In this document: piece by piece, positions 1 through 64,000 of the stretch
Numbering within the stretch: position 1 is the stretch's first letter
Layout of the letters: each line of letters begins with the position of its first letter
Assembly: GCF_945882965.1 (NCBI RefSeq)
Contig: NZ_CAMCWY010000001.1
Coordinates: 62,001 to 126,000 of the forward strand
Direction of reading: 5' to 3'
DNA from: Sphingorhabdus sp. EL138
GTDB taxonomy: Bacteria > Pseudomonadota > Alphaproteobacteria > Sphingomonadales > Sphingomonadaceae
DNA length: 64,000 bases
Notes under the pieces: model-generated
What the model was told of the DNA's origin: nothing
Seen by the model: only the letters and a program-made list of their open reading frames with translations
Database searches by the model: none
Translations under genes and position numbers: made by a program

Positions 1-82
1 TTTTGTATGAAAGTAAAATATGCCGAATACACGAACTGCGCGCGTTTGCGCGTCGTTGAACTATCATTTTTATTGGAAAAAT

Positions 83-159
83 TGGTCGGGACGACAGGAT
101 TCGAACCTGCGACCCCCACACCCCCAGTGTGATGCGCTACCAGGCTGCGCTACGTCCCG
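83..159 (-). tRNA. tRNA-Pro (anticodon GGG)
   Basis: The minus strand folds as a full cloverleaf: a 7-bp acceptor stem (CGGGACG with CGTCCCG), an anticodon stem TCACA/TGTGG around a loop reading CTGGGGG, which gives anticodon GGG, and a T-arm with TTCGAAT. The 3' CCA is encoded (plus-strand TGG at 83-85). A short plus-strand reading frame over this gene is an artefact of the tRNA sequence. Confidence 0.97.
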
Positions 160-163
160 ACCG

Positions 164-188
164 CCATTGACCTCGCCGAGGTCAATGG
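164..188. repeat. Perfect 11-bp inverted repeat in the tRNA-Pro leader
   Basis: CCATTGACCTC (164-174) is followed after a 3-nt loop by its exact reverse complement GAGGTCAATGG (178-188). On the minus strand it ends 4 nt before the mature 5' end of tRNA-Pro. No T-tract follows on either strand, so it does not look like a classic terminator. It would lie in the 5' leader removed by RNase P. Confidence 0.6.
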
Positions 189-196
189 AAGGGCGC

Positions 197-225
197 GTAT
201 ATGGCGCTGGTTTTTGAAAAGCAAG
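197..225 (-). promoter_or_regulatory. Candidate promoter for tRNA-Pro
   Basis: On the minus strand a CTTGCT box (plus 220-225) lies 17 nt upstream of an ATATAC box (plus 197-202). This fits a sigma-70-type promoter starting transcription just before the leader hairpin. It was recognised by eye only. Confidence 0.3.
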
Positions 226-339
226 CGCGCTGTCGACGCTTTGACGTTGCGTCAGCAGGGTGCAGGTGATAATCGCGCCCGATTAGTTCGAGACTGCGCT
301 GCATGTTGGCGCGCGATTTCATTAGGGTGAGGTTTTTTC

Positions 340-660
340 ATGGCGTTTGTTATCTTAGGTGCCGCCGCTGGTGGTGGTTCTGCATTTTTCGTGCAGTTGT
401 TTCCACTCCTGCTGATCTTTGTCGTATTTTACTTCTTCCTCATCCGTCCTCAGCAAAAGCGGGCGAAGGAGCATGAGGCAAAAATCGCGGCGGTACAAAA
501 GAATGACGATGTCGTCACCGCTGGTGGCCTGATGGGCAAAGTGACTAAGGTTGCTGACGATCATGTCGAAGTTGAAATTGCTCCAAACGTTCGGGTGAAA
601 GCGGTCAAGTCAACCATCGCCAATGTGCAGCCGCGCAATGCCAAAGCCGCGAATGATTAA
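340..660 (+). CDS. yajC: Sec translocase accessory subunit YajC
   Basis: A 106-residue inner-membrane protein of the SecDF-YajC complex, which assists preprotein translocation through SecYEG. A single membrane segment spans about residues 15-36 and is followed directly by the family hallmark RPQQKR (37-42) and a small cytoplasmic domain with a GGLMGKV turn. The length is normal for the family. The ATG follows a GGTGAGG ribosome-binding sequence. It heads a yajC-secD-secF cluster in the conserved order, 68 nt before secD, so co-transcription is likely. Confidence 0.95.
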   Translation: MAFVILGAAAGGGSAFFVQLFPLLLIFVVFYFFLIRPQQKRAKEHEAKIAAVQKNDDVVTAGGLMGKVTKVADDHVEVEIAPNVRVKAVKSTIANVQPRNAKAAND

Positions 661-728
661 CCGTCGGGGTTGAACGGCTTTGCCGCTCGCCCCAGATATT
701 GCCTTCATAGTTCGCTCGGAACCCATCT

Positions 729-2327
729 ATGCTTGATTTTCCACGTTGGCGCATATGGATGCTCAACATTGTGCTGATTGTCGGGATAGCCTTTGCTATT
801 CCAAGCTTGTTGCCATCGCAAATGCGCGCGCAGCTTGCGCAATTTGTGCCCACATCCACTATCAATCTGGGTCTCGATCTTGCTGGTGGTAGTCATATCT
901 TGCTTGAGGCGGACACGTCGCAATTATCAGAGGCCCGGCTTGAAGCGTTGGAGGACAGTGTCCGTAATGCTATGCGCCGTGCCAATCCGCAAATTGCGAT
1001 CGCTGATGTCTCGCGCAGTCAAGGTCAATTAAGCTTTAACGTCACCGACATATCAAAGGTTGATGCTGCTCGTGAAGTTATTTTGCCGCTCATCAGCAAT
1101 AGTTTGGGTGCGCGGGATTGGAATCTCGGCGTAAACATCGGCAACCGAATTATTCTGTCACCGGCAAGCTCTGGCGATGAAACTGCGCTTGACCAAGCGA
1201 TGGACACGGCCAAGGACGTCATTGACCGCCGGATTAACGCGCTTGGCACGCTTGAGCCGACGATCATTCGTCAAGGTCAGAACCGCATCGTTGTTCAGGT
1301 TCCGGGATTGGATGATCCAGAGGCGTTGAAGGCGCTGATCGGTAAAACCGCAAAGCTTGAATTCAAGCTGGTTGATGAACAGGCTGATCCCGACCAAACC
1401 GCGCAGGGCAAGGCCCGTGTTGGTAGCCAAGTTCTGCCCTATCCCGACAATCCCACTGGTCTGCCGAACATCGCCGTGCGCCGCTTGGGCGGTATATCCG
1501 GGGACAAATTGGTCAAGGCCGACCCGACATTTGACTCGCAGACCAATGAGCCTGCCGTCACCATCCAGTTCGATTCCGAGGGCGGTCAAAGATTTGCCCG
1601 CATGACTCAGCAAAATGTGAACAAATTGTTCGCGATTGTGCTCGATGGCCAAGTCATCTCCGCGCCGCAAATTCGGGAACCGATCTTTGGCGGCGTATCG
1701 CAGATTTCGGGCAGCTTTACGACCGAAAGTGCCAATGCGCTCTCGATCTCGCTCCGCTCTGGCGCATTGCCGGTTGACCTGACGATTGTTGAGGAACGTT
1801 CAGTTGGGCCCGACCTTGGTGCGGACTCCATCCGCCGTGGGGTTTTGGCTGCGGTCATTGGTACAACCGCCATTCTTGTGCTCATGTTCCTCGTTTACGG
1901 ACGCTTTGGCATGTATGCCAATGTTGCTTTGGTCATCAACGTGTTGATGATTTTGGGCGTTATGTCCTTTGCCAATGCGACATTGACCTTGCCGGGAATT
2001 GCGGGCTTTGTCCTGACGATTGGCGCGGCGGTTGACGCAAACGTTTTGATTAACGAGCGTATCCGTGAGGAGTTGAAGCGAGGCAGGCGCGTCGTGCAGG
2101 CGATTGAAGTTGGTTACAAAGAGGCAAGCCGCGCGATTTTCGATGCGAACAGCACCAACGTCATCGCGGCGGTTTTGCTCTTCATTTTCGGGTCGGGACC
2201 CATTCGCGGATTTGCCGTGGTTTTGATGATCGGGATTGTGACCTCGGTTTTCACCGCAGTGACCATCACCCGCATGTGGGTCTCACTCTGGGTGAAGCGC
2301 ACGCGTCCCACTGAATTGACGATTTGA
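729..2327 (+). CDS. secD: Protein translocase subunit SecD
   Basis: A 532-residue membrane component of SecDF, which uses the proton-motive force to complete protein export. It has an N-terminal membrane segment (about 11-29), then the conserved GLDLAGGSHILLEAD stretch (about 48-62) opening the large periplasmic region. From about residue 370 onward a five-helix RND-like membrane domain contains GAAVDANVLINERIREE, which carries the conserved Asp of helix 4. The length is typical for alphaproteobacteria. secF follows after 10 nt, so the two are almost certainly translated from one mRNA. Confidence 0.96.
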   Translation: MLDFPRWRIWMLNIVLIVGIAFAIPSLLPSQMRAQLAQFVPTSTINLGLDLAGGSHILLEADTSQLSEARLEALEDSVRNAMRRANPQIAIADVSRSQGQLSFNVTDISKVDAAREVILPLISNSLGARDWNLGVNIGNRIILSPASSGDETALDQAMDTAKDVIDRRINALGTLEPTIIRQGQNRIVVQVPGLDDPEALKALIGKTAKLEFKLVDEQADPDQTAQGKARVGSQVLPYPDNPTGLPNIAVRRLGGISGDKLVKADPTFDSQTNEPAVTIQFDSEGGQRFARMTQQNVNKLFAIVLDGQVISAPQIREPIFGGVSQISGSFTTESANALSISLRSGALPVDLTIVEERSVGPDLGADSIRRGVLAAVIGTTAILVLMFLVYGRFGMYANVALVINVLMILGVMSFANATLTLPGIAGFVLTIGAAVDANVLINERIREELKRGRRVVQAIEVGYKEASRAIFDANSTNVIAAVLLFIFGSGPIRGFAVVLMIGIVTSVFTAVTITRMWVSLWVKRTRPTELTI

Positions 2328-2337
2328 GGATATTGAT

Positions 2338-3327
2338 ATGAAACTGCTCAAACTCGTTCGTGATGACACAAATATCGACTTTCTCAAATGGCGCGTTTGG
2401 GCTTTTGCCATAAGCTTGCTTCTGATGGCGGCATCCATTGGCTTGGTCGCGACCAAGGGCCTCAATTTCGGTGTCGATTTCATCGGCGGCCAAATGATCC
2501 GCGCAACCTTTACGCAAAGCGCCACGGCGCCTGTGACCGAATTACGCGAGACGGTGGGCAGTCTTGGCTATGGCGACCCGACAATTCAGCGCTTCGGCGC
2601 TGAAAACCAAGTGTCGATCCGCATGAAACTGCCAGAAGGCGCGGACAAGAATCCGGAACTGGCCAATGCGATGGCGGAGAAAATCACCAGCAGTTTGAAG
2701 GTCGGTCATCCCGATGTACGGATTGACGGGGTAGACTCTGTCTCCGGCAAGGTTTCGGAGGAGTTGTTCAGCAAGGGAATATTGGCACTTCTGGCCGCAA
2801 TGGCCGGTATTTCGATCTATATCTGGTTCCGTTTCGAATGGCAGTTCGGTGTCGGCGCGATCTGGTCGCTGGTCCACGATGTAACGCTTACCTTCGGGCT
2901 ATTTGCGCTGACGGGGTGGGAGTTTGATCTGAACATCATTGCCGCGTTGCTGACCATCATCGGCTATTCCTTGAACGACACCGTCGTGATTTACGACCGC
3001 ATCCGCGAAAACCTGATGAAGTTCCGAAAAATGGAAATGGCCTCGCTGTTAAACCTGTCGGTCAATGAAACCTTGTCCCGGACGGTGATGACCAGCGTAT
3101 CGATTTCGCTGCCGCTGATCGTGCTGGTGCTGTTTGGACCGGACGTCATCTTTGGTTTCAGCATGGCAATGGCATTTGGTATTGTCGTGGGGACCTATTC
3201 ATCCATCTATCAGGCAGCGCCGATCCTGATTTGGTTCAAGGTTGGATCACATAGCTTCGTCCCGACCGACGAAGTCACGGGTTCTAAGGCCGAACGGATA
3301 GACGCAGACTTCGGCGCACAGCCTTAA
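2338..3327 (+). CDS. secF: Protein translocase subunit SecF
   Basis: A 329-residue partner of SecD. The first membrane helix spans about residues 20-38 and is followed by the family signature GLNFGVDFIGGQMIR. The C-terminal half has five membrane segments with SLNDTVVIYDRIREN, the counterpart of the SecD helix-4 motif. It starts 10 nt after secD and closes the yajC-secD-secF cluster. The next gene is convergent, with only 3 nt between the stop codons, so no separate terminator fits between them. Confidence 0.96.
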   Translation: MKLLKLVRDDTNIDFLKWRVWAFAISLLLMAASIGLVATKGLNFGVDFIGGQMIRATFTQSATAPVTELRETVGSLGYGDPTIQRFGAENQVSIRMKLPEGADKNPELANAMAEKITSSLKVGHPDVRIDGVDSVSGKVSEELFSKGILALLAAMAGISIYIWFRFEWQFGVGAIWSLVHDVTLTFGLFALTGWEFDLNIIAALLTIIGYSLNDTVVIYDRIRENLMKFRKMEMASLLNLSVNETLSRTVMTSVSISLPLIVLVLFGPDVIFGFSMAMAFGIVVGTYSSIYQAAPILIWFKVGSHSFVPTDEVTGSKAERIDADFGAQP

Positions 3328-3330
3328 CGG

Positions 3331-3894
3331 CTATAACTTGCGGACGAGCCGGACGGCTTTGGCAATCCAGGCTGGTTCGGTCACGACCTTTTGACGTGCG
3401 CCGGCCTCAAGAGGCAGAAGGTGGAGCTTGCTGACATCACGGCCAAGCAAGCGGCCAAAGATGAACCGTCCGCCCGGTCGTGGCACAAGGACATCCAAAT
3501 TCAGCGCAGACGCAAAATCGTCCGGTTGTAGCTGTTCAAGCCATAATTCATCGCCACGTCGATATTCGCCCATTGCCGCTGCAATCCGAAGCCCGACCAT
3601 GCTGCCACCGACATTGGGAACCATGATGCGCTCCTCTTGTGTTGGGGCATAAGTTCCATCCTCATGCAGCACCGCCGCGACGGGCAGAAATTGTTGGTCA
3701 GGCAAAGCGACAAGATCGCTGGAATCGACGCCCAATGCTTCCGCAATACGGTTAATCCAGATGAGCGACAGCACGCGCATGCCGGTTTCGAGGCGGCCGA
3801 TAGTTTGTGCCGTTGTTGGTGGATTGCAGCGTTCGGCTACATCGGCAAGTGTCAGGCCCTTGGCCCTTCGAACATCGCGAATTCGACTTTGCAT
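3331..3894 (-). CDS. XRE-family regulator with an S24-like C-terminal region
   Basis: A 187-residue predicted DNA-binding protein. An XRE/Cro helix-turn-helix covers about residues 4-58 (RIRDVRRAKGLTLADVAERC, then QTIGRLETG and IAEALGVDSSDL). The C-terminal half contains GSMVGL, GDELWLEQLQPDD, LVPRPGG, FGRLLG and LHLLPLEAG in the order seen in phage-repressor S24 folds. I see no clear catalytic Ser-Lys pair, so self-cleavage is doubtful. The ATG at 3894 is preferred over an upstream one at 3906 because GGAG precedes it by 6 nt. The target is unknown; autoregulation is plausible because the DUF6456 gene diverges 88 nt away. Confidence 0.75.
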   Translation of the reverse strand: MQSRIRDVRRAKGLTLADVAERCNPPTTAQTIGRLETGMRVLSLIWINRIAEALGVDSSDLVALPDQQFLPVAAVLHEDGTYAPTQEERIMVPNVGGSMVGLRIAAAMGEYRRGDELWLEQLQPDDFASALNLDVLVPRPGGRFIFGRLLGRDVSKLHLLPLEAGARQKVVTEPAWIAKAVRLVRKL

Positions 3895-3982
3895 GGAACA
3901 CTCCATTACCAAATAGGTTTTTTCTTTCCTACAATATTTACCACATGGCAAGGGTGTTTCGATGAGTCAAAGGAGATTATCG

Positions 3983-4480
3983 ATGCCCGCCAAATGCCAT
4001 TCGAACCGAAAATTTTACGACCGACGCATGTTGGTCGAAAACCCAGTGGCGGAAAGTCCCGCTAGCCGGCGCACTGTGACGATTAACCTATCGGAATCGC
4101 CACTGTCGTGGTTGCACGCGCGCGGCTATTTGTCGAACCGACAAATGTTGGCCGGAGAGATATTGCGCGGGGATTATGAAGCCGCCGCACTTGGACCGCA
4201 TGTGACTATGTCGTGGGAGAATATCCCGCGTAGCCGTCAAAAACGCGGCGCGCCATCGGGGCTGAACCGAACGGAACGGATGATTCAGGCCAAAAGCCGC
4301 TTTGACGGCGCGCTGACCGCGCTTGGCCCCGATTTGTCGGATATTGCGTGGCGAGTGATTTGTATTGGGGAAAGTGTGCCTGCTGGGGAACGCGAGATGT
4401 CGTGGCCCGTGCGGTCGGGAAAACTCGTACTAAAAATCGCGCTAGATCGGCTAGCTGCCTTCTACCGCATTACCGGCTAG
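3983..4480 (+). CDS. DUF6456 domain protein
   Basis: A 165-residue protein of unknown function. It has the alphaproteobacterial DUF6456 look: SESPLSWLHARGYLSNRQMLAGE, then a LSDIAWRVICIGESVP segment and a helical C-terminus ending ALDRLAAFYRITG. The start at 3983 is preferred to 3962 because AGGAG lies 7 nt upstream of it. No membrane segment or signal peptide is visible. Members of this family often sit near XRE regulators, as here, and a small DNA-binding role has been suggested by annotation only. Its stop overlaps the stop of uup on the other strand. Confidence 0.75.
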   Translation: MPAKCHSNRKFYDRRMLVENPVAESPASRRTVTINLSESPLSWLHARGYLSNRQMLAGEILRGDYEAAALGPHVTMSWENIPRSRQKRGAPSGLNRTERMIQAKSRFDGALTALGPDLSDIAWRVICIGESVPAGEREMSWPVRSGKLVLKIALDRLAAFYRITG

Positions 4481-6279
4481 GATGTGGGATCCTCGACCAT
4501 CATCGCGAGTTCGAGCCAGCGTTCCTCTGCCGCATCCTTTTCGGCGCGCAGGCCTTCGGTCTTGCTGGTCAGTTCGGCAAAGCGCGCTGGCTTTTGCGTG
4601 TACAAAGCCGGGTCGCTCATTTCCATCTCCATCGCAGCAATCTCGACATCAATGTCTGTGATCCGCTTTGGCAGGAGGTCATAGTCGCGCTGCTCTTTGT
4701 AGGTTAGCTTGACCGTCTTTAGTGCTGATGGGGCCGCAGAGGCAGGTTCGGTCGAACCGGTTTTTTCGCTCTTCTTGGCGGCGGGCTTGTCTCGCTTGTC
4801 GCGTTTTTCTTCCCAATCGGCATATCCGCCGGCGATGATATCGACATGCCCAGACCCATCCAGACCAAGCGTCAAATTGACCGTCCGGTCGAGAAAATCG
4901 CGGTCATGGCTGACAATCAAAACCGTGCCGTCATAATCCGCGATAACCTCTTGCAGCAGATCAAGCGTTTCTAGATCAAGGTCGTTGGTTGGTTCGTCCA
5001 ACACCAGCAAATTGGCTTCACGGGCAAATTCCCGGGCCAGCAAAATGCGCGATTGCTCGCCGCCGGACAAGGAACCGATGCGCGCCTCAATCAACGCGGG
5101 GTCGAACAGGAATTCCTTAAGATAACCCTGTACATGCTTGCGCACGCCGCGCACATCGATCCAGTCGCTGCCATCGGCCAACACATCGCGCACGCGCTTT
5201 TCGGGCGTCAGCAGTTTGCGTTGCTGGTCAATGAAGATGCCCGTCAAGGTTGGTGACAGCGTTATGTTGCCCGTGTCGGGTTCGGTCTCGCCCGTTAGCA
5301 TACGGATAAGCGTTGTTTTGCCGGTGCCATTTGCGCCGACAATGCCGATGCGGTCGCCGCGTTGAATGCGCAGCGTGAAATCCTTGATGATCGTCCGGTC
5401 GCCAAAACTTTTGCCGACATTCTGCGCGCTGATGACCGTTTTGGTTTTGCTGTCGTCGCTTGAAGCGGCGAGCTTTGCTGTGCCTTGCGGGCCAATCATC
5501 GCGGCCCGCGCGGCACGCATTTCCCAGAGCTTGGCCAACCGGCCCTGGTTTCGCTTGCGCCGCGCCGTAACGCCGCGTTCCAGCCAATGCGCCTCAATCT
5601 TCAACTTGGCATCCAGACGGTCTGCATTGCGCGCATCTTCGGCAAACACGCGTTCAGTCCAAGCGTCATAGCCACCAAAGCCGATTTCATTGCGGCGCAG
5701 CAGCCCGCGATCCAGCCAGAATGTCTGTCGCGTCAAGCGCGTTAGAAACGTCCGGTCATGGCTGATCACCATGAATGCGCCGCGATAGCGCGTCAGCCAT
5801 TCCTCTAGCCATTCAATCGCGGCAAGGTCAAGATGGTTGGTCGGTTCGTCCAGCAGCAGCAGGTCAGGCTCGCTTGCCAGTGCCCGGCAAATCGAGGCGC
5901 GTCGCTTTTCTCCGCCGCTTGCGGTCTTTGCCTCACGCTCCAGATTGATACCCAATTGGTCGGCAATCGCGCGCACCGCATATTCGGGCGGGCCTTTTTC
6001 ACCATGAATGGCAAAATCGATAAGCCGGTCGAAGGCGCTGACGTCGGGGTCTTGCTCAAGCATCACGATGTTGGTGCCGGGTACGAGGACGCGGTTGCCC
6101 TTGTCAGCTTCGACTGTTCCTGCCACCAGCTTCATCAATGTCGTTTTTCCGGCCCCATTGCGACCGATGAGCGCCAACCGGTCGCGCGCGCCGATGAACA
6201 AATCCATATCCTGAAACAGCCAGCCGCCACCTTGTTGGAGGCTGAGTTTTTCGAACGCGAAGATAGGAGGTTGCGACAT
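4477..6279 (-). CDS. uup: ABC-F family ATPase Uup
   Basis: A 600-residue soluble protein with two ABC ATPase cassettes and no membrane segments. Cassette 1 has Walker A GRNGAGKTT (about 39-47) and SGGEKRR with LLLLDEPTNHLD. Cassette 2 has GANGTGKTT and SLSGGEQSR with LLVLDEPTNDLD. A linker rich in Arg and Lys lies between them. The last 100 residues (LTYKEQRDYDLLPKRITDID onward) form the C-terminal coiled coil typical of Uup, which binds branched DNA. ABC-F proteins act on ribosomes; Uup has also been linked to transposon excision and replication intermediates. Its stop shares a CTAG with the convergent DUF6456 gene. Confidence 0.93.
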   Translation of the reverse strand: MSQPPIFAFEKLSLQQGGGWLFQDMDLFIGARDRLALIGRNGAGKTTLMKLVAGTVEADKGNRVLVPGTNIVMLEQDPDVSAFDRLIDFAIHGEKGPPEYAVRAIADQLGINLEREAKTASGGEKRRASICRALASEPDLLLLDEPTNHLDLAAIEWLEEWLTRYRGAFMVISHDRTFLTRLTRQTFWLDRGLLRRNEIGFGGYDAWTERVFAEDARNADRLDAKLKIEAHWLERGVTARRKRNQGRLAKLWEMRAARAAMIGPQGTAKLAASSDDSKTKTVISAQNVGKSFGDRTIIKDFTLRIQRGDRIGIVGANGTGKTTLIRMLTGETEPDTGNITLSPTLTGIFIDQQRKLLTPEKRVRDVLADGSDWIDVRGVRKHVQGYLKEFLFDPALIEARIGSLSGGEQSRILLAREFAREANLLVLDEPTNDLDLETLDLLQEVIADYDGTVLIVSHDRDFLDRTVNLTLGLDGSGHVDIIAGGYADWEEKRDKRDKPAAKKSEKTGSTEPASAAPSALKTVKLTYKEQRDYDLLPKRITDIDVEIAAMEMEMSDPALYTQKPARFAELTSKTEGLRAEKDAAEERWLELAMMVEDPTS

Positions 6280-6414
6280 GTCGGCTGGCGGATAGGGGGT
6301 AGCAACGGTAGGGGCAAGCCAGATTGTCTATCCACCGTTTATTGTCAGTCCCGCCAAAGCCGCAATGACAATGTGGATGTTGACGATAGATGAAGCTTCA
6401 AGCAAAGCCCTTTT

Positions 6415-7263
6415 ATGCGGACGATCTATCTCAACGGCCATTATATCCCCGAAACCGAGGGCAAGGTGTCGGTCTTCGACCGTGGTTTCCTGTTTTCGGA
6501 CTCAATCTATGAGGTTGTCTCCATACTCGACGGCAAACTTGTGGATTTCGACGGCCATGTGCAACGCGTTGCCCGCTCGCTCACAGAAGTCGGCATAAAA
6601 GGCGCACCAGGTGCAGATGACTGGCGCGCCATCTGTCGCGAACTGGTTGCGCGTAATCATGTCGAAGAGGGAATGATCTATTGGCAGGTCACGCGCGGCA
6701 CGCCTGAAGACCGCGACTTTGTGTTTCCGCCCGCCGACACGCCGCCGACGGTTTTTGCTTTTACGCAATCCCGCACGCTTGCCGACAACCCGGTGGCGCT
6801 TCGCGGGCTTCGGGTGGTGACGATGCCTGATTTGCGTTGGGGCAGGGCGGACATCAAAACAACGCAACTGCTGTATGCCTCCATGATGAAAAATGAGGCG
6901 ATTGCACGTGGCGTGGACGATGCGTGGATGGAGCGCAATGGATGGATTACCGAAGGCAGCGCGCAAAACGCGCATATCATAACGCATGAGGGCGTTCTGG
7001 TCACGCACCCGTTAACCTGCGAAATCTTACACGGCATTACCCGTGCATCCGTGCTTCCGCTTGTGGCACAACGCATAGAAGAGCGGCCTTTTTCGGTTCA
7101 CGAGGCGGAGCAAGCCGCCGAAGCCTTTGTGTCGTCCGCCTCAGGCTTTGTGATGCCCGTGGTGCAGATAAACGGGCATATAATCGGTGATGGGAAACCC
7201 GGTTCGGCAACCGTTCAGCTTCGCCATGCCTATATCGATAGGGCACGCCGAACAGCAATATAA
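6415..7263 (+). CDS. dat: D-amino-acid transaminase (class IV PLP enzyme)
   Basis: A 282-residue fold-type IV aminotransferase predicted to interconvert D-alanine and D-glutamate through their 2-oxoacids, supplying D-amino acids for peptidoglycan. The PLP lysine is Lys148 in RADIKTTQLL and the conserved Glu180 lies in ITEGSAQN. The N-terminal FDRGFLFSDSIYEV motif separates this group from branched-chain aminotransferases. It diverges from uup across 135 nt that must hold both promoters, and precedes a SIMPL-domain gene. A related aminodeoxychorismate lyase role is less likely given the motifs. Confidence 0.88.
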   Translation: MRTIYLNGHYIPETEGKVSVFDRGFLFSDSIYEVVSILDGKLVDFDGHVQRVARSLTEVGIKGAPGADDWRAICRELVARNHVEEGMIYWQVTRGTPEDRDFVFPPADTPPTVFAFTQSRTLADNPVALRGLRVVTMPDLRWGRADIKTTQLLYASMMKNEAIARGVDDAWMERNGWITEGSAQNAHIITHEGVLVTHPLTCEILHGITRASVLPLVAQRIEERPFSVHEAEQAAEAFVSSASGFVMPVVQINGHIIGDGKPGSATVQLRHAYIDRARRTAI

Positions 7264-7290
7264 ATGGTTGGCATAAAATGGGAGTTTCAC

Positions 7291-8007
7291 ATGCGTAAAT
7301 TGATTTTGGCAGCGATGCTGGTGACCGGCGGGATGATGGCCAGTGGCGCGATGGCGACTGAGGTGCATATTACCACCGCCAATCCGGTCATTGACCTGAC
7401 GATTTCAGAAACGGTTGAAACCCCGCCTGACATCGCGACGTTTTCAACGGGCGTTCAAACAATGGCGCCAACGGCAAGCGCGGCGGTCCGCGCCAATAAT
7501 GTGCAAATGGCATCTGTGGTTGCGCGGTTGAAGCGGCTTGGCATAACTGATCGGGATATCCAAACGACACAAATCAATTTGAACCAGCAATTTGATTATC
7601 GCGACGGGCAGCAGATTTTTAAGGGCTATCAGGCCTCGAACATGGTCAATGCCAAGCTACGCAGCTTGAACAAGCTTGGCGCGTTCCTGGATGCGCTTGC
7701 GGCGGATGGCGCGACCAATTTCAACGGGCCTGCGTTCGGCATTGATGACGACAGCAGATTCCGGGAAGCCGCCCGCGACAAGGTGTGGGCTTTGGCGATG
7801 AACCGCGCGCGCAGCTTGGCGCGCAAGGCGGGTTACAATGATGTCCGCGTGCTGCGCGTCGAAGAAAATGATCAGGGGCGGGGGTTTGCACCAATGCCAA
7901 TGGGTGTGCGTTCGATGGACGCCGCGGCGGAAAAAACAACACCCATCTCAACGGGCGAATTAAGTGTCGGAGCAAGCATGTCCTTCACATTTGAAATGGT
8001 AAAATAA
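7291..8007 (+). CDS. SIMPL-domain (DUF541) periplasmic protein
   Basis: A 238-residue exported protein. A signal peptide covers about residues 1-22 (MRKLILAAMLVTGG, cleavage near GAMA/TE). The mature part has the SIMPL pattern: ISETVETPPDIATFSTGV, VVARLKRLGITDRDIQTTQI, a YQASNMV segment and ARKAGYNDVRVLRVEE. The function of the family is poorly defined; members bind envelope components. The ATG at 7291 is chosen over 7264 because it has GGGAG 6 nt upstream and starts exactly at the signal peptide. It lies 27 nt after the D-amino-acid transaminase and may be co-transcribed with it. Confidence 0.85.
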   Translation: MRKLILAAMLVTGGMMASGAMATEVHITTANPVIDLTISETVETPPDIATFSTGVQTMAPTASAAVRANNVQMASVVARLKRLGITDRDIQTTQINLNQQFDYRDGQQIFKGYQASNMVNAKLRSLNKLGAFLDALAADGATNFNGPAFGIDDDSRFREAARDKVWALAMNRARSLARKAGYNDVRVLRVEENDQGRGFAPMPMGVRSMDAAAEKTTPISTGELSVGASMSFTFEMVK

Positions 8008-8084
8008 TGGGTTTTGGACGTCATGCGACGCGCAGCGTAGGCGCTCCATTCACTTTGCGTTCAATGCCGCACGCTTAGGGGGCG

Positions 8085-8384
8085 ATGATGTTACACCGAC
8101 TTGTCCTTGTCTTTACGCTCGCAAGCATCGCCTTGCTTAGCCCCGTAACGGCCGATCCGCGCCGGGGCGAACAGAATGAGGCGCGGCAGGATATGCGGGC
8201 CGGCAAGGTCAAGCCCTTACGCGAGATTGAGGCAATTATTGTGCCGCGCATGCGCGGGATGCAGTATTTGGGGCCGGAATATGACCCAAGCGCACAGGTG
8301 TATCGGTTGAAATTCATTGACCGCGCCCGCGTTATCTTCGTCGATGTGGATGGACGGACGGGAAGCATGCTGCGGCAACGGTGA
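8085..8384 (+). CDS. Small secreted PepSY-like protein
   Basis: A 99-residue protein with a signal peptide (about 1-23, ending VTA/DP) and one PepSY-like unit: EIEAIIVPRMRGMQYLGPEYDPSAQVYRLKFIDRARVIFVDVDGRTGSML. PepSY units of this type often inhibit proteases or act as accessory periplasmic partners of two-component sensors. Here the gene sits 72 nt upstream of a response regulator and sensor kinase on the same strand, which suggests it is a sensed or modulating partner. Two adjacent ATGs (8085, 8088) follow an AGGGGG ribosome site. Confidence 0.75.
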   Translation: MMLHRLVLVFTLASIALLSPVTADPRRGEQNEARQDMRAGKVKPLREIEAIIVPRMRGMQYLGPEYDPSAQVYRLKFIDRARVIFVDVDGRTGSMLRQR

Positions 8385-8456
8385 TAGGATTTTGTGGCTG
8401 TACCCAAATATGCTAGCACCATATCGTTACAATGTTTGACAATATAAGGGAATGGC

Positions 8457-9122
8457 ATGCGCATTTTGATCGTGGAAGACGAGCCCAATTTGGGTAAGCA
8501 GCTCAAGTCAACGCTTGAAGGCGCTGGCTATGCCGTTGACCTCTCAGTTGATGGTGAGGATGGCCATTACATGGGTGTCACCGAAAATTATGACGCCGTC
8601 ATCCTTGACCTTGGTCTGCCGGAGATTGATGGGCTGACCGTTCTTGACCGCTGGCGCAAGGAAGGCCGGAAATTCCCCGTTTTGGTGCTGACGGCACGAG
8701 ATAGCTGGTCGGACAAGGTCGCTGGCCTTGATGCAGGTGCCGATGATTATCTCGCCAAGCCGTTCCAGACCGAAGAATTGATTGCACGATTGCGTGCGCT
8801 GATCCGCCGTGCGTCTGGCAATGCGTCGAGCGAGCTGAATGTCGGCGATGTCCGGTTGGATACGCGTTCGGGCCGTGTGACGCTTGATGGTCAGCCCGTG
8901 AAGTTGACTGCGCAAGAATATAAGCTTCTGTCTTACCTGATGCACCACAAGGGCAAGGTCGTTTCGCGGACGGAACTGATCGAACATATTTATGATCAGG
9001 ATTTCGACCGGGATTCGAACACTATTGAGGTCTTCGTGACCCGCATCCGAAAGAAACTGGGGCAGGACGTGATTTCGACGATCAGGGGCCTTGGCTACAG
9101 CCTTGAGGAACCCGTCAGCTGA
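8457..9122 (+). CDS. OmpR-family response regulator
   Basis: A 221-residue transcription factor. The receiver domain (1-117) has the acidic pair Glu7-Asp8, phospho-acceptor Asp51 in VILDLGLP, the switch Thr79 in VLTARD, and Lys101 in AKPF. The winged-helix output domain (about 125-219) includes LTAQEYKLLSYLMHHKGKVV and TIEVFVTRIRKKLG, ending at STIRGLGYSL. All catalytic residues are intact. The kinase gene starts 17 nt downstream, so they form a pair. The overall sequence resembles PhoP/FeuP-type regulators; the regulon cannot be deduced. Confidence 0.94.
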   Translation: MRILIVEDEPNLGKQLKSTLEGAGYAVDLSVDGEDGHYMGVTENYDAVILDLGLPEIDGLTVLDRWRKEGRKFPVLVLTARDSWSDKVAGLDAGADDYLAKPFQTEELIARLRALIRRASGNASSELNVGDVRLDTRSGRVTLDGQPVKLTAQEYKLLSYLMHHKGKVVSRTELIEHIYDQDFDRDSNTIEVFVTRIRKKLGQDVISTIRGLGYSLEEPVS

Positions 9123-9139
9123 ATCCGCCAGTCGCCATT

Positions 9140-10516
9140 ATGTCCGTACCAAAGCCGCCAACGTGGCGCAGCCAATTCCAAAGCACCGGATCGCTTACGC
9201 GCCGGATGATCCTGACGGCAGCTGCGTGGATTACGATTTTGCTCATCGGCGGGGGCGCTGCGCTGGACCGCGTGTTGACCAATTCGGTTGAACAGAATTT
9301 TGATACTCAGATTGAATATGTCCTGACCGCGATGATTGCTTCGGCAGAAATCGGCCCTGATGGCGAAATCCGGATGAACCGGCCGTTGGGCGACCAACGT
9401 TTTCTGGAACCGAACAGCGGGCTCTACTGGCAGATTACTGGCAAAGACGCGATGCCATTTCCCTCTCGCTCGCTGTGGGATCGTGCACTTAGCCCGCCCG
9501 CTGGTCACAAAGATCAGTCGGTTCATTTTCGGAATAGTGATGAATTTCCGGACGAGCCGCTGCGCATCGCAGAGCGCTCCATAAAGCTGCCGGACTCCGA
9601 TGTCGCTTGGACATTCATGGTGGCGCAGAGCCGCAATAGCCTTGATGCGCAAATTCAGGAATTGCGCTCGGTATTGGTGACAAGCTTCTTTCTGCTGGCG
9701 CTTGGCCTAATCATTTTGGCGGCGTTACAGACATTTTACGGGCTATGGCCCCTACGCGCGGTGCGCATGGCGATTGCCCAGATGCGCAGCGGAGAGGAAA
9801 GCCGGGTCACAGATGCCTTGCCCGACGAAGTGATGCCAATGGTCAATGAACTAAACGCCTTGCTCGACCATAATGAGAAACAGGCGGAGGAATCGCGCCG
9901 TCATGCGGGTAACCTTGCGCACGCGCTCAAGACGCCATTAACGGTCATTATGAATAGCGCGACCGCACAAGCCCCCGATATATCGGAGACGGTTATCCGC
10001 GAAGCCACAACGATGCGGCGTCAGGTGGACCATCATTTGGCCCGCGCCCGCGCCGTTGGCCGCCGGGGCCACAGCCACAGCCGCGCGGTCGTCTGGGGCA
10101 GCTTGGAATCGGTGGAACGCGCGGTGGGCCGTCTTTATGCGCATGTCCGACTCGATATGGCCGGAGATACAGAAGTTGCCGCACGTGTGGAGCGGCAAGA
10201 TCTGGATGAAATGCTTGGTAACCTGATCGAAAACGCCGCCAAATATGGTGGCGGCAGTGTGTTTGTAACCGTCGAAGATACTGGCGATTTTGTGGAAATG
10301 ATCATTGAGGATGACGGACAAGGCATTCCCGAGAGCGAACGTGAACGGCTGTTTGATCGCGGTGCGCGGCTGGATACCAGCAAGCCTGGTACTGGCCTTG
10401 GTCTCGCGATCGTCCGCGACGTTGTTGAAATTTATGGCGGGACTGTCGCGTTGGAGAAAAGCGAGGATCTTGGCGGACTTTTGGTCAGACTACGCTTACC
10501 GAAAGCGATGAGCTGA
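9140..10516 (+). CDS. Sensor histidine kinase
   Basis: A 458-residue inner-membrane kinase partnering the preceding regulator. Membrane helices lie at about residues 22-43 and 180-203 and flank a periplasmic sensor loop of about 135 residues. A HAMP-like segment follows, then the H-box NLAHALKTPLT (phospho-His near residue 260), the N-box NLIENAAKYG, and the ATP-lid motifs EDDGQGIPE and GTGLGLAIVRD. The domain order resembles PhoQ/FeuQ kinases. The signal is unknown; the adjacent PepSY protein is a candidate ligand. Its stop codon directly abuts that of the convergent chorismate mutase gene. Confidence 0.93.
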   Translation: MSVPKPPTWRSQFQSTGSLTRRMILTAAAWITILLIGGGAALDRVLTNSVEQNFDTQIEYVLTAMIASAEIGPDGEIRMNRPLGDQRFLEPNSGLYWQITGKDAMPFPSRSLWDRALSPPAGHKDQSVHFRNSDEFPDEPLRIAERSIKLPDSDVAWTFMVAQSRNSLDAQIQELRSVLVTSFFLLALGLIILAALQTFYGLWPLRAVRMAIAQMRSGEESRVTDALPDEVMPMVNELNALLDHNEKQAEESRRHAGNLAHALKTPLTVIMNSATAQAPDISETVIREATTMRRQVDHHLARARAVGRRGHSHSRAVVWGSLESVERAVGRLYAHVRLDMAGDTEVAARVERQDLDEMLGNLIENAAKYGGGSVFVTVEDTGDFVEMIIEDDGQGIPESERERLFDRGARLDTSKPGTGLGLAIVRDVVEIYGGTVALEKSEDLGGLLVRLRLPKAMS

Positions 10517-10813
10517 TTAACTTCCGTCGCGGATTTGCTGATGATGGCGGATGACTTCGTCAATGATGAAGCGCAGGAATTTCTCGGTAAAATCAGGGTC
10601 AAGCTTGGCGTCATGTGCTAATTGCCGAAGCCGCTGTATCTGCCGCTCTTCACGTGCAGGGTCTGCAGGTGACAGCGACGACTTCGCCTTAAACTCGCCA
10701 ACCGCCTGCGTGATCTTGAACCGCTCGGCGAGCATGAAAACCAGCGCTGCATCAATGTTATCGATGCTGTTGCGAAAGCGGGCGAGGGTGTCTGCGTCGT
10801 TCATCAATGCCAT
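10517..10813 (-). CDS. Chorismate mutase, AroQ type
   Basis: A 98-residue all-helical enzyme converting chorismate to prephenate for phenylalanine and tyrosine synthesis. Key residues fit the AroQ pattern: an Arg in LARFRNSIDNIDAALVFMLAERFKIT, Lys in VGEFKA, and FLRFIIDEVIRHHQ in the last helix. The open frame extends to 10933, but the family begins at about MNDADTLARFR, so the ATG at 10813 (or 10804) is the likely start. No good ribosome site is visible. The gene diverges from the polyprenyl synthase gene and converges with the kinase gene with no spacer. Confidence 0.85.
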   Translation of the reverse strand: MALMNDADTLARFRNSIDNIDAALVFMLAERFKITQAVGEFKAKSSLSPADPAREERQIQRLRQLAHDAKLDPDFTEKFLRFIIDEVIRHHQQIRDGS

Positions 10814-10900
10814 CTGTGCCGATATTGACCGCAACGGACAAGGGGAAATACGCCATTTGCACTTGCCTATCCACGCGCCGCGCGTCACAGCGATCAGATT

Positions 10901-11914
10901 ATGACGGCAACAATCCACAAAATCGGCGGACATCAGGCGCCATCGCTAGACCCAATCTTGAAATTGGTCGCTTTGGGCATGAATAAGGTCAATACGGTCA
11001 TTCTTGATCGTATGCAGTCCGAAATCCCGCTTATTCCCGAACTGGCAGGCCATTTAATTGCCGGCGGCGGCAAACGTATGCGGCCCATGCTTACCTTGGC
11101 CTGCGCGCAGTTGCTTGATTATCCTGGCGACCGTCATCACAAACTGGCCGCAGCTGTAGAGTTTATTCACACCGCAACGTTGCTGCATGATGATGTTGTC
11201 GACGGCAGCGACATGCGACGCGGCAAGACTGCTGCGAACCTGATTTTCGGGAACCCAGCGGCTGTGCTCGTCGGCGACTTTCTGTTCAGCCGGTCGTTTG
11301 AGCTGATGGTCGAGGATGGATCACTCAAGGTTCTTAAAATCCTCTCAAATGCGTCGGCGGTTATCGCGGAAGGCGAGGTCCACCAGTTGACTGCGCAGCG
11401 GCAAATTTCGACGACTGAGGAGAAATATCTCGACATCATTGGTTCGAAAACGGCGGCTTTGTTTGCTGCGGCGTGCCGGATATCTGCGGTTGTCGCCGAA
11501 AGCGGAGAGGCGCAGGAAATGGCGTTGGATGCCTTTGGCCGCAATCTAGGCATTGCGTTCCAGCTTGTTGACGATGCCATCGACTATGTCTCCGACGGCG
11601 CGACCATGGGCAAGGACAGCGGCGATGATTTCCGCGATGGCAAGGTTACGCTACCCGTCATTCTCGCGCATTGCCGTGGCAACGCCGAAGAGCAGAAATT
11701 CTGGCGCGACGCGATGCTTGGTAACCGGGTGAGCGACGCCGATTTGGCCCATGCGCGGACATTGTTGCATGCGCATCGCGCCATTGACGACACATTGGAT
11801 AGGGCGCGGCATTATGGTCAGCGTGCAATAGATGCGATTGCGCATTTCCCCGCAGGCGAAGCCAAATCTGCGCTGACTGAGGCAGTGAAGTTCGCAATAG
11901 CCCGCGCATATTGA
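10901..11914 (+). CDS. ispB: Polyprenyl (octa/decaprenyl) diphosphate synthase
   Basis: A 337-residue trans-prenyltransferase that lengthens farnesyl diphosphate with isopentenyl units to make the side chain of ubiquinone. The two aspartate-rich motifs are DDVVDGSDMRRG (97-108) and DDAIDY (224-229), with GGGKRMRP upstream for substrate binding. In sphingomonads the product is usually decaprenyl (Q-10); chain length cannot be read from the sequence by eye. It is divergent to chorismate mutase and followed closely by hrpB. Confidence 0.92.
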   Translation: MTATIHKIGGHQAPSLDPILKLVALGMNKVNTVILDRMQSEIPLIPELAGHLIAGGGKRMRPMLTLACAQLLDYPGDRHHKLAAAVEFIHTATLLHDDVVDGSDMRRGKTAANLIFGNPAAVLVGDFLFSRSFELMVEDGSLKVLKILSNASAVIAEGEVHQLTAQRQISTTEEKYLDIIGSKTAALFAAACRISAVVAESGEAQEMALDAFGRNLGIAFQLVDDAIDYVSDGATMGKDSGDDFRDGKVTLPVILAHCRGNAEEQKFWRDAMLGNRVSDADLAHARTLLHAHRAIDDTLDRARHYGQRAIDAIAHFPAGEAKSALTEAVKFAIARAY

Positions 11915-11943
11915 CGGATGAAGCGGTGCCGTCCGCGCTTAAC

Positions 11944-14397
11944 ATGACCGAAGCATTGCCTGTCATGGCGGTTATGCCTGATTTGCTGGCATCGTTGCGC
12001 GCGGTGCCCAACGCCGTTCTTATCGCCCCGCCGGGCGCGGGTAAAACCAGTATGGTTGCGCCTGCTTTATTGGATGAGCCTTATTGCAACGGCCAAATCC
12101 TTCTGCTGTCACCGCGCCGCTTGGCCGCGCGCATGGCGGCGGAACGTATCGCCGAAAACTTGGACGAAACGGTCGGCGGACGGGTTGGATACGCGACACG
12201 GCTTGATAGCAAAGTTGGCCCCAACACACGCATATTGGTGATGACCGAGGGAATTTTCCGCAACCGGATCATCGGCGACCCCGAATTATCGGGTGTCTCG
12301 GCTGTGCTGTTTGACGAAGTCCACGAACGCAGCATCGATAGCGATTTCGGCCTCGCGCTGGCGCTTGAGGCGCAGGCCGCTTTCCGGCCTGATCTGCGCT
12401 TGCTGGCGATGTCCGCGACTTTGGATGGGGCGCGTTTCTCAACATTGATGGACAACGCGCCTGTACTGGAAAGCGAAGGCAAAAGATGGCCTTTGGAATA
12501 TCTGTATGTCGGCCGCAGGACTGAACTGCCGATTGAAACCGATATTGTGCGCATATTGCGCCAAGCGCTGTCGGAGCAGCAGGGCGATATATTGGCATTT
12601 CTGCCCGGCGTACGTGAGATCGACCGCGCCTTTGACGCATTGGGCGATTGCGGGCCCGATATCGTTGTGCACAGGCTGCATGGGCAGATTGACCCAGTGG
12701 CCCAGAGACTTGCGGTCCGCCGTGATGCGCAAGGCCGCCGCAAGGTCATTTTCGCCACAAACATTGCCGAGACCAGCCTAACCATCGATGGGGTGCGTGT
12801 CGTGGTCGACAGTGGCCTTGCACGGCGCGCCCGCTTTGACCAAGCGGCTGGCGTCACGCGGTTAGTCACCGAGCGCGCAAGCCTGTCCGCCGCAACACAG
12901 CGCGCCGGGCGTGCCGCGCGCCAACAGGCAGGGGTTGCCTATCGGCTGTGGGAGGAGGCGGGCAATGGGGGCCTGCCGCCATTCGACCCACCCGAGATTC
13001 TCGAGAGTGACCTTGCGCCTGTGTTGCTCGATTGTGCGCGCTGGGGCGAGAATGACCCGGCTAGCCTGCGCTGGCTTGATTTGCCACCCACCGCCGCCGT
13101 GCAGCAAGCGCGTAAGCTGTTGAACTCGATGGACGCATTGGACGCGCAGGGACGGATTACGGTCCACGGAACCACGCTTGCCAACCTGCCTTTACCTCCG
13201 AACCTTGCGCATATGGTCGTGACCGCTGCCCTTAGTGGGCAAGCGCAGGACGCAGCGATGTTGGCGGTCCTGTTGCAAGAGCGCGGTCTGGGTGGGCAAA
13301 GTGAGGATATTGACGCACGCTATGAACGCTTCGTGCGGGAACGTGGGCCAAAGGCAGAAGCCGCACGCAAGCTGGCGCTACGCATTGGGCGTCTGTGTAA
13401 TGGTAATGGCGGGGTCGATCCCTTGAGCATCGGCGGCCTGATCGCCACAGCATTTCCTGAGCGAATAGCGAAACGTCGCGATCCCAAGGGCGAGAAATGG
13501 ATCAGCGCCATGGGTCGCGGGCTTCAGCTTGACGCCGCGTCGCCTCTCGCACGGGCGGAATGGCTTGCTGTGGCCGATGTGCAAGGCGCGGCGTCGGGCG
13601 CACGTATATTGTCGGCGGCGGCGCTGACCGAGCCGGAAATCATAGGCCGATTTGCGCATCGAATCGTCAGTCAGGAGATATTGTCCTACGACAAAAATGC
13701 TGACCGCGTGGAGGCACGCGTGCAGCGGCGGCTTGGCGCGATTGTAATTAGCGAGGGACGCGTTGAGAAACCCAACCCGCAGGCGGTTGCCAACGCTTTG
13801 TTAGCCGCTGTGTGCGATATCGGGATCGACATACTGCCTTGGTCGGGTTCGGCTCGCGCGCTTCGGGAACGCGCGCTGTTCGCCGGTATTGCCACGCTCA
13901 GCGACGATGCTTTGGCGCACAGCGCGGAAAAATGGCTTGTGCCCTTGCTTGGCAAGGTGAGCCGCTTGCGTGATGTCGCGCCGTCGGCCTTGGCGCAAGC
14001 ACTCGACAATATGCTTGGTTGGGACGTGCGGGCCCGTATTGACCAAATCGCGCCCGCTTCGTTCAAAAGCCCCGCCGGAACCGAGCATAGTATCGATTAT
14101 GCCGCCGAAGCTGGCCCAACCGTCGAATTGCGCGTGCAGGCTCTGTTCGGGCTTGATATGCACCCGTTGGTGGGCGTTGACCGCATACCACTCGTTCTCA
14201 GCCTAACCTCGCCTGCTGGCCGTCCTATTCAGACCACGCGCAACCTGCCCGAATTTTGGCGCGGAAGCTGGCGGGACGTGGCCAAGGAAATGCGCGGGCG
14301 TTATCCCAAGCATAACTGGCCCGACGCGCCGTGGGAAAGCATCGCCAGTCTCAAGACCAAAAAAGCACAAGCGCGCGATACGCCCCGCAACGCTTGA
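11944..14397 (+). CDS. hrpB: ATP-dependent helicase HrpB
   Basis: About 817 residues; a DEAH-box helicase of the HrpB family. Motif I APPGAGKTS, motif II FDEVHERS (DEVH), motif III SATLDG, and motif VI QRAGRAARQ followed by VAYRLWEE are all present, as is the HrpB-specific C-terminal region ending RYPKHNWPDAPW. The exact role is unknown; HrpB is a predicted RNA helicase. A TTG at 11911 overlaps the ispB stop, but the ATG at 11944 fits the usual family start (ALPVMAVMPDLLASLR). Neither has a strong ribosome site. Confidence 0.9.
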   Translation: MTEALPVMAVMPDLLASLRAVPNAVLIAPPGAGKTSMVAPALLDEPYCNGQILLLSPRRLAARMAAERIAENLDETVGGRVGYATRLDSKVGPNTRILVMTEGIFRNRIIGDPELSGVSAVLFDEVHERSIDSDFGLALALEAQAAFRPDLRLLAMSATLDGARFSTLMDNAPVLESEGKRWPLEYLYVGRRTELPIETDIVRILRQALSEQQGDILAFLPGVREIDRAFDALGDCGPDIVVHRLHGQIDPVAQRLAVRRDAQGRRKVIFATNIAETSLTIDGVRVVVDSGLARRARFDQAAGVTRLVTERASLSAATQRAGRAARQQAGVAYRLWEEAGNGGLPPFDPPEILESDLAPVLLDCARWGENDPASLRWLDLPPTAAVQQARKLLNSMDALDAQGRITVHGTTLANLPLPPNLAHMVVTAALSGQAQDAAMLAVLLQERGLGGQSEDIDARYERFVRERGPKAEAARKLALRIGRLCNGNGGVDPLSIGGLIATAFPERIAKRRDPKGEKWISAMGRGLQLDAASPLARAEWLAVADVQGAASGARILSAAALTEPEIIGRFAHRIVSQEILSYDKNADRVEARVQRRLGAIVISEGRVEKPNPQAVANALLAAVCDIGIDILPWSGSARALRERALFAGIATLSDDALAHSAEKWLVPLLGKVSRLRDVAPSALAQALDNMLGWDVRARIDQIAPASFKSPAGTEHSIDYAAEAGPTVELRVQALFGLDMHPLVGVDRIPLVLSLTSPAGRPIQTTRNLPEFWRGSWRDVAKEMRGRYPKHNWPDAPWESIASLKTKKAQARDTPRNA

Positions 14398-14453
14398 CGA
14401 CCCAGATGCTGTTCGGGCAAGGCGGAGACGAAATAACCATCAGGAAATACAAT

Positions 14454-14729
14454 ATGTCCGCCCGTATCTTTCAGCGCCCCAAAAATGCCATGCAATCGGG
14501 CAGTGGCCGCCGCGAATGGGTGCTGGAACATGCGCAGGCAGAACCGCGCAAAGCAGACCCGCTGATGGGTTGGGCAGGCTCAGGCGATACGCAAGCTCAG
14601 GTGCAACTGACTTTTCCAAGCCTGCACGCGGCGCGCGCTTATGCTGAGAAAAAGGGCATTGTCGCAACCTTCATCCCAACGCCGCCGAAAACGCTAAAGC
14701 TGCAGGCCTATGCGGATAATTTCCGTTAA
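14454..14729 (+). CDS. NDUFS4-type complex I accessory subunit
   Basis: A 91-residue soluble protein of the ETC complex I subunit family (18-kDa/NDUFS4), found in alphaproteobacteria and mitochondria, where it stabilises the NADH dehydrogenase module. Visible motifs are MSARIFQRPKNAMQSG, WVLEHAQAEPRKADPLMGWAGSGDT and the end segment AYAEKKGI with LKLQAYADNF. The open frame starts further upstream (14331), but the ATG at 14454 has AGGA 8 nt before it and matches the family start. Its stop shares the palindrome TTAA with the stop of the convergent NUDIX gene. Confidence 0.9.
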   Translation: MSARIFQRPKNAMQSGSGRREWVLEHAQAEPRKADPLMGWAGSGDTQAQVQLTFPSLHAARAYAEKKGIVATFIPTPPKTLKLQAYADNFR

Positions 14730-15244
14730 GCGATCATTCCGGGCAGCATCAGCAGCTTGACGTCCATGACGCAGCCTTCGGCACGCTTTTCCTGAACAAA
14801 ATGTGGCAAGTCGGCCAAGGCAACGCGGTGGACGATGATATTCTCGCCGTCAACACCGCCGCCTTCACTTACTTTTGTCAAGCCGCGTGCGCGCACGAGT
14901 GAGAAGCTTTCGCTAACCATGCCCGGTGACGAGAAAAACGCGCCAACGATCTCCAAATGGTCGGCGCGATAGCCGGTTTCTTCCTCAAGTTCTCGGGCAG
15001 CGGACACTAATGTGTCTTCGCCCTCTTCATGGTCACCAATCAGGCCAGCGGGTAGTTCAATGCAACGCGCGCCAAGCGGGACGCGATATTGTTCGACGAG
15101 CAGGACATGATCATCCTCCATCGCAAGGATCACCGCGGCCTTAATGCCGCGCGCACGGCTGACATATTCCCATTTTCCGCGTGTCTTCGCCGTGATGAAG
15201 CGCCCTTGCCACATCACGGTTTCCACATCGTCTTGTTCGATCAT
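14726..15244 (-). CDS. NUDIX hydrolase (ADP-ribose pyrophosphatase-like)
   Basis: A 172-residue hydrolase with an intact NUDIX box, EEGEDTLVSAARELEEETGY, which binds Mg2+ for cleavage of a nucleoside diphosphate linked to another moiety. The flanking ILAMEDDHVLLVEQYRVP and ELPAGLIGD segments are typical of ADP-ribose and ADP-sugar pyrophosphatases. The start overlaps the stop of the upstream TPM gene in an ATGA (15241-15244), so translation is probably coupled. It is the last gene of a lemA-TPM-TPM-NUDIX operon. Confidence 0.88.
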   Translation of the reverse strand: MIEQDDVETVMWQGRFITAKTRGKWEYVSRARGIKAAVILAMEDDHVLLVEQYRVPLGARCIELPAGLIGDHEEGEDTLVSAARELEEETGYRADHLEIVGAFFSSPGMVSESFSLVRARGLTKVSEGGGVDGENIIVHRVALADLPHFVQEKRAEGCVMDVKLLMLPGMIA

Positions 15245-15930
15245 AATTCTATGAGCCTGTCGGGTAGTTCGTTAGGATTTTCACTGCCCTTGGGGAAATT
15301 TTCGGCCAAAACAACGCCCATTTGCGCGACTGCTGCGGCAACACCAGCGCCGGGGTTTCCCGCCTTCACCTGATCCAGCAACGCAACCATCGCGTCACCC
15401 CAAACTTCCGGTGCAACCTTGGACGCGATGGCTTCATCCGCGACGATTTCCGCGCGATGCTCTTTCATCGAAAGATATAATAAAACGCCGGTTCGGGCCT
15501 CCGTCTTTGATTCCGTTCCAACCTTAAACAGGCTGATGGCGCGGCTGCGCACGCGGGCCAGTTTCGTGGCTTTGGGCGTGAGCGCCATGCGCAAGGGTGT
15601 CCATTTCAGGATCAACCAAGTTCCGACCCATTTCAACGCAACGGCGGTCACCAACAAGGCGACATATTCACCGGTCGTATATTCATGACCCCAACCACCC
15701 GACAGACGGGTAATCAGACCGATGTAAAATTCAGGAAAGGTCGCGTAGCTTATCAGCGCAAGGAACGCGACTGCGCTTGCCCAGGCCATTGCAATATCGT
15801 CATAATGGTCCGAAAGGTCCGTTACAATCGTAACGATTTCGCCGCTTGTGTGCCGTTCGGCATCGGCGACTGCGGCTGTTACCAGCACATGGTCAGCTGC
15901 GCTCATTTGGCTTATTTTACGTATGTTCAT
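15241..15930 (-). CDS. Membrane TPM-domain protein
   Basis: A 229-residue protein combining TPM-domain motifs (ADAERHTSGEIVTIV near the N-terminus; TGVLLYLSMKEHRAEIVADEAI, then WGDAMVALL further on) with two predicted membrane helices (about 45-75 and 90-110) inserted in the domain. TPM domains occur in YgcG-type membrane proteins and in plant PSII repair factor TLP18.3, where phosphatase activity is reported; the activity here is unknown. GGAACG precedes the ATG. It follows the Gly-rich TPM gene by 11 nt and is coupled to the NUDIX gene. Confidence 0.85.
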   Translation of the reverse strand: MNIRKISQMSAADHVLVTAAVADAERHTSGEIVTIVTDLSDHYDDIAMAWASAVAFLALISYATFPEFYIGLITRLSGGWGHEYTTGEYVALLVTAVALKWVGTWLILKWTPLRMALTPKATKLARVRSRAISLFKVGTESKTEARTGVLLYLSMKEHRAEIVADEAIASKVAPEVWGDAMVALLDQVKAGNPGAGVAAAVAQMGVVLAENFPKGSENPNELPDRLIEL

Positions 15931-15941
15931 ATCAAACGTTC

Positions 15942-16727
15942 CTACCAGCCACCCGACGCACCGCCGCCACCGAAGCTGCCGCCACCGCCTCCAAATCCGC
16001 CACCGCCAACTCCGCCGCCACCGCCGCCAAAGCCGCCACCGCCGCCCCAGATAATCACGGGACCCATGCCGCCGCGCCGGTGCTTGCGACCGCTACCATT
16101 GGAGGAACGGAACATGGGTAAGAATACGAAGAAGATCAGGAACAGAACAAATATGATCGCGCCAAAAGGAACGCCCTCATCGCGCCCGCGCGGTTCCTGC
16201 GCTGCTCTGGCTATCTTGGCGGCTTCATCGGCGGGTAGCTCCAACTGTGTAACTATGCGATCGACGCCCGCATTGATACCGCCTGCAAAATCACCTTCCT
16301 TGAACCGTGGCGTGATGTCGTTGCGAATGATGCTGGAGGATAGACCGTCGGTTAGAAATGGCTCAAGGCCATAGCCCACCTCAATCCGCATTTTGCGTTC
16401 TTTAGGCGCAATGATCAGGATAGCGCCATTGTCCTTCTCGGTCTCGCCTTTGCCATCCTGACCCAGTGCCCATGTGCGGCCAAGCCGGTAGCCATAATCG
16501 GATATCTCATATCCTTCTAGGCTGCTCAGCGTTGTTACCACCAACTGACGCTTTGTGCGGGTTTCCAGCCCCGCCAGCTTCGCCGTGAGCGCGGCCTCTT
16601 GCTGTGGGTCAAGCAGGTCCGCCTGATCCACCACACGGCCCGTCAGCTTCGGAAAATCCTGCGCAACTGCTGCTTGGCCGGTGAGGGCCAGTAGCAGCGC
16701 AATCATGAGGCCAAGGGCCTTATTCAT
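15942..16727 (-). CDS. TPM-domain protein with Gly-rich tail (YgcG family)
   Basis: About 261 residues: a signal peptide (about 1-22, ending AVA/QD), a periplasmic TPM domain (VVDQADLLDPQQEAAL, KRQLVVTTLSSLEGYEISDYGYRLGR, DNGAILIIAPKERKMRIEVGYGLEP), a membrane helix (about 190-208), and a tail of some 45 residues that is almost all Gly with Phe and Ser. This order is the YgcG pattern. The ATG at 16727 is used because a GGGG ribosome site lies 8 nt before it; the TTG at 16733 is less likely. The Gly tail gives a misleading Pro-rich frame on the other strand. LemA is encoded just upstream. Confidence 0.88.
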   Translation of the reverse strand: MNKALGLMIALLLALTGQAAVAQDFPKLTGRVVDQADLLDPQQEAALTAKLAGLETRTKRQLVVTTLSSLEGYEISDYGYRLGRTWALGQDGKGETEKDNGAILIIAPKERKMRIEVGYGLEPFLTDGLSSSIIRNDITPRFKEGDFAGGINAGVDRIVTQLELPADEAAKIARAAQEPRGRDEGVPFGAIIFVLFLIFFVFLPMFRSSNGSGRKHRRGGMGPVIIWGGGGGFGGGGGGVGGGGFGGGGGSFGGGGASGGW

Positions 16728-16748
16728 GTTCAATTCCCCAAATTGGCC

Positions 16749-17357
16749 TTAGGCCGCGGGTGCCATATCTAGCGTTGGTGCGGTCTCGGCACCTTGTGTT
16801 GTGGCTTGATACGGAACCATCGGCTTTGCGCCATGGATGACCTTTGCGCCAATGATATCGGGGAATGTCCGAATGGTGGTGTTATAGCCGCGCACCGCTT
16901 CATTATAATCACGCAGCGTAATCCGCACCCGGTTTTCCTGACCCTCCAACTGGTCCTGCAATTTCAAATAGCCTTCCTGGCTTCTTAACTGAGGATATTG
17001 CTCGACCGAAACCAGCAGGCGCGACAGGCTGCCCGACAATTGATTCTGTGCCGCCTGAAACGCTGCCATCTTTGCAGGATTGCTTAAGTCGTCAGGGTTA
17101 ACCTGGATGTTGGGCGAGGTGGCTTGCGCACGCGCCCGTATGACTTCGGTCAGCGTCTTGTTTTCCTGCGCTGCTGCGCTTTTAACAATATTGGCTAGGT
17201 TGGGAATGAGGTTCGCGCGCTCTTGAAACGCGGCTTGCACATCGGCCCATTTCGCCTTGGCATTTTCTTCAGCCGTCGGAACGCTGTTAATTCCACATCC
17301 GGCTAGGGTCGCCGCAGCAACCGGCACCAGAAGAAATTTCAAAAATGTTTTACGCAT
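16749..17357 (-). CDS. lemA: LemA family lipoprotein
   Basis: A 202-residue protein with a lipoprotein-type signal (VAAATLAGCG, lipobox LAGC) and a coiled, helical LemA domain: KWADVQAAFQERANLIPNLANIVK, LSGSLSRLLVSVEQYPQLRSQEGYLKLQDQLEGQENRV, then YNEAVRGYNTTIRTFP. The family is widespread with no settled function. LemA is very often encoded beside TPM/YgcG proteins, as here, which suggests a joint envelope complex. It is the first gene of the four-gene minus-strand operon; its promoter must lie in the 255-nt gap up to 17612. Confidence 0.92.
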   Translation of the reverse strand: MRKTFLKFLLVPVAAATLAGCGINSVPTAEENAKAKWADVQAAFQERANLIPNLANIVKSAAAQENKTLTEVIRARAQATSPNIQVNPDDLSNPAKMAAFQAAQNQLSGSLSRLLVSVEQYPQLRSQEGYLKLQDQLEGQENRVRITLRDYNEAVRGYNTTIRTFPDIIGAKVIHGAKPMVPYQATTQGAETAPTLDMAPAA

Positions 17358-17612
17358 CTAACGAACTCCTCCACTTGGCATAATGCCTAGAAATCCCGCC
17401 TTTAGGCGGCGTGTATTAAGTACATAAGGCGCGCTGTGGTCTTTCGCAATGACTGCAGTCGTTCGCACAATGAATTTTACCAACCGGCTTTGGCGATAAA
17501 TTTACTTCGCTTTGCCGCTATTATCTGATGTATTGCAGAAGTAGAGCCAAGCGCGTCAGCATCAATGTTGCGCTGGTCACTTTGATCAAAAGATAAAATT
17601 TGGGGGAGCAGG

Positions 17613-18815
17613 ATGAAAAAATGGATATTCGGGTTTTTGCTGGTCATAGCATCGGCAGCAGGCGGTTTCTGGGTCAGTGCGGACAAGGATATGAAAGCGC
17701 TCCTGTACAGCCTGCCGACGGACGCTAACGTGCTGTTCTGGAGCGTAGAGCAACGCGACGCCGCGTTTCGTACCATGGATCGCATCCCCATCCTTGCTAA
17801 GGCCAATGTGATTGCGAAAGGGGACGAGGTGTATCCTTTGCCCAAGGGCGCGCCGTTGACGATCGTAACGGATGTCGATGCCTATATGAAGGCGCAACGC
17901 ACCGCCGGGTTGGTCATCATCCAAGATGGCAAAGTGCGGATGGAAAAATATGGTCTCGATTTTGGCGCAGAGGGTAAATGGACGAGCTTTTCTGTCGCGA
18001 AATCCTTCACCTCGACCTTGGTCGGTGCGGCGATAAAAGACGGCTATATCAAAAGAATTGATGACAAGGTTTCGGCCTATATCCCTGATCTGAAGGGCTC
18101 GGCTTATGATGACGTAACCATCAAACAATTGCTCACGATGACGTCCGGCGTCAAATGGAATGAGGATTATGAGGACCCCAAGTCCGACGTCGCTTTGTTC
18201 AACACGCATAAGGCCGAAAATGGCATGGACGTGACCGTCAGCTACATGCGCAAATTGCCGCGTGAGGCCCCAGCTGGTACAAAATGGGTCTATAAAACCG
18301 GTGAAACCAATTTGATTGGCGTGTTGGTCAGCTCCGCCACAAAGAAAACCTTGTCCGCGTATCTGTCCGAAAAATTATGGGCACCATTTGGTATGGAGCA
18401 GGACGCAAGCTGGCTGCTGGGGGCGACCGGGCACGAGATTAGCGGTTGCTGCATTCAGGCATCGACGCGCGATTATGCACGTTTTGGCGTGTTCATGCTG
18501 GGCGGAGCGAAGGTCAACGGCGCAAGCATCTTGCCCGACAACTGGATCGCGCCAGCGACGAGCAAGCAAGCGGACATTGATATGCCTGGTAAGGGCTATG
18601 GCTATCAATGGTGGACCTATGACGACGGCAGTTATGCCGCCCAAGGCATTTTCGGCCAAGGCATCTTCATTGACCCCAAGCGTAACCTTGTGATCGCATC
18701 GAACAGTAACTGGCCCAAGGCAACTGACCCCAACACGGTCGGTGTGCAGCGGGAAGCTTTTTACAAGGCTGTTCAAGCGGCGGTCGATTCAGAGGCTATG
18801 GCGCGCGCCAAATAA
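17613..18815 (+). CDS. Serine hydrolase of the class C beta-lactamase family
   Basis: A 400-residue exported hydrolase. An N-terminal signal or anchor helix (about 4-20) precedes the catalytic domain. The nucleophile motif SxxK is SVAK (Ser127, Lys130), and the tyrosine motif appears as WVYKTGETN in place of YxN. The C-terminal GYGYQWWTYDDGSYAAQGIFGQGIFIDP matches the third box region of 6-aminohexanoate-dimer hydrolase and esterase-type members rather than true AmpC lactamases. The substrate is unknown. GGGGAG precedes the ATG. It is transcribed alone, divergent to lemA. Confidence 0.88.
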   Translation: MKKWIFGFLLVIASAAGGFWVSADKDMKALLYSLPTDANVLFWSVEQRDAAFRTMDRIPILAKANVIAKGDEVYPLPKGAPLTIVTDVDAYMKAQRTAGLVIIQDGKVRMEKYGLDFGAEGKWTSFSVAKSFTSTLVGAAIKDGYIKRIDDKVSAYIPDLKGSAYDDVTIKQLLTMTSGVKWNEDYEDPKSDVALFNTHKAENGMDVTVSYMRKLPREAPAGTKWVYKTGETNLIGVLVSSATKKTLSAYLSEKLWAPFGMEQDASWLLGATGHEISGCCIQASTRDYARFGVFMLGGAKVNGASILPDNWIAPATSKQADIDMPGKGYGYQWWTYDDGSYAAQGIFGQGIFIDPKRNLVIASNSNWPKATDPNTVGVQREAFYKAVQAAVDSEAMARAK

Positions 18816-18953
18816 TTATGTTGCGGTGCAAAATAATTGCGAACCATCGCAACTAAATTACGCTGCGACATGTTGAAAAAAGGGGCTTTTCTAAGTCTGG
18901 ATATTAGTCCAGCATGACGGCCTCACAGACGGGGCCTCAGAGGGAGATTAGCC

Positions 18954-20063
18954 ATGGATTTTAAGACCTTTTTGTACGCAGGTAGCAATCGGCGCGCTAT
19001 GCTGAAAGGCATGGGCGTTGCGGCGGTTGGCTTCTCGCTGACCGGTGCGCTTGCTGGATGTGGCGAGAAAGAGGCGGCAAAGCTTGCCAATGGCGAAGAG
19101 GCCAAGCTGAACTTTTATAACTGGGACACCTATATTGGTGAGACCACGTTGGAAGATTACAAGGACAGCGCCGGCGTTGACGTGAACATGACTTTGTTCG
19201 CCAGCAACGACGAATTATTTGCCAAGCTGCGCGCGGGCAACCAAGGCTATGACGTCATCGTGCCGTCGAATGACTTTGTTGAGCGCATGGCCGCAGCGGA
19301 TATGCTGGTTGAACTCGACAAGGCGCAGATCCCCAATTTCAAGAACATTGCGCCTGATTATCAAGATGTGCTATATGATCCTGCGCGCAAATATTCTATG
19401 CCTTACACATGGCTGGCGCTTGGCATTGGGTATCGCAAGTCAAAGGTGAAGTTGGTTCCCGATAGCTGGAAAGTCCTGTTTGACAGTGACGAGTATAAGG
19501 GCCGCATTGCCGTGCTGTCTGAGGCGGGCGACATGTTCCGGCTCTATGGCAAATATCTGGGTAAATCGGTCAATGACCTTACCGACGCTGATATCAAAAT
19601 GATTGAAGCGATGATGATCAAGCAAAAGCCGAACATTAAATCCTTCCATGAAGACAATGGGCAGGATCTGTTGCTGAAGGGTGAGGTCGATCTTGTCCTT
19701 GAATATAATGGCGACATTGCGCAAGTGATGGTGGAAGACCCCGACATCGGCTTTGTCATTCCCAAGGAAGGCAGCCAGCTAAATTCCGATAATCTGTGCA
19801 TTCCAAAGGGTGCGCCGCATCCGAAAAATGCCCATGCTTTCATCAACTATTTGCTGGATGCCGAAGCGGGTAAGAAGATAACCGAGACAATCCTTTACCC
19901 AACACCTAATGACGCAGCAAAGGCGTTGATGCCCGATGATTATAAAAATAATCAGGTCATTTTCCCTCCTGCCGCTGTTCTGGCGAAATGCGAATATGCC
20001 AAATTTAATGCAGAGCTGCAGCCGAAATATGAGGAGGCGTTTACCCGCGTTCGGGCGGCATAA
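18954..20063 (+). CDS. potD: Polyamine ABC transporter substrate-binding protein (PotD/PotF-like)
   Basis: A 369-residue periplasmic binding protein. The N-terminus carries a twin-arginine-like SNRRAMLKGMG and then a lipobox LAGC, so it is probably a lipoprotein tethered to the membrane. The mature part matches spermidine/putrescine binders: LNFYNWDTYIGETTLEDY, AGNQGYDVIVPSNDFVERM, MPYTWLALGIGYRKSKV and GEVDLVLEYNGDIAQV. AGGGAGATTAGCC precedes the ATG. It heads the potDBCA transporter cluster; the order binding protein, two permeases, ATPase differs from the E. coli potABCD order. Confidence 0.93.
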   Translation: MDFKTFLYAGSNRRAMLKGMGVAAVGFSLTGALAGCGEKEAAKLANGEEAKLNFYNWDTYIGETTLEDYKDSAGVDVNMTLFASNDELFAKLRAGNQGYDVIVPSNDFVERMAAADMLVELDKAQIPNFKNIAPDYQDVLYDPARKYSMPYTWLALGIGYRKSKVKLVPDSWKVLFDSDEYKGRIAVLSEAGDMFRLYGKYLGKSVNDLTDADIKMIEAMMIKQKPNIKSFHEDNGQDLLLKGEVDLVLEYNGDIAQVMVEDPDIGFVIPKEGSQLNSDNLCIPKGAPHPKNAHAFINYLLDAEAGKKITETILYPTPNDAAKALMPDDYKNNQVIFPPAAVLAKCEYAKFNAELQPKYEEAFTRVRAA

Positions 20064-20066
20064 TTG

Positions 20067-20981
20067 ATGTCAGGGCCGTTGCAGGACTGGAAAAGCCAGA
20101 AGAAGCCTTTTGCCGCCGTTGCCTCGGCACCGGTGTTCTGGCTTACCCTGTTCTTCATCGCGCCCATGACCATCGTCTGGCTCTACAGCTTTGGACAGAA
20201 TGCTGGTCAAGCCGACATTGATATTTCTGGCACGCTCGACAATTACAAACGCGCGATTGAGTGGTTGTATCTTTCGATCTTCCTGAAAAGCTTTGCGGTG
20301 GCTGCGCTCACCACATTGATTTGCCTCATCATTGGTTTTCCGGTGGCAATGGCAATTACCTTTGCTGCGCCGAAATGGCGGCCTTGGCTGCTGCTGGGCA
20401 TCATGCTGCCTTTTTGGACCAACCTGTTGATCCGTACTTATGCGCTGATGGCGTTGATGGGCACCAATGGCTATATGAATAAGGGGCTGGGCGGGCTGTG
20501 GGAAGGCGCAAGCTGGTTGCGCACATTGGTGGGGATGCAACCGCTTGAGGCTTGGACGCCTGTGCAACTGCTCTACAATAATTTTGCGGTCGTATTGGGG
20601 CTGGTCTATGTGCATCTGCCCTTCATGGTGTTGCCGTTGTATTCGGCGCTCGACCGGCTGGACAAAAGCCTGATAGAGGCGAGCCTTGATTTGGGTGCAG
20701 GCCATTTCAAAACCTTCATTCAAGTCGTAGTCCCACTCGCGGCACCCGGAATTGTTGCCGGCGTTATGATCACGCTCATCCCTGCATTGGGGGCGTATCT
20801 GACGCCGGACCTGATGGGTGGCACCGATAGCCAGATGATTGCTAATGTGATCGAACGGCAGTTCAAGCGCGCCAATGACTGGCCGTTTGGCGCGGCTTTG
20901 TCCTTCCTGTTGATCTACGCAATGTTCATTTTGATCGCGCTGCAATCGATGCGGTCGAGCAAAGTGAAAGAGGCTGGCTGA
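20067..20981 (+). CDS. potB: Polyamine ABC transporter permease PotB/PotH-like
   Basis: A 304-residue inner-membrane permease with about six helices. The binding-protein-dependent transport motif EASLDLGAGHFKTFIQVVVPLAAPGI (EAA loop, contacts the ATPase) lies near residue 205. LIRTYALMALMGTNGYMNK is typical of the PotB/PotH branch. The ATG at 20067, 3 nt after the potD stop, is preferred to a TTG at 20064. The stop overlaps the potC start. Confidence 0.93.
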   Translation: MSGPLQDWKSQKKPFAAVASAPVFWLTLFFIAPMTIVWLYSFGQNAGQADIDISGTLDNYKRAIEWLYLSIFLKSFAVAALTTLICLIIGFPVAMAITFAAPKWRPWLLLGIMLPFWTNLLIRTYALMALMGTNGYMNKGLGGLWEGASWLRTLVGMQPLEAWTPVQLLYNNFAVVLGLVYVHLPFMVLPLYSALDRLDKSLIEASLDLGAGHFKTFIQVVVPLAAPGIVAGVMITLIPALGAYLTPDLMGGTDSQMIANVIERQFKRANDWPFGAALSFLLIYAMFILIALQSMRSSKVKEAG

Positions 20982-21817
20982 TGTTTAACCGCACCGCCAT
21001 CGCCCCGCTTGAATATACCCGCAAGCTTTGGATGCGCAGTTGGGTTGGGCTGACCATACTGTTCCTCTATGCGCCGCTCATCGTCCTGATGATTTTCAGC
21101 TTCAATGACAGCAAGCGCAACGTGATGTGGAAAGGTTTTACGCTCAAATATTATGAAAAGGCGCTCAATAATGATAGCTTGGTCGAGGCGATGGTCAATT
21201 CGCTCACCATCGCGTTCTTCGCGACGATCGTCAGCTTAGTCATTGGCGCGTTGGCCGCGGTCATGCTCTGGCGCTTTCGTTTTCCTTTCAAGGGGCTGGT
21301 CGAAGGCACCATGTCCTTGCCGATCATCGTCCCCGAAATATGCTTGGGCGTGGCGTTTTTGATCTTTTTCGCCAAGGTTGACTGGCCATCCGACCTGCCA
21401 TGGCCATTAAACCTTTCTGCCATCACTATCGCGCACATCACTTTCTGTTTTCCTTTTGTCGCCATGGTCGTGCGCGCGCGGTTGGCGAGTTTTAACAAGG
21501 AAGAGGAAGAGGCGGCAAAGGACCTTGGCGCAACCGAGTGGCAGGCGTTTCGCGATGTCCTGCTGCCGCACCTAAAGCCGTCTTTAGTTGCAGGCGCGTT
21601 GCTCGCCTTCACGCTCAGCCTTGATGATTTCGTCATCACCTTTTTCACCAGCGGTCCCGACACCATTACCTTTCCTGTAAAGGTCTATTCAATGGTCCGC
21701 TTTTCGGTCACGCCAGAGGTTAACGCCGCGTCGACCATCCTCATCGTTCTCACTGTCGCCCTGACCTTCATCGCGCTGAAATATCAGGGCGTGAAGGGCA
21801 TATCGGACGCCCATTGA
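20981..21817 (+). CDS. potC: Polyamine ABC transporter permease PotC/PotI-like
   Basis: A 278-residue inner-membrane permease. It has about six helices and the EAA loop EAAKDLGATEWQAFRDVLLPHLKPSLV near residue 185. APLIVLMIFSFNDSK at the start and LSLDDFVITFFTSGP are characteristic of PotC/PotI. The start is coupled to potB through TGATG (1-nt overlap). It forms the heterodimeric channel with PotB. Confidence 0.93.
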   Translation: MFNRTAIAPLEYTRKLWMRSWVGLTILFLYAPLIVLMIFSFNDSKRNVMWKGFTLKYYEKALNNDSLVEAMVNSLTIAFFATIVSLVIGALAAVMLWRFRFPFKGLVEGTMSLPIIVPEICLGVAFLIFFAKVDWPSDLPWPLNLSAITIAHITFCFPFVAMVVRARLASFNKEEEEAAKDLGATEWQAFRDVLLPHLKPSLVAGALLAFTLSLDDFVITFFTSGPDTITFPVKVYSMVRFSVTPEVNAASTILIVLTVALTFIALKYQGVKGISDAH

Positions 21818-21864
21818 GATGCGCGCCTATACCCGACACGAACCGACTTAGTTGGAATATTGAT

Positions 21865-22995
21865 ATGACCGAAACCAAACAGCCCATCATTCAAATCCGC
21901 AACGTGTCCAAACGCTTTGGCAAGGTGACGGCGGTCGACAATGTCAGTCTTGATATTCGCGCAGGCGAATTCTTCGTTCTGCTTGGGCCCTCGGGCTGCG
22001 GCAAGACGACTTTGTTGCGGATGATCGCGGGGTTTGAATTGCCGACTGAGGGGCAGATCGTGATTGATGGACAGGATATGAGTCTTGTTCCGCCAAACAA
22101 GCGGCCCGTGAACATGGTGTTCCAAAGCTACGCCGTGTTTCCGCATATGAACGTGACGGATAATGTGGGCTACGGCCTGCGCATATCGGGCGTATCGAAA
22201 GGCGAGATTCGCGACCGTGTTTCCGAAGCGCTTGAACTGGTAAAACTCGGCGGCTTTGAAGACCGGATGCCCGACCAAATGTCAGGTGGGCAGCGGCAGC
22301 GGGTTGCGCTCGCACGCAGCTTGGTCATGCGGCCCAAGGTATTGTTGCTTGATGAGCCGCTCTCGGCGCTCGACGCGAAATTGCGCGCGCAAATGCAATT
22401 TGAACTGGCGGATTTGCAGAACAAGATTGGTATTACCTTCGTTACCGTCACCCATGATCAAGACGAGGCGCTGTCGATGGCAAGCCGCGTTGCGGTAATC
22501 AACAAAGGTGAAGTTGCACAGCTCGCGCCACCATCGGACCTTTACGAATATCCCGCCAATCGGTTCGTGGCGGACTTTGTGGGTTCGGTAAACATATTTG
22601 AAGGCACGCTGACGCTGGACGAACCCGATAAGGCTGCCGTTGATTGTCCGGGCCTTGGTAAGGTTTACCTGAACCACGGTGTTACAGGCCCCCATGGGGC
22701 AAATGTGTGGATCGCGCTTCGCCCTGAAAAAATTTACCTGCACGTTCCCGGCGAAGGCAAAGCCGTCCGCGCCGCTGCCCAAGACGCACCCGACGGCCAC
22801 AATCTCGCGCGCGGTACGATTAAGGGCATGAGCTATCTTGGCGATGTCACTTTATATGATATTCAACTTGAGGGCGGCCAAATCATCCGCGTCAGCCGCC
22901 CCAACCTCTCGCGCCATGACCAGGAAGACTTCACCTGGGATGACAAGGTCAGCATGCACTGGCGCGCCGACAGTCCTGTTGTTTTGTTGAGCTAG
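21865..22995 (+). CDS. potA: Polyamine ABC transporter ATPase PotA/PotG-like
   Basis: A 376-residue ATPase. Walker A is GPSGCGKTT (41-49), the Q-loop MVFQSYAVFPHM, the signature SGGQRQRVALAR, and Walker B VLLLDEPLSALD followed by the H-loop THDQDEA. The C-terminal third is a TOBE-type domain (IALRPEKIYLHVPGE onward). A TTG-started frame begins at 21814, but ATG 21865 gives the normal family start. It ends the potDBCA unit and meets the convergent FKBP gene after 4 nt. Confidence 0.94.
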   Translation: MTETKQPIIQIRNVSKRFGKVTAVDNVSLDIRAGEFFVLLGPSGCGKTTLLRMIAGFELPTEGQIVIDGQDMSLVPPNKRPVNMVFQSYAVFPHMNVTDNVGYGLRISGVSKGEIRDRVSEALELVKLGGFEDRMPDQMSGGQRQRVALARSLVMRPKVLLLDEPLSALDAKLRAQMQFELADLQNKIGITFVTVTHDQDEALSMASRVAVINKGEVAQLAPPSDLYEYPANRFVADFVGSVNIFEGTLTLDEPDKAAVDCPGLGKVYLNHGVTGPHGANVWIALRPEKIYLHVPGEGKAVRAAAQDAPDGHNLARGTIKGMSYLGDVTLYDIQLEGGQIIRVSRPNLSRHDQEDFTWDDKVSMHWRADSPVVLLS

Positions 22996-22999
22996 AGGG

Positions 23000-23692
23000 C
23001 TAGTTCTGTATTGTCTCCCTCGGCGCTGGCCTGAGGTCAATTAACGTGACGATGATATTGCTGTCTGGTGATCCGTCTAAGGTTTTAGGCATACAGAAAC
23101 GGTAAGTTGAACCTATCGAAATCATGTTCAGGCTTTCTCGAAAAATCGGCGATGCTTGGCTCAACGGGATCTTTTCCCATTCGCTTTTTTGCTGCACTAC
23201 GCCAGTCGAGGTGTCAAAGATGGTGAAGTCGACAAGCGCCATGTCGCCATCGGCTGGCTTTTTACCAGCGGCAGCTTTCAGGATTTTAAAGCCGAGGCCC
23301 GTCGTGGTGGATTGTGTGCAACTGCGTTCAGCGACCGGAATGACTGGTTTTGGTGGCGGGTTGATGAAGGACAGCAGGTCAACCTCAAACACCAAATCGG
23401 CATTGGGCGGAATTGGGCCAGTGCCAGCCGCGCCATAGCCGAGCACCGCAGGGATACAGAGGCGATAGCTGCCGCCGGCTTGCATCAGTTGCAGGCCTTG
23501 GGCAAAGCCGGGAATGACGCCGCCAACGGGGAATTGGGCACCTTGGCCGGAATCAAATTCGCTGCCGTCTGCTGTCAGCATGCCCTTGTAATTCACGGTG
23601 ACATTGGACTCGGCGATTGGCCGCTCGCCCTTGCCCGGCTTGATGACGGTATAGGACAGGCCCTCCGGTGTTTTGACAGCGCAGGTAAGCAC
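23000..23692 (-). CDS. FKBP-type peptidyl-prolyl isomerase, 5' end interrupted by an amber codon
   Basis: The open part encodes 230 residues: a complete FKBP domain (about 8-112; VTVNYKGMLTADGSEFDSG, FPVGGVIPGFAQGLQLMQAGG, IPAVLGYG, GPIPPNADLVFEVDLLS) and a second, degenerate copy. The only start in this part is GTG 23692, with no ribosome site and no export signal. Read upstream in the same frame, an ATG at 23809 begins a good signal peptide (MTSPTLKRALITAA, ending FAPA), then a TAG at 23729-23731, then AAAPVAAKPKPPVL. A CAG in place of TAG would restore a normal exported FKBP. The gene may be a recent pseudogene, or the base may be an assembly error. Confidence 0.85.
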   Translation of the reverse strand: MLTCAVKTPEGLSYTVIKPGKGERPIAESNVTVNYKGMLTADGSEFDSGQGAQFPVGGVIPGFAQGLQLMQAGGSYRLCIPAVLGYGAAGTGPIPPNADLVFEVDLLSFINPPPKPVIPVAERSCTQSTTTGLGFKILKAAAGKKPADGDMALVDFTIFDTSTGVVQQKSEWEKIPLSQASPIFRESLNMISIGSTYRFCMPKTLDGSPDSNIIVTLIDLRPAPRETIQN

Positions 23693-23850
23693 TGGCGGCT
23701 TTGGTTTTGCCGCGACGGGCGCGGCGGCCTACGCCGGTGCAAATTGCAGGAGCAGGGCGCGGGTGAGGGCTGCCGTGATTAACGCGCGCTTTAATGTTGG
23801 TGATGTCATGGTTGCCTTTGGTAAGGGTTGAACGGGCTTTGTCTAGGTAG

Positions 23851-23970
23851 AAGAAACCGTAGTGCTGAACCTCTCGAAGCACGCCTCACAATGTCGCGCT
23901 GCATCTGAGAGACGCCCTTCGACCTTCACCAGCGCCTTGCGCTGGTGGCTCAGGGCTGCGGTTTTTTATG
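23851..23970. repeat. Dispersed palindromic repeat, copy A (with extra hairpin)
   Basis: This stretch reads AACCGTAGTGCTGAACC, TCTCGAAGCACGCCTC, about 30 variable bases, CCCTTCGAC, an insert, then GGCTCAGGGCTGCGGTTT. The reverse complement of 59924-60012 has the same blocks in the same order. The two arms are imperfect inverted repeats. Copy A carries an extra perfect hairpin of 9 bp with a 3-nt loop at 23927-23947 (CACCAGCGC/GCGCTGGTG) where copy B has only AG. It fills the gap between the FKBP and transaminase genes. Confidence 0.7.
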
Positions 23971-23975
23971 CCCCC

Positions 23976-25367
23976 TTATCCAATCGCCCGCAATTTCGGC
24001 TCGGCCTCATCAAGCGACTTGTGGATAATCCCGACAAGCTCGTCAATTTGTGCAGGGGTGATGATCAATGGCGGGCACATGACGATGCTGTCGCGGATGC
24101 CGCGCACCATCAGGCCGTTGCGGATGCAGATGTCGCGCACCATTGGCCCTGCGGTGCCCTCTGCGCCGCCAAAGCGGGCGCCGGTTGCCTTGTCCGCCAC
24201 AATCTCGATTGCGCCAAGCAAGCCGATGGAGCGCGCCTCACCGACCAAAGGATGGTCGCGCAATGGCGCGAGCGCCTTTGCCAGATAGGGCCCGGTTTCA
24301 TTGCGGACCTTGTCAACTAGGGCTTCGCGCTCCAATATCTCGATATTGCGCAAGGCAACAGCCGACGCCACCGGATGCCCCGAATAGGTATAGCCATGGA
24401 CGAAATCGCCGCCGGTTTTCATCACCTTGATGATGTCCGCGCTGACCGCCACGGCAGAGATGGGCAGATAACCCGACGAAAGCCCCTTCGCCATGGCGAT
24501 GATGTCGGGCTGAATACCCATGGTTTCGTGGCCCCACATATTGCCAGTGCGGCCAAAGCCGCAAATGACCTCATCACAGACCAATAATATGCCATATTTG
24601 CGGCAAATTGCCTCAACCTGCGGCCAATAATTGGCGGGCGGGATGATGACGCCACCGGCACCTTGTACAGGCTCACCAATGAAGGCTGCGACGTTTTCAG
24701 GACCGACCTCTAATATCTTGTCTTCAATGGCTTGTGCGCATGCTGTGCCGAAATCCTCAGGCGTCATGTCGCGGCCTTCGTTGTAATAATAAGGCTGACG
24801 CACATGTTCGATGCCAGCCATCGGCAATATGCCCGGCGCGGGGAAGCCTTGGTCATGCATCGCCTTCATCCCGCCCATGCTGACGCCAGCTACGGTGGAA
24901 CCATGATAGGCATTGTGGCGGCTGATGATGATGGTGCGGCTGTGCTCGCCCTTTACCTGCCAATAATGGCGCACCATGCGCAATATGGTGTCATTGGCTT
25001 CGGAGCCGGAGCTGTTGAAAAATACATGCGGCAGACGTCCGCCCGTCAGGCTCGCAATCTTGTCGGCCAGCATGATGGCTGGCGCATTCGCGGTTTTGAA
25101 GAAGCTGTTATAATAAGGCAGCTCACGCATCTGGTCACGCGCGACGTCAGCCAATTCGTCGCGACCATAGCCGACATTGACGCACCACAGACCAGCCATG
25201 CCGTCCAAAATGCGGTTGCCTTCGCCATCGTGAATGTAGCAGCCTTCGGCATGGGTGATGATCCGGCTTCCGCCCAGATCTTCAATCTCTTGCCAGTCGG
25301 CTTGTGCGGGCAAATGGTGGGCGATGTCCAAACGGCGAAGTTCGGCGATGTCGTAATTGCGTGGCAT
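23976..25367 (-). CDS. spuC: Class III aminotransferase, putrescine-pyruvate type (SpuC-like)
   Basis: A 463-residue PLP-dependent omega-transaminase. It has the PLP-phosphate loop SSGSEAND (about 119-126), Asp265 in LLVCDEVICGFGRTG, and catalytic Lys294 in AMAKGLSSGY. YNSFFKTAN and GHPVASAVALRN match the putrescine/beta-alanine-pyruvate group, which transfers the amino group of putrescine to pyruvate giving 4-aminobutanal. Assignment to putrescine is supported by the potDBCA genes and a PuuD-like gene close by. A broader amine substrate range is possible. Confidence 0.85.
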   Translation of the reverse strand: MPRNYDIAELRRLDIAHHLPAQADWQEIEDLGGSRIITHAEGCYIHDGEGNRILDGMAGLWCVNVGYGRDELADVARDQMRELPYYNSFFKTANAPAIMLADKIASLTGGRLPHVFFNSSGSEANDTILRMVRHYWQVKGEHSRTIIISRHNAYHGSTVAGVSMGGMKAMHDQGFPAPGILPMAGIEHVRQPYYYNEGRDMTPEDFGTACAQAIEDKILEVGPENVAAFIGEPVQGAGGVIIPPANYWPQVEAICRKYGILLVCDEVICGFGRTGNMWGHETMGIQPDIIAMAKGLSSGYLPISAVAVSADIIKVMKTGGDFVHGYTYSGHPVASAVALRNIEILEREALVDKVRNETGPYLAKALAPLRDHPLVGEARSIGLLGAIEIVADKATGARFGGAEGTAGPMVRDICIRNGLMVRGIRDSIVMCPPLIITPAQIDELVGIIHKSLDEAEPKLRAIG

Positions 25368-25387
25368 GAAAAGGTCTCCTGAATATT

Positions 25388-25493
25388 CCCCTCCCGCAGG
25401 CGGGAGGGGTTAGGGGAGGGTGCGAGCCGCAGGCGAGCTATTTAACTTAGCCGTAGCAGGCCCACCCCCAGCCCCTCCCGCTTGCGGGAGGGG
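25388..25493. repeat. Inverted pair of G/C-rich palindromes (REP-like)
   Basis: Two perfect 9-bp palindromes, CCCCTCCCG/CGGGAGGGG, lie at 25388-25409 (loop CAGG) and 25472-25493 (loop CTTG). Inside them GGTTAGGGGAGGGTG and CCCACCCCCAGCC are imperfect inverted copies, so the whole 106-bp unit is a head-to-head pair. It occupies the spacer between the SpuC-like and PuuD-like genes and could form a large hairpin in the transcript. Confidence 0.75.
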
Positions 25494-25575
25494 AGCGATA
25501 GGCAGCGCCCAAATCTGGATCAGGGCGAAAAGCCAATCCGCGCTTGATAGCGATTATATCGGGTCACTTTGTTGT

Positions 25576-26313
25576 TCACAATTCACCTCTTAACGCTTTT
25601 CCTAAAAGGTGGAAATAGATTTGCGAATCTAGGTCATTTTCTGTTCCCCATTCGGGGTGCCATTGCACCGCGATCAAGGGCGCGCCATTCGGCCGTGCGC
25701 TATAGGCCTCGACCAAGCCGTCGGGCGCGCGGGCTTCGACATTTAGGCCGTCGGCTAGTTTTGCAATGCCCTGATAATGGACCGAGTTTACGTCCAATGC
25801 GCCTTTGCCATATGCGTCCGCCAAAATACCGCCATCGGTCAGGCCAACGGCATGGCGATGGTCAAACATTGCGTCAAACCCGACATCGTCCGGCGCATGA
25901 TGACGCAAAAGCGTATCGCTCGCGCTGGTGTCACGGCGGAGCGTGCCGCCCAAAGCGACGTTGATTTCCTGAAAGCCACGGCAAATGCCGAATACCGGCT
26001 TTTGCGCATCGATCATGCGGTGCACCATCGATATGGCGATTTCGTCGCGGGCATCATCATTGGGCCCATCGCCGCCCTCTTCGCCATAAAGCCGCGTTGC
26101 AACGTTCGACGGGCTTCCCGTTAGCAATATGCCGTCAATACGCGGCGCTACCTCTGCGGCGGTCATAAGGTCGGGCAAGGATGGGATAATCAGCGCCGCA
26201 ACATCGGCATAGGTCATGGCTGCGCGAATATAGCGGTTCATAACGGCTTGGGCGACTTCGCTGCCGACTATGCGGTTGCAGGCGATGATCCCCAGGACAG
26301 GACGCGCCGTCAT
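25576..26313 (-). CDS. puuD: Gamma-glutamyl-GABA hydrolase-like class I amidotransferase (PuuD)
   Basis: A 245-residue glutamine-amidotransferase-fold hydrolase. The nucleophile is Cys111 in GICRGFQEINVALGG, with the His/Glu of the triad in VQWHPEWGTE near the C-terminus and the oxyanion region in LLTGSPSNV. In E. coli PuuD splits gamma-glutamyl-GABA to Glu and GABA in putrescine breakdown. No gamma-glutamylputrescine synthetase (puuA) is in the window, so the exact pathway is open. Upstream on the same strand is the isovaleryl-CoA dehydrogenase gene, 22 nt away. Confidence 0.85.
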   Translation of the reverse strand: MTARPVLGIIACNRIVGSEVAQAVMNRYIRAAMTYADVAALIIPSLPDLMTAAEVAPRIDGILLTGSPSNVATRLYGEEGGDGPNDDARDEIAISMVHRMIDAQKPVFGICRGFQEINVALGGTLRRDTSASDTLLRHHAPDDVGFDAMFDHRHAVGLTDGGILADAYGKGALDVNSVHYQGIAKLADGLNVEARAPDGLVEAYSARPNGAPLIAVQWHPEWGTENDLDSQIYFHLLGKALRGEL

Positions 26314-26335
26314 ATAAGGTTGCCGACCAACGCGC

Positions 26336-27502
26336 TCATGCAGTCGCTCCGATCAGCTCCCGGCCAATCAGCATCCGCCGAATTTCATTTGTGCCCGCAC
26401 CAATGTCGAGCAATTTTGCATCGCGCCAATACCGCTCGACGGGCCAATCCTTGGTATAGCCAGCGCCGCCAAGGGCCTGAATGGCTTCGCCAGCGACCTT
26501 CACTGCGCTTTCGCTGGCCAGCAGGATTGCGCCTGCCGCATCAAAACGCGTGGTCTGCCCCGCGTCACATGCCCGCGCGACATTGTAGACATAGCTGCGG
26601 GCAGAATTGAGCGCGACATACATGTCGGCGACCTTCGCCTGCATAAGCTGAAAACTGCCAATGGGCTTACCGAATTGCCTGCGTTCGCGAACATAGGGCA
26701 AAACGACGTCGAGGCAGGCTTGCATCACGCCAAGCTGAAGTCCGGCGAGTACGACGCGTTCGTAATCCAGGCCGGACATCAATACGCCAACGCCGCCATG
26801 CAGCGGGCCCATCATCTGTTCTTCGGACACGAAACAGTCGTTGAACACGAGCTCCGCAGTCGGCGATCCGCGCATCCCGACTTTATCGATTTTCTGGCCA
26901 ATGGTAAAACCCTCTATGCCTTTTTCAACCAGAAACGCGGTGATGCCACGTGACGCCGCTTCGGGCACTGTCTTGGCATAGACAACCAAAGTGTCGGCGT
27001 AAGGCGCGTTGGTGATCCAATATTTGGTGCCGTTCAGGATATAGCCGCCTTGAACCGCTTCCGCCTTCAGCTTCATCGACACAACGTCCGAACCAGCGTC
27101 CGCTTCCGACATGGCAAGGCTGCCTACATGTTCACCGGAAATAAGCTTTGGCAGATATTTCGCCTTTTGCTCTAGCGTGGCCCAGCGCGCGATCTGATTG
27201 ACACATAGGTTGGAATGCGCGCCGTAGGACAGGCCAATAGAGGCAGAGGCACGGCTGACTTCTTCGACCGCGACAACATGCTCCAAATAGCCAAAGCCAA
27301 GGCCGCCATCGGCCGCATCAACAGTAATTCCATGCAAACCGAGTTCGCCCATGGCGGGCCAAAGCGCATCCCGCGGGAACCAGTCATCCGCGTCAATTTT
27401 GGCCGCGAGCGGCGCGATTTTGTCGGTTGCGAAACGCTTCGTCGTTTCGCGGATCATGTCGGCATTTTCGCCAAGGGCAAAGTCTAAGGTCATGCTTGTC
27501 AT
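26336..27502 (-). CDS. ivd: Isovaleryl-CoA dehydrogenase-like acyl-CoA dehydrogenase
   Basis: About 388 residues; an FAD enzyme oxidising isovaleryl-CoA to 3-methylcrotonyl-CoA in leucine breakdown. Motifs are SLAMSEADAGSDVVSM, YWITNAPYADTLVVYAKT, VGMRGSPTAELVF, LDYERVVLAGLQLG (with the catalytic Glu typical of the isovaleryl group), GGAGYTKDWPVERYWRDAKL and the terminal IGAGTNEIRRMLIGREL. The ATG at 27502 is chosen over the longer frame from 27541. The usual partners (methylcrotonyl-CoA carboxylase) are not next to it. Confidence 0.87.
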   Translation of the reverse strand: MTSMTLDFALGENADMIRETTKRFATDKIAPLAAKIDADDWFPRDALWPAMGELGLHGITVDAADGGLGFGYLEHVVAVEEVSRASASIGLSYGAHSNLCVNQIARWATLEQKAKYLPKLISGEHVGSLAMSEADAGSDVVSMKLKAEAVQGGYILNGTKYWITNAPYADTLVVYAKTVPEAASRGITAFLVEKGIEGFTIGQKIDKVGMRGSPTAELVFNDCFVSEEQMMGPLHGGVGVLMSGLDYERVVLAGLQLGVMQACLDVVLPYVRERRQFGKPIGSFQLMQAKVADMYVALNSARSYVYNVARACDAGQTTRFDAAGAILLASESAVKVAGEAIQALGGAGYTKDWPVERYWRDAKLLDIGAGTNEIRRMLIGRELIGATA

Positions 27503-27608
27503 GGCCTTGCTCTGCCAGTTAATTGCATGCGCCGCAAGCATAGGACTAGCCAGTGGGCGACCTTTTGCTTACCGCACATCCAATGTTTGTTAACCGAGCG
27601 AATCTGCA

Positions 27609-28847
27609 ATGATGCATTATGATATTCTTATTGTCGGCGGCGGCCACGGCGGCGCGCAGGCCGCGATTGCGTTACGGCAGGCCAAATATGAAGGTAGCAT
27701 TGGCGTAGTGAACGCTGAGCCTGAATATCCCTATGAGCGCCCGCCTTTGTCGAAAGACTATTTCGCGGGCGATAAAGCGTTTGAACGCATTATGATCCGG
27801 CCGGCGGCTTTTTGGGCGGAACGTGGCGTCGATATGATGTTGGGATTGCGTGTGGAGGTGGTCGATCCATCTGCCCATAAGGTGATACTGTCTGACGGGG
27901 CGACCATTTCTTATGGGAACATGATCTGGGCGACTGGCGGCAGTCCGCGGCCATTGCCCGTTGAGGGCGGCAATCTGCCTGGGATGCACGTTGTACGCAC
28001 GCGCGCTGATGTGGACGGGATGCTCGACGGTCTCGACGAGGTCGCTGACATTGCAATTGTAGGTGGCGGATATATCGGACTTGAGGCGGCTGCCGTGCTC
28101 CGCAAAATGGGCAAGAAAGTCACTGTGCTGGAGGCGATGGACCGTGTGTTGGCACGGGTTACTGGCGAGCCTCTATCGCGCTTTTATGAGGCGCAACATC
28201 GCGCGCATGGTGTCGATGTGCGCCTCGGTGTTGAAATATGTGGCATACAGGGCGATGATTTTGTCACCGGTGTGCGTCTGGCCGATGGGGCAGTGATCCC
28301 CGCCCAAATGGTGATTGTCGGCATCGGTATCATCCCTGCTGTCGCGCCCTTGCTGAACGCTGGCGCGTCGGGTGGGGCCGGAGTTGATGTCGATGCCTAT
28401 TGCCGGACGTCCTTGCCTGACATCTACGCCATTGGCGACTGCGCGGCCCATGCCAATGATTTTGCAGGCGGCAACATCATGCGCGTTGAATCGGTGCAGA
28501 ACGCCAATGATATGGCGAATGCCGTGGCCAAAAGCCTGACTGGTGCGGTGACGCAATATCATGCGGTGCCATGGTTCTGGTCCAACCAATATGATTTGCG
28601 CCTGCAAACGGTAGGCATCAGCGCGGGTTATGATTTCACGGTACTGCGCGGAGACCCTAACACCCGCAGCTTCTCTGTAGTCTATCTGAAGGCCGGTAAA
28701 GTCATTGCGCTCGACTGCGTCAATGCGACTAAGGATTATGTTCAAGGCCGCTTGTTCGTGACCGAAGGCCTGTCGCCCATGGTGCAACAATTGGCCAATA
28801 CCGACGTGCCATTGAAGGAACTCGCCGCAGCTTTGATGGCCAACTGA
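27609..28847 (+). CDS. FAD-dependent ferredoxin/rubredoxin reductase-like oxidoreductase
   Basis: A 412-residue flavoprotein. It has an N-terminal FAD-binding [11 protein letters not shown] (about 9-19), [18 protein letters not shown], an NAD-binding [27 protein letters not shown], the FAD site YAIGDCA, and [17 protein letters not shown], which is specific to reductases of Rieske dioxygenases and P450 ferredoxins. It would pass electrons from NADH to a ferredoxin. The partner ferredoxin is not evident nearby; FdxA 3 kb downstream is of a different type. Two adjacent ATGs (27609, 27612) are possible starts. Confidence 0.88.
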
Positions 28848-28854
28848 ATTAAAT

Positions 28855-31671
28855 TTGCCCTCAGTTCGTTCCGCCCTCACGGCCATTTTAGGTCCAACCA
28901 ATACGGGTAAGACGCATCTTGCTGTCGAACGGATGTGCGCGCATTCCAGCGGGATGATCGGGTTTCCGCTGCGCTTGCTGGCGCGGGAAATTTACGACCG
29001 CGTTGTCGCCATGAAGGGCGTGCAGAATGTTGCCTTAATCACGGGTGAAGAGCGGATTGAACCGCCGCAAGCCCGCTGGTATTGCTGCACCGTTGAAAGC
29101 ATGCCCATTCAGAAGGACTTTGCCTTCGTCGCGATAGACGAAGCGCAATTGGGTGCTGACCCCGAACGTGGGCATATTTTTACTGACCGGATATTGCATG
29201 CGCGCGGGCGGGAGGAAACGATGATCCTGGGGTCGGAAAGTCTCCGCCCGATTATCCGCGCGTTGCTGCCCGATGCTGAAATCATCTCCCGTCCGCGTTT
29301 TTCGACGTTGAGCTATGCTGGCGCGAAGAAGCTGTCGCGTTTGCCCAAACGGTCAGCGATCGTCGCTTTCTCCATACAACAGGTTTATGCGGTCGCCGAA
29401 ACATTGCGCCGGATGCGTGGTGGGGCGGCGGTGGTGATGGGTGCACTGTCGCCGCGTACCCGAAATGCCCAAGTCGCGATGTTTCAATCGGGCGAGGTGG
29501 ATTATCTTGTCGCGACCGACGCCATTGGTATGGGGTTGAACCTTGATGTCGCGCATGTCGCATTCGTCAGCCTGTCCAAATTCGACGGTTCGCGCCGCCG
29601 CCGTCTGACGGTCGCCGAAATGGCGCAAATTGCGGGGCGTGCTGGCCGGCACCAGCGCGATGGTAGTTTCGGAACCTTGGCTGGCGAGGGCAGCGAATTC
29701 ACGCCGGAAGAAGTGTTGGCGATTGAAGGGCACAGTTTTCCGCGTCTGGACTGGTTATATTGGCGCGAAGCCAAGCCGCGTTTTAACGATATAGCGACGC
29801 TGATCGCGGATTTGGAGAAGAAGCCAAATCGTCCGGGGCTTTTACCTGCGCCGAAGGTCATCGACCTGTTGGTGCTGAAACGATTGGCGGAAATGCCCGA
29901 TGTGAAAGCGCTCATCCGCCATCAATTGGACGTTGCCCGGCTTTGGGAGGTCGCGTGCTTGCCTGACTTCCGGCAAATGGGCGAGGAGCATCACAGCCGC
30001 TTCGTCGTGTCTTTATGGCAATATCTGGGACAAAATGAACGTGTCATTCCGCAAGGTGTCTATGCCAGTGAACTCGCGCGGCTCGACAATATCCAAGGCG
30101 ATGTCGATACGCTTTCGGCGCGAATCGCGGCGGTGCGGACATGGACCTATATCTCCCATCGGAGCGATTGGTTGACCAATCCGCCCGCTATGGCGGAACG
30201 CGCACGCGCATTGGAGGAAAAGTTATCGGACGCGTTGCACGATGCATTGCGCCAGCGATTTGTTGATAAACGCACATCCATGCTGCTGCGGAAAGGCGCG
30301 AAAGACGTTGGTTTATTGCCTGTGGACATTCAAGCCGACAACCGTGTTCTGGTCGATGGGGAGGATATTGGTACTTTACAGGGCTTTGCGTTTCGGGTTG
30401 ACCCGGCGGCCAAAGCAAGTGACCGTAAGCTGTTATTGGCTGCCGCCGAACGACATTTGGCAGCACATTTGAGACAAAAGGCAAAGGACGTAAGCATGGC
30501 AGAGGACAGCGAATTCTCGCTCGCAGCCGATGGAGAAGGCAAGCCCGCAATTTTCTGGCAGGGCGAAATATTGGGCGCGCTGACCAAGGGGCGGACACTG
30601 CTTCAACCTGCATTTACGCCGGTGAAGGCGGTCGCTGGCCTTGAAGGCGATGCGTTGCGTGAAATTACGACCCGCGCCGAAAACTGGATTGCAGCGCAAT
30701 TGGCTAAAGCCATGGGCGGCATAGTCGGACTATTGGAACTCGCCCAGCAAGCAGATATCGATGGCAATGTCCGCGCGCTTGCGGTGCGATTGGCGGACGA
30801 AGGCGGCATTGCGGGGCGGCATTATTTGGCCGATGCGATTGCGGCATTACCCAAGGAAGCACGCGGCGCAGCGCGAAAGGGCGGCATCGTCTTTGGCGCA
30901 CTCGATATTTATCACCATGCCGCGCTGAAGCCAGCGGCGGCCAAATGGCGTGCAGCATTATTTGCGGCGCGCGACAACCGCGCGATGCCCGAACTTCCGC
31001 CCGAAAGCGCCGTGCATTTGAAGGCGTGGAATTTTGCCAATGCCTCCGAAGCGCGCAACGCAGGCTATCGCCGGATTGGCGACGAATATGTCCGAATTGA
31101 CTTGGCCGAACGGGTTATCAAAAAAGCGCATGAAGCACGCGGGCAGGGTAATCTGTTTGGCATGGACATGGCGTTCGCCACGTCGCTGGGCATCAGCGAA
31201 GCCGGATTAAAGGCCTTGATGCGGGATGCAGGCTTCCGCCCTGCGGAGAAGGCGCCGGAGCCGGAGGTTGTAACTGAGACGGTCCCTGATGCCGTGGTTG
31301 AGGCAATTGAGGTTGTTGCGGAAGAGGTTGCGCGGACGACTGAACTCGAGAATGCAGAGGCGGCGGTTCCCGCGGAACCCGAAGCGAGCGCCCAAGAGGC
31401 AGCCGCACCGCCAGCCGCCGCACCGCCAGCCGCCGCGCCGCCAGCAGCCGAGCCGCAAGCCATCACCCTGACGCATTGGCGCTGGGCAGGCCTTCCAAAG
31501 CCGCGCCCGCCCGAACAGCGTCAACCGCGCGCCAAGCCGCAACACCAAAAATCGCAGACTACTGACAAGCCACCAGCCAAGCCCGAGCGCGCACCCGTTG
31601 CCGCAAAGCAAACCGCCCAACCATCATCCTTGGCGCTGCAACTGGCGGCGCTTAAGGGGCTAAAACTATAG
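28855..31671 (+). CDS. SUV3-like superfamily 2 helicase with low-complexity C-terminus
   Basis: A 938-residue helicase of the alphaproteobacterial group related to mitochondrial SUV3. The P-loop GPTNTGKTH starts at residue 13, DEAQ is in FVAIDEAQLGADPERGH, and the second RecA domain has LVATDAIGMGLNLDVAHVAF and QIAGRAGRHQRDG. Residues from about 800 form an acidic then Ala/Pro-rich tail, ending in a basic stretch (KPRPPEQRQPRAKPQHQKSQ) that may bind RNA. No ATG is possible upstream of the P-loop in this frame; TTG 28855 is the start, 7 nt after the previous stop. The neighbours S4 protein and FdxA follow the usual alphaproteobacterial order. Confidence 0.88.
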   Translation: MPSVRSALTAILGPTNTGKTHLAVERMCAHSSGMIGFPLRLLAREIYDRVVAMKGVQNVALITGEERIEPPQARWYCCTVESMPIQKDFAFVAIDEAQLGADPERGHIFTDRILHARGREETMILGSESLRPIIRALLPDAEIISRPRFSTLSYAGAKKLSRLPKRSAIVAFSIQQVYAVAETLRRMRGGAAVVMGALSPRTRNAQVAMFQSGEVDYLVATDAIGMGLNLDVAHVAFVSLSKFDGSRRRRLTVAEMAQIAGRAGRHQRDGSFGTLAGEGSEFTPEEVLAIEGHSFPRLDWLYWREAKPRFNDIATLIADLEKKPNRPGLLPAPKVIDLLVLKRLAEMPDVKALIRHQLDVARLWEVACLPDFRQMGEEHHSRFVVSLWQYLGQNERVIPQGVYASELARLDNIQGDVDTLSARIAAVRTWTYISHRSDWLTNPPAMAERARALEEKLSDALHDALRQRFVDKRTSMLLRKGAKDVGLLPVDIQADNRVLVDGEDIGTLQGFAFRVDPAAKASDRKLLLAAAERHLAAHLRQKAKDVSMAEDSEFSLAADGEGKPAIFWQGEILGALTKGRTLLQPAFTPVKAVAGLEGDALREITTRAENWIAAQLAKAMGGIVGLLELAQQADIDGNVRALAVRLADEGGIAGRHYLADAIAALPKEARGAARKGGIVFGALDIYHHAALKPAAAKWRAALFAARDNRAMPELPPESAVHLKAWNFANASEARNAGYRRIGDEYVRIDLAERVIKKAHEARGQGNLFGMDMAFATSLGISEAGLKALMRDAGFRPAEKAPEPEVVTETVPDAVVEAIEVVAEEVARTTELENAEAAVPAEPEASAQEAAAPPAAAPPAAAPPAAEPQAITLTHWRWAGLPKPRPPEQRQPRAKPQHQKSQTTDKPPAKPERAPVAAKQTAQPSSLALQLAALKGLKL
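31402..31446 (+). repeat. Triple 15-bp tandem repeat inside the helicase gene
   Basis: Three copies of GCCGCACCGCCAGCC, the third imperfect, encode three AAPPA units in the low-complexity tail of the SUV3-like helicase. Units in frame like this can change number without shifting the reading frame. Confidence 0.7.
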
Positions 31672-31683
31672 GGTCAGGCGAAG

Positions 31684-31932
31684 TTGCGGATCGACAAACT
31701 TCTGTTCTTTCTGCGATTTGCCAAGAGCCGGACTCTCGCCCAAAATTGGGCGGAAACCGGGCGTATCCGCGTCAACGGTCGTCGGGTGGAAAAGGGTAGC
31801 CTGCCCATCGCCATCGGCGATGTCATGACGCTGCCCATTGGTGCGGCCGTTGTAACGTTCAAACTTCTGTCCATGCCATTGCGGCGCGGTCCCGCGAGTG
31901 AAGTAAAGCTTTGCTATCAACTTATGGAATAA
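31684..31932 (+). CDS. S4-domain RNA-binding protein
   Basis: An 82-residue protein made almost entirely of an S4 RNA-binding fold: RIDKLLFFLRFAKSRTLAQNWAETGRIRVNGRRVEKGSLPIAIGD, similar to the heat-shock Hsp15 type that binds free 50S subunits. The start is TTG with AGG 5 nt upstream. It begins 12 nt after the helicase gene, implying co-transcription and a shared RNA role. Confidence 0.85.
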   Translation: MRIDKLLFFLRFAKSRTLAQNWAETGRIRVNGRRVEKGSLPIAIGDVMTLPIGAAVVTFKLLSMPLRRGPASEVKLCYQLME

Positions 31933-32037
31933 AATATGACGGGCAGTTGCATTCCGCCGTTGACTTCCCCCCGCACCTCGCAATAGGCAGAAAACTAGAA
32001 CGGTCAGTCCGCCGCCGCCTTTGGGAGAATTCCGCAA

Positions 32038-32376
32038 GTGACTTATGTCGTTACCGATGCCTGCATCCGCTGCAAATATATGGACTGCGTTGAAGTGTGT
32101 CCGGTGGATTGCTTTTATGAAGGCGACAATATGCTCGTGATCAACCCCAATGAATGCATCGATTGCGGCGTCTGCGAACCGGAATGCCCCGCAGAAGCAA
32201 TCTTGCCAGACACCGAAAACGGTCTTGAGCAATGGCTTGAATTGAACACGACCTATAGCGCGGAATGGCCGAACATCACCTCAAGCCGTGAACCGCCTGT
32301 CGATGCAGATGAGTTTAAGGGCGTAGAAGGCAAGTTCGACAAATATTTCAGCCCCGACCCCGGCGAGGGCGATTAA
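32038..32376 (+). CDS. fdxA: Ferredoxin FdxA (7Fe-8S type)
   Basis: A 112-residue iron-sulfur protein. N-terminal cysteines in [19 protein letters not shown] and [12 protein letters not shown] bind one 3Fe-4S and one 4Fe-4S cluster. The C-terminal extension ([18 protein letters not shown] and a [13 protein letters not shown] end) is typical of FdxA. The start is GTG, with GGGAG 10 nt upstream. In related genomes a CarD-type regulator gene often follows; here the next gene is instead a convergent oxidoreductase sharing its TTAA stop site. Confidence 0.93.
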
Positions 32377-33665
32377 GCTCTCGCGGCGCGACTGGCTTTT
32401 AACCAATTTTTCTGATACGCTTCTACTTCACGCAATGCGGCAAAAACCGTCATATTTGGCGCGGTGCGGCCCGTGCGGCCGAGGGCATAGATCTGGCTGT
32501 AAAACCAATATTGCGTGGCAAATCCCTCTACGCTCCGCACCATCTTGATTTTGCGTAAGCTTGAAAGCCATTCAGGCAGCAGCTTCAATTGGTTCTCGAC
32601 TTTAGGTAACATCGCCGTGCCACCGAGCAGCCTTTTTGGCGCTTCGGTTATCACGCATAATGGCCGAGCAAGGCCGATGACGTCGGCACCGCCGTTGCGC
32701 AATGCTTGAACCATTGCCGATGCGCTGCGGAAGCCGCCGGTAACCATAAAGGGTATTTTTAACTCGGCCTTCATCGCTTGGGCGAAATCAACAAAATAAG
32801 CTTCGCGGGATAGCGTGGTGTCTGCCACATTCTGGGCTTCTTCTTCCTCCATGCCTTGAATACCAAGCAGCTTGGGTTGCTCATAAGTGCCGCCCGAAAT
32901 CTCAACGAGGTCCACACCCGCATCCTGCAACCAACGGGCCACTTGAAGGCTGTCCTCAAAGGCAAAGCCGCCGCGCTGGAAATCGGCGCTGTTCAATTTG
33001 ACGGAAATGGGGAATTCGGGGCCAACCAAGGTGCGCACAGTGTTTATTGTGAACATCAGGAAACGGGCGCGGTTCACAAGGCTTCCGCCCCAGCGGTCCG
33101 TGCGTTGGTTCGACCGTGGGCTTAAGAATTGCGAAATTAGATAGCCATGCGCGGCATGAATCTGAACGCCTGTAAATCCGCCATTTTTGCAATGTAATGC
33201 GGCCTGACCAAAGCGGCCAATGAGGTTAAGTATTTCGTCTTCGGTTAAGGCGACAGGCGTACCAAATTGTCCACCGGGTAACCCCAGCTTGACCGCAGAA
33301 GGTGCCTTGGGATGCCGGTTGACCGCGCGCATCGTCTGCCGTCCGGCATGGCTGATCTGTGCCCAGAAATGATTGCCGTTGCGGGTCGCCGCCTTTGTCC
33401 AGAATTGGAGGGCGGTCATCATCTCGGCGTCAGGATGTCCGTCAAAAAAGACGTTGCCAGGACGCTCAAGATGGTCCGCATCAATCTGAATATTGCCCGA
33501 AATATGCAGGCCAGCGCCGCCATCCGACCAAATGCCATATAGGCGTTGCAATTCAGGCGTCGGGCGACCCAATGGGTCGGCAAGTCCTTCTGTCATCGCG
33601 GCCTTTGCGATGCGGTTATTCAGTACGGCCCCGCAAGGCAGCTTTAGCGTGTTGCTTAGTCTCAC
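32373..33665 (-). CDS. NADH:flavin oxidoreductase, old yellow enzyme family
   Basis: A 430-residue TIM-barrel FMN enzyme. Motifs are [73 protein letters not shown], and [32 protein letters not shown]. This is the 2,4-dienoyl-CoA reductase/enoate reductase side of the family without the extra C-terminal flavodoxin domain. The substrate is unknown. The start is GTG, overlapping the stop of the upstream lipoprotein gene (GTGA, 33662-33665). Confidence 0.87.
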
Positions 33666-33946
33666 TTGGACTCGCCGGATATTTCGACTTTTGCCGTGTC
33701 TGCTGCATCAGTTTTGGCTGGGGCAGCATCCCCGCTTGCGACCGGTACCGAAACATCTGCGCCAGACTGAACTGGCACATCATCAACGGCTTCATCCGTG
33801 TTGATCATGTCGTCGCTGATCGTGCCTTCTAGACTGTCGAGATTATCCATGAGCGTTTCGGTGGCCTGATTATCTTCCTTCGAGCCGCCGCACGCGGACA
33901 AAAGCAGCATCATGGCAAGGGCAGGCGTGAAGTTGCAAAAGCGCAT
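33662..33946 (-). CDS. Small acidic lipoprotein of unknown function
   Basis: A 94-residue predicted lipoprotein: a hydrophobic signal (about 1-18) ends in lipobox LSAC. The mature 76 residues are strongly acidic, with Asp/Glu/Ala/Thr-rich, disordered-looking sequence and no recognisable domain. Its stop overlaps the GTG start of the old-yellow-enzyme gene, and lipB is 15 nt upstream on the same strand, so the three genes probably form one transcript. I do not recognise a family. Confidence 0.7.
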   Translation of the reverse strand: MRFCNFTPALAMMLLLSACGGSKEDNQATETLMDNLDSLEGTISDDMINTDEAVDDVPVQSGADVSVPVASGDAAPAKTDAADTAKVEISGESK

Positions 33947-33961
33947 AGTATCCCCGTTCGT

Positions 33962-34639
33962 CTAACTCGCCGTATCCCTACAATTTTCATTTGGTTTCGC
34001 AAGGCTATTGAGAAAATCGGGGAAAGTGGACAGCAAAGCGGCGTCAAAATCTGATAGGGTAGCGTTGATGCCCAGCGCGGCGAGGCTGGTCACCGGATAT
34101 TCCGATATCCCGCAGGGCACGATGCCAGAAAAATGGCTAAGATCAGGGGAAATATTTACGGCAAAACCATGCATCGTGACCCATTTGCGAACACGTACGC
34201 CAATCGCGCCGATTTTTGCCTCTTGGCCATCCGGCGTGTCGCACCAAATGCCAATGCGCCCTTCGGCGCGTCGGGCTTCGATACCAAAATCGCCAAGCGC
34301 ACGTATCACCCAGCCTTCAAGCGCATGGACGTAGCAGCGCACATCCTTGCTGTGGTGGGCCAGGTCCAATAGGATATAGCCAACGCGCTGGCCCGGTCCA
34401 TGATAGGTGTATCGCCCGCCGCGCCCTGTGTGATAGACTGGAAATCGCTGGCTGAGCAGTTCTGCGGGGTCCGCACTGGTGCCGCTGGTGTATAAGGGCG
34501 GGTGTTCCAGCAGCCAGATAAGCTCTCTTGCGTTGTCATCACGTATCGCGCCCTGCAACGCTTCCATACGTTTTAGTGCGTCTGGATACGGGATCAGGCC
34601 TGTTGATATGTCCCAGTCGATATTGTGATCCAAAATCAT
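33962..34639 (-). CDS. lipB: Octanoyl-[ACP]:protein N-octanoyltransferase LipB
   Basis: A 225-residue enzyme moving octanoyl groups from acyl carrier protein to lipoyl domains, the first step of lipoate synthesis. It has the [12 protein letters not shown] motif, the Lys of [22 protein letters not shown] and the catalytic Cys in [14 protein letters not shown]. The ATG at 34639 has AAGGG 6 nt upstream and is preferred over 34675. LipA is not in the window. Confidence 0.94.
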
Positions 34640-34718
34640 GCTGTACCCTTTAGCACGGTGCAAGCGGCTTGCCACCGCATATGTCTGCCTCTACGCCTCG
34701 CACTGCTAAGGAGACGTT

Positions 34719-35462
34719 ATGCCAAAGAAGCTTGATTATCGCGCTGTCTGGACTGACGCGCGGGCTTTGCTTGCGGCGCATAAAGAGGCGACTGTCGCAA
34801 TCGCAGGCCTCTTCATTTTCATGTCGGCATGGATTTCGGCATTTCTCGTGCCGCCGCTGATCGTTGAAAATCTGAACGATACGAATCAAGCCCTACTGGA
34901 AATCAGCAGCTATTTCGAAGCCAACTGGCGCGTCATGGTGCCGACGATGTTGGTAACCATATATGGCAGCCTGTCGCTGTATGTGCTGATGTCGGGGCGT
35001 CGCTTGGAAAAAGTGGAAGATGCTCTTGGAATCGCAGCGGTATTATTCTTCCCTTATTTGCTTACAAGCTTGCTTGTTGGCTGGGCCACCTTGGCTGGAT
35101 TTTTTCTGCTGATCATACCCGGCCCCTATCTTTATGGCCGCTTTGCAATATTGCCCGCCGTCTTCACGCAGGATACTGGGGATGGTATAAACAAATCCGT
35201 CATCCGGACTTGGCGCGTCACTAGTAATTGCGGTTGGGCGATCCTGTTTTTGATGCTTTTCGTTGCCGTTGTATTGCGCATTTTCGCTGATGTGGCCGAT
35301 ACGGTGATCATCGCCATTTGCCAGTCCATCGCTGGCGAAGCTGGCATCCCGATTGTAGAATCAGCCGTCAAGGCGCTGTTTGTTGCTGCGGAGGCCGTGG
35401 CGTTTATATTGATGTTGGTCGCCGTCAACCGTCAGCTTTCCGCGCAGACGCCTAGGTCCTGA
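34719..35462 (+). CDS. Multi-pass membrane protein of unknown function
   Basis: A 247-residue protein with about five or six hydrophobic helices (near 26-48, 70-90, 103-135, 172-190, 222-240). A PGPYLYGRFAILPAVFTQDTGDGINKSVIRTWRVT segment between helices resembles the membrane domain found in glycerophosphodiesterase-like proteins, but no catalytic part is present. AAGGAG lies 5 nt before the ATG. It diverges from lipB and ends 2 nt from the convergent GNAT gene. Confidence 0.75.
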   Translation: MPKKLDYRAVWTDARALLAAHKEATVAIAGLFIFMSAWISAFLVPPLIVENLNDTNQALLEISSYFEANWRVMVPTMLVTIYGSLSLYVLMSGRRLEKVEDALGIAAVLFFPYLLTSLLVGWATLAGFFLLIIPGPYLYGRFAILPAVFTQDTGDGINKSVIRTWRVTSNCGWAILFLMLFVAVVLRIFADVADTVIIAICQSIAGEAGIPIVESAVKALFVAAEAVAFILMLVAVNRQLSAQTPRS

Positions 35463-35464
35463 CC

Positions 35465-36052
35465 CTAAGCTATAAGTGGGATATGCGGCGCAGCATCGCG
35501 CGGTATGAGGCCATTAAGGCGTGGATCGGGGAAGGTTTCCAACTGCCGTTGATAAGCGGTGAAACCGGACCTTTGATAAAAGGCCAGCGCACCGGGACCA
35601 TCAAGCGTACAGGTGTGCACCCACATCCGATGAACGCCAGCCTCCGCCCAGCCCATCTGTAGCGCCATCGCCATCAGCCATTTGCCATGACCCTTGCCAG
35701 TCAGCTCTGGCACAAGACCGAAAAAGGCAATCTCGCATTGTCCGGCCTGCCGGAAATCAAGCTCCAACATCCCGACCTCAATTCCGCGCCGGTCCAGAAC
35801 GGCCCAGATGCGCACCGCAGGGTCATGGATGATTTGCAACAGGTCGGTGTCACTAAGCTCAAGCCGGGAGAACCAAAGCCAGGGTTCGCCAATTCGGCGA
35901 TACAGCGTGCTGTATGTATCTGCAGTTGGCGCTTGCCATCGTTCTAACCGCAGCTCCGACGCTGGTAGCGCCCGCAACGGCGGACGGCTCGTCATTTCTA
36001 ACGATGTTACAATGGCACCAAGTTCGCCATGGGCAATCGGGCTAAACACCAT
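35465..36052 (-). CDS. GNAT-family N-acetyltransferase
   Basis: A 195-residue acetyltransferase. The acetyl-CoA loop appears as FFGLVPELTGKGHGKWLMAMAL, followed by RMWVHTCTLDGPGALAFYQRSGFTAYQR, the standard GNAT C-terminal motif. The N-terminal 30 residues are extra to the fold, so the true start could be internal. The substrate is unknown. It lies 6 nt downstream of hemF on the same strand, at the end of a trmL-hemF-GNAT operon. Confidence 0.85.
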   Translation of the reverse strand: MVFSPIAHGELGAIVTSLEMTSRPPLRALPASELRLERWQAPTADTYSTLYRRIGEPWLWFSRLELSDTDLLQIIHDPAVRIWAVLDRRGIEVGMLELDFRQAGQCEIAFFGLVPELTGKGHGKWLMAMALQMGWAEAGVHRMWVHTCTLDGPGALAFYQRSGFTAYQRQLETFPDPRLNGLIPRDAAPHIPLIA

Positions 36053-36058
36053 GTGGAT

Positions 36059-36916
36059 TTAGGCCCATACCACTTCGGGGGGCAGGCTCATCAATATCGC
36101 GTCGACATTGCCGCCAGTCTTCAACCCAAACGCCGTGCCACGGTCATATACCAAGTTAAACTCGGCATAGAGGCCACGCCAGCGCAATTGCGCCTGCTTT
36201 TCTTCGGCACTGAAAGGTTGGTTCATGCGGCGGCGGACAAGCTTTGGAAAGATGTCGAGGAAGGCATTGCCGACATCGCGGGTGAATGCGAAATTCTGTG
36301 CAAACAATGCGTCGCTTGTGTTTTCGAGATGATCGTAGAATATCCCGCCGACGCCGCGATGGACGTTGCGGTGCGGAATCCAGAAATATTCGTCCGCCCA
36401 TTTGCGATAACGTTCATACACATCGGGTCCAAAAGGCGCGCAGGCCGCACGAAGGCGCGCGTGGAATTCGTCCGTATCTTCTGCATAGGGAATAGGCGGG
36501 TTAAGGTCTGCACCGCCGCCAAACCAGCTTTTCGTTGTAACCAGGTAACGCGTATTCATATGCACCGCTGGCACATGCGGGTTTGCCATATGCGCGACGA
36601 GGCTGATGCCCGTGGCGAAAAAACTTGGGTCTTCGGCGGCACCATGAATGGTTTGGGCAAATTCGGGGTTGAAGCTGCCGCCGACGGTGGACACGTTCAC
36701 GCCGACTTTCTCGAAAATCTTGCCCTTCATCACCCCGCGGACACCCCCGCCACCGGGGGAGCCATCATGGTCGTTGCGGTCCCATGGGGTATATTCAAAC
36801 GACGCGTCGGACCCTGCCTCACGCTCAATCGCTTCAAACGACGCGCAAATGCTGTCACGAAACGATTCGAACCATGTCCGCGCGGCCTGTTGGCGTTGAT
36901 CTAATATCAGGGTCAT
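36059..36916 (-). CDS. hemF: Oxygen-dependent coproporphyrinogen III oxidase
   Basis: A 285-residue enzyme of haem synthesis, decarboxylating two propionates of coproporphyrinogen III using O2. Family motifs: GVNVSTVGGSFNPEF, NPHVPAVHMNTRYLVT, WFGGGADLNPPIPY, HRNVHRGVGGIFYDHLE and the end GGNVDAILMSLPPEVVW. The length is normal. Its ATG overlaps the trmL stop (ATGA, 36913-36916), so translation is coupled. Confidence 0.95.
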   Translation of the reverse strand: MTLILDQRQQAARTWFESFRDSICASFEAIEREAGSDASFEYTPWDRNDHDGSPGGGGVRGVMKGKIFEKVGVNVSTVGGSFNPEFAQTIHGAAEDPSFFATGISLVAHMANPHVPAVHMNTRYLVTTKSWFGGGADLNPPIPYAEDTDEFHARLRAACAPFGPDVYERYRKWADEYFWIPHRNVHRGVGGIFYDHLENTSDALFAQNFAFTRDVGNAFLDIFPKLVRRRMNQPFSAEEKQAQLRWRGLYAEFNLVYDRGTAFGLKTGGNVDAILMSLPPEVVWA

Positions 36917-37374
36917 CTCTCGCCTTTCGGGAATGAATGGGTCTGTCGAAGACCTTCTGCCAAAGCGATGCCAGCCGATACCGAAATGTTCAAGGATCGA
37001 AATCCTGCGGCCATCGGAATATATACGCGCGCGTCGGCACGTGCATGAACTTCGGGCGGTGCCCCTTTGCTTTCGGACCCCATTAGAATAACGTCATCGG
37101 GTCGAAATGCAAACTGTGGAAGCGGGGTAGACGCCTTGCTGGACATCAAGACGAGCCGCGCGCCGTCCAAAGTTTCGAGAAAGGCCGACCAAGCTGCATG
37201 ACGTTGAAGCTGGACATGTTCCATATAATCCATTCCCGAACGTTTCAACGCGCGTTCAGAAAAGGCAAAGCCGCAGGGTTCGATGATATCACATATGACA
37301 CCAAAGCAGGCCGACGTGCGCAAAACCGCTCCAACATTTCCGGCCATGTCTGGCTGATACAGTGCGATGCGCAT
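36913..37374 (-). CDS. trmL: tRNA (cytidine/uridine-2'-O)-methyltransferase TrmL
   Basis: A 153-residue SPOUT methyltransferase that modifies the wobble ribose of tRNA-Leu isoacceptors. N-terminal MRIALYQPDMAGNVGAVLRT, the knot motifs VILMGSESKGAPPEVH and LNISVSAGIALAEGLRQ, and the small single-domain size are diagnostic. It is the first gene of the trmL-hemF-GNAT unit. The upstream 292 nt hold its promoter. Confidence 0.93.
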   Translation of the reverse strand: MRIALYQPDMAGNVGAVLRTSACFGVICDIIEPCGFAFSERALKRSGMDYMEHVQLQRHAAWSAFLETLDGARLVLMSSKASTPLPQFAFRPDDVILMGSESKGAPPEVHARADARVYIPMAAGFRSLNISVSAGIALAEGLRQTHSFPKGER

Positions 37375-37666
37375 GATGGCCTCCTCACTAAAAACCTGTT
37401 TCGCGGCGATTAGCGTGTATCGCTGCCCGCGTCCAAACGGTTATTGCTCTAAAAGCGGAATGGGCTGACATAATGCAGTCGCTAGTCACAGGGATATAAT
37501 CGTAACGCCCCAGATACGGCTCAGCTCCGGAAACCCGTGTAACTCAAAATATGTAAAAAACTATAGCCCGCAGACCACAGGCTAAGAGACTATTCAATCG
37601 AACAGTGCGCGAAAACGCGCGGGCGAGACCGCGCTAGCCTTAGCGTGTCTTACGTGCGGCCTGACG
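37375..37666. other. Intergenic stretch with no gene recognised
   Basis: This 292-nt gap lies between trmL and the EF-hand gene, both on the minus strand. It must hold the trmL promoter. GCGCGAAAACGCGC near 37608-37621 can form a short hairpin downstream of the EF-hand gene, but no T-tract follows it, so it is a weak terminator candidate. Reading frames here are shadows. Confidence 0.4.
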
Positions 37667-38173
37667 TTATTCAATAGAAATGCTGTCATCTTGATTGGCA
37701 TCTGCCTTAGTAAAGCGTGCGTCAATCGCAGCGCGGTACTCTGCTTGGGACACGGCCTTGTCCCGATTGGTGTCGGCGCGCGGGACCATGGCCATGCCGC
37801 CAAAACGGCCCCGTTGGCGGGCTTCACGCATGCTGGCTCCAATGCGTTCCATGCGCCGTTCACGCCGGTCTGCGCGTCGCTCGACACCAGCTTCATGGGC
37901 CGCCATGAACTCGCTTTGGCTAATGGCACCATTTTTGTCTGAGTCCATCATAACAAAGAGCTTTGCCATCATGGCGATCCGGTCGGCTGCGTTTAATGTG
38001 CCGTCGCCATTTACGTCTATCTTGGCAAAGCGCGCATCGGCCGCTGCCATGGCTTCTGCCTTGGTGATAATATGATTTCCGTCTGAAGCGGCTTTAACTG
38101 GTGCAGCATGAAGCGCCGCTGCGGAAGTAACAGACAGGAGCATGACGCCAGCATAGACTGAAAGTTTCTTCAT
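37667..38173 (-). CDS. Secreted EF-hand calcium-binding protein
   Basis: A 168-residue exported protein with a signal peptide (about 1-23). Four EF-hand loops are visible: DVNGDGTLNAAD (about 53-64), DSDKNGAISQSE, DTNRDKAVSQAE and DANQDDSISIE, the last running into the C-terminus. The middle section is Arg-rich (ERRADRRERRMER). Calcium binding in the periplasm is likely; the partner is unknown. Such EF-hand proteins are common in sphingomonads. Confidence 0.87.
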   Translation of the reverse strand: MKKLSVYAGVMLLSVTSAAALHAAPVKAASDGNHIITKAEAMAAADARFAKIDVNGDGTLNAADRIAMMAKLFVMMDSDKNGAISQSEFMAAHEAGVERRADRRERRMERIGASMREARQRGRFGGMAMVPRADTNRDKAVSQAEYRAAIDARFTKADANQDDSISIE

Positions 38174-38314
38174 TATTCTCGCTCCTTCTAATCATCCGCA
38201 ATAGAGCGCGCGCGTGAACATAGGATGCATATGGCGCGATAGCTTGTCAAGACAATGGCCATTTTGTCTCAAACTGTATCAGCTAAGCGGTGCGCCTGTC
38301 GCTGGGGTTAACGA

Positions 38315-38388
38315 TGGAGCGGGTAAGGGGAATCGAACCCCTCTAGCTAGCTTGGAAGGCTAGTGCATTACCACTATGCTATACCCGC
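38315..38388 (-). tRNA. tRNA-Gly (anticodon TCC)
   Basis: The minus strand gives GCGGGTA ... TACCCGC as acceptor stem, anticodon stem CTAGC/GCTAG around CTTCCAA (anticodon TCC) and a T-arm with GGTTCGATTCC. CCA is encoded (plus-strand TGG, 38315-38317). It lies downstream of the petABC operon after that operon's terminator. Confidence 0.97.
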
Positions 38389-38458
38389 AACGGACCAAAT
38401 GGCCGTTTGAAGCCCCGCTATTGCCATTATCCGGCCTTAGCGTCAACGTCCTCATTGC

Positions 38459-38483
38459 AAAAGAAAGGGCCGCAAAAGCGGCT
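38459..38483 (-). terminator. Rho-independent terminator of the pet operon
   Basis: On the minus strand GCCGC-TTTT-GCGGC (plus 38469-38482) is followed by CCTTTCTTTT. It lies 25 nt past the petC stop and before tRNA-Gly, so it fits as the end of the petABC transcript. Confidence 0.7.
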
Positions 38484-38507
38484 CCTTCGAAAATCGGTTT
38501 CACCCTG

Positions 38508-39371
38508 TCAATGCTTTTTGTCTGCCCAGATAGTTTGGTAGGACATCCAGGCAAGCACGGTGAAGATAATCAGGAAGCCCAAAGCCGCCCAACCTGCGCT
38601 CTTGCGGTTTTCCATCTTTGGCTCTGCTGTCCATGTCAAGAATGCAGAAACGTCTTTCGCCATCTGCGCCTTGGTGGCCTTCGTGCCATCATCATAGGTA
38701 ACTTGATCATCACCCGCGATCGGGTTGGCCATAGCGATGTTCAAATTTGCAAACCATGGGTTGAAGTGGAGGCTAGCAGGTGTTGCTGCTTCAGGGAATT
38801 CCTTTAGCAGCTCTTGGCCTTCTTCATTCTTGTAGCCAGCTTGATCACGGTAACCCATCAACAATGAATAAACATAAGCAGGGCCATCGCCGCGCGCCTT
38901 GGTGATCAAGGAAAGATCAGGTGGAAGCGCATTATTGTTCGCGGCACGTGCAGCAGTTTCGTTCGCAAATGGCGAAGGAATTTTATCGGCGGGGATTGCA
39001 GGGCGCGAGGCGGCTTCACCCGTTTCAGGGTTGATGCTTGGTACTTCGGTCTTCCAACCTTTGGCCAGTGCCTTCACTTGTTCTTCATTGTAACCCAATG
39101 CCGCGAAATCACGGAAGGCAACAAGATTTAGGCTGTGGCACGCCGCGCATACTTCAGAATATACCTTCAATCCACGCTGTAACTGGCCACGGTCAAACTT
39201 GCCGAACGGACCGTCATGCGCAAAGCTGACGGCAAGTGGCATTTCGTGAAACTCATGCTCAGCCGTGGGCTGCGCAGGTTCCTGAATAGCCTGGATAACA
39301 GTATCCCCAAGGCCAACTAAAAGCATGCCGCTGAAAAACAGACCTATAAAAAAAGCAACTAAACGAACCAT
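38508..39371 (-). CDS. petC: Cytochrome c1 of the bc1 complex
   Basis: A 287-residue membrane-anchored c-type cytochrome. An N-terminal helix (about 3-23) acts as signal, CAACH binds haem covalently, and a C-terminal anchor helix (AALGFLIIFTVLAWMSYQ) precedes a short charged tail. Typical c1 motifs are VCAACHSLNLVAFRDF, LPPDLSLITKARGDG and a MAMANPI-like Met region. It passes electrons from the Rieske protein to soluble cytochrome c. It is third in petA-petB-petC, 18 nt after petB. Confidence 0.95.
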   Translation of the reverse strand: MVRLVAFFIGLFFSGMLLVGLGDTVIQAIQEPAQPTAEHEFHEMPLAVSFAHDGPFGKFDRGQLQRGLKVYSEVCAACHSLNLVAFRDFAALGYNEEQVKALAKGWKTEVPSINPETGEAASRPAIPADKIPSPFANETAARAANNNALPPDLSLITKARGDGPAYVYSLLMGYRDQAGYKNEEGQELLKEFPEAATPASLHFNPWFANLNIAMANPIAGDDQVTYDDGTKATKAQMAKDVSAFLTWTAEPKMENRKSAGWAALGFLIIFTVLAWMSYQTIWADKKH

Positions 39372-39389
39372 GATACTGCTTTCCCTGTT

Positions 39390-40685
39390 TTACGCAGCCG
39401 CTATTTCAAGCGGTTTACCGGTGACGGCTTCAGTGATTGAATTGGGCAGCGGTAGCGGCCGTTCAATACGTGAGACTAACGGTAAGATGATCAAGAAGTG
39501 CGCGAAATAATATGCCGCCGCAATCTGGCTGAGGACAACCCACTCGGTGTACGGAGGCTTACCACCGCAATAGGTCAAAACGACCAGACTTGGGATGAGG
39601 CCGTACCAGAAGAACTTACGGAACAATGGGCGATAGTGACCCGAACGTACTGGCGATGTGTCCAGCCAAGGCAGGAAGAACAACAGCAAGATCGAACCAA
39701 ACATCGCCAACACGCCCATCAGCTTGGCCTCAACGATGATGATACCGGTGAACGGAATACCAAAATCGACGGTGAACGCTTTCAAGATCGCGTAGAATGG
39801 TAAGAAATACCATTCAGGCACGATGTGCGCTGGTGTCGAAAGCGGGTTTGCCGGGATATAGTTATCTGGGTGACCCAACATATTTGGTGCAAAGAATGTC
39901 ACTGCAACAAAGAAGATCAAGAAGACGCCCAGACCGAACCCGTCCTTCGCGGTGTAATAAGGGTGAAACGGAACAGTGTCCTGTTCGCCCTTGATGCTTA
40001 CGCCCGTTGGGTTCGATGATCCTGGAATGTGTAATGCCCAAATATGTAGGATGATGACGCCAGCAATGACGAACGGCATCAGATAGTGCAGCGAGAAGAA
40101 GCGGTTCAGCGCGGCTTGGTCAGGCGCAAAGCCGCCAAGCAACAACTGACGCAATGGTTCGCCCACCAATGGAATGGCGGAGAAGAAGCCAGTGATAACC
40201 TGTGCCCCCCAGAAGCTCATCTGGCCCCATGGAAGCACATAGCCCATGAACGCCGTAGCCATCATCAGAAGGAAAATTGTGACGCCAAGCAACCAGATCA
40301 TTTCACGCGGCGCTTTATACGATCCGTAGAAAAGTCCCCGGAAAATGTGAATGTAGACGACAATGAAAAAGAAGCTCGCGCCGTTCATATGCGCGTAGCG
40401 CAAGAACCAGCCTGCGTTTACGTCGCGCATGATGTGCTCGACGCTGTTGAACGCGCCGTCGACGCTTGCATAATAGTGCATAGCAAGAACGATGCCAGTT
40501 ACTATCTGGATAACCAAAGCGAAGCCAGCAAGGACACCGAAGTTCCAGAAATAATTGAGGTTACGTGGCACAGGATATCCTGCGCCGAGTGAGTTAAAAA
40601 CCAGACGCGGCAAGGGCAGGCGTTCATCGACCCACTTACTTACGGTGCCTTGCGGCTTATATTCTTGTGCCCAAGGGAAGCTCAT
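39390..40685 (-). CDS. petB: Cytochrome b of the bc1 complex
   Basis: A 431-residue eight-helix membrane protein. It has the haem-ligand helices ([35 protein letters not shown], with later [25 protein letters not shown]), [23 protein letters not shown] at the Qo side, and the PEWY motif in [17 protein letters not shown]. It oxidises ubiquinol. The gene lies between the Rieske and c1 genes with gaps of 14 and 18 nt. Confidence 0.97.
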
Positions 40686-40699
40686 AACGTTCTAGCTCC

Positions 40700-41368
40700 T
40701 CAACCGATTTTAACGACTGTGTCAGAAATGAATGCGAATTCCGGAACGACGAGATTCGTCGGGGCTGGTCCCTTCCGGATACGTGCGGCGGTATCATAAT
40801 GCGAACCATGGCATGGGCAGAAATAGCCCCCAAATTCGCCCTTAACTTCGCCAGCGGCGGCGCCCAAAGGCACGCAGCCCAAATGGGTGCAGACGCCCAG
40901 CGTGATTAACCAATTTTCTTTGCCAGGCTTGGTGCGTTCGGCAAGCGTTTGCGGATCACGTAATGAACCCACATCAACCTTGTTGGCCATCTCGATTTCA
41001 GCGGCCGTGAGGTTGCGAATAAATACAGGCTGTTTGCGCCAGCTGGTCTTGATCGACTGACCGGGCTGAATCGCGGCTACATCAACTTCGATAGAGGCCA
41101 AAGCCAGCACGTCAGCGCTTGCGCTCATCTGCGATACCAACGGCATAGCAACGGCGGCAGCGCCTACGCCAGCGAAGCTGATGGTTGCGATGTGTATGAA
41201 GTCACGGCGGCGGACGACTGGCGCATGATCGTTGTTTTCAACGCGCAGGTCTTGCGCAGGCATAACGCCCGATGTCGGATTTTCCGCATTCAAAGCGGCT
41301 GCAGCGGAAATCTTTGGCGCTTTTACCGGCTTTTTTCCTGTGCCGTTTGTTTTTTTGACTGTCAACAT
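40700..41368 (-). CDS. petA: Rieske iron-sulfur subunit of the bc1 complex
   Basis: About 222 residues. A Tat-type motif VRRRDFIHIATISFAGVG precedes the single membrane helix. The 2Fe-2S ligands lie in CTHLGCVP and CPCHGSHYD. The N-terminal 45 residues are longer and more basic than in most bc1 Rieske proteins. The ATG at 41368 with AAGGG 6 nt upstream is preferred to 41404. It is the first gene of petABC; the 284 nt up to the divergent DAHP synthase gene must hold both promoters, though I could not place boxes with confidence. Confidence 0.93.
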   Translation of the reverse strand: MLTVKKTNGTGKKPVKAPKISAAAALNAENPTSGVMPAQDLRVENNDHAPVVRRRDFIHIATISFAGVGAAAVAMPLVSQMSASADVLALASIEVDVAAIQPGQSIKTSWRKQPVFIRNLTAAEIEMANKVDVGSLRDPQTLAERTKPGKENWLITLGVCTHLGCVPLGAAAGEVKGEFGGYFCPCHGSHYDTAARIRKGPAPTNLVVPEFAFISDTVVKIG

Positions 41369-41652
41369 AATCTGCCCTTCTTGCGTCGCGGGGCTGAACC
41401 CCACGATACCGACGAAATCTTAACACTCCAGCTGCGTCCAGTACTATGGCGTGCGGCGGGGGCGATTCAGCGGCCACATAGACGCCTTTCCAATCATTTG
41501 CCAACAGGCAATTTGGTCGTCAATGTAGCAAAATACGCCAGCTTGGTTGCATTTTGCGAAACCAGCGGAAATTAGGCGCTAACACTTGCTACCGACAACA
41601 TGTTACGCCTAAAGAGCGCAAATGTTATTCGATTATTGTTGGAGTATGACCC

Positions 41653-43026
41653 ATGGCGACGAATTGGACGCCTGAAAGCTGGAGAGACGCAACGGGCATT
41701 CACATGCCTGCTTACAAGGATGCTGCTGCGTTGGCGGCCACCGAAAACACGCTACGTAATTATCCGCCGTTGGTTTTTGCAGGTGAAGCGCGAAACCTCA
41801 CAACCGATCTTGCTAAAGTAACGGAAGGTAAGGCGTTTCTTCTTCAGGGCGGCGACTGCGCCGAAAGTTTTGCCGAATTTCACCCGAATAACATCCGCGA
41901 TACTTTCCGCGTGATCTTACAAATGGCCGTTGTGCTGACCTTCGCGGGTAAGTTACCTGTGGTGAAACTTGGACGCATGGCGGGACAATTTGCCAAGCCA
42001 CGCTCGACACCGACCGAAACAATAGACGGCGTTGAGCTGCCGAGCTATTTCGGTGACATCATCAATGATATTGAATTTGTTGCCGAGGGACGCGAGCCAG
42101 ACCCGGCGCGTATGATCCGTGCCTATAGTCAGGCCGCATCAACACTGAACCTGCTGCGCGCCTTTTCCAGCGGTGGTTATGCCAATCTGCAGCAGGTGAA
42201 CGCCTGGACGCATGATTATATGGGCCGTTCGCCATGGGCACAGAAATATAAAGAAACCGCAGATCGTATCAGCGAGGCGCTGGCCTTTATGGAAGCGTGC
42301 GGCATTACGCCAGAGACAGTGCCGCAAATTAAGGGGACGAGCTTCTACACCAGCCATGAAGCCTTGTTATTGCCGTATGAGCAGGCGATGACGCGTCAGG
42401 ACAGCCTGACCGGCGGCTGGTACGATACGTCAGCGCATTTCTTGTGGATTGGTGATCGGACGCGGTTTGAGGGCTCCGCCCATGTCGAATTTTTGCGTGG
42501 TATCGGCAACCCCATTGGCGTAAAATGTGGCCCAAGCCTTGAACCCGATGCATTGTTGCGGATGCTCGATACATTGAACCCAGCGCGGGAGGCAGGGCGG
42601 ATCACGTTGATCTCGCGTTACGGCTATGACAAGGTTGAAACTGGGCTTCCGACCTTGGTACGCGCCGTGCAGCGTGAAGGACATCCCGTCATCTGGTCGT
42701 GTGACCCCATGCATGGCAACGTCGTCAAATCAGCTAGCGGATATAAAACGCGCCCGTTTGAGCGTATCTTAGCCGAAGTGCGCGGCTTTTTTGCTGTGCA
42801 CCGCGCCGAGGGAAGCTTTGGCGGCGGTATCCATATTGAAATGACGGGTCAGAATGTCACCGAGTGCACCGGCGGGGCCGTTGCCGTGACTGACGAAGGT
42901 CTGGCAGATCGGTATCACACACATTGCGACCCACGCCTGAACGCGGCGCAGTCACTTGAACTGGCGTTTCTGTTGGCCGAAATGCTGAATCAGGAAATGG
43001 TGGAGCGCGCGAAAAAGGCCGCTTAA
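41653..43026 (+). CDS. aroG: 3-deoxy-7-phosphoheptulonate synthase, class II
   Basis: A 457-residue DAHP synthase of the plant-like class II, joining phosphoenolpyruvate and erythrose 4-phosphate at the entry to aromatic synthesis. Diagnostic segments are [45 protein letters not shown] and [14 protein letters not shown]. The length is normal. It is a single gene with its own terminator overlapping the stop codon. Confidence 0.95.
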
Positions 43027-43041
43027 AGCTTCCTTTTTCGC
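43009..43041 (+). terminator. Terminator-like hairpin spanning the aroG stop codon
   Basis: GCGAAAAAGG (43009-43018) and CCTTTTTCGC (43032-43041) are a perfect 10-bp inverted repeat around a 13-nt centre that contains the TAA stop. The descending arm carries the T-run. Because it is symmetrical it could also end transcription on the other strand. Confidence 0.55.
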
Positions 43042-43059
43042 ACAGTCAGTTGTCAATGC

Positions 43060-43700
43060 TTACGGCTTACTGCGCAATTCCAGACGGTAACCGTAACCGA
43101 AAACCGTTGAAATCCGGAAGCCGTTTTCGGACCGCAAATCCAACTTCGCCCGCACCCTCGAAATATGCATGTCTAACGTCCGTGTCGCTAGCGTTGCCGT
43201 TGTCCGCCAAATGGTTTGCATAATATAATGACGCGACAAGGTCCGGTCTGTGTTTTTGAAAAACATTTCCGTCAAATCAAATTCCTTGGCGGTCAAAATG
43301 ACGGTCTGTTCATGGATTGTAACGCTCCGCTCAAGCCGGTTCATTTTGTAGGCGCCGTATATGACTTCAGTATCAAACGCCCCCCCGACCGCATTGCCGC
43401 GCAGCAAAGCGTTTATCCGTGCCGCATAACATTACGGCTTTCCCGCTTAGCAGACCGGCTCGCCATCATGATTACCGGTGGTCGGGTCGGCAAAGCCGTA
43501 TTCATCCATTCAAGCAGGGAAGTATCGTCCCCGGCGCGAATATTCCAATCCAAGATGACGAGGTCAAACACGTCCCGCGACAATATCTCTGTAAAATCAT
43601 TGCTGCTGGTGCAACCGACGGCAACATACCCCAGGTCTTCGACTATATGTTTAAGATAATCAACAACATCCAAACAATAGTCCGCAATAAACACTTTCAT
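43060..43700 (-). pseudogene. OmpR-family response regulator, split by an internal deletion
   Basis: The first frame (43700-43413) encodes 95 residues of a receiver domain: MKVFIADYCLD, phospho-acceptor Asp51 in VILDWNIR, and PPVIMMASRSAKRESR, then a stop. A second frame (up to about 43407, ending 43060) carries INALLRGN, a complete winged helix (TVILTAKEFDLTEMFF, RTLDMHISRVRAKL) and FGYGYRLE. Joined, they lack about 20-25 residues that normally hold the conserved Lys and last receiver helix, and the frame changes at that point. The output domain is intact and could still be made separately. No kinase gene is adjacent. Confidence 0.75.
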
Positions 43701-43855
43701 CCTAATACCACCCCTCAGCGGCCCGCCGACATCACAGCGGTAAAATATACCTAACGATATATTACTTCGTTACTAGATAGCGCTGCAATTTTTACGTATG
43801 ATTACAAAAGTTTACAAAAATTCTGGAAATGATAAGCTTGCATTATCTGCATAAA

Positions 43856-43930
43856 TGGCTGGGGCGGCAGGGATCGAACCTGCGAATGGCGGCATCAAAA
43901 GCCGCTGCCTTACCGCTTGGCGACGCCCCA
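43856..43930 (-). tRNA. tRNA-Gln (anticodon TTG)
   Basis: The minus strand forms TGGGGCG ... CGCCCCA as acceptor stem, anticodon stem GCGGC/GCCGC with loop TTTTGAT (anticodon TTG), and a T-arm with GGTTCGATCC. CCA is encoded (plus TGG, 43856-43858). It lies between ilvE and the broken response regulator. Confidence 0.97.
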
Positions 43931-43960
43931 GCAAGCCAGTAATCTGACCAGTTCCGGCGG

Positions 43961-43988
43961 CTTATATCGCGGGAAACTTATTGCGCAA
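43961..43988 (-). promoter_or_regulatory. Candidate promoter for tRNA-Gln
   Basis: On the minus strand TTGCGC (plus 43983-43988) is followed after 16 nt by TATAAG (plus 43961-43966), about 30 nt before the mature tRNA. It sits just past the ilvE stop. Placed by eye only. Confidence 0.35.
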
Positions 43989-43992
43989 CTGC

Positions 43993-45081
43993 TTAATCAA
44001 TACGCTGCACCCAGCCATGGGCATCTGCGGCAACTCCGCGTTGGATATCCACAAGTTGTGAACGAATTTGCTGAGTCATCTGCCCCGGACCGCCTGCGCC
44101 GATGGTAAAGCTGCCCTTCGCAGACTGCACTTTTCCAACCGGCGTCACGACTGCAGCCGTTCCGCAGGCAAAGGTTTCGACCAAGCGCCCCGATTCTGCA
44201 TCGGCCCGCCACTGGTCGATGGCGTAGCGCTCCTCACGCACGTTCAACCCTTGCGCACGCGCCAAAGTTAGCACGGAATCGCGGGTGATGCCTTCCAATA
44301 TTGTGCCGTCGGCGGGCGGCGTGATGATCGACCCGTCATCGAACAGGAAAAATAGGTTCATGCCGCCCAGTTCTTCGACCCAGCGATGTTCGGCTGCGTC
44401 GAGAAATACGACCTGGTCGCAACCCTGTTTGATCGCTTCGGACTGCGCCACAAGGCTGGCGGCATAGTTACCACCACATTTCGCCGCGCCCGTGCCGCCG
44501 GGTGCCGCGCGGGTATAATGTTCGGACACCCAGATCGAAATTGCTGGCGCGCCGCTTTTGAAATAATTGCCGGCCGCAGACGCAATGACCATGAACAGAT
44601 ATTCTGCAGATGGCTTCACGCCCAGAAACACTTCGCTCGCGATCATGAATGGGCGCAGATAAATAGAGCCGCCATCAACAGGTGGAAACCAGTCCTTATC
44701 GACATCAACCAATTGCTTGCACGCTTGCAGGAACATCTCTTCAGGCAATTGGGGCATTGCCAAGCGCTTTGCCGAGCGTTGAAAACGGCGGGCATTTTGT
44801 TCGGGACGGAACAAGGCCATTCCGCCGTCGGCAAGGCGATAGGCCTTTAGCCCTTCAAAAATCTCTTGCGCATAATGCAAAACGGCCGTCGCAGGGTCGA
44901 GCGATAGGGGCGCGCGTGGCCCGACCTTTGCGCCATACCAGCCTTTGTCGTCCGAATACCGAATCGTCACCATATGGTCGGTGAAAACTCGTCCAAAACC
45001 GGGATCGACCAGCCGCGCCGTGCGTTCGCTGGAATCGACCGGATTAGGGTTTGCTTCAAAAGGAAATGCGCCAGCGTTCAT
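43993..45081 (-). CDS. ilvE: Branched-chain amino-acid aminotransferase
   Basis: About 362 residues; a fold-type IV PLP enzyme making Leu, Ile and Val from their 2-oxoacids. ATAVLHYAQEIFEGLKAYR, IYLRPFMIASEVFLGVKPS, the PLP Lys in GAAKCGGNYAAS and EELGGMNLFF are characteristic of the long BCAT-II form. The ATG at 45081 with GAGA 6 nt upstream is preferred to 45093. It diverges from the MarR gene across 60 nt. Confidence 0.94.
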   Translation of the reverse strand: MNAGAFPFEANPNPVDSSERTARLVDPGFGRVFTDHMVTIRYSDDKGWYGAKVGPRAPLSLDPATAVLHYAQEIFEGLKAYRLADGGMALFRPEQNARRFQRSAKRLAMPQLPEEMFLQACKQLVDVDKDWFPPVDGGSIYLRPFMIASEVFLGVKPSAEYLFMVIASAAGNYFKSGAPAISIWVSEHYTRAAPGGTGAAKCGGNYAASLVAQSEAIKQGCDQVVFLDAAEHRWVEELGGMNLFFLFDDGSIITPPADGTILEGITRDSVLTLARAQGLNVREERYAIDQWRADAESGRLVETFACGTAAVVTPVGKVQSAKGSFTIGAGGPGQMTQQIRSQLVDIQRGVAADAHGWVQRID

Positions 45082-45141
45082 CGATGCTCTCATTCATTAG
45101 GGTCTTGCACTGTCCTATGGGCTAGGCCAAGATACGTCAAT

Positions 45142-45651
45142 ATGGCTGTCCCATCTTCTGTTTCTGTCACGCCGACCGCGTCGCCCCTGTTCCTTCGAGA
45201 AAATGAAGTGCGGCGCGGGGTTGAGCTTTTATTCTTTGGATACACGCGACTTACCCGCGCAATTGACGAAGGGCTGGCGGCACATGGCCTTGGTCGCGCG
45301 CACCATCGCGCGCTGTATTTCGTTGCGCGCCAGCCCGATCTGCCGATTAGCGCGTTGTTGAAAATCCTCGCGATCACCAAACAATCGCTTGGCCGAGTCC
45401 TTACCGATTTGGCGGACAGGGGACTTGTCGAAACGCGAACGGGGAATGTCGACCGGCGTCAGAAACTCTTGCGCCTCACGCCAGAGGGCATTCAGTTCGA
45501 AGCGCAATTGTTCGATGCGCTCCGCAACAGCCTGGCGTCCGCTTATGCCGCGGCGGGTCAGGAATCCGTCACAGGCTTCTGGCGCGTTCTCGAGGGCTTG
45601 ATCCCCGCTGAGGACAAGGCCATGGTCGTCGCCTTACAGAGAGATATTTGA
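45142..45651 (+). CDS. MarR-family transcriptional regulator
   Basis: A 169-residue winged-helix regulator: LLFFGYTRLTRAIDEGLAAHGLGRAHHRALYFVARQPDLPISALLKILAITKQSLGRVLTDLADRGLVETRTGNVDRRQKLLRLTPEG, which contains the recognition helix and the DxRxK wing (VDRRQK). ATG 45142 is chosen; the open frame runs further upstream over the promoter region. Its stop overlaps the hisE start (TGATG), which is unusual coupling for a regulator. Targets are unknown; ilvE diverges next to it. Confidence 0.85.
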   Translation: MAVPSSVSVTPTASPLFLRENEVRRGVELLFFGYTRLTRAIDEGLAAHGLGRAHHRALYFVARQPDLPISALLKILAITKQSLGRVLTDLADRGLVETRTGNVDRRQKLLRLTPEGIQFEAQLFDALRNSLASAYAAAGQESVTGFWRVLEGLIPAEDKAMVVALQRDI

Positions 45652-45965
45652 TGCGCGATACACTCATACGGCTCGAACACACCATTGCCCAGCGGGCGGA
45701 CGCCGCCCCGGACAGCAGCTATGTCGCATCCTTATTAGCCAAAGGTCGCGGTAAAATCGCGCAAAAGGTTGGCGAAGAAGCGACCGAGACAATTATCGCG
45801 GCGCTTTCAGGCGATGCGCAGCATGTCACCGCTGAAGCCGCGGACCTGATTTTTCACCTGATGATATTGCTGCGTGATGTGGGTGTGTCGCTGGACGATG
45901 TGCTCGCTGAACTGGATCGCAGGGAAGGCGTCTCTGGCTTGGTCGAAAAAGCGGCGCGGACATAA
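45651..45965 (+). CDS. hisE: Phosphoribosyl-ATP pyrophosphatase
   Basis: A 104-residue enzyme, second step of histidine synthesis (PR-ATP to PR-AMP). KIAQKVGEEATETIIAAL and EAADLIFHLMILLRDVGVSLDDVLAEL are the metal-binding helices of the all-alpha NTP pyrophosphohydrolase fold. It is separate from other his genes in this window, coupled to a MarR gene in front and followed after 15 nt by a HIT gene, a pairing common in alphaproteobacteria. Confidence 0.93.
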   Translation: MRDTLIRLEHTIAQRADAAPDSSYVASLLAKGRGKIAQKVGEEATETIIAALSGDAQHVTAEAADLIFHLMILLRDVGVSLDDVLAELDRREGVSGLVEKAART

Positions 45966-45980
45966 GCCAAGGAGTGACAC

Positions 45981-46358
45981 ATGCCGATTGATCCGACACT
46001 GGAATATGACGACCAGAATATCTTCGCCAAAATCCTGCGCGGCGAGATACCTTGCCGCAAGGTGTTCGAGGATGCATGGGCCTTGGCCTTTGACGACATC
46101 AACCCGCAAGCACCTGTTCATGTGCTGGTGATCCCAAAAGGCACCTATGTCAGCTGGGATGATTTCAGCGCCAAAGCCAGCGATGCCGAAATCGCCGGAT
46201 TTGTCCGCGCCGTGGGCCATGTTGCGCGCGAACTAGGACTGGTCGAGCCTGGATATCGCCTGCTCGCCAACATCGGAATGGATTCACATCAAGAGGTTCC
46301 GCACCTGCATGTCCATATTTTTGGTGGAAAACCGCTCGGACCCATGCTTATACGGTGA
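45981..46358 (+). CDS. HIT-family nucleotide hydrolase (HinT-like)
   Basis: A 125-residue histidine-triad protein. The catalytic motif HxHxHxx appears as VPHLHVHIFGGKPLGPM near the C-terminus; the N-terminal NIFAKILRGEIPCRKVFED and VLVIPKGTYVSWDD are typical of HinT, which splits adenosine phosphoramidates. AAGGAG precedes the ATG by 8 nt. It follows hisE by 15 nt. Confidence 0.93.
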   Translation: MPIDPTLEYDDQNIFAKILRGEIPCRKVFEDAWALAFDDINPQAPVHVLVIPKGTYVSWDDFSAKASDAEIAGFVRAVGHVARELGLVEPGYRLLANIGMDSHQEVPHLHVHIFGGKPLGPMLIR

Positions 46359-46426
46359 AATTAAGTTGCGCGGCGGCATTTAGAGGCTAGGTTCTGCGCG
46401 ATAAGAAATCCATCGGGGAGATTATG

Positions 46427-47983
46427 ATGGCCGTTGAGCAGCAATCCGTGTTGCAGCGCATGTTTGCGCGCAAAACGATCGCACAGGTACAAAGAGAGTC
46501 GGCAAACAGCGAACTTAAGCGTTCGTTGGGCAAATGGAACCTTTTGCTGTTGGGCGTTGGGTGCATCATCGGTGCGGGTATTTTCGTCCGTACGGGTAGC
46601 GCGGCTGCCTTACATGCTGGCCCTGCGGTTATGTTGTCTTTCGTTGTCGCAGGCATCGTCTGTGCTTTTGCAGGGCTTTGCTACGCAGAACTCTCCTCGA
46701 CGCTGCCGGTGTCGGGTTCAGCTTATACTTACAGCTACACCACGTTGGGCGAATTTGTTGCTTGGATTATGGGCGCGTTGCTGCTTCTCGAATACGGCCT
46801 TGCCGCATCGGTGGTGGCCGTCGGCTGGGGCGGCTATGTTGTCAGCTTGCTTGCGGACTTCGGCCTTGTCATCCCGCCCCAATTCACAGGACCCACCGGA
46901 CATGCCGTCATGCAGGATGGTGCCCCGTTGATCGTCGATGGCGCCGCCGTGACTGCGATTTTCAACTTGCCAGCATTCTTTGTCTGCATGGCCTTGTCAC
47001 TTTTATTGGTGGTTGGCGTATCGGAATCGGCCAAAGTGAACAACATCATCGTAGCTATCAAAGTCAGCGTGTTGGCAGCGTTCATTCTAGTTGGTGGTTA
47101 TATCGTCCTTTCAAATCTGCCTGAACTAGTGGCGACTAATTGGACGCCATTTATTCCTGAAAATACCGGCGAAGGTGAATTCGGTTTCGACGGCATCATG
47201 CGCGCTGCCTCTATCGTTTTCTTTGCCTATATCGGTTTCGAAGCGGTATCTACCGCTGGTCAGGAAGCAAAAGACCCCAAGCGCGATATGCCATTTGGTA
47301 TTATCGGTTCGTTGGTTGTTTGCACCGTCATTTACATGCTTGTCGCTGCGATCATGACCCTGCTCGTGCCTTATGGAACATTGAACGTGCCTGACCCAGT
47401 TGCGGTTGTGGTCGATAGCTTCGGTGCCCAATGGTCGTGGCTGGCAAAGACCATTAAGGTCGGCGCTATCATTGGTCTGACCTCGGTTGTTCTGGTGTTG
47501 ATGTATGCTCAAACCCGTATCTTCTACACCATGGCCCGCGATGGTCTGTTGCCGAAGATATTCTCGAGGGTGCACCCACGTTTCCACACACCTTACATCA
47601 ACACGTTGTTGGTTGGCACGATCACGGCGGTTGCGGCTGGTTTCTTTGACATCAATGTTCTGGGCGACATGACGTCGGTTGGTACTTTGGCGGCATTTGC
47701 CATCGTCTGTCTGTCGGTGATTTACCTGCGCCGTGCAGCACCTGAATTGCCGCGTGGTTTCTCGGTGCCTTTGTACCCGCTGACACCGATCCTTGGCATA
47801 TTGTCCTGCCTGTATCTGATCGAGTCGCTTCCACAACATGTACTCATGATGTTTTTATACTTTTTGATTGGGGCCATATTGATTTACTTCGTGTATGGCA
47901 TGCGCAATTCAAACCTGCAGCATGACCAAAGTATGGATGATGCGCCGGATATGGGTGAGTTTCCTGGTCCATTAGTGGACTAA
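46427..47983 (+). CDS. APC-family amino-acid permease
   Basis: A 518-residue transporter with about 12-14 helices. The N-terminal helix motif LLLGVGCIIGAGIFVRTG binds substrate in this family, and FFAYIGFEAVSTAGQEAKDPKRDMPFGI marks helix 6-7. It resembles the cationic amino-acid transporter (CAT/YfnA-type) branch; the substrate is not certain. A GGGGAG site lies 6 nt before ATG 46427 (an ATG at 46424 is too close). A clear terminator follows. Confidence 0.9.
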   Translation: MAVEQQSVLQRMFARKTIAQVQRESANSELKRSLGKWNLLLLGVGCIIGAGIFVRTGSAAALHAGPAVMLSFVVAGIVCAFAGLCYAELSSTLPVSGSAYTYSYTTLGEFVAWIMGALLLLEYGLAASVVAVGWGGYVVSLLADFGLVIPPQFTGPTGHAVMQDGAPLIVDGAAVTAIFNLPAFFVCMALSLLLVVGVSESAKVNNIIVAIKVSVLAAFILVGGYIVLSNLPELVATNWTPFIPENTGEGEFGFDGIMRAASIVFFAYIGFEAVSTAGQEAKDPKRDMPFGIIGSLVVCTVIYMLVAAIMTLLVPYGTLNVPDPVAVVVDSFGAQWSWLAKTIKVGAIIGLTSVVLVLMYAQTRIFYTMARDGLLPKIFSRVHPRFHTPYINTLLVGTITAVAAGFFDINVLGDMTSVGTLAAFAIVCLSVIYLRRAAPELPRGFSVPLYPLTPILGILSCLYLIESLPQHVLMMFLYFLIGAILIYFVYGMRNSNLQHDQSMDDAPDMGEFPGPLVD

Positions 47984-48009
47984 GGCTTCCGCCAAATAAC
48001 AATAGGACA

Positions 48010-48035
48010 GGGGCGCTTCGGTGCCCCTTTTCTTT
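48010..48035 (+). terminator. Rho-independent terminator after the permease gene
   Basis: GGGGCG pairs with TGCCCC around a CTTCGG loop, followed by TTTTCTTT. It is 27 nt past the permease stop and 4 nt before the end of the convergent bcr gene. The complementary strand has no T-run after the hairpin. Confidence 0.8.
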
Positions 48036-48038
48036 GCC

Positions 48039-49292
48039 TTAATTGCGCGGGTTGGTGGGCAGGGGCTGAGTGGTTCCGGGCCGGGTAAACAGCTTCCCCT
48101 TCTCGCACCACAGCACAAGGCCAAGCGCCACCAGCCCGCAGCATAGGAACCCCAAAGCGACGGGATATACCGTGCCGTCAAACTGCTGCCCGATAATGGC
48201 GCCAAGCGATGCCGCAAGCGCCGTGCGGACGAAGGTCTGAAAAGACGAGGCCGCCCCTGCGACATGGCCAAAGGGGGACATTGCAATCGACGAGAAGTTG
48301 GACCCGATAAAGCCAATCATCGCCATGTTACCGGTCAGCAATATCAGGAAGATCGGCAAGGACGTTGGCGCAAACTTGGCCGCAAGCAATTGCAACGCGC
48401 CCAACGCGATGAAGGTCAACAATGCGGTCTGCGACACACGGCGCGCCCCAAAACGTTCGACGATCCGCGAATTGGTGAAGTTGGACACCGCGATGCCAAT
48501 GGCGATGATCGCAAAGCCAATGGTGAAGAAATCCGCCGCGTTGAACACCTTGTCAAACATCTGCTGCGAACTGTTGAGATAGCCGAACAAAGCGCCCTGC
48601 GTGACGCCAGCGCCAATCATGTAACCAGCGGCATTGCGGTTCAGGACGACAATCTTCCACGCCTTTGCGAGCGCCTTTGGCTGAATAGGAATGACATTTT
48701 CGGGTGCCAATGTTTCGGGCAAGCGCAGATAGACCCAGATAGCGGCGGCGACGGCCATGACGGCCATCAGGTCAAAAATCACCCGCCAGCCAGCGAAAAG
48801 CAGCACCAACTGGCCAATTGTCGGCGCAATAATTGGCACGATCATGAAGATGAGGAAGATGGTCGACATGCGCCGCGCCATGGCGTCGCCTTCAAATTGA
48901 TCTCGGATAACCGAAATCACCAGAACGCCCATGGCTGCCGCCAACAGCCCATGGATAAAGCGCATGACAAGCATGATTTCAAAATCAGGCGCGAAGGAAC
49001 ATGCCAAAGACGCTATCGCCGCACCAATAGTTGCAATCAACAATATCGGCTTTCGTCCATAACGGTCGGACAATGGACCGTAAATGAGCGCACCGATTCC
49101 TGTGCCAGCCAGAAAGGTCGAAATAATGTATTGGATCTGGTTCGGCTCAGCGAGGCTAAGGCCGCGCACCATGGCGGGGAAGGCGGGCAACATCGCGTCA
49201 ATGGCCAGCGCATTCAGCGCCATGAGCGACGACATCATAACGGTCAACTCACGCGGGCCGATGGATTTCTTGACGGGGGTTGGGGATGGCAT
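48039..49292 (-). CDS. Bcr/CflA-type multidrug efflux transporter (MFS)
   Basis: About 417 residues with 12 helices. TVMMSSLMALNALAIDAMLPAFPAM, YGPLSDRYGRKPILL (the MFS motif A loop) and VSVIRDQFEG-like motif C region identify the DHA1 Bcr/CflA group, which exports drugs and small metabolites by proton antiport. The ATG at 49292 matches the family start; a GTG at 49328 gives 12 more residues. It lies just downstream of radC on the same strand. Confidence 0.9.
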   Translation of the reverse strand: MPSPTPVKKSIGPRELTVMMSSLMALNALAIDAMLPAFPAMVRGLSLAEPNQIQYIISTFLAGTGIGALIYGPLSDRYGRKPILLIATIGAAIASLACSFAPDFEIMLVMRFIHGLLAAAMGVLVISVIRDQFEGDAMARRMSTIFLIFMIVPIIAPTIGQLVLLFAGWRVIFDLMAVMAVAAAIWVYLRLPETLAPENVIPIQPKALAKAWKIVVLNRNAAGYMIGAGVTQGALFGYLNSSQQMFDKVFNAADFFTIGFAIIAIGIAVSNFTNSRIVERFGARRVSQTALLTFIALGALQLLAAKFAPTSLPIFLILLTGNMAMIGFIGSNFSSIAMSPFGHVAGAASSFQTFVRTALAASLGAIIGQQFDGTVYPVALGFLCCGLVALGLVLWCEKGKLFTRPGTTQPLPTNPRN

Positions 49293-49331
49293 TTTGTGGC
49301 TATGCGGGAGCGGCCACCATTTTGCCACCCA

Positions 49332-49973
49332 CTAAATCAGCCGGGAACTGCGCATGCTGCTGAAACCGTTTTTGCCAATGATGATGTGATCGTGCACAGC
49401 TAATCCGAACTTCTTCCCCGCATCGGCAATGTCGCGCGTCATCGCGATGTCTTGCCGGCTGGGGGAGCTGTCCCCGCTGGGATGGTTGTGGACAAGAATA
49501 ATCGCTGCCGCGCCAAGGTCCATCGCGCGACGGATGACTTCGCGGGTGTAAATGGCGGCTTGGTCGATGGAACCCTCGCTCGCCACCTCATCACGGATCA
49601 GCATGTTTTTGCTGTTAAGATATAGCGTGCGCACGCGCTCAATCGTCAGATGCGCCATGTCGGCGCGCAGATAATCCAGCAATGATTGCCAAGACGACAG
49701 TATCGGCAGTTCGCGCACGGGTTCGCTGAGCAGGCGAAGCGCCGCGACTTGAACTATCTTCAACGCCGCAACGCTGGTTTCGCCCATCCATTTTTCTTGT
49801 AAAATACTGTCGGCGTCTGCGGTCAGCAAGGCCGATAGGCTGCCGTAACGGTGAATCAAATCCTTCGCGATCTGCTTGGTATCTCGGCGCGGAATGGCGA
49901 GCGCGAGGAGATACTCGATCAATTCATGATCGTGAAGGCTTTCGCCATTCTTCTCCAACAAACGCTTACGCAA
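49332..49973 (-). CDS. radC: RadC-family JAB-domain protein, 5' end interrupted
   Basis: The open part encodes 213 residues: LHDHELIEYLLALAIPRRDTKQIAKDLIHRYGS (N-terminal UPF0758 helices) and a JAB/MPN domain with the metal motif VHNHPSGDSSPSRQD. The role of RadC is unsettled. The only start in this frame is TTG 49973, which cuts a conserved helix. Upstream in the same frame lies ATG at 50015, then GAT AAG ACG, a TAA at 50001-50003, then codons for HHGTGHRARLRKRLLEKNG, which matches the normal RadC N-terminus. A CAA in place of TAA would restore it. Confidence 0.82.
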   Translation of the reverse strand: MRKRLLEKNGESLHDHELIEYLLALAIPRRDTKQIAKDLIHRYGSLSALLTADADSILQEKWMGETSVAALKIVQVAALRLLSEPVRELPILSSWQSLLDYLRADMAHLTIERVRTLYLNSKNMLIRDEVASEGSIDQAAIYTREVIRRAMDLGAAAIILVHNHPSGDSSPSRQDIAMTRDIADAGKKFGLAVHDHIIIGKNGFSSMRSSRLI

Positions 49974-50136
49974 ACGCGCGCGGTGGCCCGTGCCATGATG
50001 TTACGTCTTATCCATTCTATCTGTAATCAGTCTATCCTGCTGTGATATTGTTCTTTTCTGTGATTTTTGCGTCGGGCGCAAGTCGCATCATGCAAATGGC
50101 GTTGCAACAGGACGGCCTTTCCCGCATTTGCGTATT

Positions 50137-53100
50137 ATGCAGAATCCTGCCGACGAAACACCGACGGGCGATGTCGATGTGCAACACTATAGCGGCGCAC
50201 ATTGGAAGCGGCGCATTTTCGGCGGCGTTGGCATCTTGCTCGCACTACTGTTGCTGTTTGCGTGGACTCAGCGCAACACTATCGCCGACCGTTTTGTGCA
50301 AAATGCGTTTGCAGAGCGGGGTATCAAGGCAAGCTACAAAATTGATACGATCGGTTTGCGTACGCAGCGTATTCGCGATCTTGTTATCGGCGACCCTGCT
50401 CGCCCTGACCTTACCGCAAAGCTGGTCGAAATTGACGTGGCCCTGAACTTTGCCGGTGCAACTTTGCGCGACGTCCGCGCGGACGGCATCATCTTGCGCG
50501 GGCGTTATGCCGATGGCACCTTGTCCTTCGGTGGACTCGACAAATTCCGCGACGTCAAATCCGCCGAGCCGTTTGCGTGGCCCGATATCGCGGTAGAAAT
50601 TAAAAACGCGCGTGCGCGGATTGATACACCATGGGGTGTTATTGGTGCTGGCCTCAATGGCAGCGGCCTGCTGCGGAACCGTTTCACCGGCGTTCTGTCG
50701 CTGCGCGCGCCGGTTGTGAAGGCGGCGGGATGTAGCGCGGCAGACATGAAATTTGATGGCAAGCTGCTGCTCGAATGGCGTGAGCCGCATTTAATCGGGC
50801 CAATGACGTCCACCAAAGCAACATGCGGCGAAGCAGGCATTGTGCTCGACGCGCCGCGTTTTGATATTAATCTCAAGCTGTCTGAACGTTTTGATGCGTG
50901 GGACGGCACCTTTGCTTATGCGGCAGATGCGCTCAGACTATCGCAAGCTCACTTGCGGGGCATATTCGGCAAGCTGTCGGTCGATGGCAAACTGGCGCGT
51001 ACCAATTTCGACTTTACCGTGCACGAGGGTTCATTGCGTTCCGCCCCGCTGTCGGCGCGCCGGTTGGTTTGGGCGGCTAAGGGAACGGCTGGCCTCATGG
51101 ACGGCCATATGGCTTTGTCTGCGCGCGGCGATGCCTCAATCACTGGCGGCGCATTTGATCGCGGCACAATCGCGGGCCTTCGTGACTTGGCCGCACAAAC
51201 GAAGGACACGCCAGTTGGCCCCATAATCGCGCGAATCGCACCCGTGCTCGAACGCGCTGGCGATCAATTCTCCGCCAGCCTCGATTTTGATGGCTATCAG
51301 GATTTTCAGGGTCGGCGTGGGGCACGCATCGCGAAGCTTGCGTTCACAAGTGCATCAGGCTTGCGTATGCGGCAAAACGGTAACTTCGGTGCCATGGCAA
51401 CATCGACTGGTTGGATATTGAACGCGCCTGTTCAGATCGCATTATCTGGGCCCAATGTGCCCTCTGCCGCCCTTTCGCTCGCACAATCGGGTCAGAGCTG
51501 GTCGGGCAATCTGGTTATTGCGCCTTATGCCTCTGGCGGGGCGAAGCTTATAGTGCCTAAACTTGCCTTTAAGGGGGGGGGCAATGGCGCATGGCGCTTT
51601 GCCGGACAGGCGCGGATATCAGGGCCGTTGCCGGGTGGTTTCGTCACTGGCCTGAACGTGCCCATATCGGGTCGTTACAATGCTGGGGCTTTCACCTTGT
51701 ATGACAGCTGCCAGAATGTCCGATTTGACGCGTTGCGGCTATCGAGCCTTGCGTTACGCGGCCAGTCGCTCCGGCTTTGTCCGGATGCTGGCCGCCCGAT
51801 GCTGAGCGTGCGTGAAGGCAACGCCCGCTTTGCGACTAATGTTGCAGGCCTCAACGTTTTGGGTACGCTTGGAAGCGCGCCGCTCGCTGCGCGTGGCAGT
51901 AATGTCCGCTTCAGCCTGACCGATGGTTTTGCCGCCAAAGATGTGGTCGTTGAGCTGGGCCAACCCGAAGCGCGTTCTGTTTTCAATATTGGCAGCGTTG
52001 ATGGAAGATTCGATCAAGGCGGCGCTTCCGGTGCATTGACCGGCGGCGCGGGGCAGATTGGCAAACTGCCGCTGCTGATGGACGCCGCATCGGGTGAATG
52101 GCGTTACCTTGCCAAGACGCTGACCCTCAACGCGCGGCTAAATGTGTTGGATGCAGACCAGGTCGACAGGTTCAAGCCCATGCTGGTTCCAGATGTGCGG
52201 TTGTTGCTCGAAAACAACATCATCACCGCGACCGGCCATTTGGTTGAGCTAACCACCGGTACGCGGGTGTCAGATGTCGATATCCGTCATGATTTAAGCA
52301 ACAGCAGCGGGCGCGCCTTGCTCGCGGTGGATGACGTGCGCTTTAAGGAGGGCTTTCAACCCGACTTGCTCACAGCCCTTGTCTTGGGCGTCGTCGCCAA
52401 TGTTGACGGCAGCGTCTCGGGTGATGGTCGTATCGCGTGGGACACAGATGGGGTGCGCAGCACTGGACGCGCGTCCACGCTCAATATGAACTTGGCCGCT
52501 GCCTTCGGCCCGGTTGAGGGGCTGACGACCGAAATCGTGTTTTCCGACCTTTTGGGCCTCGAAACTGCATCGGACCAAATCGCAACTTTGGGGTCGGTGA
52601 ACCCAGGTATAGCCGCGCTGGGGGGAACGGTCAGCTATCGATTGCTGCCCAATCGGCAGGTCGCGATTGAATCGGGGCGCTGGCCATTTGCGGGCGGGGA
52701 ATTGGTCCTTGAGCCAACTGTCCTCGATTTCGGGGTTGAGTCCGAACGCCGCCTGACCTTCCGCGTCATTGGCGTTGACGCGGAGAAACTGCTGGCTGGA
52801 TATGATTTCCAGAATTTGCGCGTTACCGGCGTGTTTGATGGGACCTTGCCCATGCTGTTCAACCAAGATGGCGGCAGGATTGTCGGCGGCGCTCTGGTGT
52901 CGCGTCCCGGCGGCGGGGAGGTCAGCTATCTGGGTGAACTTGCCTATGAAGATATGGGTATGTTCGCCAACTATGCCTTCAACGCCTTGCGCTCTATCCG
53001 CTATTCCACATTGACCATTGGCGTGGGGGGCGACCTTGACGGGGAAATCGTCACGGACATCGGCTTTACTGGGGTGCAGCAGGGGACGCTGGCAAAGCGC

Positions 53101-53310
53101 AACTTCCTAACCCGGCAATTGGCGCGGATTCCCATCAAGTTCAACGTCAGCGTGACGGCGGAATTCCTGAAGGTTATAGGCTCTATCCGCGGGCTTTATG
53201 ACGCCAATTATGCGGCGGACCGCGATCTGCAGTCTTTGCTCGACGCGCAGAAAAAGCAGAACGCGCAAACAGGGCCAGCGGAAACTAAACAAGAACCATC
53301 AAATGAATGA
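50137..53310 (+). CDS. ydbH: YdbH-family AsmA-like lipid-transport bridge protein
   Basis: About 1057 residues. A single N-terminal helix (about 30-47) anchors a long periplasmic, beta-rich region with AsmA-like repeats; the C-terminal part (GRIVGGALVSRPGGGEVSYLG, then VGGDLDGEIVTDIGFTGVQQG) is the YdbH domain. In E. coli YdbH, TamB and YhdP form hydrophobic grooves that carry phospholipids to the outer membrane. The assignment is supported by YnbE and YdbL genes following directly. A TTG at 50128 is an alternative start. Confidence 0.88.
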   Translation: MQNPADETPTGDVDVQHYSGAHWKRRIFGGVGILLALLLLFAWTQRNTIADRFVQNAFAERGIKASYKIDTIGLRTQRIRDLVIGDPARPDLTAKLVEIDVALNFAGATLRDVRADGIILRGRYADGTLSFGGLDKFRDVKSAEPFAWPDIAVEIKNARARIDTPWGVIGAGLNGSGLLRNRFTGVLSLRAPVVKAAGCSAADMKFDGKLLLEWREPHLIGPMTSTKATCGEAGIVLDAPRFDINLKLSERFDAWDGTFAYAADALRLSQAHLRGIFGKLSVDGKLARTNFDFTVHEGSLRSAPLSARRLVWAAKGTAGLMDGHMALSARGDASITGGAFDRGTIAGLRDLAAQTKDTPVGPIIARIAPVLERAGDQFSASLDFDGYQDFQGRRGARIAKLAFTSASGLRMRQNGNFGAMATSTGWILNAPVQIALSGPNVPSAALSLAQSGQSWSGNLVIAPYASGGAKLIVPKLAFKGGGNGAWRFAGQARISGPLPGGFVTGLNVPISGRYNAGAFTLYDSCQNVRFDALRLSSLALRGQSLRLCPDAGRPMLSVREGNARFATNVAGLNVLGTLGSAPLAARGSNVRFSLTDGFAAKDVVVELGQPEARSVFNIGSVDGRFDQGGASGALTGGAGQIGKLPLLMDAASGEWRYLAKTLTLNARLNVLDADQVDRFKPMLVPDVRLLLENNIITATGHLVELTTGTRVSDVDIRHDLSNSSGRALLAVDDVRFKEGFQPDLLTALVLGVVANVDGSVSGDGRIAWDTDGVRSTGRASTLNMNLAAAFGPVEGLTTEIVFSDLLGLETASDQIATLGSVNPGIAALGGTVSYRLLPNRQVAIESGRWPFAGGELVLEPTVLDFGVESERRLTFRVIGVDAEKLLAGYDFQNLRVTGVFDGTLPMLFNQDGGRIVGGALVSRPGGGEVSYLGELAYEDMGMFANYAFNALRSIRYSTLTIGVGGDLDGEIVTDIGFTGVQQGTLAKRNFLTRQLARIPIKFNVSVTAEFLKVIGSIRGLYDANYAADRDLQSLLDAQKKQNAQTGPAETKQEPSNE

Positions 53311-53335
53311 ACCATTCAGCATAGGGAAAGCGAAC

Positions 53336-53575
53336 ATGGCGCAAAACCGCGATCAATTGACGAACCGCACGGATAATGCGATTCGCCGCCATATGAGGAA
53401 AATGATATTCTTGTGCGCGCCGTTGGTGGCGTCGGTTTTGACAGGATGCGTGCAAGTCACCGCGCCAGACAAGCCAATCGTCATCAACTTGAACATCGCG
53501 ATCCGGCAGGAGATTTTATACAAGCTGTCGGCTGCGTCCGAAAAAGTGATCCAAGAAAACCCTGGAGTATTTTGA
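53336..53575 (+). CDS. ynbE: YnbE-family outer-membrane lipoprotein
   Basis: A small lipoprotein with lipobox LTGC (in MIFLCAPLVASVLTGCVQV) followed by APDKPIVINLNIAIRQEILYKL, the conserved YnbE segment. In E. coli YnbE binds YdbH by beta-strand stacking at the outer membrane. ATG 53336 has AGGG 9 nt upstream and would give a long N-region of 20 polar residues; ATG 53393 gives a more usual signal peptide, so the start is uncertain. Its stop overlaps the ydbL start (TGATG). Confidence 0.8.
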   Translation: MAQNRDQLTNRTDNAIRRHMRKMIFLCAPLVASVLTGCVQVTAPDKPIVINLNIAIRQEILYKLSAASEKVIQENPGVF

Positions 53576-53967
53576 TGAAAGTTTCTGTTGAAATGATGAC
53601 CGCAGCGTTGTTGCTGGGTGCCATCGCAACAAGCGCAATAGCCTTCCAGTCGGGCCGTGACCCGGCCTATCAAAATGCGCGGGAAAGCGGTTTAGTGGGT
53701 GAAAAGTCAGACGGTTATCTGGGCTTTGTCGTCCCGCCTTCGTCGGCGGTTCGCGCGCTGGTTGAGGATATCAACATTAAGCGCAAGGCCGTGTATTCAA
53801 AAGAGGCTCTGGCAAATGGTGCCACAGTCGAGGAAATGGCGTTGCGTACGGGCTGCCGCCTGATTGCAGAACGCACCGTATCGGGGGAAAAATACCAGAC
53901 ATCATCGGGGCAATGGAGAACCCGCGACGGCACCGCACCAGAGCTGGATTCGCGCTGTCCGCAGTAA
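53575..53967 (+). CDS. ydbL: YdbL-family (DUF1318) periplasmic protein
   Basis: A 130-residue exported protein: signal peptide about 1-24 (MKVSVEMMTAALLLGAIATS, ending AIA/FQ), then AYQNARESGLVGEKSDGYLGFV, VEDINIKRKAVYSKEALANGATVEEMALRTGCRLI, the DUF1318 core. In E. coli YdbL limits unwanted YdbH-YnbE stacking. GGAG lies 7 nt before the ATG. It ends the ydbH-ynbE-ydbL operon and is followed by a terminator. Confidence 0.88.
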   Translation: MKVSVEMMTAALLLGAIATSAIAFQSGRDPAYQNARESGLVGEKSDGYLGFVVPPSSAVRALVEDINIKRKAVYSKEALANGATVEEMALRTGCRLIAERTVSGEKYQTSSGQWRTRDGTAPELDSRCPQ

Positions 53968-53989
53968 GACTGCCAATATAGTTTGGATG

Positions 53990-54018
53990 GGCCGTGGTAG
54001 AGATGCCGCGGCCTTTTC
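53990..54018 (+). terminator. Terminator of the ydbH-ynbE-ydbL operon
   Basis: GGCCGTGG pairs with CCGCGGCC (one G-T pair) around an 8-nt loop and is followed by TTTTCTATT, 22 nt past the ydbL stop. Confidence 0.75.
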
Positions 54019-54050
54019 TATTGCGTTGCAACAATCTTGTAGGCGCGCTG

Positions 54051-54079
54051 TTGACTTGGCGCGGGGGCTCTCCTAAAGC
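54051..54079 (+). promoter_or_regulatory. Candidate promoter of the F0 ATP synthase operon
   Basis: TTGACT (54051-54056) and TAAAGC (54074-54079) are separated by 17 nt, between the upstream terminator and atpI. The -35 box is good, the -10 box is poor, so this remains a candidate. Confidence 0.35.
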
Positions 54080-54146
54080 GCCCGTGCCTAGGCGGGGTTT
54101 GCCCGATTTCGAGGTGGTTTCCCTTGTTTAGAAAGGCCGGAATCAC

Positions 54147-54464
54147 ATGAATTCAAATAACCCCGGGCAGGACAATGACGGCACAAGTGACGCACGGCTC
54201 GATTCGATAGATTTGCAGCTGAAAGCAGCGCGGAAAGCCGAGGCAGTTCGTGCTGGTAAGGATCAGGTTCCCGCCAAAGGAATGCGGCAAGGGAACAGGG
54301 TTTTGACCGAACTGATTGCTGGTCCGGCTGGTGGTGCTTTGGTTGGCTGGTTATTGGACCGCCTTCTGGGTATCGCGCCTGCGCTCCTGTTGACGTGCAT
54401 GTTTTTGGGCATCGCGGTCGCCTTCAGGAATATAATAAAGATTTCAGCAGAGCGTCCGGACTAA
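54147..54464 (+). CDS. atpI: ATP synthase accessory protein AtpI/AtpZ-like
   Basis: A 105-residue protein: a polar N-terminal half and two C-terminal membrane helices (ELIAGPAGGALVGWLLDRLLG and APALLLTCMFLGIAVAFRNI). The Gly-rich hairpin fits the AtpI/AtpZ group, which helps assemble the c-ring and may move Mg2+. It is the first gene of the F0 operon, 37 nt before atpB. Confidence 0.87.
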   Translation: MNSNNPGQDNDGTSDARLDSIDLQLKAARKAEAVRAGKDQVPAKGMRQGNRVLTELIAGPAGGALVGWLLDRLLGIAPALLLTCMFLGIAVAFRNIIKISAERPD

Positions 54465-54501
54465 TCCGGGCGCTTGACGTGTATATAACAGGGTAGTGAA
54501 C

Positions 54502-55287
54502 GTGGCAGGCGAAAGCGGCAAAATCGATCCGATGTACCAGTTCAAGATTGAGCCGCTCGCGCAGCTTCAACTTGGTGGCTATGACGTCTCCTTCACCAAC
54601 TCTTCGTTGTTCATGGTGCTTGTCCTTGGCGCTTTGTGGGTTTTCATGGCGGGCGGAATGAAGCGCGAAATGGTTCCCGGTCGCTGGCAAATGGCGGTCG
54701 AAGGTGCCACTGGCTTTATCAACAACATGTTGACCGCAAATGTTGGTCCCGAGGGCAAGAAATATGTGCCCTTGGTTTTCTCGTTGTTCATGTTCATCCT
54801 GATGGCGAATTTCATGGGCATGATGCCCTTTGGCATCGTTCCCGGCGTGCATCCCTTCACAATTACCAGCCATCTGACCGTAACTGCCGTCTTGGCGTTG
54901 TTCAGCTTCGGCACTGTCTTGGTCGTTGGTTTCTGGAAGCATGGCCTACATTTCTTCAGCCTGTTTGTGCCGCATGGCACGCCATGGTGGTTGCTTTGGC
55001 TGATCCCGGTTATTGAGCTTTTCTCTTTCATGATCCGTCCATTCAGTCTCGCACTGCGTTTGTTCGTCGCCATGACTGCCGGACATATCATGATGAAGGT
55101 GCTCGCCGGATTTGTGATCAACGGCCTGAATGCAGAAGCCGCTTGGGTGCCGCTGATTGTGAGCTTCCCAGCGTTTCTGCTGATGATTGGTATTACCCTG
55201 CTTGAATTGCTTGTGTGTGCAATTCAGGCTTATGTTTTCGCGCTTTTGACGTCGCTGTACATCAACGACGCCGTCAATTTGCATTAA
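54502..55287 (+). CDS. atpB: ATP synthase F0 subunit a
   Basis: A 261-residue membrane subunit forming the proton half-channels. The conserved Arg lies in FMIRPFSLALRLFVAMTAGHIMMK, with the C-terminal helix LELLVCAIQAYVFALLTSLYINDAVNLH. The likely start is GTG 54502 (AGGG 8 nt upstream, protein starting AGESGKIDPMYQF); GTG 54496 is too close to the ribosome site. Confidence 0.96.
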   Translation: MAGESGKIDPMYQFKIEPLAQLQLGGYDVSFTNSSLFMVLVLGALWVFMAGGMKREMVPGRWQMAVEGATGFINNMLTANVGPEGKKYVPLVFSLFMFILMANFMGMMPFGIVPGVHPFTITSHLTVTAVLALFSFGTVLVVGFWKHGLHFFSLFVPHGTPWWLLWLIPVIELFSFMIRPFSLALRLFVAMTAGHIMMKVLAGFVINGLNAEAAWVPLIVSFPAFLLMIGITLLELLVCAIQAYVFALLTSLYINDAVNLH

Positions 55288-55329
55288 GTTTTCAACCACT
55301 AAGTTTATTTTTTAACAGGAGTTATTATC

Positions 55330-55557
55330 ATGGACGCAGAAGCAGCCCAAATGATCGGTGCCGGTCTGGCAGCAATTGGTGCCGGTATCGCCGCTGGCGG
55401 TGTTGGTAACGTTTTTAGCTCGTTCCTTCAGGGCGCGTTGCGTAATCCAGCAGCAGCTGACAGCCAGCAGGGCCGTCTGTTCATCGGCTTCGCCGCCGTC
55501 GAACTTCTTGGTCTGCTCGCGTTCGTTATCGCGATGATCCTGATCTTCGTTGCCTAA
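55330..55557 (+). CDS. atpE: ATP synthase F0 subunit c
   Basis: A 75-residue two-helix proteolipid of the rotor ring. The Gly-rich first helix (AAQMIGAGLAAIGAGIAAGGVGNVF), the RNPAA loop, and the proton-carrying Glu in helix 2 (GFAAVELLGLLAFVI) are all present. Its leader is U-rich (TTTATTTTTTAACAGGAG), resembling the translation-enhancing leader of E. coli atpE, which fits the need for many copies per complex. Confidence 0.97.
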   Translation: MDAEAAQMIGAGLAAIGAGIAAGGVGNVFSSFLQGALRNPAAADSQQGRLFIGFAAVELLGLLAFVIAMILIFVA

Positions 55558-55567
55558 CTGACGGTTC

Positions 55568-55595
55568 GCCCCGGCACTGCGCCGGGGCATTCTTT
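55568..55595 (+). terminator. Strong hairpin between atpE and atpF' (attenuator or mRNA 3' end)
   Basis: GCCCCGGC and GCCGGGGC form a perfect 8-bp stem with an ACTGC loop, followed by ATTCTTT, 10 nt after the atpE stop. It is within the operon, so partial termination or mRNA protection is more likely than a full stop. Confidence 0.65.
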
Positions 55596-55615
55596 CATAA
55601 GGACGAACGCATAAT

Positions 55616-56110
55616 ATGCCCCAGATTAGTCAGATCCTTGAAACCTACGCATCGCAGTTCTTTTGGCTGTTGATTGTCTTTGGCTTGATCTATTTTACGG
55701 TCAGCCGGGTCATGTTGCCAAAGGTGGAAGCAACGATGGATGCCCGTAATCGCAAGATTGCGGACGACCTTGCTGCTGCCGAACATGCACGGGCAGAGGC
55801 CAACAATCTGGGTGACAGCGGTGCTGCCGACCTGACGGCGGCGCGGACCGCAGCGCAGGCCAAGTCCGCCGCTGCCAAGGTGAAAGCCGCGACGGACGCC
55901 GATGCGCGTTTGGCAAAGGCGGACGCCGAAATCAGCGCAAAGATCGCCGCTGCCGACGCCGATTTGGCCAAGGCAACGGCCAACGCGCTGGCTGGCATAG
56001 AAGCTGTCGCCGCCGAAGCTGCGGCGGACATCGTCGCCAAGGTTTCCGGTGCCAAGGTCACATCTGCGCAAGCCACAAAAGCAGTGAAGGCGGTAATGTC
56101 GCATGGCTAA
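55616..56110 (+). CDS. atpF': ATP synthase F0 subunit b'
   Basis: A 164-residue stator protein: one N-terminal helix (QFFWLLIVFGLIYFTVSRVMLPKVE, about 14-38) and a long Ala/Lys/Asp-rich coiled coil. It pairs with subunit b, as in photosynthetic bacteria and alphaproteobacteria that carry two divergent b-type genes. Its coding end overlaps the atpF start by 8 nt. Confidence 0.93.
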   Translation: MPQISQILETYASQFFWLLIVFGLIYFTVSRVMLPKVEATMDARNRKIADDLAAAEHARAEANNLGDSGAADLTAARTAAQAKSAAAKVKAATDADARLAKADAEISAKIAAADADLAKATANALAGIEAVAAEAAADIVAKVSGAKVTSAQATKAVKAVMSHG

Positions 56111-56717
56111 TCCAACCACAGCAACCGAAGCGCCCATGACTGCACCTGCGCCAGAGGCCGCCGCGATTGCAACGCCAGCCGCCGAAACACATGCGTCAAC
56201 CGAAGCGCACGGCGGCGCTGAAGAACATGTCACGCCGTCGGCGCTGGGCTTTGATGCCTCCATGCTCGTCGCATTGGCGATGCTAGCGGTTATTGCGTTG
56301 GCTATTTGGAAAAAAGTCCCTGCGATGATTGCAGGCGCGCTGGATAACCAGATTGCGGGCATTCGCGCGCAATTGGATCAGGCCACCGCTTTGCGGGCCG
56401 AAGCTGAAGCCATCAAGGCCGAATATCAAGCTAAGGCCAAGCAAGCGGCGATTGACGCCGAAGCAATGAAGGCTGCGGCGGAAGAAGAAGCCAAGTTGAT
56501 CGTATCGCGCGCCAAGTCCGACGCAACTGCGTTGATTGGCCGCCGTGCGCAAGCTGCCGAAGAAAAAATTGCCGCCGCCGAACGCGCTGCGATTGGCGAT
56601 GTGCGTAAGGCTGCGGCCACGGCTGCTGCTGCTGCCGCTGCGCAACTTATCGCTGCGCATCATGACGCAAAGGCCGATGCCGCGTTAATCGATCAGTCGA
56701 TTGCGGCGCTGAATTAA
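56103..56717 (+). CDS. atpF: ATP synthase F0 subunit b
   Basis: A 204-residue stator protein. It has an unusual Ala/Thr/Glu/Pro-rich N-terminal extension of about 50 residues, then one membrane helix (MLVALAMLAVIALAIWKKVP) and an Ala-rich coiled coil containing EYQAKAKQAAIDAEAMKAAAEEEAK. The 8-nt overlap with atpF' points to coupled translation. The F1 genes (atpHAGDC) are not in the window, as usual in this group. Confidence 0.93.
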   Translation: MANPTTATEAPMTAPAPEAAAIATPAAETHASTEAHGGAEEHVTPSALGFDASMLVALAMLAVIALAIWKKVPAMIAGALDNQIAGIRAQLDQATALRAEAEAIKAEYQAKAKQAAIDAEAMKAAAEEEAKLIVSRAKSDATALIGRRAQAAEEKIAAAERAAIGDVRKAAATAAAAAAAQLIAAHHDAKADAALIDQSIAALN

Positions 56718-56735
56718 GTTATAAAAACTTAGTAA

Positions 56736-56835
56736 TTCCCGCGCAGGCGGGAACCCAACTCCTGTGCTCTCCGTTAGCAATAAGCCGTTTTGGAGCAGTT
56801 ATGAGTCCGGAATTAGATTCCCGCCTGCGCGGGAA
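56736..56835. repeat. Inverted pair of TTCCCGC/GCGGGAA palindromes (REP-like)
   Basis: A palindrome TTCCCGC-GCAG-GCGGGAA at 56736-56753 faces its inverse TTCCCGC-CTGC-GCGGGAA at 56818-56835, the latter followed by TGACG. The 64-nt interval is not palindromic. The second arm lies inside the longest uvrC reading frame, where it translates to LDSRLRGNDG, a hallmark of this repeat type being mis-annotated as coding. Confidence 0.75.
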
Positions 56836-56902
56836 TGACGGTGGGTATGCTAAACAAGCCCCCCAACGGAATGACATTGAGTCTGCCAATGGCTCAGCCT
56901 AC

Positions 56903-58873
56903 ATGGCAGGCAACATGCCCAAAGCCGAACGCCCCGACCAACCCAACGCAGCCTCCCGCTTTAGCGAGGAAAAGGCGACATATGCGGTGCGCGGTGCGGA
57001 CACGCCGGATTTTGACATCGGCATCGCCGCGATCCGAAATGTCCTGAACACCCTGCCGTTCAAACCCGGTGTCTACCGCATGCACGATGCGCGCGGCGAC
57101 GTGCTCTATGTCGGTAAAGCCCGTGCCTTAAAGAATCGCGTCGGCAATTATGTGCAGATCGACCGGCTGCCCAACCGCTTGCGCCGGATGGTCGCGCTGA
57201 CGCGATCCATGACCATCGTCACCACCAATAGCGAGGCTGAGGCGCTGTTGCTGGAGGCGCAACTCATCAAGCGTTACCGCCCCGCTTACAATGTGCTGCT
57301 GCGTGACGACAAAAGCTTCCCCTTCATTCTGCTGCGCGCCGACCATAAATTTCCGCGCATTCAGAAACATCGCGGTGCGCGGCGGCATAAGGGCCAATAT
57401 TACGGCCCGTTCGCCAGCGCTGGCTCCGTCAACCAAACACTGAACGCGCTGCAAAAATTGTTTTTGCTGCGAAGCTGCACCGACAGTTTCTTTAACAATC
57501 GCGACCGGCCTTGTTTGCTGTATCAAATCAAGCGCTGTTCCGCGCCTTGTGTCGGGCGGATTGACGACGCGTCTTATGACAGTCTTGTCGCGGACGCCAA
57601 ATCCTTCCTCGACGGCAAATCCTCCGCTGTGCAAGCCAAATTGGCCAAGGAAATGGAATCCGCCGCTGAGGCGCTCGATTTCGAACGCGCCGCTATGGTC
57701 CGCGACCGTCTTCGGGCGCTTACCTTCATTCAGGGGTCGCAGGCGATCAACGCGCAAGGCGCGGGCGACGCTGACATCTTCGCGCTGGCACATCGCAACG
57801 GCGTTATAGGCATTCAGGCATTTTTCATTCGTGGCGGGCAGAATTGGGGGCATCGTTCGTTCTTCCCCGCGCATGTTGCTGAAATCAGCGAGGACGAGGT
57901 GTTCACAAGCTTCCTTGCGCAATTTTATGAAAATGTTCCGCCTGCGAAATGCATTTTCCTTGACCGGCAACTGACCGAGACAGACTTGTTGGCGCAAGCC
58001 CTGTCCGAACGTGCCGAACGCAAGATCGAAATCAGCGTGCCGCAACGCGGCGACCGTGTGCGCTTGGTCAAACAAGCGACGCGTAACGCCGAAGAGGCGC
58101 TGGACCGCAAGCTGGCAGAGGGCACTACGCAGGGTAAATTGCTGCAAGAAGTGGCTGACCTGTTCGAATTGCCCGAAGCGCCGCGCCGGATCGAAGTCTA
58201 TGACAACAGCCATATTCAGGGGACCAACGCGCTGGGCGCGATGATCGTGGCTGGGCCGGAAGGTTTCATCAAGGGCCAATATCGCAAGTTCAACATCAAA
58301 AACCCTGACATTGCGCCGGGTGACGACTTTGCCATGATGCGCGAAGTCATGGCGCGGCGTTTTGGGCGACTCGTAAATTCTCCCCGAACCGGGGAGGATT
58401 TTGAACCTGAACGCGATGAAAACTGGCCCGATCTTGTCCTGATCGATGGCGGCAAGGGGCAAATGAGCTCCGTCATGCAAATAGTGCGTGAATTGGGTGT
58501 AGAGGATGTTGCCTTTATCGGCGTGTCCAAAGGCCCTAACCGCCATGCGGGCCGCGAGATGTTTCACTTCCCCGATGGCCGCGAATTTACCTTGCCCGTC
58601 AACGCGCCCGTCATGTTTTATTTGCAACGGCTGCGCGATGAGGCGCATCGCTTTGCCATTGGTGCGCACCGCGCGAAACGCAGCAAGGCCATTACCGTTA
58701 GCCCGCTTGACGAAGTTCCAGGTATTGGCCCGTCGCGTAAAAAGGCGCTATTGATGCATTTTGGCACTGCCCGTGCCGTGCGCAATGCCAGCCTTGAGGA
58801 TTTGCAAAAAGCCCCCAGCGTATCAGCTGCCGTCGCCCAAACGGTCTATGATTATTATCATAGCAACGGGTGA
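56903..58873 (+). CDS. uvrC: UvrABC excinuclease subunit C
   Basis: About 656 residues. It has an N-terminal GIY-YIG nuclease (PGVYRMHDARGDVLYVGKA, then YNVLLRDDKSFPFI), the Cys-rich SCTDSFFNNRDRPCLLYQIKRCSAPCVG, the UVR motif LAKEMESAAEALDFERAAMVRDRL that binds UvrB, an RNase H-like nuclease (IEVYDNSHIQGTNALGAMIV, VLIDGGKGQ), and C-terminal helix-hairpin-helices (VPGIGPSRKKALLMHFG). The open frame begins at 56801 within a palindromic repeat; ATG 56903 (or 56915) is the more likely start. Confidence 0.93.
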   Translation: MAGNMPKAERPDQPNAASRFSEEKATYAVRGADTPDFDIGIAAIRNVLNTLPFKPGVYRMHDARGDVLYVGKARALKNRVGNYVQIDRLPNRLRRMVALTRSMTIVTTNSEAEALLLEAQLIKRYRPAYNVLLRDDKSFPFILLRADHKFPRIQKHRGARRHKGQYYGPFASAGSVNQTLNALQKLFLLRSCTDSFFNNRDRPCLLYQIKRCSAPCVGRIDDASYDSLVADAKSFLDGKSSAVQAKLAKEMESAAEALDFERAAMVRDRLRALTFIQGSQAINAQGAGDADIFALAHRNGVIGIQAFFIRGGQNWGHRSFFPAHVAEISEDEVFTSFLAQFYENVPPAKCIFLDRQLTETDLLAQALSERAERKIEISVPQRGDRVRLVKQATRNAEEALDRKLAEGTTQGKLLQEVADLFELPEAPRRIEVYDNSHIQGTNALGAMIVAGPEGFIKGQYRKFNIKNPDIAPGDDFAMMREVMARRFGRLVNSPRTGEDFEPERDENWPDLVLIDGGKGQMSSVMQIVRELGVEDVAFIGVSKGPNRHAGREMFHFPDGREFTLPVNAPVMFYLQRLRDEAHRFAIGAHRAKRSKAITVSPLDEVPGIGPSRKKALLMHFGTARAVRNASLEDLQKAPSVSAAVAQTVYDYYHSNG

Positions 58874-58948
58874 TGTCCGCTTGCAGCGATATGTTGCACT
58901 GCACAATGTTTTAGTTGCATGGTGAGGTAGGTTCGATAGAGTCAGCCT

Positions 58949-59260
58949 ATGACGAACAATCAACTGTTGCTTGAAGCTATCGCGCTCAAAAAATGTATCA
59001 CCCTAGTGTACAACAATGTGCCGATGAAGCTTGCCCCGCATGTCCTATATTCCAAACATAATGCAGTGTTCACCGATGCGGTCATATTGGAAAAACATGG
59101 CGTTGCGCGACGTGATAAGAAGATTGGCGCTTTCCATTTATCGGGGCTCAACGAACTGCAACTGACGGATCAGTCATTTGAAATTGATGCTGTTTTCCAA
59201 CCTGCCGCCGAAAAATATGCAGGTGTGACCTTATTCATGGTCAGCGGGGACGCAGGATAG
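58949..59260 (+). CDS. Small WYL-like protein of unknown function
   Basis: A 103-residue soluble protein: LLLEAIALKKCITLVYNNVPMKLAPHVLYSKHNAVFTDAVIL, then KIGAFHLSGLNELQLTDQSFEID. The succession LEAIALKK-xxx-YN-xxx-LAPHVL, then LSGLNELQLTDQSF, is reminiscent of a minimal WYL ligand-binding domain without a DNA-binding part. It sits between uvrC and recO on the same strand, but a DNA-damage role is only a guess. Confidence 0.7.
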   Translation: MTNNQLLLEAIALKKCITLVYNNVPMKLAPHVLYSKHNAVFTDAVILEKHGVARRDKKIGAFHLSGLNELQLTDQSFEIDAVFQPAAEKYAGVTLFMVSGDAG

Positions 59261-59297
59261 AGCTTCCCCTCACGGCGCAGTCTTGGCATGAGGGCGC

Positions 59298-59888
59298 ATG
59301 GACATTTCGGCATCGGCCATCATCTGCGCGGTCCGCAACCATGGCGAAACAGGTGCCATTGTGCGTTGCTTTACCGCAGATTACGGCATCATTGCGGGCT
59401 ATGTCGCAGGCGCACGCGGGCGGCAATTGCGGCCAGCCCTCATCCCCGGCAATGTCATCAAGGGCGAATGGCGGACGCGCATCGCTGGACAATTGGCGCG
59501 CCTGACGCCCGAATTAGAGCACAGCCGCGCGCATTTGTTAAGCGAACCATTGGCGATTGCCGCGATTGACTGGGTCACGGCGCTGACCGCAGCGACGCTG
59601 GCGGAGGGCATCCCCTATCCGCGTGTCCATAGCGCAGCGGATGGTTTGCTCTCCGCAATTGAACTTGCCCCGGCGGCTAGGGTGTGGGCAGGGGCGGTGG
59701 CGCAATATGAGACGTTGCTGCTGGCCGAACTTGGCTATGCTGAAGACCATGATAGTGACAGCGCGCCCGTCGCAATGATGGCGCAGACTCGCAAGCGGCT
59801 GGTCGCGCATGTGCTGGGCGACCGCCGCGCCGACGTCATGGCTGCGCGTGAACGGCTGGTGGAGCGATTGAAAAGGGCAGTTGCATAA
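59298..59888 (+). CDS. recO: DNA repair protein RecO
   Basis: A 196-residue protein: N-terminal OB-fold (SAIICAVRNHGETGAIVRCFTADYGIIAGYVAGARG) then a helical domain (TLAEGIPYPRVHSAADGLLSAIE, WAGAVAQYETLLLAELGY). It loads RecA onto SSB-coated gaps with RecR. It is shorter than the usual 230-250 residues and lacks the zinc-binding cysteines found in many RecO proteins, which is common in sphingomonads. Confidence 0.87.
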   Translation: MDISASAIICAVRNHGETGAIVRCFTADYGIIAGYVAGARGRQLRPALIPGNVIKGEWRTRIAGQLARLTPELEHSRAHLLSEPLAIAAIDWVTALTAATLAEGIPYPRVHSAADGLLSAIELAPAARVWAGAVAQYETLLLAELGYAEDHDSDSAPVAMMAQTRKRLVAHVLGDRRADVMAARERLVERLKRAVA

Positions 59889-59923
59889 GCGCTCTGCACT
59901 TGGCAGGGGAGGCATGATTACAA

Positions 59924-60012
59924 CCCCGTAGCCCTGAGCCTGTCGAAGGGCGCTTAAAGGCATCGCCATCCCGAGAGGCGTGCTTCGACAGGCGCAGCAC
60001 TACGGTTTCTTT
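59924..60012. repeat. Dispersed palindromic repeat, copy B
   Basis: An imperfect inverted repeat: CCCCGTAGCCCTGAGCCTG, TCGAAGGG, about 30 nt, then GTGCTTCGACAGGCGCAGC, ACTACGGTTTC. The reverse complement matches the element at 23851-23970 block by block, so the window holds two copies in opposite orientation. It fills the spacer between recO and leuB and ends just before the leuB ribosome site. Confidence 0.7.
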
Positions 60013-60026
60013 TGAGGAATGCCGCC

Positions 60027-61073
60027 ATGTTAGTTGCTTTGTTACCCGGGGACGGAATTGGTCCCGAAGTCATCGCAGAAGCACTGCGCGTTCTGGATGC
60101 GCTCGCTATCGAAGGGCTTGCCTTTGAAGAAGTGCTCGTCGGCGGTGCGGCATATAAGGCGACTGGCCATCCATTGCCCGTCGACACGCTCGCGCTTGCC
60201 AAGCGCGCTGATGCGATATTATTTGGTGCGGTGGGGGATCCGGATTGTGACGCGCTCGAACGGCATTTGCGTCCAGAACAGGCGATATTGGGCCTACGCA
60301 AGGAACTATCCTTGTTCGCGAACCTGCGCCCCGCGATATTGTTTCCCGAATTGGCCGACGCCAGCGCGCTTCGCCCTGAGGTTGCGTCACAAATTGATAT
60401 GGTCATCGTCCGCGAACTCAATGGCGATGTATATTTTGGCGAAAAGGGTATGCGCAAAACCGCCGACGGCAAGCGCGAAGGCTATGATATCATGTCTTAC
60501 AATGAGGATGAGGTCCGCCGCATCGCCCGCGTCGGCTTTGAAACCGCGATGGCGCGCGGCAGGAAACTCTGCTCGGTGGACAAGGCCAATGTGCTCGAAA
60601 CCTCGCAACTGTGGCGCGATGTCGTCATTGAAACCCATGCCGAATATCCCGAAGTCGCTTTAAGCCACATGTATGTCGACAATTGCGCGATGCAATTGGT
60701 GCGCAACCCTGGCCAGTTTGACGTGATCGTGACGGGCAATTTGTTCGGCGACATATTGTCCGATCAGGCCAGCATGTGCGCTGGCTCCATTGGCATGTTG
60801 CCGAGCGCCTCTTTGGACGCCGCCCAGAAGGGCTTATACGAGCCAATCCACGGCAGCGCGCCCGATATCGCGGGGCAGGGCAAGGCCAACCCGCTTGCGA
60901 CGATATTGTCGGCGGCGATGATGCTGCGTTACTCTCTGGACTTGCCGGAGCATGCCGACCGTATTGAAACTGCCGTGGCGAAGGCACTTGCTGGGGGCGC
61001 ACGATCTGCGGATCTCGGCGGCACTCATTCGACCCGTGAAATGGGTGATGCGGTGCTTGCCGCCTTGACCTGA
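60027..61073 (+). CDS. leuB: 3-isopropylmalate dehydrogenase
   Basis: A 348-residue NAD-dependent beta-decarboxylating dehydrogenase of leucine synthesis. [45 protein letters not shown], the Tyr and Lys of DVYFGEKGM and [46 protein letters not shown] and [18 protein letters not shown] are all intact. ATG 60027 has AGGA 8 nt upstream and is preferred to TTG 60012. metZ follows after 27 nt. Confidence 0.95.
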
Positions 61074-61100
61074 ACCCTGCTCTCCCCGAAAAGCGAACTT

Positions 61101-62309
61101 ATGAAGAAAACCACAGGCCAGAATCGCGAAATTACGAAGCTTTGGCGTCCCGCCACCCAAGCTGTGCGTGGGGGCACTTGGCGCAGCGAGCATGGCGAGA
61201 CGTCTGAGGCGTTATTCCTGTCGTCGGGCTTTACCTATGACGACGCTGAAACCGTTGCCGCGCGCTTTGCCGGTGAACAGGATGGCATGACCTATTCGCG
61301 GTTGCAGAATCCGACGGTGCAAATGCTTGAAGAACGCATTGCGTTGATGGAGGGGGCAGAGGCATGCCGCGCCCAAGCCACGGGCATGGCGGCGATGACC
61401 ACGGCGTTATTGTGCCAGTTGCAAATGGGCGACCATGTCGTTGCCGCGCGTGCGGCGTTCGGTTCTTGCCGTTGGCTAACGGACAATTTGCTGCCCAAAT
61501 GGGGTATCAGCACGACCACCATCGACAGCCGCGATAATGACGCGTGGAAGGCCGCGATCCAGCCGAATACGAAAGTGTTCTTCTTTGAAACGCCGGCAAA
61601 CCCGACGATGGACATTGTCGACATGGCCTATGTCTGCGGACTGGCGAAGGAACATGGTATCACCACCGTCGTCGATAACGCCTTTGCTACGAGCGTTCTT
61701 CAGCGTCCGATGGACTTTGGCGCCGACGTTGTCGCTTATAGCGCAACCAAATTGATGGACGGGCAGGGCCGCGTATTGGCCGGCGCGGTGTGTGGCTCGC
61801 AACAATGGATCGATGACGTGCTTTTGCCGTTTCAGCGCAACACTGGGCCAAATTTGTCACCCTTTAACGCATGGGTGGTGCATAAGGGGCTTGAGACGTT
61901 GGAGCTGCGCGCCATGCGGCAGTCTGAAAACGCGCTTGTCGTGGGTAAATTCCTTGAGGGCCGCGTGCCGCACATGATGCACCCCGGCCTTGAAAGCCAC
62001 CCGCAACATGCACTTGCGATGCAGCAGATGAAGGCGTGCGGGCCAATCTTCGCCTTTTCGGTCGATGGTGGCCGTAAACAAGCACATGCCTTATTAAATG
62101 GGCTGAAGTTGATCGATATCTCGAACAATATCGGCGATGCGCGCAGCCTGATGTGCCACCCGGCATCCTCCACGCATCACAGCATGGGCCCCGAAGCCCG
62201 CGAAGCGATGGGCGTTGGCGAAGGCTTGATCCGCATCAATGTTGGTTTGGAAGATCCTGCCGATTTGATCGAAGATTTGGATCAGGCGCTCAAGGCCGCT
62301 GGTTTATGA
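61101..62309 (+). CDS. metZ: O-succinylhomoserine sulfhydrylase
   Basis: A 402-residue cystathionine-gamma-synthase-family PLP enzyme, making homocysteine directly from O-succinylhomoserine and sulfide. ATQAVRGGTWRSEHGETSEALFLSSGF, YSRLQNPTVQMLEERIALMEGAEACRAQATGMAAM, the PLP Lys in AYSATKLMDGQGRVLAG and MCHPASSTHHSM are typical of MetZ. No methionine-related riboswitch fits in the 27-nt leader. Its stop overlaps the apaG start (ATGA). Confidence 0.93.
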   Translation: MKKTTGQNREITKLWRPATQAVRGGTWRSEHGETSEALFLSSGFTYDDAETVAARFAGEQDGMTYSRLQNPTVQMLEERIALMEGAEACRAQATGMAAMTTALLCQLQMGDHVVAARAAFGSCRWLTDNLLPKWGISTTTIDSRDNDAWKAAIQPNTKVFFFETPANPTMDIVDMAYVCGLAKEHGITTVVDNAFATSVLQRPMDFGADVVAYSATKLMDGQGRVLAGAVCGSQQWIDDVLLPFQRNTGPNLSPFNAWVVHKGLETLELRAMRQSENALVVGKFLEGRVPHMMHPGLESHPQHALAMQQMKACGPIFAFSVDGGRKQAHALLNGLKLIDISNNIGDARSLMCHPASSTHHSMGPEAREAMGVGEGLIRINVGLEDPADLIEDLDQALKAAGL

Positions 62310-62716
62310 GCGGCATCCTCGATTCCTTTTTCGCCGCCAGCGCGACGACTGACGGCATTACCGTCCGCGTCTCGCCAAATTTTTTGGTGGAACAATCCGC
62401 GCCCGCCCAAGGACGCTGGTTCTGGTCCTACCATATCCGCATCGAAAATGTGGGTGATGCGCCTGTGCAATTAATGACCCGGCATTGGCGGATTACCGAT
62501 GGTCGCGGCACGATCAGCCATGTCGATGGCGACGGCGTGGTGGGAGAACAGCCGCTGCTTAAGCCGGGCGAGAGCCATGATTATGTTTCCGGTTGCCCAT
62601 TGCCCACACCCAGCGGCATGATGGAAGGGCAATATCGTTTCATTCGCGAAGATAGTACCACGTTCCTTGCTGAAATTCCGCGGTTTACGCTGGTCGCGCC
62701 AGCTACGGCGCGATGA
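62306..62716 (+). CDS. apaG: ApaG-domain protein
   Basis: A 136-residue immunoglobulin-like ApaG/DUF525 protein: GITVRVSPNFLVEQSAPAQGRWFWSYHIRIEN, VQLMTRHWRITDGRG, VDGDGVVGEQPLLKPGESHDYVSGC and MEGQYRF. Function is unclear; ApaG mutants affect Co2+ resistance and Mg2+ efflux in Salmonella. It is coupled to metZ in front and to the LysR gene behind by 4-nt overlaps. Confidence 0.92.
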   Translation: MSGILDSFFAASATTDGITVRVSPNFLVEQSAPAQGRWFWSYHIRIENVGDAPVQLMTRHWRITDGRGTISHVDGDGVVGEQPLLKPGESHDYVSGCPLPTPSGMMEGQYRFIREDSTTFLAEIPRFTLVAPATAR

Positions 62717-63504
62717 AGCGCACCCATCTGCCCCTAAACGGCTTGCGCGTACTTGACGCTGCGGCGCGGCATTTGAGCTTTACGAAGGCAGCCGACGAAC
62801 TCGCGGTCACACCCGCCGCCGTCGGTCAACAAATCCGCGCGCTGGAGGATATGTTGGGCGTCGTGCTGTTCCGCCGCACGCCCAAGGGGCTGGAGCTGAC
62901 GGACGAAGCGGCAAACGGCCTTGATGCCCTGCGCGCCGGGTTCCTGCAATTCGAAGAATCGGTCCGTGCAATGCAGGCGGGGCAGTCGTCCAATGCGCTG
63001 ACCATTGCCGCGCCGCGTGATTTTACCGCCAAATGGCTCGCCGCGCGGCTGGCGACGTTTAGCAAGGCAAACCCCGATACGCGTTTTAATTTGGTTGCGG
63101 CGGACGAGAGTATTGACTTTACCGAGGCCAATCTCGACCTCGCCATCCGCCTGACTACCGGGCCGGGGGAACATGAGGGCATTTGCCTTGCGGCGGGCGC
63201 TTATGTGACCGTTGCCGCGCCACAGGGTGGGGCAGAGACACCAATCAGCTGGCCAAATTGTCCGGTGGCAGAGGGCGTTGCCGCGCTTCGTCTTGCCGAC
63301 GCTGGCCTTGCCATTGACGCCGCCGCGATTGGGCTGGGCAGGGCGACTGTCCCGCTAATCCTTGCCGAAGCTGACATCGCCAGCGGCAAAGTGCGCGCCG
63401 TCGACAATGCGAAGGAAAGCGATCAAGCCTATTGGCTAGTCGCACCCTTGCCACAATGGCGGCAGAAGAAGGTGAAGGCGCTGGTTGAGGCTTTGACGGG
63501 GTGA
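62713..63504 (+). CDS. LysR-family transcriptional regulator
   Basis: A 263-residue regulator: N-terminal helix-turn-helix (LNGLRVLDAAARHLSFTKAADELAVTPAAVGQQIRALEDMLGVVLFRRTPKGLELT) and a shortened effector domain (AAPRDFTAKWLAARLATFSKANPDTRF onward). The N-terminus resembles GcvA-type regulators. The effector domain ends early (about 60 residues shorter than usual), which may reflect a real variant. Start ATGA overlaps apaG and its stop overlaps the next gene (GTGA). Confidence 0.88.
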   Translation: MKRTHLPLNGLRVLDAAARHLSFTKAADELAVTPAAVGQQIRALEDMLGVVLFRRTPKGLELTDEAANGLDALRAGFLQFEESVRAMQAGQSSNALTIAAPRDFTAKWLAARLATFSKANPDTRFNLVAADESIDFTEANLDLAIRLTTGPGEHEGICLAAGAYVTVAAPQGGAETPISWPNCPVAEGVAALRLADAGLAIDAAAIGLGRATVPLILAEADIASGKVRAVDNAKESDQAYWLVAPLPQWRQKKVKALVEALTG

Positions 63505-64000
63505 CTGCGCCGAAACTTCTCGGCGAGCGTGTCATTCTCAGGCAGTTGAGAGTCGATGATGCACCCGCGCTCTTTGATGTTCTATCCGATGACGAAGTTA
63601 TGCTTTATTGGTCTAGCGGCCCGCATGAGGATATCGATGAAACGCAAAGTTACATTGCTTTGAATGCAGACACCAAGGCTGGTCATATATGTTGGGCCAT
63701 CACGCTCGACGAAAGGGTCGCACTAGGATGGGTTATTCTTTTGCCGTGCCGCAAAAACAGCTTTGAGCTAGGTTATATTCTCGGACGCAGCCATTGGGGC
63801 AGAGGCTATACCTATGAAGCTACCTGTATGGCTTTGGATCATGCTTTTGTGAACCTCGCTGCGCGTCGGGTTATGGCAGACACAGACCCCGATAACATTG
63901 GTTCAATACGGCTTCTTGAAAAACTAGGTTTCCAGCGCGAAGGGCATTTGCGTGAAGCATGGGAAACCCATATCGGTCTACGCGATAGCCTGATTTTCGG
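63501..64000 (+). CDS. GNAT acetyltransferase of the RimJ/RimL type (partial)
   Basis: A reading frame open to the window edge (166 codons): TAPKLLGERVILRQLRVDD at the start, FELGYILGRSHWGRGYTYEA (acetyl-CoA loop) and SIRLLEKLGFQREGHLREAW. It is a GNAT protein like RimJ/RimL; the substrate is unknown. The GTG start (63501) overlaps the LysR stop in GTGA. The 3' end is outside the window. Confidence 0.85.
   Translation, partial: MTAPKLLGERVILRQLRVDDAPALFDVLSDDEVMLYWSSGPHEDIDETQSYIALNADTKAGHICWAITLDERVALGWVILLPCRKNSFELGYILGRSHWGRGYTYEATCMALDHAFVNLAARRVMADTDPDNIGSIRLLEKLGFQREGHLREAWETHIGLRDSLIF

Follow-up and report, generated by a model that had tools for sequence, protein, structure and literature searches.

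The question raised by this locus is how to read a stop codon that lies in frame between a putative signal peptide and an otherwise intact FKBP-type peptidyl-prolyl isomerase: as a recent loss of the gene, as a codon that is read through, as the mark of a protein that is no longer exported, or as a wrong base in the assembly. The window, i.e., the whole stretch of 64,000 nucleotides of Sphingorhabdus sp. EL138 that was analysed, contains on its minus strand a frame that begins at ATG 23809 and reads MTSPTLKRALITAALTRALLLQFAPA, followed by TAG (23729-23731, minus strand) and then by AAAPVAAKPKPPVLTC and so on, remaining open onward to a terminal TAG at 23000-23002 (minus strand). The frame has 269 codons in all and the internal TAG follows the first 26, so that most of the product is removed. 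Those 26 codons, from the ATG to the codon preceding the TAG (23732-23809, minus strand), are homologous to the leaders found in all 29 orthologues that were inspected, and because of this homology the split frame is more than a product of chance. The open frame past the TAG (23003-23728, minus strand) encodes 242 amino acids, in which translation and domain comparison revealed two FKBP-like domains. Translation of the frame, Pfam and the homologous leaders (29 of 29) confirmed the arrangement described in the original prediction, with a signal-peptide frame at ATG 23809, the TAG and an intact FKBP domain beyond it.

The state of the same gene in related genomes was studied in a search of 45 genomes of the genus, the one analysed here included. 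Some match was found in 43 of them, with long matches in 34 other genomes, and in none of these 34 did the matched part contain a stop codon; the nearest named relatives of the gene are Sphingorhabdus and Sphingomonadales records, and Sphingorhabdus wooponensis and S. rigui, which are in culture, both carry it. The leader was inspected at 29 loci, which came from the genomes with long matches other than G006, G009, G018, G019 and G025; each of the 29 has an ATG in frame and reads through the leader without a stop (the ATG taken was the one nearest to the expected place, which for L026-L028 is probably one too far upstream). These open frames argue that the leader is real in the relatives, and a start downstream of the stop position lacking a signal peptide was seen in none of the 29, so the comparison of N-termini leaves the proposed reading unrefuted. 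At the column of the TAG the orthologues carry CAG (6), CAA (1), CAT (8), CAC (2) and TCA (3), together with CCA, TAC, TTC, ATT, CGC and GCA once each and three gaps, which amounts to 7 Gln, 10 His, 9 other residues and no stop among the 29. Many residues are therefore tolerated at this position, and the seven Gln codons make an origin of the stop from a Gln codon, as had been proposed, plausible.

A predicted Sec-type leader with an A-x-A motif can be seen in the alignment of the orthologues. By the A-x-A rule, signal peptides carry Ala at positions -3 and -1 of the cleavage site. The relatives read A-P-A-Q/H-A-A-A around the column, the flanking Ala residues being kept in 25/29 and 26/29 of them, and the lost residue would fit better at -2 of such a site, with the flanking Ala residues at -3 and -1, than at +1. 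The earlier suggestion of a Gln directly after APA, on the far side of the cut, should thus be modified.

The protein encoded past the TAG was also characterised. An FKBP_C domain (Pfam PF00254) occupies residues 37-119, counted after the TAG, of the 242 amino acids (23372-23620, minus strand), with an E-value of 2e-22 and a score of 79.7 bits (cut-off 21.1). The second half repeats the first in degenerate form (23024-23326, minus strand, borders approximate), without a Pfam match of its own and recognised by blastp (20/82 identical residues), hhalign (probability 98%) and Foldseek, which makes the protein a bacterial two-domain FKBP. In an alignment of 24 sequences (the window protein and 23 orthologues) four Cys residues are invariant, two per half, so that the degenerate domain keeps its own pair. 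Taken together with the leader, this cysteine pattern suggests that the protein is periplasmic. An AlphaFold2 model of the protein had a mean pLDDT of 87.6 and a pTM of 0.62.

FkpA is an exported protein, and both FkpA and Mip carry an N-terminal dimerisation part. The first domain of the model aligns with these FkpA/Mip-type bacterial FKBPs (PDB 1q6h, 1q6u, 1fd9, 7dek; 44-46% identity, rmsd 1.1-1.2 Å by Foldseek), and the orthologues of the window gene likewise have a leader, as exported FkpA does. By contrast, the window protein has no room for a dimerisation part, as its FKBP domain lies close behind the leader, and the second, degenerate FKBP-like domain follows the first instead. Across both halves the model could be aligned with the FK1-FK2 pair of FKBP51/FKBP52 (PDB 4lax, 3o5d), and the best 13 Foldseek matches were multi-domain FKBPs (241-253 columns, E 1.2e-14 to 1.2e-12). 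However, the whole-length TM-score against the eukaryotic FKBP51/FKBP52 was only 0.38-0.43, with 20-23% identity, indicating that the domain arrangement differs or is unsettled in a model with this pTM (0.62).

A stop at the end of a leader could mean that export has been abandoned, with the signal-peptide region left as a dead leader and a cytosolic protein made from a start further down. The first ATG, GTG or TTG in frame past the TAG is a GTG at 23690-23692 (minus strand), 12 codons downstream, whose product would be leaderless, and the body of the protein is constrained; both speak for this reading. Against it, over the 24 codons of the signal peptide that could be compared, the window shows dN 0.202 and dS 0.584, compared with 0.232 and 0.687 among the relatives, so that, odd codons aside, this short leader has drifted no more than theirs; an old switch to a cytosolic protein was rejected on these grounds. 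Pairing with the anti-Shine-Dalgarno core is also weaker before the GTG (-1.7 kcal/mol) than before ATG 23809 (-3.4 kcal/mol), in a test of little weight given that the starts of 42 window genes span -11.5 to 1.3 kcal/mol, and four invariant Cys residues, two in each half, are what would be expected of a protein of the oxidising periplasm. We consider a cytosolic product from this GTG highly improbable.

Alternatively, the TAG could be read through, by a suppressor tRNA or by leaky termination, so that some protein would still be exported. The retention of start codon, leader and isomerase speaks for this, as does a column that accepts many residues in the orthologues. However, none of the 39 tRNAs found in the genome, all of them named by ARAGORN, has a CUA anticodon (the list is incomplete, as tRNAs for Ala and Ile are absent from it), RF1 (prfA) is present with a score above the cut-off, and no orthologue has a stop at this column. 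Furthermore, TAG is the terminal stop of 12/65 and 11/65 matched frames of the window compared with two relatives, the FKBP gene among them; the two sets overlap and include some spurious frames. One of the genes that end in TAG is the convergent neighbour, an ABC-transporter-ATPase-like gene so named from its sequence (21865-22995, plus strand), which has the same end in its orthologues of G044 and G040. A general recoding of TAG was rejected in view of these ordinary stops and of RF1, a suppressor tRNA was sought and not found among the 39, and because of the three results together suppression of the TAG is unsupported. The original prediction had left open a very recent loss, a suppressor and a wrong base; the first and the last of these still stand, and the suppressor is unsupported. 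Readthrough of any kind has in our opinion very little chance of being the explanation, and we would give as little credit to the idea of the UAG as a leaky gate, at which low or conditional readthrough would let termination efficiency set the level of periplasmic isomerase. Other internal TAGs of the window were discarded as lesions: the one at 44905 falls ahead of where a plus-strand gene probably starts and within a conserved minus-strand gene, and the others, as judged from the table of frames, sit before the start codon that the second relative uses or in frames antisense to better-kept genes.

Constraint was also measured on the codons behind the stop. Over 236 mature codons, the window compared with seven near relatives gave a mean dN of 0.088 and a mean dS of 0.669 (ratio 0.132), and the same comparison among the seven relatives gave 0.083 and 0.593 (ratio 0.140). 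Measured against 13 outgroup orthologues, the excess of amino-acid changes in the window over the mean of the seven was 1.0 (bootstrap 95% -5.0 to 7.2), whereas a rough simulation put the expected excess at about 7 if 5% of the tip had been unconstrained, at about 14 for 10% and at about 102 for the whole tip. On a fixed tree, in which the node that unites the near relatives without the window is weakly supported (40), the window tip measures 0.0612 at codon positions 1+2 and 0.2926 at position 3. The resulting ratio of 0.209 compares with 0.208-0.552 in the seven near relatives and with 0.068-0.389 in the 13 distant ones, and because most tips of the latter fall below the window value, a slight relaxation of constraint on the window tip is possible. 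Overall, with constraint past the TAG unchanged by dN/dS and by amino-acid excess, any loss would be very young and confined to roughly the final 5% of the branch. The claim that the downstream codons are fully conserved holds for the 236 comparable codons and fails at the very end of the gene, where a deletion of 1 nt relative to the relatives alters the final residues and shifts the stop.

This deletion is one of two further differences that the original prediction had missed. The gene has one base fewer at its 3' end than its close relatives, the old stop is altered, and the C-terminal codons outside the frame of the relatives (23003-23020, minus strand) give the protein the end RETIQN before the TAG at 23000-23002, two or three codons longer than in the close relatives. 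The deletion may be harmless, because the tail varies among the relatives and the G021 protein ends four residues earlier, directly after RPAP. The second difference lies in the hydrophobic core of the leader, where the gene has an Arg codon (23759-23761, minus strand); among the 29 relatives this position is Pro in 20 and Ser, Ala, Thr or Met in the rest, and never Arg. In addition, the stretch around start and leader (23718-23867, minus strand) is unusually close to L011, with 91 identical positions in each of two overlapping 100-nt windows, and the leader dS against L011 is 0.152 compared with 0.633 for the mature part; this closeness perhaps comes from recombination.

The most serious rival is a wrong base, from a consensus error or a mixture of strains, in a gene that would be intact in the organism. 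Unbroken constraint past the TAG is predicted equally by such an error. The genome is a draft (2.36 Mb in 38 contigs, completeness 99.85, contamination 2.14%), and the 1-nt deletion in the FKBP gene matches a noisy consensus, as do stops in other genes of the window, three of which look damaged in comparison with two relatives. A response-regulator gene (43078-43718, minus strand) lacks 51 nt and 1 nt relative to G044 and G040, and its frame is broken. A RadC-type gene (49338-50030, minus strand) has a TAA at 50001-50003, a few codons past its likely start. In the seven nearest relatives, to which its body is 97-98% identical, the frames are open at this point and reach further upstream; initiation at a downstream TTG might restore the gene, and the radC match in G011 is also split, with a TAA inside. 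Finally, an EF-hand gene (37643-38173, minus strand) has a stop at 37669, 9 codons before the end shared by both relatives compared. This set of damaged genes fits ongoing gene decay; its point changes could also be consensus errors, which the 52-nt loss hardly could. The 51 nt and 1 nt missing from the response regulator are indeed unlike a base-calling pattern, the Arg codon in the FKBP leader would require a second, different error, and in the two genes flanking the FKBP gene positions 1+2 have not gathered extra changes on the window tip, although this is a weak test with little power. We therefore regard a wrong base as unlikely, at something more than one chance in five, and well ahead of readthrough or a cytosolic product.

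How often the gene is lost in the genus was examined through its surroundings. The upstream neighbour, an aminotransferase-like gene (23976-25367, minus strand; named from a reading of its sequence), is intact and adjoins the FKBP gene in relatives as well. A close orthologue of it (at least 86%) is present in 36 genomes including the one analysed here, and in 32 of these the FKBP gene adjoins it on the contig. In the remaining four, the FKBP gene lies elsewhere (G019, G025) or the contig ends within it (G021, G022), with the last 22 FKBP residues at the start of a contig in G021 and a weak match of 12 residues at a contig edge in G022 (E 0.019). A TAG inside the G021 match proved to be that gene's own end and was dropped as a lesion. 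No long FKBP match was found in 10 of the 45 genomes (own included), of which two are G021 and G022, and the other eight, being without a close orthologue of the aminotransferase too, say nothing about loss of the FKBP gene alone. The idea that the genus loses the gene frequently was rejected, given that all 36 aminotransferase-bearing genomes have it or a fragment of it truncated at a contig end (weak in G022); the FKBP gene is well kept and not often lost.

Between the two genes, a hairpin-forming stretch identified by sequence similarity and folding (23838-23960, minus strand) resembles dispersed sequences of genomes of the genus; a segment of 141 nt folded at -58 kcal/mol (z -3.34). The spacing between the FKBP gene and the upstream gene is 166 nt in the window and 80 nt in L011, where the hairpin stretch is absent from the gap. 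Several relatives have repeat-like hairpins in this gap too, and for this reason nothing was drawn from it on a promoter effect.

Altogether, we favour, with a probability of about 0.7, a fresh nonsense pseudogene of an exported two-domain FKBP, as a very young allele. The gene has an in-frame stop, its orthologues are intact, and what remains of it shows no acceleration. Against a fresh loss it counts that the gene is a well-kept one, and that one fresh lesion would need neither the Arg codon nor the C-terminal deletion. The ancestral gene would have encoded an exported, predicted periplasmic, two-domain FKBP-type peptidyl-prolyl isomerase, in which a point change in the sequenced population would have created the TAG near the end of the signal peptide. 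Ribosomes would initiate at ATG 23809, add 26 residues and be terminated by RF1, so that the isomerase would be neither made nor exported, and the loss would be so recent that the remainder of the gene has yet to drift. Two more FKBP_C matches exist in the genome, at C14:501, within a 506-codon frame, and at C3:8089, an FKBP gene for a protein of 207 amino acids with an N-terminal hydrophobic stretch. The product of the latter could stand in for the lost isomerase, and other isomerases such as this one may cover for the loss. The preferred reading thus presumes that the base is real, that the product is abolished and that other isomerases cover for it.

None of the literature matches listed dealt with the window FKBP gene, which is a statement about those matches and claims no absence from print. 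A comparison is offered by Salmonella, for which Kuo and Ochman (2010, PMC2916853) report that 346 of 378 pseudogenes had a single lesion, a premature stop in 131 of the 346, and that most were strain-specific with little or no acceleration, so that the usual pseudogene there is young, with one lesion and no acceleration. The FKBP gene is like those described there (PMC2916853) in having a single premature stop that only one of the compared genomes carries, and no acceleration. It differs from that set (PMC2916853) in that the comparison made here used one genome per species and in the second small lesion at the C-terminus.

There is no sign of a new decoding mechanism at this locus, and a fresh loss or a wrong base would either way be ordinary. 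If real, the stop would mark the very recent disappearance of a folding helper, probably periplasmic, that is kept by the relatives of the lineage and lying near other damaged genes, and it would provide a small case for the first stage of gene loss.
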